Assembly: GCF_039525035.1 (NCBI RefSeq)
Contig: NZ_BAAAHE010000026.1
Location: 1 to 64,000 of the forward strand
DNA: 64,000 nucleotides
Origin: Sporichthya brevicatena
Lineage (GTDB): Bacteria > Actinomycetota > Actinomycetes > Sporichthyales > Sporichthyaceae
Direction of reading: 5' to 3'
Part shown: piece by piece, positions 1 through 64,000 of the stretch
How positions within the stretch are numbered: position 1 is the first letter of the stretch
How the letters are laid out: every line of letters begins with the position of its first letter
Program-made: the position numbers and the translations under genes
Notes under the pieces: model-generated
Databases searched by the model: none
Seen by the model: the letters and a program-made list of their open reading frames with translations, nothing else
Told to the model about the DNA's origin: nothing

Positions 1-57
1 CCGGCGCGTCGCCCGCGCTCCGAATAGACCGCGAGAACGGCTTTGTTCAGGAGAGTC

Positions 58-660
58 CTAGGCGAGGACCTCGACGCTGATGCGCGTGGCGAGCTCGTCG
101 ACCTCGGCGAGGGCGGGGGAGCCCTTGGTCAGCCCGGTGCCGGTGGTGACGAGGACGAGGCCTTCGCGCTGCAGCTGCGGCGGGAAGATGCCGTGGACGA
201 CCTGGGTGAGAGTCGGGCGGCGGAGGCCTTCGCGAGGTCCGCGGGTCGGGCGCAGGCACCGGACGGCGGGGCCGGCCGGCAGCTGCTCGCGATTGACGAC
301 CGCCCGACGGTTGCGCTTCACGAGGGCGGCGGAGAACGCGTCGACGGTGAACGGGTCGTCGGGCCCCTCGGGGACGAGTAACTGGAGCTCTGCCGTCATC
401 GCGGGCGGCGCCTCCGGGCTCGTGAGGCGGAGCAGGGCGTGGATCCAGGTCCGGGTCTGGCAGTCGCGGGCGCGGGCGGCGAGGACGGCGGCGGTGTCGG
501 CGATCGCGCCCGGCGTCGCGCGGTCCGGGGCGGCGGCGTCCCAGAACTGCTGGGCGGTCTCGGCGGCCCAGGGCCCGGGATCGGTGCCGCCGGCGGGGAC
601 GGGGACCCAACCGGCGGGGGCGTCGATCCACACGGTGTACCGGGGCCGAGCCTCTGACAC
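58..660 (-). CDS. Hypothetical protein, about 200 aa
   Basis: I do not recognise this protein. The GTG start at 660 is chosen because AGGAGG lies about nine bases upstream; longer in-frame readings run through the methyltransferase gene on the other strand and are not credible. There is no signal peptide or membrane segment. The N-terminal third is rich in Trp, Pro and Ala (YTVWIDAPAGWVPVP), the middle looks helical, and the C-terminal third has TLTQVVHGIFPPQLQ followed by alternating hydrophobic residues that suggest beta strands. It is divergent from the methyltransferase at 736, with 75 bp between them. Function is unknown; that it is a real gene is supported by the RBS and GC-rich third codon positions. 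Confidence 0.7.
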   Translation of the reverse strand: MSEARPRYTVWIDAPAGWVPVPAGGTDPGPWAAETAQQFWDAAAPDRATPGAIADTAAVLAARARDCQTRTWIHALLRLTSPEAPPAMTAELQLLVPEGPDDPFTVDAFSAALVKRNRRAVVNREQLPAGPAVRCLRPTRGPREGLRRPTLTQVVHGIFPPQLQREGLVLVTTGTGLTKGSPALAEVDELATRISVEVLA

Positions 661-675
661 TGGTCCTCCTGGTCG

Positions 676-694
676 TGTTGCTGTTCCCGCAACA
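676..694. promoter_or_regulatory. Inverted repeat between divergent genes, possible operator
   Basis: TGTTGC and GCAACA form six-base perfect arms around a seven-base spacer. The repeat lies between two divergent starts (660 and 736), just upstream of a candidate -35 for the methyltransferase. A dyad in this place could bind a regulator, but six-base arms can arise by chance and no regulator gene is adjacent. Confidence 0.3.
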
Positions 695-698
695 TCGG

Positions 699-728
699 TT
701 GCCGCCGTGCCGGCGCGGTTCTTACCGT
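699..728 (+). promoter_or_regulatory. Candidate promoter for a leaderless methyltransferase mRNA
   Basis: TTGCCG (699-704) and TACCGT (723-728) are separated by 18 bases and resemble actinobacterial housekeeping promoter hexamers. The ATG at 736 lies seven bases after the -10, where transcription should start, and no Shine-Dalgarno sequence precedes it. Together these suggest a leaderless transcript. This is inference from hexamer similarity. Confidence 0.4.
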
Positions 729-735
729 CAACGGC

Positions 736-1368
736 ATGAGCACCCATCATGGCGAGGCGCCGGAGAGCTACGACACCGCGGAGTCCTGGGACGCCCGCTA
801 CGGCGAGGTCGAGCAGCGGTGGAGCGGCCACGCGAACTCCGCGCTCGTCGACCTCGTGTCCGACCTGCCGCCCGGCCGCGCCCTCGACGCCGGCTGCGGC
901 GAAGGTGCCGACGCGATCTGGCTCGCCGCCCGCGGGTGGGACGTCACTGCGCTGGACATCTCCGAGGTCGCGGTCGCGCGGGCGCGGGAGAAGGCCGGCG
1001 ACCTGCCGATCACCTGGGTGGTGGCCGACCTCGCGGAGAACCTGCCGTCGGGCCCGTTCGACCTTGTCTCGCTCCACTACCCGGCGCTCCGCAAGGACGC
1101 GGACGGTGCCCTGCTGGCCACGATCCTCGGCCTCGTGGTCCCGGACGGCCGCCTCCTGGTCGTCGGCCACGATCTGGCCGCCGTCCGGGCGCACAACCGT
1201 CTGCCGGAGGGCATGGAACCCGACGACTACCTGCTGCCGGCCGACTTCGCCGCTGCCCTGGACGAGACCTGGACCGTCGAGACCCGCGGCCTCCGCCCCC
1301 GCCGCCAACCACCCGGGTACGACGGCCCCGACATCCCCGACGACGTCCTGCTCGCGCGCCGCGTCTGA
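736..1368 (+). CDS. Class I SAM-dependent methyltransferase
   Basis: This 210-residue protein has the Rossmann-type methyltransferase fold. Motif I is ALDAGCGEGADAIWLA (about residues 49-64), followed by VTALDIS (acidic end of strand 2) and FDLVSLHYP (motif IV region). It resembles the small TehB/thiopurine-type methyltransferases common in actinomycetes, which act on small molecules. The substrate cannot be told from sequence. The ATG at 736 has no Shine-Dalgarno sequence and sits directly after a candidate -10. The gene is monocistronic and ends in a strong hairpin at 1383-1407. Confidence 0.85.
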   Translation: MSTHHGEAPESYDTAESWDARYGEVEQRWSGHANSALVDLVSDLPPGRALDAGCGEGADAIWLAARGWDVTALDISEVAVARAREKAGDLPITWVVADLAENLPSGPFDLVSLHYPALRKDADGALLATILGLVVPDGRLLVVGHDLAAVRAHNRLPEGMEPDDYLLPADFAAALDETWTVETRGLRPRRQPPGYDGPDIPDDVLLARRV

Positions 1369-1382
1369 CCCGAGAAATGCGA

Positions 1383-1407
1383 CAGCCCCGGTCGAGGACC
1401 GGGGCTG
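1383..1407. terminator. Hairpin terminator between methyltransferase and tRNA-Val
   Basis: Perfect 11-bp arms (CAGCCCCGGTC and its complement) enclose a three-base GAG loop. The hairpin lies 15 bp after the methyltransferase stop and just beyond the 3' end of the opposing tRNA-Val, so it can serve both directions. T-tracts are short (TTTT near 1414 on the plus side), as is common in high-GC actinobacteria. Confidence 0.75.
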
Positions 1408-1417
1408 ACGCATGTTT

Positions 1418-1492
1418 TGGTGGGCGTTACTGGGATTGAACCAGTGACCTCTTCCGTGTCAGGGAAGCGCTCTCCCGCTGAGCTAAACGCCC
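1418..1492 (-). tRNA. tRNA-Val(GAC)
   Basis: On the minus strand a cloverleaf begins GGGCGTT and closes with AACGCCC plus discriminator A. The anticodon loop is CTGACAC (anticodon GAC, valine) and the T-arm carries GGTTCAATCC. The 3' CCA is encoded (1418-1420), unlike the other three tRNAs here. It is the last of a minus-strand cluster Gly-Cys-Val. Confidence 0.95.
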
Positions 1493-1507
1493 GGGATGGT
1501 GGATACG

Positions 1508-1579
1508 AGGCCGGAGCGGGAATCGAACCCGCGTACAGGGCTTTGCAGGCCCTTGCCTAAGCCACTCGGCCATCCGGCC
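1508..1579 (-). tRNA. tRNA-Cys(GCA)
   Basis: Acceptor arms GGCCGGA and TCCGGCC pair, with U as discriminator. The anticodon stem AGGGC/GCCCT encloses loop CTGCAAA, giving anticodon GCA (cysteine). The T-arm contains GGTTCGATTCC. CCA is not encoded. It lies between tRNA-Gly and tRNA-Val on the same strand and is probably cotranscribed with them. Confidence 0.95.
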
Positions 1580-1617
1580 AGGGGTGTTGCCCTGGGGTAG
1601 CCCGTCGGCCACCTTCG

Positions 1618-1690
1618 AGCGGACGACGGGATTCGAACCCGCGACCCTCACCTTGGCAAGGTGATGCTCTACCAACTGAGCCACGTCCGC
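1618..1690 (-). tRNA. tRNA-Gly(GCC)
   Basis: Acceptor arms GCGGACG and CGTCCGC pair. The anticodon stem TCACC/GGTGA encloses loop TTGCCAA, giving anticodon GCC (glycine). The T-arm contains GGTTCGAATCC. CCA is not encoded. It is the first gene of the minus-strand Gly-Cys-Val cluster, so the cluster promoter should lie in 1691-1800. Confidence 0.95.
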
Positions 1691-1806
1691 GCGATCCGCT
1701 TCGATCCGGTGGGATCTCTGCGGTGCGGTCAGAACAATAGCCCATCCGTCGCACTGGTTCTCAACAACCTCCACGTTGAGTCGTCCGGTCGGGGGAGCGG
1801 AGTAGG

Positions 1807-2862
1807 TTGCCGCAGGTGAGCGCCGCGGACGAACCGCTGTTCAGTGGTGGTGGAGTCGTCGCCCGGGGTCTCGTCGACGTCACCGACGACCCGGCGGCCC
1901 TGGAGTCCGAGGGCTTCTGGGCGGTGCTCGCGACCTTCGAGGGTCGGATCACCTGCGCCCGGTTCTCCGACGTCCGGCCGGGGGCCCCGGAACCCGGCCC
2001 GTGGGTCGGCCCGCGCCGGGAGGGCTGGACGTCCTCGCTGGACGAGCCGGCCTACACCGCCGCCGTCGACGCCATCCGCGCCCGCATCGCAACGGGCGAG
2101 GTCTACCAGGCCAACCTCTGCCGGATCGTCTCCGCGCCGCTGCCCGACCCCGCGCGGGCGGACGTCACCGGTCTGGCGGCCCGCCTGGCCTCCGGCAACC
2201 CCGCCCCGCACGCCGGGCTGCTCCGGCTGCCCGCCCACGACGTCCACGTCGCCGGAGCCTCGCCGGAGCTGTTCCTGCGCCGCTCGGGGCGCGTCGTCGA
2301 GTCCAGCCCGATCAAGGGCACCGGCCGGGGGAGCGCGGACCTTCGCGAGAAGGACCGGGCCGAGAACGTGATGATCGTCGACCTCGTCCGCAACGACCTC
2401 GGCCGCGTCTGCGAGACCGGCTCCGTGACCGTCCCGGCGCTCTGCGCGGTCGAACCGCACCCCGGGCTCGTCCACCTCGTCTCGACCGTCCGCGGCCGTC
2501 TCCGGGCCGACGCGGGGTGGCCCGACCTCCTCGCCGCGACGTTCCCCCCGGGCTCGGTCACCGGCGCCCCGAAGCTGGCCGCCCTCGACGTCATCCGCGA
2601 CTACGAGCCGGTGCCGCGCGGGCCCTACTGCGGCGCCCTCGGGTGGGTGGACGCCGACGCCGGCACCGGGTCCCTCGCGGTCGCCATCCGGACGTTCTGG
2701 CGCACCGGCGACGTCCTCTGCTTCGGCACCGGCGCCGGCATCACCTGGGGCTCCGACGCGGCCGCCGAGTGGGCCGAGACCGAACTCAAGGCCGAGCGCC
2801 TCCTGGGCCTGGCCTCGGGCGCACCGGAGGTCGTCGGCACGATCCGTGGAGGAGTGACGTGA
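1807..2862 (+). CDS. pabB: Aminodeoxychorismate synthase component I
   Basis: PabB aminates chorismate to 4-amino-4-deoxychorismate on the way to p-aminobenzoate and folate, taking ammonia from a PabA glutaminase not seen here. The chorismate-binding domain fills most of the 351 residues. The motif SSPIKGTGRG (about residue 168) has the lysine typical of PabB; anthranilate synthases have PIAGT there. Other family blocks are IATGEVYQANLCR, VRNDLGRVC and GSVTGAPK. The protein is about 100 residues shorter than classical PabB and lacks most of the N-terminal domain, as in many actinobacterial versions. The TTG at 1807 follows GGGGGAG by nine bases; GTG at 1816 is an alternative. It overlaps pabC by four bases. 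Confidence 0.9.
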   Translation: MPQVSAADEPLFSGGGVVARGLVDVTDDPAALESEGFWAVLATFEGRITCARFSDVRPGAPEPGPWVGPRREGWTSSLDEPAYTAAVDAIRARIATGEVYQANLCRIVSAPLPDPARADVTGLAARLASGNPAPHAGLLRLPAHDVHVAGASPELFLRRSGRVVESSPIKGTGRGSADLREKDRAENVMIVDLVRNDLGRVCETGSVTVPALCAVEPHPGLVHLVSTVRGRLRADAGWPDLLAATFPPGSVTGAPKLAALDVIRDYEPVPRGPYCGALGWVDADAGTGSLAVAIRTFWRTGDVLCFGTGAGITWGSDAAAEWAETELKAERLLGLASGAPEVVGTIRGGVT

Positions 2863-3686
2863 AGGTCTGGGTCAACGGCGCGATGGTCGATCGCGACGCC
2901 GCGACGGTGTCGGTCTTCGACCACGGCTTCACGGTCGGCGACGGGGTGTTCGAGACGACGAAGGTCGTCGACGGAACGCCGTTCGCTCTCACCCGGCATC
3001 TCACCCGGTTGGCCGCGTCCGCCACGGCGATGGGACTGCCCGTACCCGACGACACCGTGGTCCGGACCGCGGTGGCCGACGTTTGCGCACAACTCGGGTC
3101 GAATCCGGGCAGAGTGCGCATCACGCTCACCGGCGGCGAGGCCCCGCTCGGGTCCGGGCGCGGGGACGCCGAACCGACCCTTGTGGTCGCCGCGTCACCC
3201 ATGTCGCCGTGGCCCCCGACCGAGTCGGTCGTGGTCGTCCCGTGGGTCCGCAACGAACGCTCGGCGGTCGCCGGCGTGAAGACGACGTCCTACGGCGACA
3301 ACGTCGTCGCCCTCGCGCACGCGCACTCCGCGGGGGCCGGAGAGGCGCTGTTCGCGAACACGATCGGCGAGCTCTGCGAGGGCACCGCGACGAACGTCTT
3401 CGTCGTCCACGACGGCGTCGTGCGCACGCCTCCGCTGACCTCCGGCTGCCTCGCCGGCGTCACCCGGGCACTCGTGCTCGCGTGGTGCCCGGAGGTCCGT
3501 GAGGAACGCCTGACGCCCGCCGACCTCGACACCGCCGACGAGGTCTTCGTGACCTCGTCGACGCGTGACGTCCAGGGCGTCGCTGCCGTGAACGGCCGTC
3601 AGTTGCCGACTGCGCCCGGGCCCGTCACGACGGCGATCGCGGAGGTGTTCGCCCGGAATGCGGCGAACGATCCCGATCCGATCTGA
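2859..3686 (+). CDS. pabC: Aminodeoxychorismate lyase, PLP class IV aminotransferase fold
   Basis: PabC removes pyruvate from aminodeoxychorismate to give p-aminobenzoate, completing the step begun by the upstream PabB. The 275-residue protein has the class IV aminotransferase layout: VFDHGFTVGDGVFETTKV near the N terminus, the PLP-lysine motif AGVKTTSYGDNVVAL in the middle, then GELCEGTATNVF and LTSGCLAGVTR. A branched-chain or D-amino acid aminotransferase has the same fold, but the pairing with pabB favours PabC. GTG at 2859 overlaps the pabB stop by four bases behind GGAGGAG, so the two are probably translationally coupled. Confidence 0.88.
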   Translation: MKVWVNGAMVDRDAATVSVFDHGFTVGDGVFETTKVVDGTPFALTRHLTRLAASATAMGLPVPDDTVVRTAVADVCAQLGSNPGRVRITLTGGEAPLGSGRGDAEPTLVVAASPMSPWPPTESVVVVPWVRNERSAVAGVKTTSYGDNVVALAHAHSAGAGEALFANTIGELCEGTATNVFVVHDGVVRTPPLTSGCLAGVTRALVLAWCPEVREERLTPADLDTADEVFVTSSTRDVQGVAAVNGRQLPTAPGPVTTAIAEVFARNAANDPDPI

Positions 3687-3752
3687 AAGATCATTATCTG
3701 ATCATTCGTCACAAGATCGACTGTTCAAGATCATCTGGCCCGGCACAACGAC

Positions 3753-3780
3753 GGTGGGGCGTCCCGAAGGACGCCCCACC
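3753..3780. terminator. Strong hairpin terminator between pabC and ssgB
   Basis: Perfect 12-bp arms (GGTGGGGCGTCC and its complement) surround a CGAA tetraloop. The hairpin lies between convergent pabC (stop 3686) and ssgB (stop 3818), so it probably terminates both. Long T-tracts are absent. Confidence 0.8.
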
Positions 3781-3817
3781 GTGGGTTCGTTGCGCGCGGG
3801 GCCGGACCCGCGGAGCC

Positions 3818-4234
3818 TCAGCTCTCGGCGATCAGCTGCGTGAGCGCGGCGTCGATGTCCAGGTGCATGGACTCCGAGCCGGCCGGCACCGTCGCGTAGG
3901 TGCGGTCCAGGAAGGTGGACAGTTCGGGCGCGGGGGCCTCCAGCAGAGCCTCGCCCTCCGGCGAGCTCAGGGAGATGTAGACGACCTGCACACCGGCCTC
4001 GCTGGAGGGCCACACGCGGACGTCGCCGAGACCGGCGTCGTCGCGCAGACCAGCCGCGAGCAGGTCGCGGGCGAAGACCCACTCGACCGTGTCGCCCGCC
4101 GCGTGGAACGTGGCGTGGATGGCGTAGGGATCTGCAAGGTCGTACCGCAGCGCCGCGGGGACCGGCAGGGCTGCGTCGCCTGCGACCAGAAGGCGCAAGC
4201 GAAGCTCGCAGGTGACCGAAGACTCTGCCTTCAT
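3818..4234 (-). CDS. ssgB: SsgB-family sporulation and cell division protein
   Basis: SsgA-like proteins occur in morphologically complex actinomycetes; in Streptomyces SsgB recruits FtsZ to sporulation septa. The 138-residue length matches SsgB. Family features visible are VTCELRLRLL near the N terminus, LRYDLADPYAIHATFH, VEWVFARDLLAAGL and VRVWPSSEAG. No membrane segment is present. A purine-rich AGAGAGGT precedes the ATG at 4234 by about ten bases. It is transcribed alone, with the 4235-4809 gap upstream and a strong terminator downstream. SsgB is the most widespread member of the family, which favours this assignment over SsgA or SsgD. Confidence 0.88.
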   Translation of the reverse strand: MKAESSVTCELRLRLLVAGDAALPVPAALRYDLADPYAIHATFHAAGDTVEWVFARDLLAAGLRDDAGLGDVRVWPSSEAGVQVVYISLSSPEGEALLEAPAPELSTFLDRTYATVPAGSESMHLDIDAALTQLIAES

Positions 4235-4809
4235 CTGCGTGCCGTACCTCTCTCGAATGGTGCTCGGCGGTTTGCCCGGCCTCTCCGGAACGGGGGCTGC
4301 GTTGCCGCTGCCGGCCCCGGGGAGTCAAACCTCGCCGTGCTGTGGTGGTTCACGCTGTACAACGTCCGTCGCAACCTCAGGTCACTGTGTATCGCCATGA
4401 TTCTTCGAGGGCAACGGCCGCGCGGAAACGCAATGTCCGGGCAACGTCGGGCGGCGTCGGCCCGAGCAAGATCTATTCCCGCTACGGCGCGGAATCGAAC
4501 GTGTCCGATTTGTGCCGCATTGTCCTGCGTGAATACGGACGCACCTGGCATGACGGGCTCGCGGAGGGTGCCGGGACGCGGTGCGGTCGAACACCCCCGC
4601 AGCGCGCTAATAGGGCACTTGGCCTGGGCCGTTGTCGATCATGGTCCAGCGAAGTTTGAACTCCGCTTGGCGTGTGGAATCCAGTGCCATTGTCATGAGC
4701 AGCGGGGGCCCGACCGACACTTTCTGGCCGCCGGGAGCACTCCCGGCGGTGCACCCGGGCGGTTCTCCGCGGGTGAGCGGGGCTCCGGTATGGTGGCGCT
4801 CCTCATCCC
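4235..4809. other. Gene-free interval upstream of ssgB and tRNA-Val
   Basis: About 575 bp without a credible gene. Open frames here lack the strong third-position GC bias of neighbouring genes, and base composition is visibly less GC-rich in 4320-4700. It should contain the ssgB promoter (leftward) and the tRNA-Val promoter (rightward), plus one compact hairpin at 4728-4749. No known riboswitch or structured RNA was recognised. Confidence 0.7.
4728..4749. terminator. GC-rich hairpin upstream of tRNA-Val, possible terminator
   Basis: CCGCCGGGAG pairs with CTCCCGGCGG around a very short centre. No T-tract follows on either side and no gene ends nearby. It could be a terminator of unannotated transcription across the gap, or part of a small RNA. 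Confidence 0.4.
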
Positions 4810-4881
4810 GGGCGATTAGCTCAGCGGGAGAGCGCCCCGCTCACACCGGGGAGGTCACTGGTTCGAACCCAGTATCGCCCA
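4810..4881 (+). tRNA. tRNA-Val(CAC)
   Basis: Acceptor arms GGGCGAT and ATCGCCC pair, with A as discriminator. The anticodon stem CCCCG/CGGGG encloses loop CTCACAC, giving anticodon CAC (valine, GUG codons). The D-arm (TTAGCTCAGCGGGAGAG) is nearly the same as in the tRNA-Val(GAC) at 1418. CCA is not encoded. GUG is a heavily used valine codon in this GC-rich genome. Confidence 0.95.
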
Positions 4882-5029
4882 CGCGACGAAGCGTCCCCGT
4901 GACGCCGAGTCCGAGGTTCCGCCCCGGGGCCCAGTCCCGAGGCCCGCGAACGAGCACGACGGTCACCAGGACCGCCCCGGGCTTCGGTCGTCCGACCGTC
5001 TGTCTGGATCGAAGGGCTCGGGAGATGAC

Positions 5030-6226
5030 GTGGACGCGGCGCTGACACCGCCGACCGCCGCGCCGGCCTTCGACCCCAAGATGCAGCTGGTGCTGGTCGA
5101 GGACGACCCGGGCGACGCGACGCTGGTCCGGGACATGCTCGACGAGGTCGAGCCCGACCTCTCCGTCCTCTGGGTGCGCTCGATCGGCGAGGCCGTGGAC
5201 GTGCTCAGCGCGGACACCCGCTGCGTTCTGCTCGACCTGGTGCTCCCCGACACGGCCGGCTTCGACGGTCTGGAACGCGTGCTCGCCGCGGCCCCGCGCG
5301 CGGCGGTGATCGTCCTGACCGGCTTCTCCGACTCGGCCAAGGGCAGTGAGGCCGTCTCCCGGGGCGCGCAGGACTACCTGAACAAGAGCCAGGTCGACCC
5401 GGAGCTGCTCGGCCGGGCGGTCCGCTACGCGATCGAGCGGCGCGCCGCCCAGGACACCGCCCGCGAGTTGGCCCAGGCCGAGGCCCGGGCGGCGGAGAAC
5501 ACCCGCCTGGAGCGCGGCCTGCTCCCGACCCCGCTCGTCCACGACGCCTCGGTGGAGGTCCGCCAGCGGTACCGCCCCGGCCGGGACCGGGCGCTGCTCG
5601 GGGGCGACTTCTACGACATCGTCCAGTGCGAGGACGGCTCGCTGTTCGCGATGATCGGCGACGTCAGCGGCCACGGGCCGGACGAGGCCGCACTCGGGGT
5701 CTGCCTGCGCGTCGCGTGGCGGACCCTCGTCCTGGCCGGCACCGCCGAGGACCGGATCCTGCCGCTGACGGCCCAGGTGCTCGTCCACGAGCGCTCCGCG
5801 GAGGAGGTCTTCGCGACCGCCTGCATGGTGTGCATCACCCCCGATCGGCGCAGTGCCCGGGTCTACCTCGCCGGGCACCCGGCACCGGTTCCGCTCGGGG
5901 GAGCGGCGTCCGAGCTGCCCGTCGGCGCTCCGCTGGGTGTCCTCGAGGACGAACACTGGGTACCGGGCGAGCTCTCGCTCGAACCCGGCTGGCGGCTGAT
6001 GCTGTTCACCGACGGTCTCATCGAGGGCCTGACCGGCTCCGACGGTGAGCGGCTCGGCGTCGAGGGCCTCAAGGCGCTGCTCGCGGACGCCCGGGCGGGG
6101 GAGCGACCGCCGGACGAGTGGCTCACTGCGCTGCTCGACCGCGTCCGGGAGTTGAACCGCGGCGCGCTCGCCGACGACCTCGCCGTGCTCGTCCTCTCGG
6201 ACTGCGCGAGCGAGGCGGCCCCGTGA
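5030..6226 (+). CDS. Response regulator with PP2C/SpoIIE-type phosphatase output
   Basis: A receiver domain (about residues 18-135) has the acidic pocket VEDDPGD, phospho-acceptor Asp near residue 70 in LLDLVLPD, and the K in YLNKSQ. A helical linker rich in Ala, Glu and Arg (about 140-170) leads to an RsbU/SpoIIE-like phosphatase domain with metal-binding aspartates in GGDFYDIV, IGDVSGHG, LFTDGLIE and DDLAVLVL. Proteins of this build usually dephosphorylate anti-sigma factor antagonists in partner-switching pathways; no such antagonist is in this window. The GTG start follows GGGAG. It overlaps the kinase gene by four bases, implying cotranscription with the kinase and the small receiver protein. 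Confidence 0.9.
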   Translation: MDAALTPPTAAPAFDPKMQLVLVEDDPGDATLVRDMLDEVEPDLSVLWVRSIGEAVDVLSADTRCVLLDLVLPDTAGFDGLERVLAAAPRAAVIVLTGFSDSAKGSEAVSRGAQDYLNKSQVDPELLGRAVRYAIERRAAQDTARELAQAEARAAENTRLERGLLPTPLVHDASVEVRQRYRPGRDRALLGGDFYDIVQCEDGSLFAMIGDVSGHGPDEAALGVCLRVAWRTLVLAGTAEDRILPLTAQVLVHERSAEEVFATACMVCITPDRRSARVYLAGHPAPVPLGGAASELPVGAPLGVLEDEHWVPGELSLEPGWRLMLFTDGLIEGLTGSDGERLGVEGLKALLADARAGERPPDEWLTALLDRVRELNRGALADDLAVLVLSDCASEAAP

Positions 6227-7818
6227 TCCCCGCCCGGCTGCGGCCGCGGACCCTCCGCGCCGGTCTGCGGTTCGTGCTCCTGGTCCTTCTCCTGCTGGTC
6301 CTCGTCGGGGCGGCGATCGTCGCCGGTGAGCTGAATCGGGTGAACGACGACGTCGACGCACTTGTCGACGAGATTTCACCCGCTCGTATCAGCGCCGAGT
6401 CGCTTGCGGCGGCGTACCTGGACCAGGAGACCGGCGTCCGCGGCTTCGTGCTCTCGGGCGAGAACAGCGCCCTGCGGCCGTACACCGAGGGCCGCCGGAC
6501 CGCGGAGGCCGACGCCGCGGACATCCGTCGGCTGCTCGGCGACCGTCCGCAGGTGGCCGAGGCGCTCGACGCGATCGACCGGGCCGGGGAACGCTGGCGG
6601 ACCGAGTACGCGGACAAGGCGATCGCGGCGGTCCGCAGCGGCCGGCCCGGGCAGCGTCCGAACGAGGACGTCGGGCAGGCGCGCTTCGACGAGATCCGCC
6701 AGGAGTTCGACGACCTCAACGCCTCGCTCAGCACCGAGCGCGTCCTCGCCCGGGACCGGGTGAGCGACGAGATGAGCCGGCTCCGGATCTTCGGCCTCCT
6801 GGCCGCGGCGGCCGCCGTGCTCGCCGGGTTCGCGGTGTGGTTCGCGCTGCGGCGGCTCGTGCTGACCCCGCTCGACCGGCTCGGCGGCGAGACCCGGGTC
6901 GTGGCCCGCGGCGAGTTCGGCCGGCCGGTCAGCGTCAGCGGACCGGCCGAGATTCGCCGGCTCGGGACCGACGTCGAGGAGATGCGCCGCCAGCTGGCCG
7001 AGGCTCTCGCCGAGGCCCGTCGGGCGGAGGACGAGCTCCGCGCCCAGGCCGAGGTGCTCTCGCTGCAGGCCGACGACCTCCGGCGCTCCAACGAGGAGCT
7101 CGAGCAGTTCGCCTACGTCGCCTCCCACGACCTGCAGGAGCCGCTGCGCAAGGTGGCGAGTTTCTGTCAGATGCTCCAACGGCGGTACCAGGGGCAGCTC
7201 GACGAGCGCGCCGACCAGTACATCGAGTTCGCCGTCGACGGCGCCAAGCGGATGCAGCAGCTGATCAACGACCTGCTCGCCTTCTCCCGCGTCGGTCGGT
7301 TCACCGACGCGATGGTCCCGGTCGACACCGCCGAGGTCGCCCGGCGCGCGGCGGACGCCCTCGACCAGACCCGCGAGGAGGCGGGCGCCGAGATCGAGAT
7401 CGGCGAGCTGCCGACGGTGCCGGGCGACGAGGCGCTGCTGACCCAGGTGTTCCAGAACCTGATCGGCAACGCGATCAAGTTCCGCGCCCCCGAGCGGCCC
7501 GCCCGGATCCGGGTCAGCGCCGAACGCGAGGGGGAGTTCTGGCACTTCCGGTGCGAGGACAACGGGATCGGGATCGACCCCCAGTACGCCGAGCGGATCT
7601 TCGTGATCTTCCAACGGCTGCACAGCAAGGATCAGTACACGGGGACCGGCATCGGCCTGTCCCTGTGCAAGAAGATCGTCGAGTACCACGGTGGGCGGAT
7701 CTGGCTGGACACCGATCGGAACGGTGCCCCGGGCAGTGTCGTGCACTGGACCCTGCCGGTGGAGCCGGCGCCCGTCAGCACGGCGGCCGCGATCGCAGCC
7801 GCCAACGGAGAGGTGTGA
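6223..7818 (+). CDS. CHASE3-HAMP sensor histidine kinase
   Basis: This 531-residue membrane kinase has TM1 at about 11-32, a CHASE3-type extracytoplasmic region (about 33-185, with YLDQETGVRGFVLSG), TM2 at about 189-209, HAMP to about 262, then a coiled coil. The HisKA phosphorylation site is in ASHDLQEPL (His near 302). The ATPase shows the N box NLIGNAIKF (about 411), DNGIGI (about 445) and GTGIGLSLCKK (about 473). The DLQEPL variant is typical of kinases related to bacteriophytochromes that work with Rcp1-like single receivers, which fits the next gene. The GTG at 6223 overlaps the preceding stop. The sensed signal is unknown. Confidence 0.92.
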   Translation: MIPARLRPRTLRAGLRFVLLVLLLLVLVGAAIVAGELNRVNDDVDALVDEISPARISAESLAAAYLDQETGVRGFVLSGENSALRPYTEGRRTAEADAADIRRLLGDRPQVAEALDAIDRAGERWRTEYADKAIAAVRSGRPGQRPNEDVGQARFDEIRQEFDDLNASLSTERVLARDRVSDEMSRLRIFGLLAAAAAVLAGFAVWFALRRLVLTPLDRLGGETRVVARGEFGRPVSVSGPAEIRRLGTDVEEMRRQLAEALAEARRAEDELRAQAEVLSLQADDLRRSNEELEQFAYVASHDLQEPLRKVASFCQMLQRRYQGQLDERADQYIEFAVDGAKRMQQLINDLLAFSRVGRFTDAMVPVDTAEVARRAADALDQTREEAGAEIEIGELPTVPGDEALLTQVFQNLIGNAIKFRAPERPARIRVSAEREGEFWHFRCEDNGIGIDPQYAERIFVIFQRLHSKDQYTGTGIGLSLCKKIVEYHGGRIWLDTDRNGAPGSVVHWTLPVEPAPVSTAAAIAAANGEV

Positions 7819-7821
7819 GTG

Positions 7822-8256
7822 ATGGTGGCCGACCTGATCGAGGTCCTGCTGGTCGAGGACGACCCCGGTGACGTGCTGATGACGCGCGAGGCCTTCGCCG
7901 ACAACAAGGTGAAGAACAACCTCAACGTGGTCACCGACGGCGTGGAGGCCCTGGCCTTCCTCCGGCGGGAGGGCAAGTACGCCGACGCCCCGTACCCCGA
8001 CCTGATCCTGCTCGACCTCAACCTGCCGAAGAAGGACGGGCGGGAGGTCCTCGCCGAGATCAAGGCGGACGAGAAGCTCGCGCACATCCCGGTGGTGGTC
8101 CTGACCACCTCGGGCGCGAACGAGGACATCCTCTCGAGCTACCGGCTCCACGCGAACGCGTACGTGACCAAGCCGGTCGACTTCGAGCAGTTCATCCGGG
8201 TCGTCCGGCAGATCGACGACTTCTTCGTCGGTGTGGTGAAACTGCCTCGGCCGTGA
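7822..8256 (+). CDS. Single-domain response regulator, Rcp1-like
   Basis: A stand-alone receiver domain of 144 residues without DNA-binding output. It shows [10 protein letters not shown], the phospho-acceptor in [13 protein letters not shown] (Asp near 68), the conserved Thr region VVVLTTSGA and the Lys in YVTKPVD. Proteins of this family (cyanobacterial Rcp1 type) accept phosphate from DLQEPL-type kinases and act as shuttles or by protein contact. Here it probably exchanges phosphate with the upstream kinase and so connects to the receiver-PP2C protein. The ATG at 7822 is preferred for its eight-base spacing from GGAGAGG; GTG at 7819 is the alternative. Confidence 0.9.
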
Positions 8257-8344
8257 CGATCACCGCTGGATAGCATCGGTGGCCGCCCCGCGGCCGTCGT
8301 GGGAGCACCGAACCAGTCACCGAACAACAGGTCAGGAGTTCATC

Positions 8345-10306
8345 GTGTCCGAGGTCAGCATCACCGTTGCCGGAGCGCAGCGATCGGTGCCGGCCGGGAC
8401 GACGGCCGCCGACCTGTTCGCCGAGGACCGGGCCGTCATCGCGGCGAAGGTGAACGGTGTCGCCCGGGACCTCACCCACGTCGTGGACGCCGGGGACGAG
8501 GTCGAGGGCATCCGCAACGACTCCCCGGAGGGTCTCGCGATCGTCCGGCACTCGTGCGCCCACGTTCTCGCCCAGGCGGTCCAGGAGCTGTTCCCCGAGG
8601 CGAAGCTCGGCATCGGTCCGCCGATCGAGAACGGGTTCTACTACGACTTCGACGTCAAGAACCCGTTCACCCCGGAGGACCTCAAGCGCCTCGAGAAGCG
8701 CATGCAGGAGTTGGTGAAGGAGCGTCAGACCTTCAGCCGGCGCGAGGTTTCCGACGACGACGCACGCACTGAGCTGGCGACCGAGCCGTACAAGCTCGAG
8801 CTGATCGGCCTCAAGGGCAGCGGCGGGGAGGCGGCCGAGGGCGCGAACGTCGAGGTCGGCGCCGGCCAGCTCACCATCTACGACAACCACCGCAAGGACG
8901 GGTCGCTGGCGTGGAAGGACCTCTGCCGGGGTCCGCACGTCCCGACCACCGGGCACATCCCCGCGTTCAAGCTCATGCGCAGCGCCGCTGCGTACTGGCG
9001 GGGGAGTGAGAAGAACCCGCAGCTGCAGCGGGTCTACGGCACCGCGTGGGACACCCGCGATGCGCTGAAGGACTACCAGACCCGGCTCGAGGAGGCCGCC
9101 AAGCGCGACCACCGCAAGCTCGGCGTCGAGCTCGACCTGTTCTCGTTCCCGGACGAGATCGGGTCCGGCCTCGCGGTCTTCCACCCGAAGGGCGGCGTGA
9201 TCCGCCGCGTGATGGAGGACTACTCGCGGCAGCGGCACGTCGAGGCGGGCTACGAGTTCGTCAACACCCCGCACATCACCAAGGGGCACCTGTTCGAGGT
9301 CTCCGGGCACCTCGACTGGTACGCCGAGGGCATGTTCGCGCCGATGGAGATGGACGGCGCGGACTACTACCTCAAGCCGATGAACTGCCCGTTCCACAAC
9401 CTGATCTTCCGCAGCCGCGGGCGTTCCTACCGCGAGCTGCCGCTGCGGCTGTTCGAGTTCGGCACCGTGTACCGGAACGAGAAGTCCGGTGTGGTGCACG
9501 GCCTCACCCGGGCCCGCGGATTCACCCAGGACGACGCGCACATCTACTGCACCCGCGAGCAGATGCGGGACGAGCTGATCTCGACTTTGCGCTTCGTGCT
9601 CGATCTGCTCCGCGACTACGGCCTCGACGACTTCTACCTCGAGCTCTCGACGAAGGACCCGGTGAAGTTCGTCGGCACCGACGAGGACTGGGAGGAGGCG
9701 ACCGAGGTCCTGCGCGAGGTCGCGCTCTCCGAGGGCCTCGAGCTCGTCATGGACCCGGGCGGGGCGGCGTTCTACGGCCCGAAGATCTCGGTCCAGGCCA
9801 AGGACGCGATCGGCCGCACCTGGCAGATGTCGACCATCCAGCTCGACTTCAACCTGCCCGAGCGGTTCGAGCTCGAGTTCCAGTCCGGCGACGGCACCCG
9901 CCAGCGGCCGGTCATGATCCACCGCGCGCTGTTCGGCTCGATCGAGCGCTTCTTCGGCGTCCTCGTCGAGCACTACGCGGGCGCGTTCCCTCCCTGGCTC
10001 GCGCCGGTCCAGGTCGTCGGCATCCCGATCGGTGACGCGCACGTCCCGCACCTGCGCGAGGTCGTGGCGCAGCTGACGGCGCAGGGGATCCGCGCCGAGG
10101 TCGACGAGGCCGACGACCGGATGCAGAAGAAGATCCGCAACGCCCAGAAGCAGAAGATCCCCTTCATGCTGCTCGCGGGCGACGAGGACGTCGAGGCGGG
10201 TGCGGTCTCGTTCCGCTACCGCAACGGCGAGCAGAAGAACACCGTCCCGGTGGCTGATGCCGTCGCCGAGATCGTCGCCGCGGTCCGCGACCGCATTCAG
10301 GTCTGA
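8345..10306 (+). CDS. thrS: Threonyl-tRNA synthetase
   Basis: Charges tRNA-Thr with threonine in the cytosol. The 653 residues carry an N-terminal TGS domain (about 1-62), the second additional (editing) domain with [12 protein letters not shown], the class II catalytic core with zinc ligand region MNCPFHN, motif 2 FGTVYRNE and motif 3 region [13 protein letters not shown], and a C-terminal anticodon-binding domain. Length is normal. GTG at 8345 follows AGGAG by seven bases. It starts the conserved actinobacterial block thrS-HIT-pgsA-patA-pimA and overlaps the HIT gene by one base. No T-box leader is evident in the 88 bp upstream. Confidence 0.97.
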
Positions 10307-10890
10307 TGGGGGGTCAGGAACAGGGAGCGCCGGCGCCGGAGGAGCAGGACGGCGTCGGCATCGCGGACTCGTTCGCGCGCCTGTGGACCCCGCACCGGAT
10401 GGCCTACATCAAGGGCGAGAACCGGGCGGAGGGCACCGAGGCCGCGGGCTGCCCGTTCTGCCGGATCCCGAGCCTCGACGACGCCGAGGGCCTGATCCTG
10501 CGGCGGGGGAAGTCGGCCTACGTCGTCCTGAACCTGTACCCGTACAACCCCGGGCACCTGATGATCGTCCCGTTCCGGCACGTCGCGGACTACGCGGACC
10601 TGACCGCCGCGGAGTCGGCCGAGGTCGCCGAGTTGACCCGGCAGGCCCTGGTCGCGCTGCGCACCGCCACGGGGGCGCACGGCTTCAACGTCGGCATGAA
10701 CCTGGGCACGGTGGCGGGCGCGGGCATCGCGGCGCACCTCCACCAGCACGTGGTCCCGCGCTGGGGTGGCGACACGAACTTCATGCCGGTCGTCGGGCAC
10801 ACCAAGGTGCTGCCGCAGCTCCTCGGCGACACCCGCACCGTGCTCACCGAGGCCTGGCCGGCCGACGACACCGCGTCCTGGGGCTCCTGA
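10306..10890 (+). CDS. HIT-family hydrolase, AP4A phosphorylase-like
   Basis: Histidine-triad protein of 194 residues. The catalytic HxHxH motif is HLHQHVVPR (about residue 144), with CPFCRI upstream as a likely zinc-binding pair and YPYNPGHLMIVPFRH in the core. Its Mycobacterium counterpart next to thrS and pgsA (Rv2613c) acts on diadenosine tetraphosphate. Threonyl-tRNA synthetase can make such dinucleotides, so adjacency to thrS is meaningful, although that link is inference. The ATG overlaps the thrS stop by one base (TGATG). The long N-terminal extension before the HIT core is normal for the actinobacterial group. Confidence 0.9.
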   Translation: MGGQEQGAPAPEEQDGVGIADSFARLWTPHRMAYIKGENRAEGTEAAGCPFCRIPSLDDAEGLILRRGKSAYVVLNLYPYNPGHLMIVPFRHVADYADLTAAESAEVAELTRQALVALRTATGAHGFNVGMNLGTVAGAGIAAHLHQHVVPRWGGDTNFMPVVGHTKVLPQLLGDTRTVLTEAWPADDTASWGS

Positions 10891-10992
10891 CCCGTCCGGG
10901 TGAGATCGGGCCGACGTTCACCCGGCTGTTACGGCGTCGTCACGGCGCGGTCCTACGCTGAGCTCGACGACGACGGAAGGGGGGAAGCCGCC

Positions 10993-12369
10993 GTGGCCGC
11001 CTGGACGCTGAGTCCGCTCGACATCTCGTTCCTGAGTCTGGAGTCGCCCGCGACGCCGATGACCATCGGCGCCGTTGCGGTGCTCGACGCCGCCGACGTC
11101 GACTCGGCCACCCTCCTCGCCCTGCTGCGCGAGCGGGCGGCCGTCATCCCACGCCTGCGCCGCCGGCTGCGCTCGGAACTGTTCCCGGTGGTCGGCGCGA
11201 GCTGGGTCGAGGACCCGGATTTCCGCGTCGAGCAGCACGTGCGTCTGCACCACGCGGTGGGCTCGGGCGAGCCCGCGGAGCTGAACGCCTGGGTCGCGCG
11301 CACGATGGCCACGCAGCTCGACCGGAACCGCCCGCTGTGGGAGGTCCACCTCCTCGACGGCCTCGCCGACGGACGCGCGGGGCTCCTGTTCAAGGTGCAC
11401 CACGCGTTCCTCGACGGACTCGGCACCGGCGGGCTGGCGTACGCCCTCTCCGACAACGGGTCTCCCGACCACGTCCCGGCCCCGGCGCCCGGCCCGGGCG
11501 CCACTCCGCGGCCCGGCCTGGACCCGCGGCGCCTGCTCGGCCCGCTGGCCGGGCTCGCCGACCCGCCCGCTCTGGCGCGGACCGCGGCCCGGGCGCTGTC
11601 GACCGCGACCGGCGTGATCACCCACATGACCACCGCCGGCCCGGGGTTCCCGTTCGACACCGTCGTCTCGTCGGCGCGCGCGTTCACGACCACGACCGTC
11701 ACACTCGAGGATCTGCGGGGCCTGCGCGGCGTCGCGCGGGGGAGCGTCAACGACATCGCGATCGGCGTCGTCGCCGGCGCGCTCCGGACCTGGCTGCAGA
11801 ACCACCACTACCGCCCCGACGACCTGCGCCTGCGCGCCCTCGTGCCGGTCGCCCGTGAGCGCGAGCCCGGCAGCGGCTCGGGCAACTCGTTCTCGGCGTT
11901 CCTGCTCGATCTCCCCGTCCACGTCGCCGACCCGGTCGAGCGCATCCGCGCCGTCTCCGAGGAGATGGGCCGGCACCGCGCGGTGGGACCCGAGGGGGGC
12001 GCGGGCGCGCTGGCCGGTCTGACGAACCTGCTCCCGCCGGCCGTCGTCCGGCTCGGGGGGCCCACGGTCGCCCAGACCGCGTCGAAGCTGTTCGACATGC
12101 TGCTCACGACCGTCCCGGTCCCGCGCCCGCTGCGCCTCGGCGGCGCCCCGATAATCGAGGTCTACCCGCTCGCCCCGCTCGGCCCCAACCAGCCGCTCGC
12201 GATCGGGTGCTCCAGCTACGCCGGCCGGATGCACGTCGGCTTCAGCGTCGACCCGGTCGTCGTCCCGAACCCGGAGCAGCTCGCCGCCGCCGTCCCCGCC
12301 GAGCTCGCCGTCCTGCGCACCGTCGCCGGACTCCGCGCCCCCGCGGTGAAGGTTCCCGCCCCGCGCTGA
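10993..12369 (+). CDS. Wax ester synthase/diacylglycerol acyltransferase (WS/DGAT)
   Basis: Makes triacylglycerol or wax esters from acyl-CoA, a storage-lipid step common in actinomycetes. The 458-residue protein has the catalytic HHxxxDG motif as VHHAFLDG (about residues 135-142), N-terminal LSPLDISFLSLE, and the downstream NDIAIGVVAGALRTWL and LGPNQPLAIGCSSY blocks of the family. GTG at 10993 follows a GGAAGGGGGG purine run. The gene interrupts the otherwise contiguous HIT-pgsA pair together with the inverted EF-G-like gene, so it may be a lineage-specific insertion, though its codon usage looks like that of its neighbours. A palindromic repeat follows it. Confidence 0.92.
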   Translation: MAAWTLSPLDISFLSLESPATPMTIGAVAVLDAADVDSATLLALLRERAAVIPRLRRRLRSELFPVVGASWVEDPDFRVEQHVRLHHAVGSGEPAELNAWVARTMATQLDRNRPLWEVHLLDGLADGRAGLLFKVHHAFLDGLGTGGLAYALSDNGSPDHVPAPAPGPGATPRPGLDPRRLLGPLAGLADPPALARTAARALSTATGVITHMTTAGPGFPFDTVVSSARAFTTTTVTLEDLRGLRGVARGSVNDIAIGVVAGALRTWLQNHHYRPDDLRLRALVPVAREREPGSGSGNSFSAFLLDLPVHVADPVERIRAVSEEMGRHRAVGPEGGAGALAGLTNLLPPAVVRLGGPTVAQTASKLFDMLLTTVPVPRPLRLGGAPIIEVYPLAPLGPNQPLAIGCSSYAGRMHVGFSVDPVVVPNPEQLAAAVPAELAVLRTVAGLRAPAVKVPAPR

Positions 12370-12388
12370 CGCCCCCCTCGATGTGAAG

Positions 12389-12463
12389 AAAGGGTGACAC
12401 CCCTTACTGCGCAGTAACAAGAAGGGGTGACACCCTTTCTGGCGCCAGAAAGGGTGTCACCCC
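12389..12463. repeat. Compound palindromic element, copy 1, between convergent genes
   Basis: Three copies of a 15-17-base near-palindromic module (core GGGTGACACC or GGGTGTCACC) are joined by the small palindromes TTACTGCGCAGTAA and TCTGGCGCCAGA. Positions 12424-12463 form a perfect 40-bp palindrome. Positions 12389-12405 and 12422-12438 pair with one mismatch. Bases 12389-12417 are identical to 53301-53329. The element lies between convergent WS/DGAT and the EF-G-like gene, so a bidirectional terminator role is plausible. A smaller hairpin (12461-12466 with 12475-12480) follows. Confidence 0.85.
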
Positions 12464-12489
12464 CAGTGGTATCGCTGGGGCTGGTGCGG

Positions 12490-14643
12490 CTACTCCGCGG
12501 CGCGGACCTTCTCCGCGATGTGGCTCGGCATCGGTTCGTGGCGGACGTACTTGCGGCTGAACGTGCCGGTGCCGTGGGAGAGGGAGCGGAGGTCGATCGC
12601 GTAGCGGCAGATCTCGATCTGCGGCACCTCGGCCAGGATCTTCGTCCGCCCACTCGACCCGACGGGTTCGGAGCCGAGCACGCGGCCCCGACGGGTCGAG
12701 AAGTCGCCCATGATCGCGCCGACGTAGTCGTCGGCGACGAGAACGGCCACCTCGTCCACCGGCTCCAGCAGGGTCACCTGCGCCTTCTCCGCCGCGTCCT
12801 TGAGTGCGAGCGCGCCCGCGGTCTGGAACGCCATGTCGGAGGAGTCGACGCTGTGGGCCTTCCCGTCGTGGAGCGTCACGCGGATGTCCTGCACCGGGTA
12901 GCCGGCGATGACGCCGCGCTCCATCTGGGTGCGTACGCCCTTCTCCACCGACGGGATGAACTGCCGCGGGACCGCGCCGCCGACGACCTTGTCGACGAAC
13001 TCGAACCCGGAGCCCGAGGGCAGGGGCTCGACGGTGATGTCGCAGACCGCGTACTGGCCGTGCCCGCCGGACTGCTTGACGTGCCGGCCGTGGCCCTCGC
13101 CCTTGGACGCGAACGTCTCCCGCAGCGACACCTTCAACGGGACGCTGTCGACGGCCACGCCGTACCGGTTCGTCAGACGGTCCATCAGAACGTCGAGGTG
13201 CGCCTCACCCATGCACCACAGGACGAGCTGGTGGGTGTCGGTGTTGTGCTCCAGCCGCAGGGTCGGGTCCTCGGCCAGGAGCCGGTTCAGGCCCTGGGAG
13301 AGCTTGTCCTCGTCGGCCTTCGACTTCGCGACGACCGCGACGGGCAGCAGCGGCTCCGGCATGGTCCAGGGCTGCATGAGCAGCGGCTGTTCCTTGCTGG
13401 AGAGGGTGTCGCCGGTCTCCGCCTTCGTCAGCTTCGCCACCGCGACCACGTCGCCCGCGACGGCGGACTGGATCGCGCGCTGGGTCTTGCCCAAGGGGCA
13501 CGTGAGGGCGCCGATCTTCTCGTCGATGTCGTGGTCGTCGTGGCCGCGGTCCGCCAGGAAGTGCCCCGACACGTGGACGGTCTGGTCGGCGTGGATCGTG
13601 CCGGAGAAGATGCGCACCAGCGAGATCTTGCCGACGTACGGGTCCGACGTGGTCTTCACGACCTCCGCGACGAGCGGCCCGTTCGGGTCGCACGTCAGCG
13701 CCGGGCCGGGCTGCCCGTCGATGGTGGTCACCGTGGGCACCGGGTGCTCCAGCGGTGACGGGAAGGCCTGGGTCATGACCTCGAGCAGCTCGGTCACCCC
13801 GACGCCGTTCATCGGGTTGACCGGCAGCACCGGGTAGAAGGAACCGCGCGCGACCGCGGTCTCGAGGTCGTCGATGAACACCTTGAGGTCGATGTCCTCA
13901 CCGCCGAGGTAACGGTCCATCAGGGTCTCGTCCTCGCTCTCGGCGATGATCCCCTCGATGAACGTGTTCCGGGCGTCCTCGATCTCCATCCGCAGTTCCT
14001 CGGAGGCCTTCGACTCGCTCCGCGTCCCCGACGAGTAGTCGTACACGCACTGCGAGAGCAGGCCGACCAGACCGGTCTGGACGCCGTCGGCGCCGAGCTG
14101 CGGCAGGTACGCCGGCAGGACGTTGTCGCCGAACGCGTCCTGGCACATGGCGATGACGCCGTCGAAGTTCGTGCGCCCGTTGTCGAGCTTGGTGACGACC
14201 ACCGCCCGGGGCATGCCCACGGCGGCGCACTCGTCCCACAGCATCTTGGTCGTGCCGTCGATGTCCTCGGCCGCGGAGATGATGAACAGCGCGGCGTCGG
14301 CGGCGCGGAGACCCGCACGCAGGTCGCCGACGTAGTCGGCGTACCCGGGGGTGTCGAGCAGGTTGATCTTGATGGGCCCGTCGGGCTCGTTCACCACGAG
14401 CGGTTCGAGCGAGAGGTTGACCGACCGCTGCTGCCGGATCTCGGCCTCGTCGAAGTCGCTGACGGTGGTGCCGTCCTCGACCCGGCCGAGCCGGGTCAGA
14501 TTGCCTGTCGCGAGTAGCAGGGACTCCACGAGCGTCGTCTTGCCGGCTCCCGTGTGGCCGACCAGCACCACGTTGCGGATGCGTCCGGGCTGGTCGGCCT
14601 CCGGTGCCCTGCCGGCGTTCGGAGTGTTGGACTTGTCGGCCAT
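12490..14643 (-). CDS. Elongation factor G-like GTPase (EF-G2 type)
   Basis: A 717-residue EF-G paralogue with N-terminal GTPase domain, domain II and the C-terminal EF-G domains (IV and V blocks include HGQYAVCDITVEPL and VADDYVGAIMGDFSTRRGRV). GTP motifs differ from housekeeping EF-G: G1 is GHTGAGKTT, switch I has RQQRSVNLS instead of RERGITI, G3 is DTPGYADY and G4 is TKLD instead of NKxD. This matches the actinobacterial EF-G2 group, whose Mycobacterium member is reported to be unable to replace EF-G; the role is unclear. ATG at 14643 has AGGAGGT upstream. It is transcribed against its neighbours, with a palindromic repeat at its 3' end. Confidence 0.88.
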   Translation of the reverse strand: MADKSNTPNAGRAPEADQPGRIRNVVLVGHTGAGKTTLVESLLLATGNLTRLGRVEDGTTVSDFDEAEIRQQRSVNLSLEPLVVNEPDGPIKINLLDTPGYADYVGDLRAGLRAADAALFIISAAEDIDGTTKMLWDECAAVGMPRAVVVTKLDNGRTNFDGVIAMCQDAFGDNVLPAYLPQLGADGVQTGLVGLLSQCVYDYSSGTRSESKASEELRMEIEDARNTFIEGIIAESEDETLMDRYLGGEDIDLKVFIDDLETAVARGSFYPVLPVNPMNGVGVTELLEVMTQAFPSPLEHPVPTVTTIDGQPGPALTCDPNGPLVAEVVKTTSDPYVGKISLVRIFSGTIHADQTVHVSGHFLADRGHDDHDIDEKIGALTCPLGKTQRAIQSAVAGDVVAVAKLTKAETGDTLSSKEQPLLMQPWTMPEPLLPVAVVAKSKADEDKLSQGLNRLLAEDPTLRLEHNTDTHQLVLWCMGEAHLDVLMDRLTNRYGVAVDSVPLKVSLRETFASKGEGHGRHVKQSGGHGQYAVCDITVEPLPSGSGFEFVDKVVGGAVPRQFIPSVEKGVRTQMERGVIAGYPVQDIRVTLHDGKAHSVDSSDMAFQTAGALALKDAAEKAQVTLLEPVDEVAVLVADDYVGAIMGDFSTRRGRVLGSEPVGSSGRTKILAEVPQIEICRYAIDLRSLSHGTGTFSRKYVRHEPMPSHIAEKVRAAE

Positions 14644-14868
14644 GCGCCACCTCCTCGTGACCCAGGGGGCGCGCAGTCCTCTCGCAAAGTCGCTCTCGGG
14701 GCAGTTTCCGGTCCGGATCACGCGCCCGTGCGTCCTGGCAGCTTCCTCCGAGTTCGGGGACGGGACAAGGGGGGTCCGGGGGGATTTCCGGGCGGCCCGC
14801 GTGGCCCGCGGGGCGGTCCGGGGGCCGCTGACTACCATTGCCCCCGGCAGCGGAGGACCGGGAGAACG

Positions 14869-15519
14869 ATGCTCAACAAGTACGCGCGAGCGTTGTTCGG
14901 CCGCATTTTCACGCCGATCGCGCGCGCTCTGGTGCGCCTCGGCATCAGCCCGGACGTGGTGACGATCGTCGGCACGCTCGGTGTGATGGCCGGTGCCCTG
15001 CTCCTGTTCCCCCGGGGTGAGTTCTTCTGGGGGACGATGGTGATCACGGCCTTCGTCTTCTCCGACATTATCGACGGCCTGATGGCCCGCATGACCGAGC
15101 GGTCGTCCACCTGGGGCGCGTACCTGGACTCCACGCTCGACCGGTTCGGCGACGCCGCGGTCTTCGGTGGCCTGGCGATGTGGTTCGCCGGCGGCGGGGA
15201 CAACGACCTGCTCTGCGCGCTGTGCCTGTACAACCTGGCCGCCGGATCCGTCGTCTCCTACGCCAAGGCCCGGGCCGAGGGCCTCGGGATGACCGCGAAC
15301 GTCGGCATCGCCGAGCGGTCCGACCGGCTCGTGCTGATCCTCGTCGCGAGCGGCTTCCAGGGCGTCGGTGTGCCGGGCGTCCAGCGGGCGGCGCTGATCA
15401 TCCTCGCCGTCGCCAGCACGATCACCCTGTTCCAGCGCATGCTGATGGTCCGCAAGCAGGCTCTGGCCGCGGCGGCGAACACCGCGGCCCCGGTGGCGAC
15501 CGACCCGGGCCCCGCGTGA
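14869..15519 (+). CDS. pgsA: Phosphatidylinositol phosphate synthase
   Basis: Membrane enzyme of the CDP-alcohol phosphatidyltransferase family. In actinobacteria the copy in this gene order joins CDP-diacylglycerol with inositol phosphate to supply phosphatidylinositol. The catalytic motif is SDIIDGLMAR, then G and DSTLDR with the expected spacing (about residues 64-92). Several hydrophobic helices follow (for example MVITAFVFSDII and LVLILVASGF). It is 216 residues long with ATG at 14869 behind GGGAG. It overlaps patA by four bases and starts the PIM block pgsA-patA-pimA. Generic phosphatidylglycerophosphate synthase is the alternative, but context favours the inositol enzyme. Confidence 0.92.
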   Translation: MLNKYARALFGRIFTPIARALVRLGISPDVVTIVGTLGVMAGALLLFPRGEFFWGTMVITAFVFSDIIDGLMARMTERSSTWGAYLDSTLDRFGDAAVFGGLAMWFAGGGDNDLLCALCLYNLAAGSVVSYAKARAEGLGMTANVGIAERSDRLVLILVASGFQGVGVPGVQRAALIILAVASTITLFQRMLMVRKQALAAAANTAAPVATDPGPA

Positions 15520-16478
15520 CCGGGCTGGCGCAACGCGTCGGCGCCGCTGCCTACCTGACGGGGTGGCGGGTTGTCCGCCACCTGCCCGAGCCGGTGGCCC
15601 GGGCGGGCTTCCGTCGCGCCGCCGACGTCGCCTGGCGGCGGCGTGGCCGCGGGGTCGTCCAGCTGGAACGCAATCTCGCCCGCGTGCTCGGCGTCGCGCC
15701 GGACACCCCGGCCGTGCGGGAGCTCTCCCGGGACGCGATGCGCTCGTACCTGCGTTACTGGTCCGAGGTCTTCCGGATGCCTTCGTGGGACGCCGACGAG
15801 GTCCTGCGCCGCATCCGCGTCGAGGGCGAGGAGGGCCTGCGCGCCGAGCTGGACCTCGGCGTCGGGGTCGTCCTCGCGCTTCCGCACTGCGCGAACTGGG
15901 ACCACGCCGGCGCCTGGGTCGTGGGCGCGGGGATGCCGTTCACCACCGTCGCGGAGCGGCTGAATCCGCCTCAGCTCTACGACGCCTTCGTGTCGTACCG
16001 GCAGAACCTCGGCATGGAGGTCCTCCCGCTCGACAAGACGTCCGGCGTCGAGGTGTTCGCGACCCTGGCCCGTCGGCTCCGCGACGGCAAGCTCGTCGCG
16101 CTGGTTGCCGACCGGGACCTGACCGAGTCCGGCATCGAGGTCGAGTTCTTCGGTCACACCGCGCGGATGCCGGGCGGGCCGGCGGCGCTGTCGGTGAGCA
16201 CCGGCGCGGGCCTGGTCCCGGTGACGCAGTGGTACGACGGCGACGTCATGCACCTGCGGATCCATCCCAAGATCCACCAGCCGACCCACGGCCGCCGGCC
16301 GGAGCGCGTCGCCGCGATGACCCAGTCGCTCGCGGGTGTCTTCGAGGCCGCGATCCGCGCCCACCCCGCCGACTGGCACATGCTGCAACGCCTGTGGGTC
16401 GACGATCTGAGGCTGCGTCATCACGCTGCGTCGCCACGGCGCCAGCCCGCCGGCTCCGGCCGGGAGAGGTCCGCCTGA
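15516..16478 (+). CDS. patA: Phosphatidylinositol mannoside acyltransferase
   Basis: LpxL/HtrB-like acyltransferase of 320 residues. In mycobacteria PatA acylates the mannose of phosphatidylinositol monomannoside on the cytoplasmic side of the membrane. The H-x4-D catalytic motif is LPHCANWDHAG (about residues 127-137), followed by the substrate-binding region VADRDLTESGIEVEFFG and MPGGPAALS. A basic N-terminal region (VAWRRRGRGVVQLERNL) fits peripheral membrane binding. GTG at 15516 overlaps the pgsA stop by four bases; the stop overlaps pimA by one base. This coupling with pgsA and pimA supports the PIM role over a general lipid A-type function. Confidence 0.92.
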   Translation: MTGLAQRVGAAAYLTGWRVVRHLPEPVARAGFRRAADVAWRRRGRGVVQLERNLARVLGVAPDTPAVRELSRDAMRSYLRYWSEVFRMPSWDADEVLRRIRVEGEEGLRAELDLGVGVVLALPHCANWDHAGAWVVGAGMPFTTVAERLNPPQLYDAFVSYRQNLGMEVLPLDKTSGVEVFATLARRLRDGKLVALVADRDLTESGIEVEFFGHTARMPGGPAALSVSTGAGLVPVTQWYDGDVMHLRIHPKIHQPTHGRRPERVAAMTQSLAGVFEAAIRAHPADWHMLQRLWVDDLRLRHHAASPRRQPAGSGRERSA

Positions 16479-17662
16479 TGCGGGTCGGCCTGGTCTGCCC
16501 CTACGCCTGGGAGGTCCCGGGTGGGGTGCAGGCCCACGTCCGCGACCTCGCCGAGGCGCTGATCGCGCTGGGCCACGAGGTCTCGGTCCTCGCTCCCGCG
16601 GAGATCCCGGAGCCGGGGGAGCCCTCCGACCTCCCGCCCTACCTGGTGCCCACCGGCCGGGCGATTCCGGTGCCCTACAACGGATCCGTCGCCCGGGTGG
16701 CGTTCGGCCCGGTCACGAAGAAGCGCGTCCGGCGGTGGGTGCGCGACGGCGGGTTCGACGTCCTGCACGTCCACGAACCGACCGTCCCGAGCATCAGCGC
16801 GCTGGCCTGCTGGGGGGCGAGCGGCCCGATCGTCGCGACGTTCCACATGAGCAACGGCCGCTCCCGCGCGATGGCGGCCGCCCACGGCGTGCTGCAGCCG
16901 ACGCTGGAGAAGATCTCGGCCCGCATCGCCGTCTCCGAGCCCGCCCGGCAGACTCTGGTCGAGCATCTCGGCGGCGACCCCGTGCTGATCCCCAACGGGG
17001 TGGCGCTCGCCCGGTTCGCCCGCGCCGAGCCGATGCCCGGCTGGCCGGGGGAGGGCGGTGCGATCGGGTTCCTCGGCCGCTTCGACGAGCCGCGCAAGGG
17101 CTTCGACATCCTCGCCGCGGCGATGGAGCAGCTCGTCCGCACCCGGCCGGGGCTGCGACTCCTGGTCGCCGGTCCCGGTGACACCGACGCCGCACTCGCG
17201 GCGATGTCCCCGGCGGTTCGCGAGCGGGTCACGATGCTCGGCCTGGTCGACGAGCCCGCGAAGGAGCGCATGCTCCGCTCGGTCGACCTCTACGTCGCGC
17301 CGAACACGGGCGGCGAGAGTTTCGGCATCATCCTCACCGAGGCCATGTCCGCCGGAACGCCCGTCGTCGCCAGCGACATCGACGCCTTCCGCCGGGTCCT
17401 GGAGGACGGCACCTGCGGCGCGCTGTTCCCCGTCGGGGACGCCGACGCCCTCGCCGCGACCCTCGCCGACCTCCTCGACGACCCCGCCCGCCGCGCCGTG
17501 CTCGCCGGCGAGGCCTCCCGGGCCGTGGCGCGCTACGACTGGGCCCAGGTCGCGGCCGACGTCGTCGCCGTCTACGAGACGGTGACCGCCGGGACCACCG
17601 GCGTCGTCGAGGACACCCGGACCCAGCGCCTCGCGCGCCTGGTCGGGCTGTCCACCACCTGA
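16478..17662 (+). CDS. pimA: Phosphatidylinositol alpha-mannosyltransferase
   Basis: PimA transfers mannose from GDP-mannose to the 2-position of phosphatidylinositol, the first step of PIM and lipoglycan synthesis at the inner membrane face. The 394-residue protein has the GT-B, family 4 layout: MRVGLVCPYAWEVPGGVQAHV at the acceptor site, VLHVHEPTVPS, the domain II start GAIGFLGRFDEPRKGFDIL, and the donor-binding E-x7-E segment GESFGIILTEAMSAG (about 277-291). ATG at 16478 overlaps the patA stop by one base after GGGAGAGG. The tail beyond the GT domain is Thr/Arg-rich and probably flexible. Confidence 0.94.
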   Translation: MRVGLVCPYAWEVPGGVQAHVRDLAEALIALGHEVSVLAPAEIPEPGEPSDLPPYLVPTGRAIPVPYNGSVARVAFGPVTKKRVRRWVRDGGFDVLHVHEPTVPSISALACWGASGPIVATFHMSNGRSRAMAAAHGVLQPTLEKISARIAVSEPARQTLVEHLGGDPVLIPNGVALARFARAEPMPGWPGEGGAIGFLGRFDEPRKGFDILAAAMEQLVRTRPGLRLLVAGPGDTDAALAAMSPAVRERVTMLGLVDEPAKERMLRSVDLYVAPNTGGESFGIILTEAMSAGTPVVASDIDAFRRVLEDGTCGALFPVGDADALAATLADLLDDPARRAVLAGEASRAVARYDWAQVAADVVAVYETVTAGTTGVVEDTRTQRLARLVGLSTT

Positions 17663-17673
17663 CGCGGGCAGCC

Positions 17674-18213
17674 GTGCACCCCGACGTCCTCTGGTTCGTC
17701 CTCGCCCTGGTGCTGGCCGGGGTCTACCTGAGCTGGACCGCGGGCCGACTCGACCGGCTGCACGCCCGCGTGGACAGCTCCCGCGCCGCCCTGGACGCCC
17801 AGCTCGTGCGCCGCTCGGCGGTCGCGATGGAGCTGGCCACCTCCGGGCTGCTCGACCCGGCCTCCGCGCTCCTCATCGCCGACGCCGCGCACGCCGCGCG
17901 GCAGGCCGAGGGGGACGATCGGCCGCCGGCCGAGAGTGACCTGTCACGAGCCCTGCGCGCGGCGCTCGACCAGCCCGAGCAGCTCGAGGAACTCACCAGC
18001 ACCGGCGACGGCCGTCAGCTCGTCGACGAGCTCGAGGCCGCGGCCCGCCGGGTCGGGATGGCCCGGCGCTTCCACAACGACGCCGTCGCCGCGGCCCGGG
18101 CGCTGCGCGCGAAGCGTCACGTCCGGTACCTGCGCCTGGCCGGCCACGCGCCGCCCCCGCTGACGTTCGAGTGCGACGACGCCCCGCCGGAGTGCCTCGC
18201 GCGCGTGCTCTGA
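17674..18213 (+). CDS. LemA-like membrane-anchored protein of the PIM cluster
   Basis: A 179-residue protein with one N-terminal membrane segment (VLWFVLALVLAGVYLSW, about 5-21) and a helical remainder. RLDRLHARVDSSRAALDAQL and ARRFHNDAVAAARALR resemble the helices of LemA proteins. In mycobacteria the gene at this place is a larger protein that includes a Nudix domain; that domain is not present here. GTG at 17674 lies 11 bp after pimA, so the gene is probably the last of the pgsA operon. Its job is unknown; the position suggests a link with PIM or membrane lipid metabolism. Confidence 0.75.
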   Translation: MHPDVLWFVLALVLAGVYLSWTAGRLDRLHARVDSSRAALDAQLVRRSAVAMELATSGLLDPASALLIADAAHAARQAEGDDRPPAESDLSRALRAALDQPEQLEELTSTGDGRQLVDELEAAARRVGMARRFHNDAVAAARALRAKRHVRYLRLAGHAPPPLTFECDDAPPECLARVL

Positions 18214-18237
18214 CCCGACGGAGGACCGGGCCGACGG

Positions 18238-20478
18238 TCAGTCCGAGGACCCGCCCGCCGGGACGTCGGACTCGATGGTCGGGACCGGGGTCGGCGTCGG
18301 CGGCGGTGGCGCCGGTGTCTCCGGCACCGGGGTGGGCGCGGGGGTCTCCGGGGCCGGGGTGGATGCCGGGGTCTCCGGGGCCGGGGTCGGTGAGGGAGCG
18401 GGTGTCGGCGTCGGCGCGGGGGCCGCGACGGGGCTCCGGGCCTCGGCGTAGACGACGATCGGCTCGAGCAGCGGGGCCAGCCACTTGGAGAACGTCTTCG
18501 TGATGTGGTTGTCGTCGCGGTAGACGAGCATGTTGCCGACGATCGCCGGGCACTTCTCGCGGGCGCAGATCCAGTCGGTGGTCGGCAGCAGGTCGAACCC
18601 GGCGGTCCGCAGCGCGGAGGCGAGGGTGGTCGCCCGCGTCGCGGTCGCCTTGTACCCGGCGTCGCGGCTGTACGCGCAGCGCCGGACGTCCTTGAGGTTG
18701 TCCGCGACGCAGTCGACCGGGTCGTGCGGGGCGGTGGGGTTGTCGCCGAGGACGACGACGAGCGCGCCGCTCGCGCGCAGCGCCGTCAGCGTGTCGACCG
18801 TGGCCTTGGCCCACTCGGCGTCCTTCTCCTTGACGCCGACGTTCAGGTTCGCCTGGCCGACGACGACGAGCGCCGGCTTCAGCTTGACGATCTCCTCGAC
18901 CCGTTCCTTCCGCCAGGTGGGGCACTCGGTGTACGCGCGGCGGAGCACCTCGGAGTGCGGGGTGACGGCGGCGACCGGGCAGGCGGACTTGGTGCGCTGG
19001 AGCAGCTTCCACCCGCGGGCGGTGGCCAGGTCGTTCAGCGGCGCGAACCACTGCGCGGCGTGGGAGTCGCCGAGCAGCACCATCGTGCGCGCGGCCGGGG
19101 CGTCGGTCTTGCCGAAGGCGCAGTTCGCCGGGTGGGCGACTGTGCGGAAGTCGAGGTGACAGCCGTTGGCGTAGTCGTTGTCGGACTCGGCCTTCTCCAG
19201 ACGGGGCGTGAGGTTGCTCGGCACCCGCTCCACGCCCAACCCGGCCTCCAGGGCCGCGGTGACCGTCGTTGCCTGGGACTTCCCGGCGGCCGTCGTCACC
19301 GGTGCCGCCTCCGCGGGCTCGCCGGTCCCGTTCAGCGCGGGCAGGGTCGCGGCGAAGACGACCGCCGCGAGGGCGGTGGCGGCCGACAGGCCCAGCCCCG
19401 GCGCGAGCCAGATCGGCTTGCGCAGCGAGAGCCGGCGGATCGGCCGCTCGACGAGCACGAAGGAGACGACCGAGAGCCCGACGGAGATGGCGACCGCCAC
19501 CAGCGTCCACTGCGTGGTCAGCGGCTTGTCGACGGCGAGCGGCAGGAAGACCAGCACCGGCCAGTGCCACAGGTACAGCGAGTAGGACAGCTTGCCGACC
19601 CACTGCGCCGGGGTGGTGCCGAGCAGCGCCTCCGCCCCGGCGGTGTGCCGGCGCGCGCCACCGGCGATGACCAGGCCCGCGCCGAGGACGGGCAGCAGCG
19701 CCGCGCTGCCCGGGAACGCCGTGCGGTCGTCGAAGAGGAAGCCGGCGGCGCCGATCATCGCCAGCCCGGCCCAGGACGCCGCGACCGCGGCCGCCCGTGG
19801 CACCTTCAGCATCGCCGGGGCGAACAGCGCGATCAGGCCGCCGACCCCGAACTCCCAGGCGCGGGTGCTCAGCGAGTAGTAGGCGTCGACGGCGTTGTCC
19901 GGCGTCATCGTGATCGAGCGCAGCAGCGAGACCGCCACCACCAGGCACAACGCGCCGATCAGCGCGACGCGGCGGTAGGTCCGGTTCACCAGCACCAGCG
20001 CCAGCACGAGCATCGGGAGCCCGATGTAGAACTGCTCCTCGATCGACAGCGACCAGTAGTGCGTCAGGGGGGACGCGGCGTTGTCGGAGCGCAGGTAGTC
20101 CTCGCCCTCGGCGGCGAGGTGAAAGTTCATCACGTACAGCGCGCTGAAGACGGCGTCGGTCGAGATGTCCTCGGCGTGCAGCGAGTTGCTCCACAGCCGG
20201 GCCGCCACCAGGACGCACAGCGTGACCAGCGCGGCCGCGGGGAGCAGCCGCTTCATGCGGCGCACGTAGAACTCGACCAACTGAACCCGGCCGTGCTTGC
20301 GCTGGGACTCGAACAGCAGGCGGGTGATCAGGAAGCCCGAGATGACGAAGAACACGTCGACGCCGACGAAACCGCCCGTCATCCACAGCAGGTCCGCGTG
20401 GTAGCAGAGGACCAGGAGGACGGCGACAGCCCGGAGCCCCTCGATGTCCGGGCGAAAGCTGCGCTCGGACGCGAACAC
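18238..20478 (-). CDS. Membrane acyltransferase (family 3, OafA type) with SGNH domain and Pro-rich tail
   Basis: The first 385 or so residues are a ten-helix acyltransferase 3 domain with FRPDIEGLRAVAVLLVL, FVGVDVFFVISGFLIT and RRMKRLLPAA. A linker leads to an SGNH hydrolase-like domain with LLGDSHAAQW (about 464) and the catalytic pair region DDNHITK (about 659). Such fusions O-acetylate extracellular glycans; the target is unknown. Residues from about 683 to 737 form a Pro/Thr/Ala/Glu tail with the repeat APETPA, likely extracytoplasmic and flexible. Length is 746 residues. GTG at 20478 has only a weak RBS (GAGAGG, 12 bases). It converges on the LemA-like gene with 24 bp between. Confidence 0.9.
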   Translation of the reverse strand: MFASERSFRPDIEGLRAVAVLLVLCYHADLLWMTGGFVGVDVFFVISGFLITRLLFESQRKHGRVQLVEFYVRRMKRLLPAAALVTLCVLVAARLWSNSLHAEDISTDAVFSALYVMNFHLAAEGEDYLRSDNAASPLTHYWSLSIEEQFYIGLPMLVLALVLVNRTYRRVALIGALCLVVAVSLLRSITMTPDNAVDAYYSLSTRAWEFGVGGLIALFAPAMLKVPRAAAVAASWAGLAMIGAAGFLFDDRTAFPGSAALLPVLGAGLVIAGGARRHTAGAEALLGTTPAQWVGKLSYSLYLWHWPVLVFLPLAVDKPLTTQWTLVAVAISVGLSVVSFVLVERPIRRLSLRKPIWLAPGLGLSAATALAAVVFAATLPALNGTGEPAEAAPVTTAAGKSQATTVTAALEAGLGVERVPSNLTPRLEKAESDNDYANGCHLDFRTVAHPANCAFGKTDAPAARTMVLLGDSHAAQWFAPLNDLATARGWKLLQRTKSACPVAAVTPHSEVLRRAYTECPTWRKERVEEIVKLKPALVVVGQANLNVGVKEKDAEWAKATVDTLTALRASGALVVVLGDNPTAPHDPVDCVADNLKDVRRCAYSRDAGYKATATRATTLASALRTAGFDLLPTTDWICAREKCPAIVGNMLVYRDDNHITKTFSKWLAPLLEPIVVYAEARSPVAAPAPTPTPAPSPTPAPETPASTPAPETPAPTPVPETPAPPPPTPTPVPTIESDVPAGGSSD
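18296..18430 (-). repeat. Tandem coding repeats in the acyltransferase tail
   Basis: The 3' end of the acyltransferase gene contains near-identical GC-rich units (GGGGTCTCCGGGGCCGGGGT on the plus strand occurs twice about 30 bp apart, with degenerate copies around them). They encode APETPA-type units of about ten residues. Copy number could change by slippage. Confidence 0.65.
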
Positions 20479-20694
20479 CGGGGCAGGAACCTCTCGTCGG
20501 ACGGACCGGGACCCGAGCGGACTCCCGAGGACCGACGGTAACCGTGGCCGGGAGCGCCGCCGCAGGGCGTTCAGGATTTCGCGAACGCATTTTTGCCGCT
20601 CATGGACAAGTCGGCCAGAGCCACGCTAACCGAAAGCGTCGGCCGTCACGTCGTCCGCGGCCGCCGCGCGGACGTCGTGCCTGACCAGCGCGCC

Positions 20695-20700
20695 TAGAAT
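20695..20700 (+). promoter_or_regulatory. pdxS: Candidate -10 element for pdxS
   Basis: TAGAAT matches the TATAAT consensus at five of six positions and lies 55 bp before the pdxS start, in the 276-bp gap shared with the divergent acyltransferase. The -35 region is poor in consensus. An eight-base-pair hairpin (20652-20659 with 20667-20674) sits just upstream. Confidence 0.45.
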
Positions 20701-20754
20701 GACGCCGATCAGCCGATCAGGGAGCAAGCCCCACCGCGACACGAAGGACCCGCG

Positions 20755-21666
20755 TTGTCCAGCCCCGAGAACCCCCCGACCACTCCTGTGCACGGCACCG
20801 CGCGCGTGAAGCGCGGCATGGCCGAGATGCTCAAGGGCGGCGTGATCATGGACGTCGTCACGCCGGAGCAGGCCAAGATCGCCGAGGACGCCGGCGCGGT
20901 CGCGGTCATGGCGCTGGAGCGCGTCCCCGCCGACATCCGGGCCCAGGGCGGCGTCGCGCGCATGTCCGACCCGGACATGATCGACGGCATCATCTCGGCG
21001 GTCTCGATCCCCGTGATGGCCAAGACCCGGATCGGGCACTTCGTCGAGGCGCAGGTCGTGCAGAGCCTCGGCGTCGACTACATCGACGAGTCCGAGGTCC
21101 TCACCCCGGCCGACTACGCCCACCACATCGACAAGTGGCAGTTCACCGTGCCGTTCGTGTGCGGCGCGACGAACCTGGGCGAGGCCCTGCGCCGCATCAC
21201 CGAGGGCGCGGCGATGATCCGCTCCAAGGGCGAGGCCGGCACCGGTGACGTCTCCAACGCCGTCACGCACATGCGCACGATCACGGCGGAGATCCGCCGC
21301 CTGTCCTCCCTGCGCCCCGACGAGCTGTACGTGGCCGCCAAGGAGCTGCAGGCGCCGTACGAGCTGGTCCGCGAGGTGGCCGAGGCCGGCCGCCTGCCCG
21401 TCGTCCTGTTCACCGCCGGCGGCATCGCGACCCCGGCCGACGCGGCGATGATGATGCAGCTCGGCGCGGACGGTGTCTTCGTCGGCTCCGGCATCTTCAA
21501 GTCCGGCAACCCGGCGCAGCGCGCCGAGGCGATCGTGAAGGCCACGACCTTCTACGACGACCCGGACGTCATCGCGAAGGTCTCGCGCGGGCTCGGCGAG
21601 GCGATGGTCGGCATCAGCGTCGCCGACATCCCCGTGCCGCACCGGCTCGCCGAGCGGGGCTGGTGA
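20755..21666 (+). CDS. pdxS: Pyridoxal 5'-phosphate synthase lyase subunit
   Basis: PdxS builds PLP directly from ribose 5-phosphate, glyceraldehyde 3-phosphate and ammonia in a 24-subunit complex with the PdxT glutaminase. The 303-residue TIM-barrel protein is very conserved: [46 protein letters not shown] with a catalytic lysine, and GTGDVSNAV. The start is TTG at 20755, preceded by GAAGGA at good spacing; it begins MSSPENPP, a variable head before the conserved core. It overlaps pdxT by four bases. A good -10 (TAGAAT) lies upstream. Confidence 0.97.
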
Positions 21667-22292
21667 GCCCGAACCCGGCCGGCGGGCCCCGCATCGGGGT
21701 CCTCGCTCTGCAGGGTGACGTCCGCGAGCACGTCCGGATCCTGTCCTCCCTCGGCGCCCGGGCGCTCCCGGTGCGCCGCGAGTCCGAGCTCGCCGGCGTC
21801 GACGGGCTCGTCCTCCCGGGCGGGGAGTCGACCACGATCGTCAAGTTGGCCGTCGCGTTCGACCTGCTCGAGCCGCTGCGGGCCGCGATCAAGGGCGGGC
21901 TGCCGGTCTACGGCTCCTGTGCGGGGATGATCCTGCTCGCCGACCGCCTCACCAACGGTGGCGGCGCCGACGGGATCGACGGCCAGCCGACCATCGGCGG
22001 CCTGGACGTCCTGGTCCGGCGCAACGCCTTCGGGCGCCAGGTCGACTCGTTCGAGTCCCACCTCGACGCCCCCGGGCTCCCCGAGCCGGAGCGCCCGTTC
22101 CACGCCGTGTTCATCCGTGCGCCGTGGGTCGAGGAGGTCGGACCGGACGTCACGGTCCTGGCCCGTGAACCCCGCGCCGATAGGATCGTCGCCGTCCGTC
22201 AGGGCGAGCTGATGGCCACGTCCTTCCACCCGGAACTGACCGGGGACGACCGCGTGCACCGGTACTTCGTCGACCTGGTGCGAACCAGCTGA
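21663..22292 (+). CDS. pdxT: Pyridoxal 5'-phosphate synthase glutaminase subunit
   Basis: PdxT hydrolyses glutamine and channels ammonia to PdxS. The class I-type glutamine amidotransferase triad is visible: nucleophile Cys in [10 protein letters not shown], and the His-Glu pair in SFHPEL near the C terminus. [12 protein letters not shown] is the oxyanion region. It has 209 residues, normal for the family. GTG at 21663 overlaps the pdxS stop by four bases, which should keep the two subunits in balance. The yebC gene follows 19 bp later, as in other actinobacteria. Confidence 0.96.
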
Positions 22293-22311
22293 GCCAACCG
22301 GGAGACGCAAC

Positions 22312-23064
22312 ATGTCGGGTCATTCCAAGTGGGCGACGACCAAGCACAAGAAGGCCGTCATCGACGCCCGCCGCGGGAAGATGTTCGCCAAGCTGATCAA
22401 GAACATCGAGGTCGCGGCCCGCACGGGCGGCGGTGACCCCGCCGGCAACCCGACGCTGTACGACGCCATCCAGAAGGCGAAGAAGTCCTCGGTCCCGAAC
22501 GACAACATCGACCGCGCCGTCAAGCGCGGCTCCGGTGCCGAGGCGGGCGGCGCGGACTACCAGACGATCATGTACGAGGGCTACGGCCCGAACGGCGTGG
22601 CGATCCTCATCGAGTGCCTCACCGACAACCGCAACCGCGCCGCCTCCGAGGTCCGCGTCGCGGTCACCCGCAACGGCGGGTCGATGGGCGACCCCGGGTC
22701 GGTGGCCTACCTGTTCTCCCGCAAGGGCGTCGTCATCGTGCCCAAGGGTGACTTGTCCGAGGACGACGTGCTGGGGGCCGTGCTGGACGCGGGCGCCGAG
22801 GAGGTCAACGACCTCGGCGAGGCGTTCGAGGTGATCAGCGAGGCGACCGACATGGTCGCGGTCCGCACCGCGCTCCAGGAGGCGGGGATCGACTACGACT
22901 CCGCCGACGCCAACTTCCTCCCGAGCATGACCATCCCGCTCGACGAGGACGGTGCCCGCAAGGTCTTCCGCCTGATCGAGGCCCTCGAGGACCTCGACGA
23001 CGTCCAGAACGTCTACGCGAACTTCGACGTCAGCGACGACGTCCTCGCGCTGATCGACGCCTGA
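22312..23064 (+). CDS. yebC: YebC/PmpR family protein
   Basis: The 250-residue protein has the diagnostic N terminus [23 protein letters not shown] and the family block [21 protein letters not shown]. Members were long called transcriptional regulators; recent work on bacterial and mitochondrial members points to roles in translation, so the exact role here is open. ATG at 22312 follows CGGGAG. It lies between pdxT and the ruvCAB operon, the usual actinobacterial place. A LexA box and likely separate promoter lie downstream, so yebC is probably not cotranscribed with ruvC under SOS control. Confidence 0.95.
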
Positions 23065-23128
23065 CGCTTCCGCGCCGGCCTCGGCGCGTCGGCGCCGGAA
23101 TCGGGCTCGGTTCACCGTACCGTTGGTT

Positions 23129-23144
23129 CCGAACGTATGTTCGG
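23129..23144. promoter_or_regulatory. LexA (SOS) box upstream of ruvCAB
   Basis: CCGAACGTATGTTCGG has perfect six-base arms around GTAT and fits the Gram-positive/actinobacterial LexA consensus CGAAC-N4-GTTCG, including the RNRY centre. It lies 15 bp before the ruvC GTG, where LexA binding would block transcription. TTCACC at 23111 with GTATGT inside the box, 18 bp apart, is one possible promoter that it would cover. Confidence 0.88.
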
Positions 23145-23158
23145 GCGGCGGAGGTGGC

Positions 23159-23713
23159 GTGCGCGTACTGGGGGTCGACCCGGGGCTGACCCGGTGCGGC
23201 ATCGGCGTCGTCGACGGGCAGCCGGGCCGGCCCATCTCCCTCGTCGACGTGTTCGTGGTCCGCACGCCGCCGACCGACGACATCGGAGCGCGCCTGCTCG
23301 GCGTCGAGCGTGAGCTGGAGCGGATGCTCGCGACGCACCGGCCCGACGCCGTCGCCGTGGAGCGGGTCTTCAGCCAGCACAACGTGCGCACGGTCATGGG
23401 CACGGCCCAGGCCGGGGCGGTGGCGATCGTCGCCGCGGCCCGGCACGGCATCCCGGTCGCCCTGCACACCCCGAGCGAGGTGAAGGCCGCGGTCACCGGC
23501 AGCGGCCGGGCGGACAAGGACCAGGTCGGCGTCATGGTGACCCGGCTGCTGCGCCTGGACGCCATGCCGAAGCCGGCCGACGCCGCTGACGCCCTCGCGC
23601 TCGCGATCTGCCACCTGTGGCGCGGGGCGGCCAACGCCCGCCTGTCGGCGGCGGCGGCGAAGGTACCCGTGTCCCGGCTGCCGAAGGGCTCTGCACAGAA
23701 AGGATGGCGATGA
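23159..23713 (+). CDS. ruvC: Crossover junction endodeoxyribonuclease
   Basis: RuvC cuts Holliday junctions after RuvAB branch migration. The 184-residue protein has the RNase H-like catalytic carboxylates: Asp in [14 protein letters not shown], Glu in [13 protein letters not shown], and the aspartates in [15 protein letters not shown] at 23159 is chosen because GGAGG lies just upstream and the protein then begins VRVLGVDPG, like the family; an upstream reading would run through the LexA box. It overlaps ruvA by four bases (ATGA). The promoter carries the LexA box at 23129. Confidence 0.96.
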
Positions 23714-24336
23714 TCAGCTTCGTCGCCGGGCGGGTCGCGGCCCTGGGCCCGGACGCCGCCGTGGTCGAGGTCGGGGGCGTCGGCCTCTCGCTGAGCTGCA
23801 CGCCGAACACGCTGGCCAACCTGCGGCTGGGGGAACGCGCGCACCTGCCGGCCGCGCTCATCGTGCGGGAGGACTCGCTCACCCTGTTCGGCTTCGCCGA
23901 CGAGGACGAGCGCGTCGTCTTCGAGCAGCTGATGTCGGTCAGCGGCGTCGGGCCGCGGCTCGCGCAGGCGATGCTCGCCGTGCACGACCCGGACGCCCTG
24001 CGCCGGGCCGTCTCGACCGAGGACCTCAACGCCCTGACCAAGGTGCCGGGCATCGGCCGCAAGGGCGCACAGCGGATCGTGCTGGAGCTCAAGGACCGGC
24101 TCGGCCCGCCTCGCGGCACCGCGGCGTCCGTGCCGGCGCAGGCCGGCCCGCCGGCGTCCGGCTGGCGGGAGCAGGTGCACGGGGCGCTGCTCAACCTGGG
24201 CTGGTCGGCCCGGGAGGCCGAGTCGGCGCTCGACGTCGTGCAGGCCGAGGCGGAGGAGACCGGTCTCGACATCGCCTCGACCCAGGTCGCGGTGCTGCTG
24301 CGGATGGCGCTCAAGACGCTCGGCCGGGCCACCTGA
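23710..24336 (+). CDS. ruvA: Holliday junction branch migration protein RuvA
   Basis: RuvA binds four-way junctions and loads the RuvB motors. The 208 residues comprise the N-terminal OB fold ([25 protein letters not shown]), the double helix-hairpin-helix region with [16 protein letters not shown] and [19 protein letters not shown], a flexible Pro/Ala linker and the C-terminal RuvB-binding helices ([16 protein letters not shown]). ATG at 23710 is preferred for the spacing from AAAGGA; ATG at 23704 is possible. It overlaps ruvC by four bases and ruvB by one. Confidence 0.96.
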
Positions 24337-25427
24337 TGGCACGTCAGAGTCACGACGACCCGGCCGGGGCCGAGAGCCTCGTCGCCGCCGAGGCTGCCGT
24401 CGACGAGCAGGAGATCGAGGCGGCACTGCGGCCGAAGCGGCTCGGGGAGTTCGTCGGCCAGCAGCGCGTGCGCGAGCAGCTCTCGCTGGTGCTCGACGCC
24501 GCGAAACTGCGCAACCGGCCGCCGGACCACCTGCTGCTCTCCGGTCCGCCCGGGCTGGGCAAGACGACGCTGGCGATGATCGTCGCCGCGGAGCTGGGCA
24601 TGCCGCTGCGCGTGACCAGCGGTCCGGCGATCCAGCACGCCGGCGACCTCGCGGCGCTGCTGTCCTCCCTCAGCGAGGGGGAGGTGCTGTTCCTCGACGA
24701 GATCCACCGGATGGCCCGCCCCGCCGAGGAGATGCTCTACATAGCGATGGAGGACTTCCGCGTCGACGTCGTCGTCGGCAAGGGAGCCGGGGCGACCGCG
24801 ATCCCGCTGGAGATCCCGCCGTTCACCCTCGTCGGCGCGACCACGCGGGCCGGCCTGCTGCCCGGGCCGCTGCGCGACCGGTTCGGGTTCACCGCCCACA
24901 TGGACTTCTACTCGCCCGCGGAGCTGGAGCAGGTGCTGCGCCGGTCCGCCGGGTTGCTCGACGTCCCGCTCGACCGGGATGGGGGCGCCGAGATCGCCGG
25001 GCGCTCGCGCGGGACCCCGCGCATCGCGAACCGGCTCCTGCGCCGCGTGCGCGACTACGCCCAGGTCCGGGCCGACGGCGTCGTCACCGCCGACGTGGCG
25101 GCGGCTGCGCTGACCCTCTACGACGTCGACGAGGCCGGGCTGGACCGGCTCGACCGCGCCGTGCTCGACGCCCTGGTCCGCCGGTTCGGCGGCGGCCCGG
25201 TGGGGCTCTCGACCCTGGCCGTGGCGGTCGGCGAGGAGACCGAGACCGTCGAGGAGGTCGCGGAGCCGTTCCTGGTCCGCGCCGGCCTGCTCGCCCGCAC
25301 GCCCCGCGGCCGGGTCGCGACGACCGCCGCCTGGTCACATCTTGGTCTCGTTCCGCCGCCGGGAAACGGGGCGCTCGGGAGCGGAAGCAGCGCGGCCCAG
25401 CCGGTGCTGTTCGACAACAGCCCCTGA
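24336..25427 (+). CDS. ruvB: Holliday junction helicase RuvB
   Basis: Hexameric AAA+ motor of branch migration. The 363-residue protein has Walker [11 protein letters not shown] (about residues 70-79), Walker B LFLDEIHR, sensor I region [11 protein letters not shown], the RFG arginine finger region LRDRFGF, and sensor [18 protein letters not shown], then the winged-helix DNA-binding domain. The Ala/Glu-rich head before [13 protein letters not shown] is variable in the family. ATG overlaps the ruvA stop by one base. It completes the SOS-controlled ruvCAB operon. Confidence 0.97.
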
Positions 25428-25556
25428 GACGAGCGGGGCGGTCGGCGCTCCCGGGTCGCCGTTAACGGGGCGGCAAAGAACGCGGGATTAGACTCGGCGC
25501 GGCTCCGGCCGGGCCAGCGTGCCGCCCCCGATGTGACGGAAGGACCTCGCGTTCCC

Positions 25557-25898
25557 GTGGAATTGATCCTGCCCTTCCTGCTCATCTTCGCGGCGTTCTA
25601 CCTGCTGATCCTCGGGCCGCGCCGGGCACAGGCGCGCCGCGCCGCCGACCTCGAGAAGAACCTCCGCCCCGGCGTCGAGCTCATCACCACTGCCGGTGTC
25701 TTCGGCACGGTCACGCGGATCGACGAGGAGGAGGTGCGCCTGGAGATCGCCCCCGGCGTCGAGATCCGCCTCCTCAAGGGCGCGATCGGCAAGATCCTCG
25801 ACCCGGACGCGGGCGCCGACGGCTCCGCGAGCACCGCGCTGCCGGGTGAGAAGACCGACGAGAGCGGTTCGGGTTCCGGCCCGTCCTCGTCCCACTGA
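25557..25898 (+). CDS. yajC: Preprotein translocase subunit YajC
   Basis: Small membrane protein that associates with SecDF. The 113-residue protein has one N-terminal membrane helix (LILPFLLIFAAFYLLIL) followed by the conserved soluble part: RPGVELITTAGVFGTVTRIDEEEVRLEIAPGVE in the usual place. The tail is acidic and Ser/Gly-rich. GTG at 25557 places the helix at the very start; GTG at 25533 would add eight residues and has GGAAGGA too close, so the shorter form is preferred though the spacing (12) is long. secD follows 19 bp downstream. Confidence 0.9.
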   Translation: MELILPFLLIFAAFYLLILGPRRAQARRAADLEKNLRPGVELITTAGVFGTVTRIDEEEVRLEIAPGVEIRLLKGAIGKILDPDAGADGSASTALPGEKTDESGSGSGPSSSH

Positions 25899-25917
25899 CG
25901 AGAGAGACGTTTCGACA

Positions 25918-27696
25918 GTGTCGACTTCCAAGGGTTCGGCGCGCGGCGCCGGCAACCCGTTGCGTCTGCTGGCCGTGACCCTGGCCCTGCTGATCGCCGG
26001 TCTGGTCACGATGATCGGCGTCGGGGCGATGACCCCGAAGTTGGCGATCGACCTCGCCGGCGGCACGAGCGTCACCCTGACCGCGAAGCCCCTGCCCGAG
26101 GCCGAGGGCGGCAAGGGCGGCGGCATCACCGGTGAGGCGATGAGCCAGGCGGTGGCGATCATCCGCCAGCGCGTCAATGGCTTCGGCGTCTCGGAGGCTC
26201 AGGTCACCACCCTCGGCTCGGACAACATCGTCGTCAGCGTCCCGGGCCAGAACAACAACCGCATCGTCGACCAGGTCGGCCAGACGGCGCTGCTGCGGTT
26301 CCGCCCGGTGCTGCAGCTCGGCGCCCCGACGCCCTCGACCGGGCTGCCGGACCTCGGTGAGCTCACGGAAGGCCTGGGCAAGACCCCCAGCCCGTCCCCG
26401 AAGGCCTCGGCGAGCCCGAAGGCGTCCGCGAAGCCCTCGGCCGGCGCGGACTCGAACCGCGCCGTCGCCGACGCCCTGCGGGCGGCCGACGACCCGTCCC
26501 CGTCCGCCAAGCCGTCGGCCAGCCCGAAGGCGGACGGCAAGAAGGACGACGGCAAGAAGGACGGGGACAAGAAGGACGGCAAGGCTGACGACGCGTCAGA
26601 CGCGCCCGGGACGATCACGCAGGCGATCCGGGACGAGTTCAACGCGCTGAACTGCCTGGACCCCGCGGCTCGTCAGGGTGGTGACCAGGCGCCGGCCAAC
26701 GCCGTCGTCGTGGCGTGCGACAAGGACGGCACGGCCAAGTACATCCTCGGTCCGAGCGAGGTGCAGGGCACGCAGGTCACCAAGGCCGAGGCGGGGCTCC
26801 CGCAGGGCGCGGGCGTCGGCAACTGGCTGGTCCAGATGGAGTTCGACGGCGCCGGAACGTCGGGGTTCGCCCGCCTGACGCGGACGCTGGCCAGTCAGGG
26901 GGAGCCGAACAACCAGCTGGCGATCGTGCTCGACGGCGTCGTGTACTCGGCCCCCCGGGTCACCTACGAGATCCCGAGCGGCCAGGCGGAGATCACCGGC
27001 AACTTCAAGGCGCAGGAGGCCAAGGACCTCGCGAACGTCCTGAAGTACGGCGCGCTCCCGCTGGCCTTCGAGAAGAGCACGATCACGACGATCTCGGCGA
27101 CGGTCGGCGACGACCAGCTCAAGGGCGGCCTGATCGCCGGCGCGATCGGCATGGTGCTCGTCGTCGTCTACAGCGTCTTCTACTACCGGGGCCTCGGCCT
27201 GATGGCGCTCGCCGGCCTCGTGGTCGCGGCCGCGATGGCCTGGATCACGGTGTCCCTGCTCGGCGAGGCGATGGGCTACCGGCTCTCGCTCGCCGGCGTC
27301 GCCGGTCTGATCGTGTCCATCGGCATCACCGCGGACTCCTTCGTCGTGTACTTCGAGCGACTGCGCGACGAGATCCGGGAGGGCCGCAGTCCGCGGACCG
27401 CGGCCGAGTACGGCTGGCTCCGGGCGCGGCGCACGATCCTGTCGGCGAACTTCGTCTCGCTGCTCGCGGCGGGCGTCCTGTACTACTTCTCGGTCGCGGA
27501 CGTGAAGGGCTTCGCGTTCACCCTCGGTGTCATGACGGTCATCGACGTCGTGGTGATCGTGTTCTTCACCAAGCCGCTGATCAGCCTGGCCTTCCGCCAT
27601 CCGTACTTCTACCGGGCACAGAAGTTCTCCGGGGTGAACCGGGCGAGCCTCGGCGTGCGCCCGGCCGCAGCCACGCCGGCCGGCGGGGAGGCCTGA
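25918..27696 (+). CDS. secD: Protein translocase subunit SecD
   Basis: SecD and SecF use the proton motive force to help secreted proteins leave the SecYEG channel. The 592-residue protein has TM1 (about 15-37), the family block LAIDLAGGTSVTLTA, the large extracytoplasmic domain, and five more membrane helices from about 400 on, including AGVAGLIVSIGITADSFVVYFERLRDEIREGR. Residues about 156-231 form a low-complexity insert, first Ser/Pro/Lys/Ala-rich and then Lys/Asp/Gly-rich (KKDDGKKDGDKKDGK). Other actinobacterial SecD proteins can have linkers here, but this one is strongly charged. GTG at 25918; secF follows after one base. Confidence 0.96.
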   Translation: MSTSKGSARGAGNPLRLLAVTLALLIAGLVTMIGVGAMTPKLAIDLAGGTSVTLTAKPLPEAEGGKGGGITGEAMSQAVAIIRQRVNGFGVSEAQVTTLGSDNIVVSVPGQNNNRIVDQVGQTALLRFRPVLQLGAPTPSTGLPDLGELTEGLGKTPSPSPKASASPKASAKPSAGADSNRAVADALRAADDPSPSAKPSASPKADGKKDDGKKDGDKKDGKADDASDAPGTITQAIRDEFNALNCLDPAARQGGDQAPANAVVVACDKDGTAKYILGPSEVQGTQVTKAEAGLPQGAGVGNWLVQMEFDGAGTSGFARLTRTLASQGEPNNQLAIVLDGVVYSAPRVTYEIPSGQAEITGNFKAQEAKDLANVLKYGALPLAFEKSTITTISATVGDDQLKGGLIAGAIGMVLVVVYSVFYYRGLGLMALAGLVVAAAMAWITVSLLGEAMGYRLSLAGVAGLIVSIGITADSFVVYFERLRDEIREGRSPRTAAEYGWLRARRTILSANFVSLLAAGVLYYFSVADVKGFAFTLGVMTVIDVVVIVFFTKPLISLAFRHPYFYRAQKFSGVNRASLGVRPAAATPAGGEA

Positions 27697-27697
27697 G

Positions 27698-28831
27698 ATG
27701 TCGCGACTTGCCGACCTCGGTGGTCAGCTGCAGCGGGGCGAGCGCTCCTTCGACTTCGTCGGACGCCGCCGCCTGTGGTTCCTGATCAGCTGTGCGGTTC
27801 TCGTCGTCTCCGCACTGGGGCTGGGCTTCCGGGGGCTCGACCTCGGCGTGGAGTTCGACGGCGGCTCGGTGTTCGAGGTGTCGTCCGCGACGACGAGTGT
27901 CGGCGAGGTCCGCGACATCGTCGAGGGGGCGGGCGCCGAGGAACCCAAGGTTCAGAAGCTCGGCAGCGACCGCTACCGGATCGAGACGACCGCGGTCAGC
28001 GCCGAGGAGGCGCAGCCGATCACGGAGGCGCTGTCCAAGGAGCTCAACGTCCCGCCCGCGGACATCACCACGAACGTGGTCGGTCCGAGCTGGGGTGACG
28101 ACGTCACCAACAAGGCCCTGACCTCGCTGCTGATCTTCCTCGCGCTGGTGGCGGTCTACCTCGCCATCGTCTTCGAGTTCAAGATGGCGATCGGTGCACT
28201 GCTCGCGCTGCTGCACGACCTCGTCATCACGGTCGGCATCTACGCGATCGTCGGGTTCGTCGTCACGCCGGCCACCGTGATCGGTCTGCTGACGATCCTG
28301 GGCTACTCCCTCTACGACACGGTCGTCGTGTTCGACAAGGTCCGCGAGAACACCGGGGACCTGAAGAAGACGAACAAGTCCACGTACAGCAAGGCCGCGA
28401 ACCTGGCGGTCAATCAGACGCTGGTCCGCTCGATCAACACCACGGTGATCGCGCTGCTGCCGGTGAGCGGTCTTCTCTTCGTCGGTGCCGGCCTGCTCGG
28501 GGCGGGTACGCTGAAGGACCTGTCGCTCGTCCTGTTCATCGGCATGGCGGTGGGTGCGTACTCCTCGATCTGCCTCGCGACTCCGATGGTCGCGTTCCTC
28601 AAGGAGCGCGAGCCGGAGATGCAGGAGCTCGCCAAGCGCGTCGCCGTCCGCGAGGCCGCGCTGGCCAAGAAGGCGCCGGCCGGCCGGCGCGCCGACGGAT
28701 CGACCGAGCCCGCCCCGGAGCCGGCGCCCGCTCGGACCGCGGTCGCGACCCCCCGAGCGCCGGGGGAGCGGGTGCAGCCCAAGCGCGGCGGGCCGCGGGG
28801 CGGCCGGAACACGCGACCGAAGAGGAAGTGA
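27698..28831 (+). CDS. secF: Protein translocase subunit SecF
   Basis: Partner of SecD in the proton-driven step of protein export. The 377-residue protein has TM1 around 27-46, the family block LDLGVEFDGGSVFEV, and five C-terminal helices including FVVTPATVIGLLTILGYSLYDT and ALLPVSGLLFVGAGLLGAG. The last 60 residues are Pro/Ala/Arg/Lys-rich and basic, likely cytoplasmic and disordered. It starts two bases after the secD stop and overlaps apt by four bases, as in the conserved secD-secF-apt-rel order. Confidence 0.96.
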   Translation: MSRLADLGGQLQRGERSFDFVGRRRLWFLISCAVLVVSALGLGFRGLDLGVEFDGGSVFEVSSATTSVGEVRDIVEGAGAEEPKVQKLGSDRYRIETTAVSAEEAQPITEALSKELNVPPADITTNVVGPSWGDDVTNKALTSLLIFLALVAVYLAIVFEFKMAIGALLALLHDLVITVGIYAIVGFVVTPATVIGLLTILGYSLYDTVVVFDKVRENTGDLKKTNKSTYSKAANLAVNQTLVRSINTTVIALLPVSGLLFVGAGLLGAGTLKDLSLVLFIGMAVGAYSSICLATPMVAFLKEREPEMQELAKRVAVREAALAKKAPAGRRADGSTEPAPEPAPARTAVATPRAPGERVQPKRGGPRGGRNTRPKRK

Positions 28832-29376
28832 GCGTGGGCAGCGCGGTAGGCAGGTCCTTGGGCGCCGACTGGCGGGCCCTGGTCCGGAACGTGCCGGACT
28901 TCCCGGTGCCGGGGATCCAGTTCAAGGACATCGCCCCGGTGCTGGCCGACGCGGGTGCGCTCGCGGCGGTCACGGGGGAGCTGACCGACGCGGCCCGGGC
29001 GATGAGCCCGGACGTCGTCGTCGCGATCGAGGCGCGGGGCTTCATCCTGGGCTCGCCGCTCGCACTCGCGCTCGGCGTCGGGTTCGTCCCGGTCCGCAAG
29101 CCCGGCAAACTGCCCTTCACCACCCGTTCGGTGGCGTACGCGCTGGAGTACGGCGAGGCGGTGCTGCACATGCACACCGACGCCCTCACGCCCGGCGCCC
29201 GGGCGGTGATCGTCGACGACGTCCTGGCGACCGGCGGGACGCTCGCGGCGACCGCCCAGCTGGTCCGGGAGGCCGGCGCGATCCCGGTCGGGGCGCTCGT
29301 GGCCCTCGAGCTGGGGGCCCTCGGCGGCCGGGAGCGGCTGCCCGACCTGCCGCTGACCTCGCTCCAGGGCGTCTGA
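28828..29376 (+). CDS. apt: Adenine phosphoribosyltransferase
   Basis: Converts adenine and PRPP to AMP (purine salvage). The type I phosphoribosyltransferase PRPP loop is VIVDDVLATGGTL (about residues 128-140), with FPVPGIQFKDIAPVL and EARGFILGSPLA upstream as in other Apt proteins. Length 182 is normal. Two GTG starts are possible: 28828, which overlaps the secF stop, and 28834, which has better spacing from AGAGGA. It precedes rel, the conserved pairing that joins purine salvage with (p)ppGpp metabolism. Confidence 0.95.
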   Translation: MSVGSAVGRSLGADWRALVRNVPDFPVPGIQFKDIAPVLADAGALAAVTGELTDAARAMSPDVVVAIEARGFILGSPLALALGVGFVPVRKPGKLPFTTRSVAYALEYGEAVLHMHTDALTPGARAVIVDDVLATGGTLAATAQLVREAGAIPVGALVALELGALGGRERLPDLPLTSLQGV

Positions 29377-29384
29377 TCAGCGGT

Positions 29385-29413
29385 AAGACGGCGCCGCTCA
29401 ACACCGTTAACAT
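29385..29413 (+). promoter_or_regulatory. Candidate promoter for leaderless rel transcript
   Basis: AAGACG (29385-29390, sharing the GAC core of the -35) and TAACAT (29408-29413) are 17 bp apart. The rel ATG is at 29420, about where transcription should start, and no Shine-Dalgarno sequence precedes it. A leaderless rel mRNA separate from the sec-apt operon is therefore likely, by inference. Confidence 0.45.
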
Positions 29414-29419
29414 GAATTG

Positions 29420-31759
29420 ATGAGCGACCCGGCGGTACCCACCACGACGCCGGACGCCCCACCGCCCACCCGCCGCGTGCGGGCGCGGCTGGCGCGTCTC
29501 GGTGGCACGCGGGCGCCCTCGGGCAACCCGGTCCTGGAGCCGCTGTTCCGCAGCGTCCGGCAGTCGCACCCCAAGGCGGACCTCCGGATCCTGGAGCGGG
29601 CCTACCAGGTCGCAGAGGAGTGCCACCGCGGCCAGCTCCGCCGCTCGGGCGACCCGTACATCACCCACCCACTGTCGGTCGCGACGATCCTCGCCGAGCT
29701 CGGCATGGAGCCGCCGACCCTGTGCGCGGCCCTGCTCCACGACACCGTCGAGGACACGGACTACACGCTCGAGGCCGTCGCGGCGGACTTCGGCTCGGAG
29801 ATCGCCTCGCTCGTCGACGGCGTCACCAAGCTCGACAAGGTCCACTACGGCGACGCGGCCCAGGCCGAGACCGTCCGCAAGATGGTCATCGCGATGGCGC
29901 GCGACATCCGCGTGCTCGTCATCAAGCTCGCGGACCGGCTCCACAACATGCGGACGCTGCGCTACATGCCGCAGGCGAAGCAGGAGCGCACCGCGCGCGA
30001 GACGCTCGAGATCTACGCGCCGCTGGCCCACCGCCTCGGTATGAACACCGTGAAGTGGGAGCTCGAGGACCTCTCGTTCGCGACGCTGTACCCGAAGATG
30101 TACGACGAGATCGTGCGCCTGGTCGCCGACCGCGCGCCGTCCCGCGACGACTACCTCGCCGTCGTCATCGACCAGGTCGACGCCGACCTCAAGGCGGCCC
30201 GGATCAAGGCGCGCGTGACGGGGCGTCCGAAGCACTACTACTCGATCTACCAGAAGATGATCGTGCGCGGTCGCGACTTCGCCGACATCTACGACCTCGT
30301 CGGCATTCGCATCCTCGTCGAGTCGGTCCGTGACTGCTACGCGACCCTCGGCGCCGTGCACGCGCGGTGGAACCCGGTCCCGGGCCGGTTCAAGGACTAC
30401 ATCGCGATGCCGAAGTTCAACATGTACCAGTCGCTGCACACGACGGTGATCGGTCCGGAGGGCAAGCCCGTCGAGCTGCAGATCCGCACGCACGCGATGC
30501 ACCGCCGCGCCGAGTACGGCGTCGCCGCGCACTGGAAGTACAAGGCCGAGGTGAACGGCGACCAGTCCGGTGCGCCGGGCACCCTGGCGGCCACGAGCGG
30601 CGAGAAGAGCGCCGGCGAGGACATGCTGTGGCTACGTCAGTTGCTCGACTGGCAGAAGGAGACCGCCGACCCCGGCGAGTTCCTCGAGACGCTGCGTTTC
30701 GACCTCGGCACCGCCGAGGTGTACGTCTTCACCCCGGCCGGTGACGCGATCGCGCTGCCCCTGGGCTCGACGCCGGTCGACCTCGCCTACGCCGTCCACA
30801 CCGAGGTCGGCCACCGCTGCATCGGCGCGCGGGTCAACGGCCGTCTCGTCCCGCTGGAGAGCAAGCTCGCCAACGGCGACGTGGTCGAGATCCTCACCGC
30901 CAAGGGCACCGGCTCGGGGTCAGGGCCGAGCCGGGACTGGCTCGACTTCGTCGCCAGCCCGCGGGCCCGCAACAAGATCAAGCAGTGGTTCTCGAAGGAG
31001 CGCCGCGAGGAGGCCATCGAGCGGGGCAAGGAACAGCTCGCCCGCGCGATGCGCAAGCAGGGCCTGCCGATCCAGCGCCTGCTGACCTCGGAGTCGCTCA
31101 CCGCCATCGCGCACGAGATGCGCCTCGCCGACATCTCCGCGCTGTACGCCGCGGTCGGCGAGGGCCACAACTCCGCGCAGGCGGTCGTGCAGCGGCTCGT
31201 GCAGTCCCTCGGCGGCACCGACTCCACGACCGAGGACGTCGCGGAGGCCACCACACCGACGCGCGCCCGCGGCAAGATCCGCCCGCACGGCGATCCCGGT
31301 GTCGTGGTCAAGGGCGTCGACGACGTGTGGGTGAAACTCGCGCGCTGCTGCACCCCGGTGCCGGGCGACGAGATCCTCGGATTCGTCACCCGCGGCAGCG
31401 GCGTCTCGGTGCACCGCACGGACTGCACGAACGTCGCCTCGATCGGCACGCAGACCGAGCGCATGGTCGAGGTCGAGTGGGCCCCGACGTCCTCGTCGGT
31501 GTTCCTGGTCTCGATCCAGGTCGAGGCGCTCGACCGCGCCCGCCTGCTCTCGGACATCACGCGGGTGCTGTCCGACCAGCACGTCAACATCCTGTCCGCG
31601 ACCGTGGCGACCACGCGCGACCGGATCGCGATCAGCAAGTTCACCTTCGAGATGGGCGACCCGAAGCACCTGGGCCACATCCTCAAGGCGGTGCGCGGCA
31701 TCGACGGCGTCTTCGACGCCTACCGCGTCACCGGCACCAACAACGGCTCCGGCTCCTGA
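29420..31759 (+). CDS. relA: Bifunctional (p)ppGpp synthetase/hydrolase
   Basis: Long RSH enzyme that makes and degrades (p)ppGpp in the stringent response. The 779-residue protein has the HD hydrolase domain with [15 protein letters not shown] and [16 protein letters not shown] intact, the synthetase domain with [20 protein letters not shown] (about 323) and [22 protein letters not shown], a TGS domain (from about 432), the conserved Cys region [15 protein letters not shown], and a C-terminal ACT domain. Both catalytic halves look intact, as in the single Rel of actinobacteria. ATG at 29420 is preferred over the adjacent TTG at 29417; there is no RBS, suggesting leaderless initiation. Confidence 0.96.
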
Positions 31760-31793
31760 ACGCCCTGAACTCCGAAAGCACGGACCTGACCGC

Positions 31794-32567
31794 ATGATCG
31801 AGATCCTCAGCCCGTCCGAGATCGCGCGCGCCCGGGAGACCGGTGCCCTGGTCGCGCACATCCTGCAGACCGTCCGCAGCCGTGCGGCGGTCGGCGTCAA
31901 CCTCCTCGAGATCGACGCCTGGACGAAGGAGATGATCTTCGACGCCGGCGCCGTCTCCTGCTACGTCGACTACGCGCCCTCGTTCGGGCGCGGTCCGTTC
32001 GGGCACTACATCTGCACATCGGTCAACGACGCGGTGCTGCACGGCCGGCCGTACGACTACACGCTCGCCGACGGCGACCTGCTCTCGCTCGACCTTGCCG
32101 TCTCCCTCGGAGGCGTGGTCGCCGACTCGGCGATCAGCTTCCACGTGGGGGACCGGCGGCCACCGGCGGAGGTCGCGCTGATCGAGGCGACCGAGCGGGC
32201 CCTCGCGGCGGGGATCGCGGCCGCGAAGCCGGACGCGCGCGTCGGCGACATCTCCTTCGCGATCGGGGCCGTCCTGAGCGGCGCGGGCTACCCGGTGAAC
32301 ACCGAGTTCGGCGGCCACGGCGTCGGGACGACCATGCACCAGGACCCGCACATCTCGAACATCGGCGAACCGGGCCGTGGCTACCGGCTGCGCCCCGGCC
32401 TGCTGCTCGCGCTCGAGCCGTGGGTGATGGCGGACACCGACGAACTCGTCTTCGACGACGACGGCTGGACGCTCCGCAGCGCCACCGGCTGCCGCACCGC
32501 CCACAGCGAGCACACGATCGCGATCACGGAGGACGGCGCGGAGATCCTCACCCTGCCCCGGAACTGA
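31794..32567 (+). CDS. map: Type I methionine aminopeptidase
   Basis: Removes N-terminal methionine from nascent proteins. The pita-bread M24 fold is 257 residues. The five metal ligands are visible: Asp in LSLDLAVSLGG, Asp in VVADSAISF, His in FGGHGVGTTMHQDP, Glu in LLLALEPWV and Glu in HSEHTIAIT. There is no SH3-type N-terminal extension. The ATG at 31794 has a weak purine run upstream. It lies 34 bp after rel and converges on the DUF349 gene. It may be one of several map copies in the genome. Confidence 0.93.
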   Translation: MIEILSPSEIARARETGALVAHILQTVRSRAAVGVNLLEIDAWTKEMIFDAGAVSCYVDYAPSFGRGPFGHYICTSVNDAVLHGRPYDYTLADGDLLSLDLAVSLGGVVADSAISFHVGDRRPPAEVALIEATERALAAGIAAAKPDARVGDISFAIGAVLSGAGYPVNTEFGGHGVGTTMHQDPHISNIGEPGRGYRLRPGLLLALEPWVMADTDELVFDDDGWTLRSATGCRTAHSEHTIAITEDGAEILTLPRN

Positions 32568-32578
32568 CGGGTCGTCGG

Positions 32579-32603
32579 CGCCAGGGCCGCAGGGCCCCCG
32601 GCG
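32579..32603. terminator. Imperfect hairpin between map and DUF349 gene
   Basis: CGCCAGGGCC pairs with GGGCCCCCGGCG with a mismatch and a bulge, in the 40-bp gap between convergent genes. It is a plausible bidirectional terminator, without T-tracts. Confidence 0.45.
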
Positions 32604-32607
32604 TCGA

Positions 32608-33945
32608 TCAGATGAACTCGGCGAGGAGCTTCTCGGCCTCGACCAGCCACTCCCGGCGCGCGGCCACGGCGGCCTCCGCGTCGGCGAGGGCCTTGGCGTT
32701 GTTGGCCGCCCGGGCCTTCTCCGCCTGCTTCTCGTACTTGGCGATGGCGGCGAGGAGGGAGTCGACGGTCTCCTGGGCGCGCGCCTTGGCGGCGGGGTTG
32801 CTGCGCTGGCGGACGAGGTCCTCGGCCTCACGGACCGCGGACTCGACCGCGGACAGCCGACCCTCGATCCGGCCGCGGGAGTCGCGGGGGAGCGAGCCGA
32901 TCTTGTCCCAGCGCTCCTGGATCCCCCGCAGCGCCTTGCGGGCCGAGGCGGCGTCGGTGACCGGGAGCAGCCGCTCGGCCTCCTCGACGAGGGCCTCCTT
33001 GGCCTTCGCGTTGTTGGCCAGCTCGGCGTCCTTGGCGGCGAACGTCGCGTTGCGGGCCGAGAAGAACTGGTCCTGCGCGGCCTTGAACCGCTCCCACAGG
33101 GCGTCGTCGACGTCGCGCGCGGCGCGACCGGCGGCCTTCCACTCCTTCATCAGGTTGCGGAACGCGTCGGACGTGGCGCCCCAGTCGGTCGAGGTCGCGA
33201 GCGACTCGGCCTTCGCCACCAGTGCCTCCTTGGCGGCCTTGGCGGCGTTCCGGGTCGCGGACAGCTCGGCGTAGTGCGCCTTGCGACGCTTGCTGAACTG
33301 CGAGCGGGCCGCGGAGAACCGCGACCAGAGTTCGTCGTCGGACTTGCGGTCCAGCCGGGGCGCGGCCTTCCACTCGTCGAGCAGCGCGCGGATCCGGTCG
33401 CCGCCGACGCGCCACTCGGTCCCGGCGCCGATCGCCTCGACGTCGGCGACGATGCGCTCCTTGAGCGCGCGCGCCTCGGCCTGCGCCGCCGCACGAGCGG
33501 CCCGCGCCACGACGGCCCGCTCCTTGGCGAGCTCCTCCAGCGCGGCGACGCGCGTGTCGAGCAGGGCGAGGTCACCGACCGCGGCGACGTCCACGAGCGA
33601 GGCCTTGAGGCGCTCGATCGCGCTGCGGGCCTCCTTCTCCGGGACGTCGGTCTCGCGGATGCGGTGCTCGAGCAGGTCGAGCTCGACGACCAGCCCGTCG
33701 TAGCGGCGGCCGTAGAACTCCAGCGCCTCCTCGGGCGTCCCGGCCTGCCAGGACCCGATGGCCCGGTCGCCCGCCGGGGTCCGGACGAAGACCGTCCCCT
33801 CCGCGTCCACGTACCCCCACGCCGACCGGTCGACCGGCGGCGTCGTCGCCGCCGGCACCTCCGCCGGGGTCGGGACGTCGGCCGCCGGTGCGGGTGTCAC
33901 GTCACCGGGCTGATCGCCGTCGACCTGCTCGGGCGTCTCAGTCAC
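32608..33945 (-). CDS. DUF349 helical repeat protein
   Basis: A 445-residue protein dominated by long charged helices. DUF349 repeats recur, each with a signature like LWSRFSAARSQFSKRRKAHY, LWERFKAAQDQFFSARNATF and IQERWDKIGSLPRDSRGRIE. The first 45 residues are Pro/Ala-rich and probably disordered; coiled coil covers much of the rest (for example ALEELAKERAVVARAARAAAQ). The molecular role is unknown. In Streptomyces the same gene sits beside the cyclophilin and relA genes. GTG at 33945 has AGGAGG upstream. It follows the cyclophilin gene by 50 bp on the same strand. Confidence 0.88.
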   Translation of the reverse strand: MTETPEQVDGDQPGDVTPAPAADVPTPAEVPAATTPPVDRSAWGYVDAEGTVFVRTPAGDRAIGSWQAGTPEEALEFYGRRYDGLVVELDLLEHRIRETDVPEKEARSAIERLKASLVDVAAVGDLALLDTRVAALEELAKERAVVARAARAAAQAEARALKERIVADVEAIGAGTEWRVGGDRIRALLDEWKAAPRLDRKSDDELWSRFSAARSQFSKRRKAHYAELSATRNAAKAAKEALVAKAESLATSTDWGATSDAFRNLMKEWKAAGRAARDVDDALWERFKAAQDQFFSARNATFAAKDAELANNAKAKEALVEEAERLLPVTDAASARKALRGIQERWDKIGSLPRDSRGRIEGRLSAVESAVREAEDLVRQRSNPAAKARAQETVDSLLAAIAKYEKQAEKARAANNAKALADAEAAVAARREWLVEAEKLLAEFI

Positions 33946-33995
33946 GGTTCCTCCTCGCCGTCGCCGGCTGTGGTCCGGCTGTGGTGCAGCCGAAG

Positions 33996-34946
33996 CTACG
34001 GGGTGCTCGTCGCCTTCGGGGTGCTGCTCGCCTTGGGGGTCGAGCGCGGGGTGCTGGTCGCCTTGGGGCTGCTGGTCGCCTTCGGCGTGCTCGAGGCCGT
34101 CGGGCTCGGGCTCGGGGAGGCGACCTTCGGCTCCTTGGTGATCGTCACCTTGTTCAGCTTGACCTTGTTCTTCGGAGCGTCGTTCGCGCCGGTGTCCGGG
34201 TTGACCTTGGTGCCGGCCTTGGCGATCTCGGTCAGCACGTCCAGCCCGGAGACGATCTTGCCGAACGGCACGTAGTCCGGCTGGAAGTCCGAGTCCTTGA
34301 ACATCATGAAGAACTGGCTGCCGTTGGTGTTCGGGCCGGCGTTCGCCATGGCCACGACACCGGCCTCGTAGGTCGCGCCGTCGAGGTTCTCGTCGGGGAA
34401 CGACCAGCCGGGGCCGCCGCGACCGGTGGCGTCCGGGTCGCCGCACTGCAGCACGTAGGTGCCCGGGCTGTTCAGCTCCCGGTGGCACTCGGTGTTGTCG
34501 TAGTACTTGTTCTTCACCAGGTGCACGAAGTTGTTCACGGCGCACGGTGCCTTCGCGGCGTCGAGCTCCATCACCACCGGCTTGTTGTTGATCATCAGCT
34601 GGGCCGTGAACTTGCCCTTGGCGACGGCCAGGCTCGGCGGCGGGTCGACCTCCTTGGAGCCCGGGCCGTCCGGCGTGTACGTGCAGTTCGCGAAGCCCTC
34701 AGGGGCCGGCTCCGGCGTCGGCGACGGGGTCGGGGTCGCCTCGGCGGCGACCGTCGAGTCGTCGTCGAAGAGCTGCTTCAGCCCGATGACGGCGCCGACG
34801 ATGGCACCACCCGCCAGGACCACGGCGGTGAAGCCCGCGATCATGCGCATCCGGCGCTTGCGTGCCGCCGCGGCGGCTGCTGCGCGGCGCTGTGCCTGCA
34901 GCTCACGCCGCCGTTCGGCGCTGGTCTTCTTCCCCTGCCCGGCCAC
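33996..34946 (-). CDS. Membrane-anchored cyclophilin-type peptidylprolyl isomerase
   Basis: A 316-residue protein with a basic cytoplasmic head (KKTSAERRRELQAQRR), one membrane helix (MIAGFTAVVLAGGAIVGAVIGL, about 34-55), a Pro/Thr-rich linker and an extracytoplasmic cyclophilin domain. Domain blocks include AVNNFVHLVKNKYYDNTECHR, GGPGWSFPDENLDG, VVAMANAGPNTNGSQFFM and VPFGKIVSG. It probably helps fold exported proteins. The last 40 residues are a low-complexity Ser/Thr/Pro/Lys repeat (ATSTPRSTPKASSTPKA). GTG at 34946 follows GAGGAG. The position next to rel and DUF349 is conserved in streptomycetes. Confidence 0.9.
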   Translation of the reverse strand: MAGQGKKTSAERRRELQAQRRAAAAAAARKRRMRMIAGFTAVVLAGGAIVGAVIGLKQLFDDDSTVAAEATPTPSPTPEPAPEGFANCTYTPDGPGSKEVDPPPSLAVAKGKFTAQLMINNKPVVMELDAAKAPCAVNNFVHLVKNKYYDNTECHRELNSPGTYVLQCGDPDATGRGGPGWSFPDENLDGATYEAGVVAMANAGPNTNGSQFFMMFKDSDFQPDYVPFGKIVSGLDVLTEIAKAGTKVNPDTGANDAPKNKVKLNKVTITKEPKVASPSPSPTASSTPKATSSPKATSTPRSTPKASSTPKATSTP

Positions 34947-35112
34947 GCACTGCTCCTCGTCGGTCCTTGCGCTGTGATCGATCCCCGCTCGTTTCGCGGC
35001 GTCGGCGTCGCACAGTCTAGATAAGAGGGCTCCGGGCCTCCCGCACCGCACGCGGCGGGGCGACACGCCCGCACGGGTAGTCTCGCGGCGTCAGATCCGC
35101 TGGGGAGGTCGC

Positions 35113-35826
35113 TTGTTCGTCACGGGGTTCCCGTCCGCGATGTTCGCGACCAACTGTTTCGTCCTGGCTCCGGCGCCGGGGGAGCAGTGCGTCGTCGTGG
35201 ATCCCGGGATCGACGTGGTCCCGCAGCTGGACGCCGTCCTGGCGGAGCACAAGCTCCAGCCGGTGGCCGTCCTGCTCACGCACGGGCACCTCGACCACAC
35301 GTTCTCCGTGCAGCCCGTCTGCGGCGCGCGAGGGATTCCGGCCTGGATCCACCCCGACGACGAGGAACTGCTGCACGACCCGGGCAAGGCCCTGTCGATG
35401 TCGCTCGACCAGCTGTTCGGCGGGCGACGGACCTACACCGAGCCCGACGACGTGAAGCTGCTGACGGACGGGGGGACGCTCGAGCTGGCGGGGCTGACGT
35501 TCACCGTGGACCACGCACCCGGCCACACCCGGGGGTCCGTGATGTTCCGGCTGCCGCCCGACCCCGACGCGGGGCAGTGGGCGGTCCCCGAGCAGGTGTT
35601 GCTCTCCGGCGACGTCCTGTTCCAGGGCTCGATCGGGCGGACCGACCTGCCCGGCGGCAGCTACGAGCAGATGCTCGACAGTCTGGCCCGCAAGATCCTG
35701 CCGCTCGACGACGGCACGATCGTCCTGCCCGGTCACGGCGGGGCGACGACCATCGGCAACGAGCGTGCCACCAACCCGTACCTGGCCGAGGCAGCTCCGC
35801 TGGCCGGCCCCAACCGTGGGATGTAG
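35113..35826 (+). CDS. Metallo-beta-lactamase fold hydrolase, glyoxalase II-like
   Basis: A 237-residue MBL-fold protein. The metal motif is [13 protein letters not shown] (about 55-67), followed by the His in APGHTRGSV, the Asp in [20 protein letters not shown] and the C-terminal His in [12 protein letters not shown]. This matches the YcbL/glyoxalase II-like group found at the same place in Mycobacterium (Rv2581c). The substrate is not established; thioester hydrolysis is likely. The start is TTG at 35113 behind GGGGAGGT. In related genomes hisS follows, but here aspS follows directly after four bases. Confidence 0.88.
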
Positions 35827-35830
35827 CCCG

Positions 35831-37564
<1,734 letters not shown>

Positions 37565-37580
37565 CGGTCGCTCGGCTGCG

Positions 37581-37603
37581 CGGCGGGCGGGTCAGGCCCG
37601 CCG
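37581..37603. terminator. Hairpin at the aspS/37592 convergent junction
   Basis: CGGCGGGC (37581-37588) pairs with GCCCGCCG (37596-37603) around a seven-base loop, 17 bp after the aspS stop and overlapping the last codons of the opposing gene. Probably a terminator; no T-tract. Confidence 0.5.
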
Positions 37604-38131
37604 GCTCCGCCTGAGCTCGGCCGGGTCCGGACAGCACTTCAGGGTCCGGGCCGGGGTGATCAACTGCTGCGGGTCGTCGGCGGCGTCGGGCAGGTCGACG
37701 TCGACGACGCTGCGCCACTTCGTGGCGAGCGTGTTGTGACAGTCGAAGGTGGCCTGGACCCGGGTGCCGCTGCGGACGAGGCCGGCGGTGTCCTCGATGT
37801 CGTACCAGTCGCCGTCATGCCGGGCCTGGAGCCGGACCTTCACCTTCGCCTGCGGGACCGGGCAGGTCCCCGGGCGCCAGGTCCCGCGGGCGACCGCGAC
37901 CGACCCGGGCGCGCCGGTCAGCCGAACCGGGTCGCCGACCTGCTGGAAGCGGCAGGTCACCCTCGCCTCGGCCCAGTCCGAGACGGGCCGGGTGGGATCC
38001 GCCGCCGGGGCCGGCTCGGACCGGGCGCGCGCCGAGACCGTTCCCGCGCCGAGGCCGCCGACGATGCCCACGACGAGGGCAACGGCGGCGGCCGCGACGG
38101 GAACGCGGCCCGGCCGGATGGACCCGCTCAC
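37592..38131 (-). CDS. Hypothetical membrane-anchored or secreted protein
   Basis: I do not recognise this 179-residue protein. It starts with a basic stretch and one hydrophobic segment (VAAAAVALVVGIVGGLGAGTV, about 11-31) that is a signal anchor or signal peptide without a lipobox. The remaining 145 residues look like a secreted beta-rich domain, with cysteines in VTCRFQQVG, PGTCPVP, TFDCHNTL and LKCCPDP. GTG at 38131 is chosen so that the basic head and helix are at the N terminus; GTG at 38176 would add 15 residues. Neither has a strong RBS. It is divergent from rarA (85 bp gap). Confidence 0.65.
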   Translation of the reverse strand: MSGSIRPGRVPVAAAAVALVVGIVGGLGAGTVSARARSEPAPAADPTRPVSDWAEARVTCRFQQVGDPVRLTGAPGSVAVARGTWRPGTCPVPQAKVKVRLQARHDGDWYDIEDTAGLVRSGTRVQATFDCHNTLATKWRSVVDVDLPDAADDPQQLITPARTLKCCPDPAELRRSRRA

Positions 38132-38216
38132 GCCCGCCGCATACCCGGGCCCGCGCGCGGCGATACCGGGCGTCACCCGAGCGGCCTAACGCCCGGCGCG
38201 AACTAAGGTCGGCGGC

Positions 38217-39566
38217 GTGAGCGAACCGGAGACCCTGTTCGAGTCCGCGGGGCGGGCGCACCGGCCCGCGCCGTTGGCGGCCCGGATGCGGCCGCGGACG
38301 CTCGACGACGTCGTCGGTCAGGACCACCTGCTGGCCCCGGGGGCTCCGCTGCGGCGTCTCGTCGACGGTGCGGGGAGGTCGGGACCGGCGGCGCCGTCGT
38401 CCGTGCTGCTCTGGGGCCCGCCCGGGACGGGGAAGACGACGCTGGCCCGCATCATCTCCGCGGCGACCGGCCGCAAGTTCGTGGAACTCTCCGCGGTCAC
38501 GGCCGGGGTGAAGGACGTCCGGGACGCCCTGGCCGCCGCGAAGAAGGACCTCTCGGTCGGGGGCCCGGAGACCGTCCTGTTCCTCGACGAGGTGCACCGG
38601 TTCTCGAAGGCGCAGCAGGACTCGCTGCTGCACGGGGTGGAGGACCGGACCGTCACCCTGGTCGCCGCGACGACCGAGAACCCGCACTTCTCGGTGATCT
38701 CGCCGCTGCTCTCGCGATCGCTGCTGCTGACGCTGCGGCCGCTCACCGATGCCGACGTCGGCGTGTTGATCGACCGGGCGCTGACCGCCGCGCACGGCCT
38801 GGCCGGCGCGGTGACGCTGGCGCCGGCGGCGCGGGAGCACCTGCTCCGGATCGCCGGCGGCGACGCCCGCCGCGCGCTGACGGCGCTGGAGGCCGCCGCC
38901 GGGGCCGCCCTGGACCTGGAGCAGACGGAGGTCTCGCTCGAGCTCGTCGAGCACGCGGTCGCCCAGGCCGCGGCGCGCTACGACCGGGACGGGGACCAGC
39001 ACTACGACGTCATCAGCGCGTTCATCAAGTCACTGCGGGGGAGCGACGTCGACGCCGCGCTGCACTACCTGGCGCGCATGGTGGAGGCCGGCGAGGACCC
39101 CCGGTTCATCGCCCGCCGGCTGGTGATTCTCGCGAGCGAGGACATCGGCATGGCCGATCCGACCGCGCTGCCGACGGCGGTGGCGGCGGCCCAGGCGGTG
39201 CAGCTGATCGGGATGCCGGAGGCTCAGCTGAACCTGGCGCACGCCACCGTCCACCTGGCCCTGGCGCCGAAGTCCAACGCGGTCACGACCGCTCTGGGCG
39301 CCGCGGTGGCCGACCTGCGGGCCGGGGTCGCGGGCCCGGTCCCGAGCCATCTGCGGGACTCGCACTACCCCGGCGCGAAGGGCATGGGCCACGGCAAGGG
39401 CTACAAGTACTCGCACGACTACCCCCACGGCGTCGTCGAGCAGCAGTACGCCCCCGACGCCGTCCACGGGAAGGACTACTACGCGCCGACCGACAACGGC
39501 GCCGAGCGTGGCCTGTCCGACCGGCTGTCGCGGTTGCGCGCCATCCTCCGGGGCGATGCGGGCTGA
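38217..39566 (+). CDS. rarA: Replication-associated recombination protein A (RarA/MgsA family)
   Basis: AAA+ ATPase of the clamp-loader clade acting at stalled forks. The 449-residue protein has Walker [16 protein letters not shown] (about 62-76), Walker [10 protein letters not shown], sensor I region [13 protein letters not shown], and the MgsA C-terminal region [20 protein letters not shown] and [22 protein letters not shown] at 38217. It stands between aspS and alaS as in mycobacteria. No LexA box was noticed in the 85 bp upstream. Confidence 0.95.
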
Positions 39567-39651
39567 CCCGGGGTGGGCGCCCGGGGCACCCCCGGCGGGG
39601 TCCGGAAGCTCCCGATAAGGTCGCCGTCGAACCAGAGGAAGGCGGACCCAG

Positions 39652-40116
39652 GTGTCAGCTGGAGAGCTCGCGGGCCTGATCGTGGCCGTGGCGTGGGCGG
39701 TCCTCGTCCTGTTCCTGTCGTACGTGCTCCTCAAGCTCGGTGGGGCGCTCAAGGAGCTCACGCGGGTCGTCGGCGAGGTCGGGGACTCGACCGTCCCGGT
39801 GCTCACCGAGGTGACGGCGACGGTCGCGACGACGAACGTGACGCTGGCGTCGGTGGAGCAAATCACCGACAACGTCTCCTCGATCACGCGGAACGCGAAG
39901 GCCCTGACGGCGATCGCCACGGTCGGGATGGGGAACCCGCTGATCAAGGCGGTGTCGTTCACCTACGGCGTGCGCCGGGCGATGGGGACCAAGAAGCAGC
40001 GCGAGGTCCAGAAGCGGGTCCGGGACGAGATGCGCCGTGAGGCGCACCGCAAGCGCCGCGGGAAGCGGCGCTCGGCGAAGGCCGCCGGCAAGGCACGACG
40101 GACGGCGTCGAAGTGA
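39652..40116 (+). CDS. DUF948 family membrane protein
   Basis: A 154-residue protein with one N-terminal membrane helix (LIVAVAWAVLVLFLSYVLLKL, about 8-28), a long amphipathic helix with Val/Thr-rich heptads (VGDSTVPVLTEVTATVATTN), a short hydrophobic stretch and a very basic C terminus (KRRGKRRSAKAAGKARR). This is the DUF948 build. Function unknown; conserved just before alaS in actinomycetes. GTG at 39652 follows GAGGAAGG by about nine bases. It overlaps the next gene by four bases, so the two products may work together. Confidence 0.88.
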   Translation: MSAGELAGLIVAVAWAVLVLFLSYVLLKLGGALKELTRVVGEVGDSTVPVLTEVTATVATTNVTLASVEQITDNVSSITRNAKALTAIATVGMGNPLIKAVSFTYGVRRAMGTKKQREVQKRVRDEMRREAHRKRRGKRRSAKAAGKARRTASK

Positions 40117-40376
40117 AGCGCCTGTTCTGGACCGGCCTGGGCGTCGCGGCCGGGGTGATGGTGACGCGGAAGGCCTCGCGCGCCCTGGAGCAGCTGACGC
40201 CGGCGGGGATCTCGGACCGTCTGGCGGAGAGCATCACCGACCTGGGGGACGCGATCCGGCAGTTCGGGATGGACGTCCGCGAGGCGATGTGGGACCGCGA
40301 GGACGAGATCCGCGACGCCTTCGGGCTGAACGACGACCTGGAGCCCGAGCCGGGCTCGCGAGCTACCGCGCGCTGA
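40113..40376 (+). CDS. Small DUF6167-type membrane-associated protein
   Basis: An 87-residue protein beginning MKRLFWTGLGVAAGVMVTRKA, a short hydrophobic N-terminal segment, followed by a helical region ending in an acidic tail (WDREDEIRDAFGLNDDLEPE). Streptomyces genomes have the same small gene between the DUF948 gene and alaS, annotated DUF6167. Function unknown. It overlaps the DUF948 gene by four bases (GTGA), suggesting translational coupling. The basic DUF948 tail and acidic tail here could pair, which is speculation. Confidence 0.8.
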   Translation: MKRLFWTGLGVAAGVMVTRKASRALEQLTPAGISDRLAESITDLGDAIRQFGMDVREAMWDREDEIRDAFGLNDDLEPEPGSRATAR

Positions 40377-40478
40377 TCCTCGACCGGGAGTTACTGCGTC
40401 GAGGGTCGGCGCGTCGCCCACGTACCCTCGATCCGGCGCCCTCGAACGACGCAGACACGCTCACAGGAACTGGCTCCC

Positions 40479-43154
40479 ATGGACTCCGCTGACATCCGCA
40501 ACCGCTTCTTGAAGTTCTTCGAGAAGAACGGGCACACCATCGTCCCGTCGGCCTCGCTGATCGCCGACGACCCGACGCTGCTGCTGGTGCCGGCCGGCAT
40601 GGTGCCGTTCAAGCCGTACTTCCTGGGCGAGCAGACGCCGCCGTGGAAGCGGGCGACGAGCGTGCAGAAGTGCGTCCGGACCCCGGACATCGACGAGGTC
40701 GGCAAGACGACCCGGCACGCGACGTTCTTCCAGATGGCGGGCAATTTCTCGTTCGGCGACTACTTCAAGGCCGGCGCGATCCCACTGGCGTGGGAACTGC
40801 TGACGTCCTCGGTCGCCGACGGCGGGTACGGCTTCGACGGGGACCGCCTCTGGGTGACGGTCTATCAGGACGACGACGAGGCCATCGACATCTGGCACAA
40901 GAGCGTCGGGGTCCCGCTCGAGCGCATCCAGCGCCGCGGCCTGGCCGACAACTACTGGCACATGGGCGTCCCCGGCCCGGGTGGCCCGTGCTCGGAGATC
41001 TACTTCGACCGCGGCCCGGAGTACGGCAAGGAGGGCGGGCCCGTCGCGGACGAGGACCGCTACCTCGAGGTCTGGAACCTCGTCTTCATGCAGTCCGAGC
41101 TGTCCGAGGTCCGCACGAAGGTCGACTTCGACATCCACGGCGACCTGCCGGCGAAGAACATCGACACCGGCATGGGCTGCGAGCGGATGGCCGCGATCCT
41201 GCAGGGCGTCGAGAACATCTACGAGATCGACACGACGCGGAAGATCCTCGACCGCGCCACCGAACTCACCGGCGTCAAGTACGGCCAGGACGAGCGCAAG
41301 GACGTCTCGCTGCGCGTCATCGCGGACCACTCGCGGACCGCGGCGATGCTCATCGGTGACGGCGTCACCCCGGGCAACGAGGGCCGCGGCTACGTGCTGC
41401 GCCGGATCATGCGCCGCGTCACGCGGAACATGCGGATCCTCGGCGGGCCCGAGACCAACATGCGCGAGCTGATCGACGCGACGATCGCGGCGATGGCGCC
41501 GCAGTACCCCGAGCTGCTGACCGAGGCGAGCCGCATCCACGCGGTTGCGGAGGCCGAGGAGGCGGCGTTCCTGCGGACGCTGCGCGCGGGGACGACGATC
41601 CTCGACACCGCGGTCGCCGAGACGAAGAAGGCCGGATCGACCAAGCTCTCCGGCGAGCAGGCGTTCACACTGCACGACACCTACGGCTTCCCGATCGACC
41701 TGACGCTGGAGATGGCGGCGGAGCAGGGCATCGAGGTCGACCGCGAGGCGTTCACGCGTCTGATGGCCGAGCAGCGCGCCCGCGGCAAGGCGGACGCGAA
41801 GGCCAAGAAGACCGGCCACGTCGACGTCTCGGTCTACCGGGACGCGCTGGCGGCGGCCGGCTCGCCGGTCGACTTCCTCGGTTACACGGAGGTCGTCTCC
41901 GAGGCGAGCGTCCTCGGCCTGATCGCCGGCGGCACCCCGGTGCCGGCCGCGAGCGAGGGCGACGAGGTCGAGGTCGTCCTCAACCGCACCCCGTTCTACG
42001 CCGAGGGCGGTGGCCAGCTCGCCGACCAGGGCGTGATTGTGACCGCCAACGGTGCGCGCATCGCGGTGCACGACGTGCAGTCGCCGCTCACCGGCCTGAT
42101 CGTGCACCGGGCCCGCGTGATTGCGGGTCAGGTGACGGTCGGTGAGAGCGTCCGTGCCGAGGTCGACGTGGCGCGCCGTGGCGCGATCTCCCGCTCCCAC
42201 ACCGCGACGCACCTGGTCCACAAGGGTCTGCGCGAGGCGCTGGGGGAGACCGCGGCGCAGGCGGGTTCCGAGAACTCCGCCGGCCGGTTCCGCTTCGACT
42301 TCTCCTCGCCGACCGCGGTGCCCTCGTCCGTCCTCGCCGACGTCGAGGACCGCGTGAACCAGGTCCTGATCGAGGACCACCCGGTCGTCGCGGAGCTGAT
42401 GAGCCAGGAGGAGGCGAAGCGCTCCGGCGCCATCGCCATGTTCGGCGAGAAGTACGGCGACACCGTCCGCGTCGTCTCGGTCGGCGACTACTCCCGCGAG
42501 CTCTGCGGTGGTACCCACGTCGCGCGCTCGGGCCAGCTCGGCCTGATCAAACTGCTCGGCGAGTCCTCGATCGGCGCCGGCGTGCGCCGCGTCGAGGCGC
42601 TGGTCGGCACCGACGCCTACCGGTTCCTCGCCCGCGAGCACGTGCTGGTCTCGCAGCTGGCGGACACGTTCAAGGCCCGGCCCGAGGAACTGCCCGACCG
42701 GATCGCCGGCGTGCTCGCCCGCCTTAAGGAAGTCGAGAAGGAGCTCGAGGGCGTCCGCGCCGGGGCCGTGCTGGCCGCGGCCGGGGAGCTCGCGGCGAAC
42801 CCGACCGACGTCAACGGCGTCGCCTACGTCGGCACCCGCCTGCCCGACGAGACCAAGGCCGACGACCTGCGCAAGCTCGTCCTCGACGTCCGCGGCCGCA
42901 TCGGCGAGTCCCGTCCGTCGGTCGTGGTCGCCGTCGCGGCCGCGAACGGCCGGCCGGCGCTGGTGATCGCCACCAACGAGGCCGGCCGGGCCCGCGGGCT
43001 CAAGGCCGGCGCGCTGGTCAAGGTCGCCGCCGGGGTCCTCGGCGGCGGCGGTGGCGGCAAGGACGACGTCGCCCAGGGCGGTGGCCAGGACGCCTCGAAG
43101 ATCGACGACGCCCTCGCCGCGGTCGCCAAGGCCGTCGCCGACACCGCGGGATGA
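40479..43154 (+). CDS. alaS: Alanyl-tRNA synthetase
   Basis: Class II synthetase of 891 residues. It has the N-terminal catalytic domain ([36 protein letters not shown]), the tRNA-recognition domain, the editing domain with zinc ligands [16 protein letters not shown] (about 574) and [14 protein letters not shown] (about 675), and a C-terminal C-Ala region ending in the Gly-rich [20 protein letters not shown] at 40479 follows AGGAA by about ten bases. It heads the conserved alaS-ruvX-mltG-aroE block. An inverted repeat spans the alaS stop codon and the ruvX leader. Confidence 0.97.
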
Positions 43155-43220
43155 CGTCCCGCACGGGCGCCTGTCGGCCCGCCGGAGGGCTGACACGCCC
43201 CTCGGCGGGACGTCATCCCG
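43147..43220. repeat. 16-bp inverted repeat between alaS and ruvX
   Basis: CGGGATGACGTCCCGC (43147-43162, covering the alaS stop) and its exact complement (43205-43220) enclose 42 bases. Each arm contains its own small dyad (GGGA/TCCC), so two alternative folds exist. The right arm ends just at the ruvX RBS (GGGAGGGG). It may end part of the alaS transcription or control access to the ruvX RBS. Confidence 0.7.
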
Positions 43221-43233
43221 GGGAGGGGTGAAG

Positions 43234-43695
43234 GTGCGGACCGGAGTTCGGCTCGCGGTCGACCTGGGGTCGGTCCGGATCGGGGTGGCGGCGTCGGACC
43301 CGTCCGGGCTGCTGGCGTTCCCGGTGGAGACCGTCCGCCGGGGGGCCGGGGACGTCGAGCGGCTCGCCGCGCTCGCGGTGGAGCACGACGTGCTGGAGGT
43401 CCTCCTCGGGCTGCCCCGGGGGCTGTCCGGGCGCGAGGGGGAGGCGGCCCGGATCGTGCGGGAGTTCGCCGAGCGACTGGCGACGGCCCTGCCCTGCCCG
43501 CTGCGGCTGGTCGACGAGCGGTTGAGCACGGTGGCGGCCGGGTCGCAGATGCGCGCCGCCGGGGTGAACAGCCGGAAGGGCCGCTCCGCGATCGACCAGG
43601 CGGCCGCCGTGGTGTTCCTGCAGGCGGCCCTGGACTCCGAACGGGCGACGGGCGGCGCGCCGGGAGAGCCGGTTGTCCCCTCCGGTCTGGGATAA
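43234..43695 (+). CDS. ruvX: RuvX/YqgF family RNase H-fold protein
   Basis: The 153-residue protein has the YqgF pattern: RLAVDLGSVRIGVAASD at the N terminus, VLLGLPRGLSGREGE in the middle, RLVDERLSTVAA and the C-terminal AIDQAAAVVFLQ. Members act in 16S rRNA 5' processing (E. coli) and as a Holliday junction resolvase candidate (Mycobacterium RuvX); which applies here is unknown. GTG at 43234 is preferred over 43228 because GGGGAGGGG then has normal spacing. It lies between alaS and mltG as in other actinobacteria. Confidence 0.92.
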   Translation: MRTGVRLAVDLGSVRIGVAASDPSGLLAFPVETVRRGAGDVERLAALAVEHDVLEVLLGLPRGLSGREGEAARIVREFAERLATALPCPLRLVDERLSTVAAGSQMRAAGVNSRKGRSAIDQAAAVVFLQAALDSERATGGAPGEPVVPSGLG

Positions 43696-43696
43696 T
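43688..43696 (+). promoter_or_regulatory. Possible extended -10 element for mltG
   Basis: TGGGATAAT at the very end of ruvX resembles an extended -10 (TGn followed by GATAAT). The mltG GTG is nine bases further on, so a transcript would be nearly leaderless. No matching -35 was found. Confidence 0.35.
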
Positions 43697-43705
43697 GCTG
43701 AACCA

Positions 43706-44854
43706 GTGAGTGACACCAGCCCGCCCCCGTACCCCCCTGCCGACGAGCCGGTCCCGGGGCCCGCGCGCCGACCCCGGAAGGCGCACCGCCGCACCCGCCG
43801 CAAGGCGCTGATCGCGGTGGTGATCTCGCTGGTCGTGCTCGGGTCGATCGGCATCGGCGCGACGGTCGGCATCAACCGGATCTACGAACGCCTCACCGAG
43901 GGCACGGCCGACTTCTCCGGCCCGCCCGGGGCGGAGAAGGTCGTCCAGGTCACGCAGGGCTCCAGCATCCGCGCGATCGGCCGGATGCTCGAGGAGGCCG
44001 GCGTGGTCCGCACCGAGGGCTCCTTCGTCGCCGCGGCGCGCAAGGACTCCCGGGCCGCGTCCCTGCAGCCCGGCTTCTACCGGCTGAACCTGAACATGCC
44101 GGCCCGCGAGGCGCTGGCGAAGATGCTCGATCCCACCTCCCGCATCCTGGCGCGGATCGCGATCCCCGAGGGCCGCAGTGCCGCCCAGGCGGTCGCCAAG
44201 CTGAGCAAGGAGTCCGGCATCCCCCAGGAGGACTTCGAGAAGGTCCTCGCCAACCCGAAGGGGCTGGGCCTGCCCGGGTGGGCGCGGAACAAGGTCGAGG
44301 GCTTCCTGTTCCCGGCGACCTACGACGTCGAGCCGAACGCGACGGCCGAGTCGATCCTCAAGCAGATGGTGACGCGCTTCAACGTGGCCGCGACGGCCAC
44401 CGACCTGGTCGCCCGCTCGGCGATCGTCGGGAGGACGCCGCTCGAGGTGCTCACGATCGCGAGCCTGATCGAGAAGGAGGCGAAGCTCGCCGACGACCAG
44501 CCCAAGGTCGCGCGGGTGATCTACAACCGCCTCGAGAAGAACATGCGCCTGCAGCTCGACTCCACCGTCCACTACGCCGTCGGCGGGGCCGAGGTCGTCA
44601 CGACGACGGCGGAGCAGCGCGCGGTCGACTCCCCGTACAACACCTACCGCTACGAAGGGCTCCCGCCGGGTCCGATCGCCTCGCCGGGCGAGGCGGCCAT
44701 CGAGGCGGCGCTCAGCCCCGCCGAGGGGCCGTGGATCTACTTCGTCGCGGTGAACCCCGACACCGGGGAGACCAAGTACGGCGTCACGGCCGCCGACCAC
44801 GCCCGGAACGTCGAGGAGTTCCGCGCCTGGCTCCGGGCGAACCCCGGCCGGTGA
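43706..44854 (+). CDS. mltG: Endolytic murein transglycosylase MltG
   Basis: MltG cleaves nascent peptidoglycan strands at the membrane and may set glycan length. The 382-residue protein has a Pro-rich cytoplasmic head with a basic cluster (RRPRKAHRRTRRK), one membrane helix (LIAVVISLVVLGSIGIGATVG, about 34-54), a LysM-like region and the YceG domain with catalytic Glu in IASLIEKEA (about 254), then YNRLEKNMRLQLDSTVHYA and YNTYRYEGLPPGPIASPG. GTG at 43706 gives a normal-length head. It overlaps aroE by four bases. The weak RBS and a possible extended -10 suggest initiation near the mRNA 5' end. Confidence 0.95.
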   Translation: MSDTSPPPYPPADEPVPGPARRPRKAHRRTRRKALIAVVISLVVLGSIGIGATVGINRIYERLTEGTADFSGPPGAEKVVQVTQGSSIRAIGRMLEEAGVVRTEGSFVAAARKDSRAASLQPGFYRLNLNMPAREALAKMLDPTSRILARIAIPEGRSAAQAVAKLSKESGIPQEDFEKVLANPKGLGLPGWARNKVEGFLFPATYDVEPNATAESILKQMVTRFNVAATATDLVARSAIVGRTPLEVLTIASLIEKEAKLADDQPKVARVIYNRLEKNMRLQLDSTVHYAVGGAEVVTTTAEQRAVDSPYNTYRYEGLPPGPIASPGEAAIEAALSPAEGPWIYFVAVNPDTGETKYGVTAADHARNVEEFRAWLRANPGR

Positions 44855-45720
44855 CCGTGCTGTCCCGCCCTCCCGCTCCGGTTCGCCGCGCGGCCGTACT
44901 CGGCTCGCCGATCCGCCACTCGCTCTCGCCCGTGCTGCACGCCGCCGCGTACGGCGTCCTCGGCCTGGACTGGACCTACGACGCCCACGAGGTCGCCGAG
45001 GACGGCCTGGGCGAGTTCCTGGCCCGGCTGGGCGGACCGGAGCTCCCGGGGGCCTGGGCGGGCCTGTCGTTGACGATGCCGCTCAAGCGCGCCGCGATCC
45101 CGCTGTGCACCGAGCTCGACGAGGTCGCCCGGGTGACCACCGCGGCCAACACGCTGACCTTCCCGGCGCCCGGCGAGGTGCACGGCGCGAACACCGACGT
45201 CCCCGGGATGCGCAACGCGCTCGCCGCGGCGGGCGTCGGAGGAGTCGAGCGCGCGGCCGTCCTCGGCGGGGGAGCGACGGCCGCGGCCGCGGTCGCCGCG
45301 CTCGGGTCGCTGTGCCGCGGCACCGTCGAGGTGTACGTCCGGACCCCGGACCGCGCCGCCGAACTGCGCCCCGTGGCGGACCACTACGGCCTGCGGCTGG
45401 AGGTCCGCGCCTGGGACGACGCCGCGCACGCCCTCGCCGCCCCGCTCGTCGTCGCGACGACCCCCAAGGGCGCCGCGGACGCGCTCGGGTCGAAACTGCC
45501 GGAGACCCCCGGGGTCCTGTTCGACGTCCTCTACGACCCGTGGCCGACGCCGCTGGCCGCCGCCTGGTCCTCGGCCGGCGGCCGGGTCCTCGGCGGCCTG
45601 GACCTGCTCGTCCACCAGGCCCTGCTCCAGGTGGAACTGATGACGGGTCAGAGCGTCGACCGGGCCGCGGTCGTCCGTGCGATGACCGCGGCCGGCGAGG
45701 CGGCCCTCAGCGCCCGCTGA
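44851..45720 (+). CDS. aroE: Shikimate dehydrogenase
   Basis: Reduces 3-dehydroshikimate to shikimate with NADPH. The 289-residue protein has the substrate-binding block GSPIRHSLSPVLHAAAY, catalytic Lys in TMPLKR (about 77), catalytic Asp in ANTDVPG, and the nucleotide-binding turn VLGGGATAAAA. GTG at 44851 overlaps the mltG stop; GTG at 44857 is an alternative. It is separated from aroCKBQ by the convergent L,D-transpeptidase and the prepilin peptidase. Its stop codon directly abuts that of the L,D-transpeptidase, leaving no room for a separate terminator. Confidence 0.95.
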   Translation: MTVLSRPPAPVRRAAVLGSPIRHSLSPVLHAAAYGVLGLDWTYDAHEVAEDGLGEFLARLGGPELPGAWAGLSLTMPLKRAAIPLCTELDEVARVTTAANTLTFPAPGEVHGANTDVPGMRNALAAAGVGGVERAAVLGGGATAAAAVAALGSLCRGTVEVYVRTPDRAAELRPVADHYGLRLEVRAWDDAAHALAAPLVVATTPKGAADALGSKLPETPGVLFDVLYDPWPTPLAAAWSSAGGRVLGGLDLLVHQALLQVELMTGQSVDRAAVVRAMTAAGEAALSAR

Positions 45721-46884
45721 TCAGCCGTCGGACAGGTCGAAGTTCCCGGTCTGCCACTGGTCCCAGTCCACGTTCCAGTCCTGGTAGCGGTTCCACAGCT
45801 CGCGGAACTTGCGCGGGGAGCCGGTGGTGACGACCGGGTCGCCCATGATCGTGTTGTTGAACATCCAGCGCATGTCCGACAGGCGCATCCCGACGCAGCC
45901 GTGGCTGGTGTTCGCGGACCCGATCCGGCCGTTCCAGGTGGCGTCGTGGATGAACTCGCCGGAGTTCGTCATCCGCATCGCGTAGGAGGAGTAGAGCGTG
46001 TAGCTCTCCGGCGCGTCGATCGCGGTGTTGGTCCACTTCTTGTTGGTGACCTTCTCCATGATCACCTTGATGCCGTTGCGGGTCTCCCAGCCCGGCTTGC
46101 CGGTCGAGACCGAGAAGGTCTTGATCACCTTGCCGTTGCGGACGACCTGCAGGCGGTGCTTGCGGACGTCGACCTTGATGATCTGCTCGCGGCCGACCGT
46201 GAAGCTGTTCTCGCGGCGGCTGACGCCCCAGCGCCCGTCACCGAGGTCCATGCCGACGAGGCTCTCGGAGACCTTGACCTCCACGCCTGAGGGCCAGAAC
46301 TCCTTGGGCCGCCAGTGGACCTCGCGGGAGTCGATCCAGTACCAGCCGCCCTCGACGGGCTCGGAGGTCTCGACCTTGAACGCCGCGAGCGCGGCCTCGC
46401 GGTTGATCACCGGCTGGTTGAAGGCGATGACGATCGGCTGCGCGACGCCGACGGTGCTGCCGTCGGGCGGGCTGATCAGCGTGCTGCCGACGGCGTTCTT
46501 GCCGGTGACCTCGAGCGTGGAGAACTTGCTGGTCTGGCTGACCGCGGCGCCCCGCTCGCTCGTCGCGCGGACGATGACCGTGTACTTCTCGCTCGGCGCG
46601 AGGCGACGGTCGGCGACCCAGGCGGTGCGGTCGTCGCTGAAGGCGCCCGTGATGACGGTGCCCTCGGAGTCGAAGACCTGCACGTCGTCGAGGCGCCCGT
46701 AGGTGCCGGTGACGGTCACGATGCTGTCCGGCTTGACGTCGGTGGCGCCGTAGGCCGGGAAGACCGTGATACCCATGGTCCGCTGCGCGGCCACCGGGGC
46801 GAGTTTGTCCTCCTTGCCCCCGCAGGCCGTGAGTGCCAGCAGCGCGGCGCCCAGCAGTGCCGTCCGTCGCGAGATCTCATTCAT
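45721..46884 (-). CDS. L,D-transpeptidase lipoprotein (YkuD) with Ig-like domains
   Basis: Makes 3-3 cross-links in peptidoglycan outside the membrane. The 387-residue precursor begins MNEISRRTALLGAALLALTAC: a lipobox with Cys21, and SRRTALL also resembles a twin-arginine signal. Two Ig-like domains follow (about 40-130 and 140-240, the second with VGVAQPIVIAFNQPV and HWRPKEFWPSG), then the YkuD catalytic domain with SHGCVGMRLSD (about 329). This is the layout of mycobacterial LdtB/LppS-type enzymes. ATG at 46884 has GAGGAC some 12 bases upstream. The 300-bp upstream gap contains a minus-strand terminator-like hairpin. Confidence 0.94.
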   Translation of the reverse strand: MNEISRRTALLGAALLALTACGGKEDKLAPVAAQRTMGITVFPAYGATDVKPDSIVTVTGTYGRLDDVQVFDSEGTVITGAFSDDRTAWVADRRLAPSEKYTVIVRATSERGAAVSQTSKFSTLEVTGKNAVGSTLISPPDGSTVGVAQPIVIAFNQPVINREAALAAFKVETSEPVEGGWYWIDSREVHWRPKEFWPSGVEVKVSESLVGMDLGDGRWGVSRRENSFTVGREQIIKVDVRKHRLQVVRNGKVIKTFSVSTGKPGWETRNGIKVIMEKVTNKKWTNTAIDAPESYTLYSSYAMRMTNSGEFIHDATWNGRIGSANTSHGCVGMRLSDMRWMFNNTIMGDPVVTTGSPRKFRELWNRYQDWNVDWDQWQTGNFDLSDG

Positions 46885-47185
46885 GGTGCGGTCCGTCCTC
46901 GACCCTCGTAGCGCCCTGTTCCGCGGCCCCCGTTGCCGCGTACAAAAGACGCCGACCCCCGATGTGCGGTTGACGGGTCGGCAGAACCTGACAGTCCTCA
47001 CAGTTCAACCGGGCACCGCCGGAGCGGAGCCGGTCCGAATCGTCAGCAATTGTCGGGTTCTCTGACCCAGTATCCGCACGAGCCTCCTTGATCACTATCT
47101 CTGGCGAACCTGTGAATACGGAAGAGGCGCGAGTTACGGATGGGACTAAATTGAACGGTCCTGACTCGAGATTTGCCACCACACC
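46885..47185. other. Divergent intergenic region with structured leader
   Basis: About 300 bp between the L,D-transpeptidase (leftward) and the prepilin peptidase (rightward). It is less GC-rich than its surroundings. The minus strand holds AAGGAGG (47083-47089) followed after only three bases by GTG and a 24-codon reading frame (47005-47079), then the hairpin at 46951-46982. No known riboswitch consensus was recognised. No RBS precedes the GTG at 47186 on the plus strand. Confidence 0.6.
46943..46982 (-). terminator. Terminator-like hairpin in the leader of the L,D-transpeptidase gene
   Basis: Read on the minus strand, GCCGACCC pairs perfectly with GGGTCGGC across a 16-base loop and is followed by GTCTTTTG. 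The T-run comes after the hairpin in the direction of the L,D-transpeptidase gene, whose start is about 60 bp further on. It could be an attenuator in that gene's leader or a stop for upstream transcription. Confidence 0.55.
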
Positions 47186-47749
47186 GTGACGTCCCGTTTC
47201 CGGTGGGACACCGCAGCGGCCGGAGCGGTGGCGCTCGCGCTCATCTTCTGGGGGCATCTCGGCAACTCGGCGGCGTTGCCTGCGCACCTGTTCCTGGCGG
47301 CCGTGGGGGCGCCCCTGGTCGTCATCGATCTCGCCGAGCACCGGCTCCCGAACTGGCTGACGCTGCCCGCCTACCCCGTCGCGGGTGCCCTGCTGGGGCT
47401 GGCCTCGATCGCGGAGGACGACTCCGCCGCCGCCTGGCGCGCGCTCGCCGGGATGGCGATCCTCATCGCGTTCTACGACCTCGTCGTCCGGATCAACCCC
47501 GCCGGCATGGGCTACGGCGACGTGAAGTTCGCCGGCGTCCTGGGCCTGTACCTGGGCTGGGCGGGGTGGGACGCCCTCGTCGTCGGGACGCTGGCGGCCT
47601 TCAGCACCGGCGCGCTGGCCGGCCTCGTGCTGCTCGCCACGCGGCGGGCCCGGCTCTCCTCGTCGATCGCGTTCGGGCCGTTCATGCTGGTCGGGGCGGT
47701 GATCGGCATCGTCGCGGGCGGGGACCTGGCGGACTGGTACGTGGAGTGA
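47186..47749 (+). CDS. Prepilin peptidase (A24 family), short form
   Basis: Membrane aspartic peptidase that cleaves type IV/Flp-type prepilins. The 187-residue protein has six or so hydrophobic segments. The two catalytic aspartates are in [15 protein letters not shown] (about 46) and [11 protein letters not shown] (the GxGD motif, about 111). The N-terminal cytoplasmic methyltransferase domain of PilD is absent, as in TadV/CpaA-type peptidases. No pilin or tad genes are in this window. In mycobacteria a similar peptidase gene lies at the same place before aroC. GTG at 47186 has no clear RBS. Confidence 0.88.
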
Positions 47750-47804
47750 CGCCCGGACCGGCACGTGGACGGGGCGCCGACGGCGCCGTGGGAGAATTCG
47801 GCCC

Positions 47805-49001
47805 ATGTTGCGCTGGTTGACCGCCGGGGAGTCCCACGGCCCCGCCCTCGTCGCGATTCTCGAGGGGCTGCCCGCCGGCGTGCGCACCTCCACCAAGGAG
47901 GTGGCCGCGGAACTCGCGCGCCGCCGGCTCGGGTACGGACGCGGCGCGCGCATGAAGTTCGAGGCCGACGAGGTGGAGTTCCTCGGCGGGCTGCGGCACG
48001 GCAGCACGCTGGGCGGCCCCGTCGCGATCCGCGTCGGCAACACCGAGTGGCCGAAGTGGGAGCGCGTCATGGCCGCGGACCCGCTGGGCGCCGACGAGCT
48101 CGACGCGCTCGGGACCTCGGGCCGGAACGCGCCCCTGACCCGGCCGCGCCCCGGTCACGCGGACCTGGCCGGCATGCAGAAGTACGGCTTCGACGACGCG
48201 CGCCCGGTCCTGGAGCGCGCGAGCGCCCGGGAGACCGCGGCCCGGGTCGCGCTCGGCACCGTCGCGAAGGCCTTCCTCGCCCAGACCGTCGAGGCCGTGG
48301 TGATCAGCCACGTGGTGCGGATCGGCACCGCCGCGGCGCCGGACGGCGTGATCCCGGGCCCCGACGACTCCGAGCGCGTCGACAACGACCCCGTGCGCTG
48401 TCTCGACCCCGAGGCCTCGGCCGCGATGGTGGCCGAGATCGACGCCGCGAAGACCGACGGCGACACGCTCGGCGGGATCGTCGAGGTCGTCGTCCACGGC
48501 CTGCCGCCGGGCCTGGGCTCGCACGTGCACGGTGACCGGCGCCTCGACGCGCGGCTGGCCGGGGCGCTGATGGGCATTCAGGCGATCAAGGGCGTCGAGG
48601 TCGGCGACGGCTTCGCCCTGGCCGCCACCCGCGGTTCGGCCGCCCACGACGAGATCGAGACCGGTCCCGACGGCGTCCGTCGCCGCACCGGCCGCGCCGG
48701 CGGCACCGAGGGCGGCATGAGCACCGGCGAGGCGTTGCGCGTCCGCGCGGCGATGAAGCCGATCTCGACCGTGCCGCGCGCCCTTGACACCGTCGACGTC
48801 CGGTCGCTCGAACCGGCCACCGCGATCGCCCAGCGCTCGGACGCCTGTGCGGTCCCCGCCGCCGGTGTCGTCGCCGAGGCGATGGTCGCGCTCGTCCTCG
48901 CCGACGCGGTGCTGGAGAAGTTCGGTGGAGACTCCGTCGCCGAGACCGCCCGCAACGTCGCTGCGTACCGGGACGAGCTGGCTCGGCGCGGGCTCGCGTG
49001 A
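47805..49001 (+). CDS. aroC: Chorismate synthase
   Basis: FMN-dependent last step of the shikimate pathway: EPSP to chorismate, the substrate of PabB at 1807. The 398-residue protein shows the family signatures [25 protein letters not shown] at the N terminus, [35 protein letters not shown], and [28 protein letters not shown] at 47805. It starts the tightly packed aroC-aroK-aroB-aroQ run, overlapping aroK by four bases. The prepilin peptidase gene ends 55 bp upstream. Confidence 0.97.
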
Positions 49002-49561
49002 GCGGGGTCCGTCCCCGCGTCGTCCTGGTCGGACCACCGGGCGCGGGGAAGTCCACCGTGGGGCGGCTCGTGGCCGAGCGCCTCGCCCTGCCGTTGCGGG
49101 ACACCGACGCGGACGTCGAGGCCACGGCCGGCAAGCCGATCAGCGAGATCTTCGTCGACGACGGTGAGGCCGCGTTCCGCGCGCTCGAGCGCGCGGCCGT
49201 GGCCACCGCGCTGACCACCCACGACGGTGTGCTGGCTCTCGGGGGCGGCGCGATCCTCGCCGAGGACACGCGGGCGCGGCTGGGGGAGTACGCCGACGCC
49301 GGCGGGGCAGTCGTCTTCCTCGACGTCGGGCTCGCCTCGGCGACCCGTCGCGTCGGCTTCAACCGCGACCGGCCGTTGCTGCTGGGCAACCCCCGCGCCC
49401 AGCTGATGCAGCTGATGGACGCCCGCCGCTCCTTCTACCTCGAGGTGGCCACCGTGACCGTTCCCGCCGACGGCGCCGCGGACGACGTCGCCGACGCCGT
49501 GCTCGCTGAACTGACGGCTCGTCAGTCCGGACCGACGAGCGGACCGGAGGCGGGCGCGTGA
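48998..49561 (+). CDS. aroK: Shikimate kinase
   Basis: Phosphorylates shikimate at O3. Walker A is [14 protein letters not shown] (about residues 9-22), followed by [22 protein letters not shown], in which Asp binds shikimate, then [14 protein letters not shown] and the lid RPLLLGNP. Length 187 is normal. GTG at 48998 overlaps the aroC stop by four bases (GTGA), and its own stop overlaps aroB in the same way. Confidence 0.95.
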
Positions 49562-50667
49562 GCGGCGGTGCGCACGCGGCCGCGGCCCGCATCACCGTGG
49601 GCGGCCCGGCTCCCTACGACGTCCTCGTCGGCCACGCGGTCACCCGCGAGCTCGCCGACCTGCTCGGGCCGGGCGTGGCCCAGGTCGGGGTGATCGCGTC
49701 GCAGTCGTTGAACGACTTCGGCGCCGGGGTCGCGGAGAAGTTGACCGAGGCGGGTTACGCGGTGCGCCTCATGGAGGTCCCCGACGGCGAGGAGGCCAAG
49801 ACGGCCGGTGTCGCCGCCGCCTGTTGGGAGGCCCTCGGCGAGGCCAACTTCACCCGCTCCGACGCGATCGTCTCCGTCGGCGGGGGAGCGACCACCGACC
49901 TGGCGGGCTTCGTCGCCGCGACCTGGCTGCGCGGGGTGAAGGTCGTCCACGTCCCCACGACGCTGCTCGCGATGGTCGACGCCGCCGTCGGGGGCAAGAC
50001 CGGCATCAACACCGCGGCGGGGAAGAACCTGGTCGGCAGCTTCCATCCGCCGGCGGGTGTCCTCTGCGGCCTCGCCGCGCTCGACACCCTGCCGGGGCCG
50101 GAGTGGATCTCCGGCATGGCCGAGGTCGTGAAGGCCGGCTTCATCGCCGACCCGACGATCCTCGACCTCGTCGAGTCCGATCCGGCCGGCGCTGCCGTGG
50201 CGTCGGGCCCGCACACGCGCGAGCTCATCACCCGCGCGATCCAGGTGAAGGCCGACGTGGTCGCGGTCGACCTGAAGGAGACCGGTGCCGGCGGTTCGAT
50301 CGGCCGGGAGATGCTGAACTACGGCCACACCCTCGGCCACGCGATCGAGAAGGTCGAGGACTACCACTGGCGCCACGGCGAGGCCATCGCGGTCGGCATG
50401 GTCTTCGTGGCGGAGCTCGCCCACGTCCAGGGCCGGATCTCCGCCGACCTCGTCGCGCGACACCGCTCGGTGTTCTCCGCACTCGGCCTGCCGACGCAGT
50501 ACCGCGCCGACCGCTGGGACGTGCTGCAGGCCGCGATGCGCGTCGACAAGAAGGCCCGCGGCGACCGGCTGCGGTTCGTCGTGCTCGACGACCTCGGCGT
50601 CCCCGTCATCGCGGAGTCCCCGACGCCGGAGGAGCTGACCGAGGCGTTCCGGCGGGTGTCGGCGTGA
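49558..50667 (+). CDS. aroB: 3-Dehydroquinate synthase
   Basis: Converts DAHP to 3-dehydroquinate using NAD and a metal ion. The 369-residue protein has [20 protein letters not shown], the NAD-binding [50 protein letters not shown], and the metal ligands Glu in [12 protein letters not shown] and the histidines in [13 protein letters not shown] and [14 protein letters not shown] at 49558 overlaps the aroK stop by four bases, and the stop overlaps aroQ by four bases. Confidence 0.97.
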
Positions 50668-51092
50668 GCGCGGTCTGGGTCCTGAACGGGCCGAACCTGG
50701 GCCGGCTGGGTTCGCGCGAGCCCGACGTGTACGGGTCGATGGACCACGCCGGCCTGGTGACGGCCTGTCAGGAGACGGGCAAGGAGCTCGGCCTCTCGGT
50801 GGAGGTCCGCCAGACCGACGACGAGGCCGAGCTGGTCCGCTGGCTCCACGAGGCCGCCGACGCCGCGATCCCGGTGATCCTCAACCCGGCCGCGTTCACC
50901 CACTACTCGTACGCGGTCCGCGACGCCTGCGCCCAGCTGCGCGCCCCGCTGATCGAGGTGCACATCTCCAACCCGGCGACCCGCGAGGCGTTCCGCCACA
51001 CCTCCGTCGTCGCCGGCGTCGCCACCGGCACGATCGCCGGCTTCGGCATCGACTCCTACCGCCTCGCCCTCCGGGCCCTCGCGAGCCGCTGA
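50664..51092 (+). CDS. aroQ: Type II 3-dehydroquinate dehydratase
   Basis: Dehydrates 3-dehydroquinate to 3-dehydroshikimate as a dodecamer. The 142-residue protein has [19 protein letters not shown] with the active-site loop, the Asn-containing [17 protein letters not shown], the His in [19 protein letters not shown] and the C-terminal [15 protein letters not shown]. In the first motif the usual LNLLG is NLGRLG, a minor variation. GTG at 50664 overlaps the aroB stop by four bases. With aroE at 44851, the window holds aroB, Q, E, K and C; only DAHP synthase and EPSP synthase of the pathway are missing. Confidence 0.94.
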
Positions 51093-51163
51093 CCCGGGTC
51101 ACGATTCGGCCGACTGGGCCGATCGCCGGATCGGGCGGGGGAGATCGGCCTACGCTGGCAGAC

Positions 51164-52258
51164 ATGCCGGAGATCCACGAGGCTCGCCGGGAACGGTTGC
51201 GGGAGTCGATCCGGGCGGCGGACATCGACGCGGCGCTGATCACGAACCTGGTCAACGTCCGGTACCTGACGGGGTTCACCGGGTCGAACGCGGCGTTGCT
51301 GCTCACCGCCGACGCGCGGACGTCCGGGGTCCTCCTCGCGACCGACGGTCGCTACGTCAACCAGGCCGGGGCGCAGGCGCCGGACGTCGAGCTCGTCGTG
51401 GAGCGGGCGTGCGCGGTCGCGCTGGCGAACCGCGCCGACAAGCTGCGCGTGCGCCGGCTCGGGTTCGAGTCCCACCACGTGACCGTGGACCTGCACGGCC
51501 AGCTGGGCGGCCAGGCCGAGCTGGTCTCGCTCGGGCCGGTCGTCGAGGAACTCCGCACCGTCAAGGACGAGATCGAGATCTCCGCGCTGCGTGAGGCCGC
51601 CGCGATCGCGGACGCGGCGCTGGCCGAGATCCTCGAAGGCCTGGTGATGGGACGGACCGAGCGGCACGTCGCCCGCGAGCTGGAACGGCGCATGCTCGAC
51701 AAGGGCGCCGAGGCGCCGGCGTTCGAGACGATCGTCGCGGCGGGGGAGAACTCCGCCGTCCCGCACCACCGGCCCACCGACCGGCGCATCGCCTACGGCG
51801 ACCTGCTCAAGATCGACTTCGGCGCCCGTGTCGCCGGGTACCACTCGGACATGACCCGGACCTTCGTGGTCGGTTCCGAGCCTGCGTCCTGGCAGGTCGA
51901 GCTCTACGACCTCGTGTTCGCCGCTCAGCGGGCCGGCCGGGAGGCGCTGACACCCGGCGTCGAGATCGCCGCGGTGGACGCGGCGGCACGCTCGGTGATC
52001 GAGGCGGCCGGTTCCGGACCGCATTTCCCGCACGGACTCGGGCACGGCGTGGGCCTGCAGATCCACGAGGCACCGCTGATCGCCGCCACGGCCACCGGTA
52101 GACTTCGTGCGCTCACGCCGGTCACGATCGAACCCGGGGTCTACCTGGACGGGGTCGGCGGGATCCGCATCGAGGACACCCTCGTCGTCCGGGACGCCGC
52201 TGACGGCGGCCCTGAGCTACTGACCGTGACGACCAAAGAGCTGCTGGTCCTGGACTGA
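51164..52258 (+). CDS. pepQ: M24 family Xaa-Pro aminopeptidase/dipeptidase
   Basis: A 364-residue metallopeptidase with an N-terminal creatinase-like domain ([23 protein letters not shown]) and the pita-bread catalytic domain. Metal ligands are Asp in [20 protein letters not shown] (both aspartates), His in [15 protein letters not shown], and the glutamates in VTIEPGVYL and IRIEDTLVV. It probably cleaves Xaa-Pro bonds in peptides. Its place before efp is conserved in actinobacteria and firmicutes, and EF-P acts on polyproline translation. ATG at 51164 lies seven bases after TACGCT, a possible -10, without an RBS at normal spacing; leaderless initiation is possible. Confidence 0.92.
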
Positions 52259-52298
52259 CTGCGGCGCTCGACCAAGGAAGAACCGGGGAGATTCCGCC

Positions 52299-52862
52299 GT
52301 GGCGACCACGAACGACCTGAAGAACGGCCTGGTCCTCAACATCGAGGGCCAGCTGTGGACCGTCGTCGAGTTCCAGCACGTCAAGCCCGGCAAGGGCCCG
52401 GCCTTCGTGCGGACCAAGCTGAAGAACGTCCTGTCCGGCAAGACCGTCGACAAGACCTTCAACGCCGGCATCAAGGTCGAGACAGCGAACGTCGACAAGC
52501 GCGACATGCAGTACCTGTACAAGGACGGCGAGGACTTCGTGTTCATGGACACGCAGACCTACGACCAGATCCACGTGCCGGCCGCGACCGTCGGTGACGC
52601 CGCGAACTTCATGCTGGAGAACCAGGTCGCCGTCGTCGCGACCCACGAGGGCGCGCCGCTCTACGTCGAGCTCCCCGCCGCGGTCGAGCTCGTCATCTCC
52701 TACACCGAGCCCGGCATGCAGGGCGACCGTTCCACCGGCGGCACCAAGCCGGCGACGCTGGAGACCGGCGCCTCGATCCAGGTCCCGCTGTTCATCACCA
52801 CCGGCGAGAAGGTCAAGGTGGACACGCGTAGCGGCGAGTACCTGGGCCGCATCAACAACTGA
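52299..52862 (+). CDS. efp: Translation elongation factor P
   Basis: EF-P relieves ribosome stalling at consecutive prolines. The 187 residues form three beta-barrel domains. The tip loop of domain I is [17 protein letters not shown] with Lys near 32, the position modified in many bacteria. The later blocks [22 protein letters not shown] and [25 protein letters not shown] are typical. GTG at 52299 follows GGGGAGA by ten bases. nusB follows after seven bases, the usual order pepQ-efp-nusB. Confidence 0.97.
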
Positions 52863-52869
52863 GCCGTTC

Positions 52870-53280
52870 TTGAGCGCCAGAAGCAAAGCCCGTAAACGCG
52901 CGGTCGACATCCTCTTCGAGGCCGAGCTCCGCGGTCGCGGCGTCCTGGAGACGCTGACCGAACGCGTCACCGTCGGCGACCCGCCGGTGGCGGAGTACAC
53001 GCGGACACTCGTCGAGGGCGTCACCGAGCACCGCGCCCGCATCGACGAACTGCTCGCCACCTACTCGGTCGGCTGGCCGCTCGAGCGCATGCCGGCGGTG
53101 GACCGGAACGTCCTGCGTGTCGGGGTCTACGAACTGCTCTTCGCCCCCGACGTCCCGGACGCGGTCGCGGTCAGCGAGGCCGTCGAGCTCGCCCGCGACC
53201 TCTCGACCGACGAGTCACCCGGCTTCGTCAACGGCCTCCTCGGCCGCATCCTCGACCTCAAGCCGACCCTCGCCCTCTGA
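52870..53280 (+). CDS. nusB: Transcription antitermination factor NusB
   Basis: NusB with NusE (S10) binds boxA RNA for rRNA antitermination. The 136-residue helical protein begins LSARSKARKRAVDILFEAE, the usual NusB head, and ends in VAVSEAVELARDLSTDESPGFVNGLLGRI, the conserved C-terminal block. The start is TTG at 52870, eight bases after the efp stop; no clear RBS is present, so coupling to efp translation is likely. It converges on bldD with a perfect 44-bp palindrome between them. Confidence 0.94.
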   Translation: MSARSKARKRAVDILFEAELRGRGVLETLTERVTVGDPPVAEYTRTLVEGVTEHRARIDELLATYSVGWPLERMPAVDRNVLRVGVYELLFAPDVPDAVAVSEAVELARDLSTDESPGFVNGLLGRILDLKPTLAL

Positions 53281-53300
53281 CCTGCCAGGCCCACGTCAAA

Positions 53301-53344
53301 AAAGGGTGACACCCCTTACTGCGCAGTAAGGGGTGTCACCCTTT
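53301..53344. repeat. Perfect 44-bp palindrome, copy 2 of the intergenic element
   Basis: Two copies of the quasi-palindromic module (core GGGTGACACC) flank the small palindrome TTACTGCGCAGTAA, giving 22-bp arms without a mismatch. The first 29 bases are identical to 12389-12417. It lies between convergent nusB (stop 53280) and bldD (stop 53365), with poly-A before and TTTG after, so an mRNA hairpin with short U-tracts forms in both directions. Bidirectional terminator is the simplest role. Confidence 0.9.
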
Positions 53345-53364
53345 GTTGACAGAGAGGCGCGGCC

Positions 53365-53856
53365 TCAGACGTCGAGGGCGCCGCGGGCGTCGGAGCCGAG
53401 GACGCCCCAGTTGATGAGCTCCTCGGTCAGGCTCGACGGCGGCTGGTCGTAGATGACGGCGAGGGTCCGCAGGTCGTCCTGGCGGATCGAGAGGACCTTG
53501 CCGTTGTAGTCGCCGCGCTGGGACTGGATCGTCGCGGCGTAGCGCATCAGCGGGCCGGCCTTCTCGGTCGGGACCTGCTGGAGGCGCTCCAGGTCGATGA
53601 CCAGGCGCGGCGGGGGCTCGGCCGCGCCGCTGGGGGCGCCGCCGGGCAGCAGTTCGGCGACGGGGACGCCGTAGAAGCTGGCGAGCTCGGCGAGCTTCTG
53701 GACGGTCACGGCACGGTCGCCGCGCTCGTACGAGCCGACCACGACCGCCTTCCAGCGGCCCTTGGACTTCTCCTCGACCCCGTGCAGGGACAGACCCTGC
53801 TGGGTGCGGATCGCGCGCAACCGCGCACCCAGGGCCTTCGCGTACTCGGTGGGCAC
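53365..53856 (-). CDS. bldD: Developmental master regulator BldD
   Basis: BldD represses sporulation genes during vegetative growth when tetrameric c-di-GMP joins two copies. The 163-residue protein has an XRE-type helix-turn-helix (about 1-70; LRAIRTQQGLSLHGVEEKS, VVGSYERGDRAVTVQKLAELASFYGV). Its C-terminal domain carries the RxD-x8-RxxD c-di-GMP motif intact as R114-G-D116 and R125-Q-D-D128, the same numbering as in S. coelicolor. GTG at 53856 has AGGAG upstream. Two BldD boxes about 70 bp upstream imply autoregulation. It lies between nusB and pyrR, the conserved actinomycete place. Confidence 0.96.
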   Translation of the reverse strand: MPTEYAKALGARLRAIRTQQGLSLHGVEEKSKGRWKAVVVGSYERGDRAVTVQKLAELASFYGVPVAELLPGGAPSGAAEPPPRLVIDLERLQQVPTEKAGPLMRYAATIQSQRGDYNGKVLSIRQDDLRTLAVIYDQPPSSLTEELINWGVLGSDARGALDV

Positions 53857-53925
53857 GGGCTACTCCTGACCGGGACGGACGGTCACCCCGGTCGTCACGG
53901 GGCGTACCGGGCGTCTGCTGAGAGA

Positions 53926-53955
53926 ACTACGCAGTGTAACGTTACGCAGAGTGAG
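53926..53955 (-). promoter_or_regulatory. bldD: Tandem BldD-binding boxes upstream of bldD
   Basis: The published BldD consensus is nTnACnC(A/T)GnGTnAn. GTTACGCAGAGTGAG (53941-53955) matches it at every fixed position, and ACTACGCAGTGTAAC (53926-53940) matches all but one. The two 15-mers abut exactly. They lie about 70-100 bp before the bldD start in its promoter region, consistent with negative autoregulation as known in Streptomyces. Confidence 0.88.
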
Positions 53956-54066
53956 AATGTGAGTCAATATCCATCACCCGATCGTGGGCTTGCTCGAGAG
54001 CGCGTGGCCGCCCACGGCGCACGTCGGTCTCACTGCTAATGTCGGCAGCGTCCAGGCGTCCTTTAA

Positions 54067-55681
<1,615 letters not shown>

Positions 55682-55685
<4 letters not shown>

Positions 55686-56968
55686 GTTCGTTCCTGCTGC
55701 GGGGGGTTCGGCCCCTCGGCGGCGACCCGGTCGACCTGCTGCTCTCCGACGGGCGAATCGCCGACGTGGGAGTGGTCGGCTCCGTCGCCGGCGCCCACAC
55801 GGTCGACGCCGACGGGCTGATCGCCCTGCCGGGTCTGGTCGACCTGCACACGCACCTGCGCGAGCCCGGCCGCGAGGACGCCGAGACCGTCGAGACCGGC
55901 ACCCAGGCCGCGGCGCTCGGGGGCTTCACCGCGGTGCACGCGATGGCGAACACCTCGCCGGTCGCCGACACCGCCGGCGTCGTCGAGCAGGTCTGGCGGC
56001 TCGGCCAGCAGTACGGCCATGCGGACGTGCGCCCGGTCGGCGCCGTCACCGTCGGGATCGCGGGGGAGCAGCTCGCGGAACTCGGCGCGATGGCCGACTG
56101 CCCCGCCGGCGTGCGGGTTTTCTCCGACGACGGTCACTGCGTCTCCGACGCGGTCCTGATGCGCCGGGCGCTGGAGTACGTGAAGGCCTTCGACGGCGTC
56201 ATCGCCCAGCACGCGCAGGAGCCCCGGCTCACCGAGGGTGCGCAGATGAACGAGGGCGAGATGTCCGCGATGCTCGGCCTCGGCGGTTGGCCCGCGGTGG
56301 CCGAGGAGGCGATCATCGCCCGCGACTGCCTGCTGGCCGCGCACGTCGGCTCGCGGTTGCACGTCTGCCATGTCTCGACGGCCGGCTCGGTCGAGCTGAT
56401 CCGCTGGGCGAAGAGCAAGGGCTGGGACGTCACCGCCGAGGTGACGCCGCATCACCTGCTCCTGACCGACGACCTGGTCAGCAGCTACGACCCGATCTAC
56501 AAGGTGAACCCGCCGCTGCGCACCGCCGCCGACGTGGAGGCGCTGCGCGCCGGTCTGGCCGACGGCACCATCGACGCCGTCGCGACCGACCACGCCCCGC
56601 ACCCGGACGAGGCCAAGGACTGTGAGTGGGCCGCCGCCGCGATGGGCATGCTCGGTCTGCAGACCGCGCTGTCGGTCGTGCAGCAGGTCATGGTCGACAC
56701 CGGCCTGATGTCCTGGGCCGACGTCGCGGACCGCATGTCCACCCGTCCGGCCCGCATCGGCCGGGTCGACGGCCACGGCCGCGGCCTGGAGGTCGGTGCC
56801 CCGGCGAACGTCACCCTCGTCGACCCGAGCACCACCTGGACGGTCGACCCGCACGCCCTCGCATCCAAGAGTTCCAACACGCCCTACCGGAGGATGACCC
56901 TGCCCGGATCCGTGTACGCGACGTTCCTGCGTGGCAACGCCACCGTGCTCGACGGGAAGCTGGCGTGA
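55682..56968 (+). CDS. pyrC: Dihydroorotase, class I
   Basis: Zinc enzyme that cyclises carbamoyl aspartate to dihydroorotate. The 428-residue protein has the HxH metal motif in [11 protein letters not shown] (about 58-68), [61 protein letters not shown] and the catalytic Asp in ATDHAPHP. These are class I features, in line with an operon partner of PyrB. GTG at 55682 overlaps pyrB by four bases and the stop overlaps carA by four bases. Confidence 0.96.
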
Positions 56969-58084
56969 GCCGCCGGCGCGGTCCCGCGCTGCTCGTCCTG
57001 GAGGACGGCCGCACCTTCCGCGGTGAGGCCTACGGCCACGTCGGGGAGACCTTCGGCGAGGCCGTGTTCTCCACCGGCATGACGGGGTATCAGGAGACCC
57101 TGACCGACCCGAGCTACCACAAGCAGGTCGTCGTCATGACGGCCCCGCACATCGGAAACACCGGGGTGAACGACGAGGACCCGGAGTCCCGGAAGATCTG
57201 GGTCGCCGGCTACGTCGTCCGCGACCCCGCCCGGATCCCGAGCAACTGGCGCTCCCGCAAGCCGCTGGAGGACCAGCTCGACGAGGACGGCGTCGTCGGC
57301 ATCTCGGGCATCGACACCCGTGCGCTGACCCGGCACCTGCGCGACTCCGGCGCCATGCGCGTCGGCGTCTCCAGCGTCGAGACCGACCCGGAGGCGCTGC
57401 GCGCCCGCGTCCTGGCCAGCCCGAGCATGCTCGGCGCCGACCTGGCGAAGGAGGTCTCGACCCCGGAGCCCTACGTGGTCCCGGCCATCGGCGAGAAGAA
57501 GTTCACGGTCGTCGCCGTCGACCTCGGCATCAAGTCGATGACGCCGCACCGCATGGCGCAGCGCGGCATCGAGGTGCACGTGGTCCCCGCCACCAGCACC
57601 GCGGCCGAGGTGCTCGCCCGCGACCCCGACGGCGTCTTCCTCTCGAACGGCCCGGGCGACCCCGGGGTCGCCGACTACGCCGTCGAGATCGCGCAGGGCG
57701 TGCTCGTCGAGCGGGTGCCGCTGTTCGGCATCTGCTTCGGCAACCAGATCCTCGGCCGGGCCCTCGGATTCGGCACGTACAAGCTGCGCTTCGGCCACCG
57801 CGGCATCAACCAGCCGGTGATGGACCGCACCACCGGCAAGGTCGAGATCACCGCGCACAACCACGGCTTCGCCGTGGACGCGCCGCGCGACGGGATCGCC
57901 GACACCCCCTACGGCCGCGCCGAGGTGAGCCACGTCTGCCTCAACGACGACGTCGTCGAGGGCGTGCGCTGCCTGGACACGCCGGCCTTCTCCGTCCAGT
58001 ACCACCCGGAGGCGGCGGCCGGCCCGCACGACGCCGGCTACCTGTTCGACCGGTTCACCGAGCTGATGAGCACCAGGAGCGTTC

Positions 58085-58098
<14 letters not shown>
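56965..58098 (+). CDS. carA: Carbamoyl phosphate synthase small subunit
   Basis: Glutaminase subunit that feeds ammonia to CarB. The 377-residue protein has the N-terminal CarA domain ([47 protein letters not shown]) and the class I amidotransferase domain with nucleophile Cys in [15 protein letters not shown] and His-Glu in [13 protein letters not shown]. In many bacteria the motif is [16 protein letters not shown] here is a variant shared by several actinobacterial sequences. GTG at 56965 overlaps pyrC by four bases. The 3' end overlaps carB by 14 bases. Confidence 0.96.
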
Positions 58099-61393
<3,295 letters not shown>

Positions 61394-61406
61394 GGGACGC
61401 ACACGC

Positions 61407-62447
61407 ATGAAGCTCTACACCGCACTGACCCGCAAGGCCCTGTTCGCCTCCGGCGGCGGGGATCCGGAGGCGGCGCACCACCGGACCATCCGTCTGCTCG
61501 AGGAGGCGGGGAGCACGCCGCGGCGGCGGACCGCGCTGGCCCGGGTGCCGCGACCGACCGCGCCGACGACCGTGTTCGGCATCCGCTTCCCGAACCCCGT
61601 CGGTCTGGCCGCCGGGATGGACAAGGACGCGGTGGCGATTCCGGCCTGGGGCGCGCTCGGGTTCGGCTTCGCCGAGGTCGGCACGGTGACCTGGCACGCG
61701 CAGCCGGGCAACCCGCAACCGCGCCTGTTCCGGGCGGTCGCGTCGGAGGGCATCGTCAACCGGATGGGCTTCAACAACCGGGGCGCGGAGGCGATGGCCG
61801 CCCGTCTCGGTGCGCTGGGCCCGGCGCCGATCCCGATCGGCATCAGCCTCGGCAAGTCGAAGGTGACCCCGGTCGAGGACGCGACCGAGGACTACCTGAA
61901 CTCGCTCAAGGTGCTGTTGCCCTACGCGGACTACGTCGCGGTCAACGTCTCCTCGCCGAACACGCCCGGCCTGCGCTCGCTGCAGGACAAGGGCGCGCTC
62001 GACGAGCTGCTCGCCGCGCTGCGCGGCTACACCGTGTCGGTCGCGGGCCCGGCCGGGCCGGTGCCGCTGCTGGTGAAGATCGCACCGGATCTCACCGACT
62101 CCGCGATCGCCGAGGTGCTCGAGGTCTGCACCGCCCGCGGCGTCGCCGGGATCATCGCCACGAACACCACGATCTCCCGGGACGGGCTCGCCCCCGCCGA
62201 CCGGCACCTCGCCGAGGAGGCCGGCGGCCTGTCGGGTCGGCCGGTCCACGCGATGTCGGTCCGCACGGTGGCGTTCGTCGTGAAGGAGGCCGGCGAGTCG
62301 CTGCCGGTCGTCGGGGTGGGCGGCATCCTCGACCCCGACGACGCGAGCCGCATGTTCGACGCCGGGGCCAAGCTGGTCCAGCTCTACACCGGCTTCGTCT
62401 ACCGGGGCCCCGGGCTGATCCGCGGGATCGTCAAGCGCGCTCGCTGA
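61407..62447 (+). CDS. pyrD: Dihydroorotate dehydrogenase (quinone), class 2
   Basis: Oxidises dihydroorotate to orotate with transfer of electrons to membrane quinone. The 346-residue protein has the class 2 N-terminal helical extension ([17 protein letters not shown]...[13 protein letters not shown]) before the TIM barrel with [63 protein letters not shown] with the catalytic serine, and [26 protein letters not shown]. It is 13 bp after carB and probably the last gene of the operon. pyrF and pyrE are not in the window. Its 3' end overlaps the convergent M16 gene by 17 bp. Confidence 0.97.
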
Positions 62448-64000
62448 CGAGCGCCCGGCCGTCCGCGTCCACCTCGACGAACTCGCCGAGCGCGAGTTCG
62501 TCGAGCTGCGGCGTGACCGTCGCGCGGTCCCCGACCACGACCAGCACCATCTCGTCCAGGGTGAGGAAGTCGGCCAGGAGCTGCCGCAGGGATTCCGGCG
62601 TCAGGTCGGCGACCCGGCCGGGCAGGCCGTCGTAGAAGTCCGTCGACAGGCCGCACTGGAAGAGCCCGGCCGTCGTGCGCGCGGCCGCGGACGTGGTCGG
62701 GAACAGCTGCGCGATCGAGGCGACCAGCGACTGCCGCGCCTTGGTCAGCTCCTCGTCGGTGACCGGCTCGGCGCAGATGCGCTCGAGCTCGACGAAGATC
62801 TCCCGGATCGCCGGCCCGGTCTGGCGGGCGTCGACCGCGGTGTCGATGAGGAACGGGGTCGGGCCGCGGCCGCCGGTGAAGAACGAGAAGGCGCCGTAGG
62901 TGTAGCCCTTGTCCTCACGCAGGTTGCCGTTGAGCCGGCTCGTGAACAGACCGCCGAGCACGAGGTTTCCGACCGCCAGCCGGTCGAACCGCGCGTCGCC
63001 GCGGGGGAGTCCGGGCAGACCGAGCCGGAGCGCGGTCTGCGTCGCGCCCGGCATCTCGACGAAGGCGAGGCGCGGCCCGGAACGCTGTGCCGGCCCCGGC
63101 GTCGGAGGCGTCTCGCCGTCCCCGGCCCAGGAGCCGAACGCGGACTGCGCGAGCTCGTGCGCCCGCGCCTGCTCCACGTCGCCGGTGAGGATCAGCGCGC
63201 ACGTCGCCGGGGTGAAGGTCCGCCGGTGAAGCTCCGTCAGGTCCTCGACGGTCACCCGGCCCACGCCGTCGGGGTTGCCGACCGACCGGTGGTCGTACGG
63301 GTGCGCCGGCCCGTAGATCAGCGGGAGGATGGCCGACCGCGCCACCTCGCCCACGTCCGCGCGGGCGCCGCGGATCTCGTCCTGCTGCTGCTTGCGCAGC
63401 CGGGCGACGTCGTCCTCGCGCAGGCCGGGGCGCTGGACGAGGTCGGCGAGCAGGTGCAGGCCCTCCGACGCCTTGTCCGAGAGCAGGTTGATGCTCAGGG
63501 TGAGGGCGTCCATCTCGGCGATCGAGCGCAAGCTGGCCCCGAGGGCGGACACCTCCGCGGCGGTCCGGTCGGAGGTGCGGCTCACGTCGCCCTCGCGGAG
63601 GACGCGCCCGAGCAACTCGGTGGCGCCGGCCCGGTCGGTCGGGTCGGCCGCACTGCCGCCCAGGGCGACGACCGAGGCCGTCACGAGGGGGAGCCGCCCC
63701 ATCGGGACGGTGAGGACCCGCAGCCCGTTCGGCAGGGTGAACTCGCCGATGCGGGGGAGCGTGGTGGGCACCTGCGGTCCGGGGCCGGGCACCGCGTCGC
63801 GCCAGGGTTCGGCCGAGACGACCGGTTCGGACTCCGCCGGGAGGTCGGTCGGCTCGGGCGGGTCCGGCGGGAGGTGCCGCGGGCCCGGCTGAGTCTCGAT
63901 CACGAGCCGACGGTCCGTCAGATAGCGGTTCGCGAACTCCCGCAGACTCTCGGCCGTCACGGCCCGGTAGGCCGCCAGGTCCTGAGCCAGGTAGTCCGGC
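62431..64000 (-). CDS. M16 family peptidase-like protein, C-terminal part (5' end outside window)
   Basis: The frame stays open to the right edge ([13 protein letters not shown] precedes the first possible internal GTG at 63960), so the gene continues beyond the window. The visible 522 residues begin with the end of one M16 domain ([23 protein letters not shown]), then a Pro/Glu-rich linker, then a complete second M16 unit ([25 protein letters not shown]). In that unit the zinc motif HxxEH is replaced by [10 protein letters not shown], so it is a non-catalytic partner domain. The arginine/tyrosine-type motif region [12 protein letters not shown] is present. An active domain is expected upstream. 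The gene converges on pyrD with a 17-bp overlap. Confidence 0.9.

Follow-up and report, generated by a model that had tools for sequence, protein, structure and literature searches.

A REP-like, clade-specific family of nested palindromes at gene 3' ends in two sister actinobacterial species

The gap between the genes nusB and bldD in the 64,000-nucleotide stretch of DNA analysed here (the window) holds a long palindrome, which raises the question of whether it is a lone feature of this gene junction or a member of a larger family, and of what such an element does behind two converging genes. An earlier note made from the letters alone had described a perfect 44-bp palindrome with nearly palindromic arms, and both descriptions are borne out: positions 53301-53344, which read AAAGGGTGACACCCCTTACTGCGCAGTAAGGGGTGTCACCCTTT, are their own reverse complement over 44 bp with no mismatch, and the arm is near-palindromic by itself (GGGGTG-A-CACCCC). 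The 44-mer is built from GGGTG-A-CACCCC, TTACTGCGCAGTAA and GGGGTG-T-CACCC in succession, and each GGGGTGWCACCCC atom within it is an odd palindrome in its own right. Beyond the perfect part the pairing continues past a single mismatched pair, giving a whole element of 56 bp (Table 1). The flanking genes are convergent and both are confirmed by their Pfam matches. With a G+C content of 0.72 and a pairing probability of ~0.30 per bp, our own arithmetic gives an expectation of only ~2e-7 palindromes with 22-bp arms in 64 kb; this, together with the copy number of its first 29 bases (see below), rules out a chance palindrome. The next longest perfect palindrome of the window has 10-bp arms, a related one at 12424-12463 being set aside.

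For the genomic comparisons we used the window's own 5.2-Mb genome (G000), a sister species (G001), a further genome of the same genus (G002) and two of the same family (G003 and G004). The family consensus reads TGTSAARAAA-GGGTGACACCCC-TTACTGCGCAGTAA-GGGGTGTCACCC-TTTYTTSACA, with conservation fading ~10 nt outside the 38-bp core in 64 units from G000 and G001, and the atom is found elsewhere singly, paired or in arrays. The other copy in the window joins half a 44-mer to a further palindrome, which has CTGGCGCCAG at its centre and occupies 12424-12463. Separately, positions 43144-43223 of the window form an inverted repeat of 80 bp that pairs imperfectly (80%) and has GGGATGACGTCCC / GGGACGTCATCCC, and its 12-mer CGGGATGACGTC occurs 11 times in the G000 intergenic sample; the 12-mer CGCTTCACTCGC / CGAGTGAAGCGC occurs 10 times in the same sample and may represent a further repeat family.

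Table 1. Coordinates of the element, its parts and its neighbours in the window, with the palindromes that take its place at orthologous sites in G002
Feature	Position	Strand	Remarks
Whole repeat element	53295..53350	.	28-nt arms, one mismatched pair
Perfect 44-bp palindrome (reported finding)	53301..53344	.	Self reverse complement; genome-wide copies
First self-palindromic atom GGGTGACACCCC	53304..53315	.	Centre A at 53309
Central palindrome TTACTGCGCAGTAA	53316..53329	.	Predicted apical tetraloop GCGC at 53321-53324, varying among copies
Second atom GGGGTGTCACCC	53330..53341	.	Centre T at 53336; pairs with first atom; two centres covary among copies
nusB	52870..53280	+	Pfam NusB 1.9e-34; stop 14 nt before extended element
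bldD	53365..53856	-	Pfam BldD-like_C 2.8e-38; other-strand stop 14 nt from extended element
Other window copy	12389..12463	.	Three atoms, centres 12397, 12430, 12457; between convergent genes
G002 replacement palindrome CCCGATAGTGCAGTTGAGCACCGGT with its complement	orthologous to c26:77368		
G002 replacement palindrome GCGCATCCATGAGCTCATGGATGCGC	orthologous to c26:12397		
G002 replacement palindrome CGGATGACATCCGTTGCGACATCGCAACGGATGTCATCCG	orthologous to c4:117359		
G002 replacement palindrome GAACCATTTGGCGTGACACGCC	orthologous to c4:55820		
G002 replacement, GATAGTGGAGTTG hairpin	orthologous to c7:288900		Imperfect

The nusB-bldD palindrome had been taken for a second copy, its first 29 bases being identical to those at 12389-12417. 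That match is exact, but the description understates the matter: the 29-mer occurs 120 times (59 + 61) in the 5.2 Mb of G000, as against none for a reversed-pattern control, and most of these matches combine into perfect 44-mers. Among the first 100 of the listing there are no fewer than 41 such pairs, on opposite strands and 15 bp apart. The word AAAGGGTGWCACCC was recovered 260 times in G000 (132 + 128) and 221 times in G001 (105 + 116), not more than once in any of the remaining 392 genomes of a 394-genome sample of the class, and with no match in G002, G003 or G004, while GGGTGACACCC gives 297 matches in G000, i.e. ~300 copies per 5 Mb. In a collection of 84,980 species, which may omit the window's own or very near genomes, the 17-mer AAAGGGTGWCACCCTTT was found in only 47 scattered stretches, none of them actinobacterial by title. 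No match to the element was obtained in viral contigs, plasmids or phages, and a phage or plasmid origin was rejected on this ground. Being nearly exclusive to G000 and G001 and unmatched in these phages and plasmids, the element therefore belongs to a repeat family of one small clade. As a side observation, AAAGGGTGWCACCCTTT is present in three contigs (L143, L144 and L183) of one metagenome-assembled genome, Candidatus Saccharibacteria Nc150P4bin6, more than in the other matching genomes. Searches of Rfam returned only matches far below the gathering threshold, mostly to generic long-hairpin microRNA models, and in a literature search we did not find the core word described for any bacterial repeat. 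The element belongs to a set of about a hundred or more hairpins of nearly the same sequence in two sister actinobacterial species, and the palindromic repeat family that they form is real, well-defined and, to our knowledge, unnamed.

The placement of the copies relative to genes was determined in 768 kb of G000 (window included) and the corresponding parts of G001, with genes called by a purpose-written codon-score finder rather than a published annotator. A stop codon faces the element at all 51 sampled places, at a distance of 60 nt or less in 46 of them, and none of the 51 lies within a gene or between divergent genes. The preference for convergent pairs is strong: they enclose 17 of the 29 places in G000 (p = 1.6e-7) and 12 of the 22 in G001 (p = 1.2e-4), although such gaps supply only 16% of intergenic bases in G000 and 16-18% across the two samples. 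The median length of convergent gaps is 90-134 nt where the element is present and 12-30 nt where it is not. Still, 80 of the 97 convergent pairs in the G000 sample have no element, and termination between those genes is therefore independent of it.

Comparison with the relatives points to considerable age. The element is present in G001 at 21 of 22 comparable junctions, with flanks that are mostly 92-96% identical; one comparable place is occupied in G000 only and three, empty in G000, in G001 only. The recent duplication that the earlier note offered as an alternative to strong constraint thus finds no support, the family being an old, high-copy one common to the sister species at 21 of 22 junctions, and in its two-copy form it is ruled out by the copy count of the 29-mer. 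At the nusB-bldD junction itself, where an alignment of related strains had been suggested, G001 keeps the same family with a compensatory change, both arm centres being swapped together from A..T to T..A; in G003 and G004, on the other hand, the two genes likewise converge, but the spacer between them measures only ~18-28 nt and contains no element. The gene order at this junction differs in G002.

Orthologous copies often differ in atom number and outer flanks. Between G000 and G001 the copy at c7:301662 differs by one atom versus two, that at c7:288900 by four tandem single atoms versus nested pairs, and in the single-atom copy at c26:96467 a stem pair has changed from A..T to C..G. In G001 we also saw four single atoms following one another in tandem (L078:8537 and L079:5207), the period being 38 bp or 46/47 bp, and at the junctions of these arrays G000 has four-atom arrays with other linkers. 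None of the orthologues of G000 places that could be located in G002 (twelve plus one) bears the element. Five of them bear other palindromes (Table 1) and the rest show no obvious palindrome, three of the latter having only one aligned flank, so that the gene order may differ there. The earlier note had also envisaged an ordinary terminator without other genome copies, its place in relatives being taken by a hairpin of unrelated sequence. On this point the relatives give a mixed picture, with the family kept in G001, a bare spacer in G003 and G004 and unrelated palindromes at some other G002 junctions, but the very many other copies in the genome exclude an ordinary terminator of that kind.

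The element is predicted to fold with -48.1 kcal/mol (z -8.9) on one strand and with -50.2 kcal/mol (z -8.0) on the other. Across 55 main-type copies the loop columns (4 x 55 cells) hold 25 changes, or ~11% per site (8, 3, 3 and 11 at the four apical-loop bases), and the stem columns (32 x 55 cells) hold 7, or ~0.4% per site, which is ~30 times less; as the copies are related, these counts are not independent events. The two atom centres account for 7 and 4 changes in the same copies. The arm centres covary (A..T 54, T..A 5, T..T 4, A..A 1; Fisher p = 9e-5) and, at 0-3 and 6-9 nt beyond the core, the outer flanks pair more closely with the opposite flank of the same copy than in shuffled pairings (1 of 2000 in either interval), a pattern of paired change that can likewise arise when one arm serves as template for the repair of its counterpart. 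The C/G alternation in the outer flank shows no covariation (p = 0.37), and few paired stem changes are seen apart from the arm centres. As the orthologous sites are old, a stem that is nearly constant beside a drifting loop argues that the hairpin is under constraint.

What might this constraint preserve? An A/T-complementary stem-loop behind converging genes is a described form of bidirectional terminator (PMC1590033, PMC1852404). The element is consistent with this form, being a real unit at convergent gene 3' ends for which a stable hairpin is predicted on both strands, equally close to each stop at nusB-bldD (Table 1). The nine nucleotides after the stem contain ~5 T on both strands, as opposed to 1.3 expected, and this tract pairs with the A tract. 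The stable fold, the T-rich stretch and the resemblance to the described form together favour a two-way transcript-end element, and we consider it fairly probable that this is a clade-specific, REP-like repeat whose palindromes are maintained as 3'-end hairpins for both directions, probably as terminators. The hairpins probably mark RNA ends on both strands. Transcription of either flanking gene would yield an RNA that folds into a long hairpin beside a U-rich stretch, whereupon the RNA polymerase would stop and/or the 3' end would be protected. As the palindromic DNA has its A's at one end and its T's at the opposite end, a single copy could serve both converging genes and keep each transcript out of the other gene. 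Protection of the 3' end or RNase III processing may be variants of the same two-way transcript-end reading.

A simple terminator scan does not call the element, as its U-rich stretch is base-paired to the A-rich one and frequently has the form TTTCTT. Moreover, in same-direction contexts (n = 25) the T tract is no better on the side where it is needed (4.92 versus 4.84, p = 0.39), and equal upkeep of the A/T tracts on both sides is not predicted by pure termination. The suggestion that the flanking A and T runs suit termination in both directions agrees with the hairpin on both strands and with the A and T tracts on its two sides at convergent 3' ends, but not with the directional comparison. 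The element resembles bidirectional Rho-independent terminators in being a stem-loop with A's and T's close behind converging genes; it departs from them in that the sequence, and not just the shape, repeats at a hundred or more places, and in having a stem of ~20 bp with a weak tract (TTTYTT). We also observed that the DnaA-box-like CCTGTGGAAAA or TGTGGATAA adjoins palindromes of different families in different species (e.g. C7:121369 and C7:360931 in G000, g875001:23416 in G001 and L231:600 in G002), where it may just supply a T-rich tail on the other strand.

The centre TGWCA recurs in other palindromes of the genus. The odd palindrome GAGATGWCATCTC has 170 copies in G000, 77 in G001 and 1 in G002, CGGATGWCATCCG has 63 in G002 and 6 in G003, and GGCGTGWCACGCC has 28 in G002; the search was partly guided by this centre, and its enrichment is accordingly not an unbiased figure. 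These families have no T tract and at least some copies of the GAGA family lie inside called genes, and therefore they need not be terminators. On a related note, GAGATGWCATCTC is the core of TGCACTGGAGATGWCATCTCCAGTGCA and is seen with mixed half-arms (CAAGAG with CTCCAG; e.g. C7:30093, C7:370351 and C4:72467 in G000), while examples of the G002 families CGGATGWCATCCG and AACCATTWGGCGTGWCACGCC (28 copies of the core) are found at L231:613, L210:1764 and L234:19858. Tentatively, these families might form a genus-wide super-family of NNNN-TGWCA-NNNN atoms (arms GGGG, GAGA, CGGA and GGCG so far), with species-specific dialects at the same gene ends, a putative factor reading the TGWCA centre or the hairpin, and spread without a RAYT transposase.

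These families also bear on the explanations that compete with a two-way transcript-end element. A selfish REP-like hairpin of no use to the host, copied by an enzyme that works on hairpins of single-stranded DNA and simply tolerated downstream of genes, would explain the high copy number, the lineage restriction, the modular arrays, the several families with unrelated arms in one genus and the places occupied in only one sister species (one in G000, three in G001). It would also fit the finding that in same-direction contexts neither side is better kept, as well as families two to four, which have no T tract, so that palindromes evidently spread without being terminators. Yet the positions are old and common to the sister species while the stem changes ~30 times less than the loop, unlike a decaying insertion. 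Spread by an own Y1/RAYT transposase was likewise rejected, as the REP-associated Y1 tyrosine transposase (PF01797) was found in none of the five family genomes, the control genomes being positive, and by eye there is no clear target-site duplication at the presence/absence junctions. On balance, we regard a purely selfish element as possible, if rather doubtful. A double-stranded DNA site, with the odd palindrome GGGGTGWCACCCC bound by a dimeric protein, for instance a roadblock, nucleoid or topology factor, and used singly, in pairs or in arrays, would suit the occurrence of atoms alone and in arrays, their fixed 27-bp spacing in 49 of the 64 neighbour pairs, and the core TGWCA common to four arm families in the genus. 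We think it improbable, given that the variation sits in the predicted loop and the covariation spans 27 bp, which is the behaviour of a folded strand, and that regulator sites are not usually restricted to the 3' ends of genes.

Much less likely still is a DNA uptake sequence within terminators. In its favour, the terminator-like hairpins behind genes are formed here by a fixed word in inverted pairs, the arrangement known from Neisseria and Pasteurellaceae; however, uptake signals usually number ~1,000 or more per genome (PMC1852404), far above the ~300 copies per 5 Mb seen here, and none of the 29 element places in the 768 kb of G000 is in a gene. That the copies are ordinary intrinsic terminators, alike by chance or simple constraint, would agree with their position and shape, but is scarcely conceivable: it is refuted by the copy count, with 120 exact 29-mers against a control of 0 and no more than one match in each of the 392 other genomes of the class.

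As to origin, the unit would be the self-palindromic atom (A)AAGGGTGWCACCCTT(T), usually present as two atoms inverted around TTACTGCGCAGTAA, and the spread of the family would predate the split of the two sister species. Each atom is its own reverse complement, and neighbouring atoms are therefore both direct and inverted repeats whose number can change; local slippage or recombination would thus alter the atom number (from 1 to 4), as between orthologous copies. BIMEs of E. coli are mosaics of inverted REP units. More generally, REP and REPIN elements are short extragenic palindromes of hundreds of copies, mostly in convergent or same-direction gaps, that form mosaics of inverted units and bear GTAG/CGTC tags (PMC3733652). 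A REP-like amplification would be the nearest model for the origin of the present family, which shares with the GTAG and CGTC super-families a short palindrome in many extragenic copies. It differs from them in lacking a conserved end tag (GTAG is absent, CGTC occurs only in some copies, and the outer-edge base -10 is a mixture of T, G and C, with C in 17 of 64) and a detectable gene for RAYT/Y1, the transposase that accompanies GTAG REPs, in being a long perfect palindrome of self-palindromic atoms rather than one imperfect hairpin, and in its strict confinement to gene 3' ends. Bor, Ype and Efa are likewise repeated stem-loops near coding regions, with Ype and Efa preferring gene 3' ends (PMC1590033). 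These species-specific families resemble ours in lying close behind genes but are unrelated in sequence and phylum, whereas here several TGWCA-centred families occur and replacement is seen at orthologous sites.

The family is thus ordinary in kind, consisting of REP-like gene-end hairpins. What sets it apart is the perfect nested symmetry, the tight confinement to gene ends, the apparent absence of RAYT and the way in which palindromes at orthologous gene ends turn over from one species to another. In two species a hundred or more 3' ends share one hairpin, while in G002, a sister species of the same genus, part of these gaps hold different palindromes or nothing at all; the family therefore offers a clean natural experiment on what specifies the ends of bacterial genes. 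It also bears on a long-standing question about REP-like elements, namely whether they genuinely terminate transcription in both directions or are selfish hairpins that the host tolerates; in the present case the usual transposase is apparently missing.
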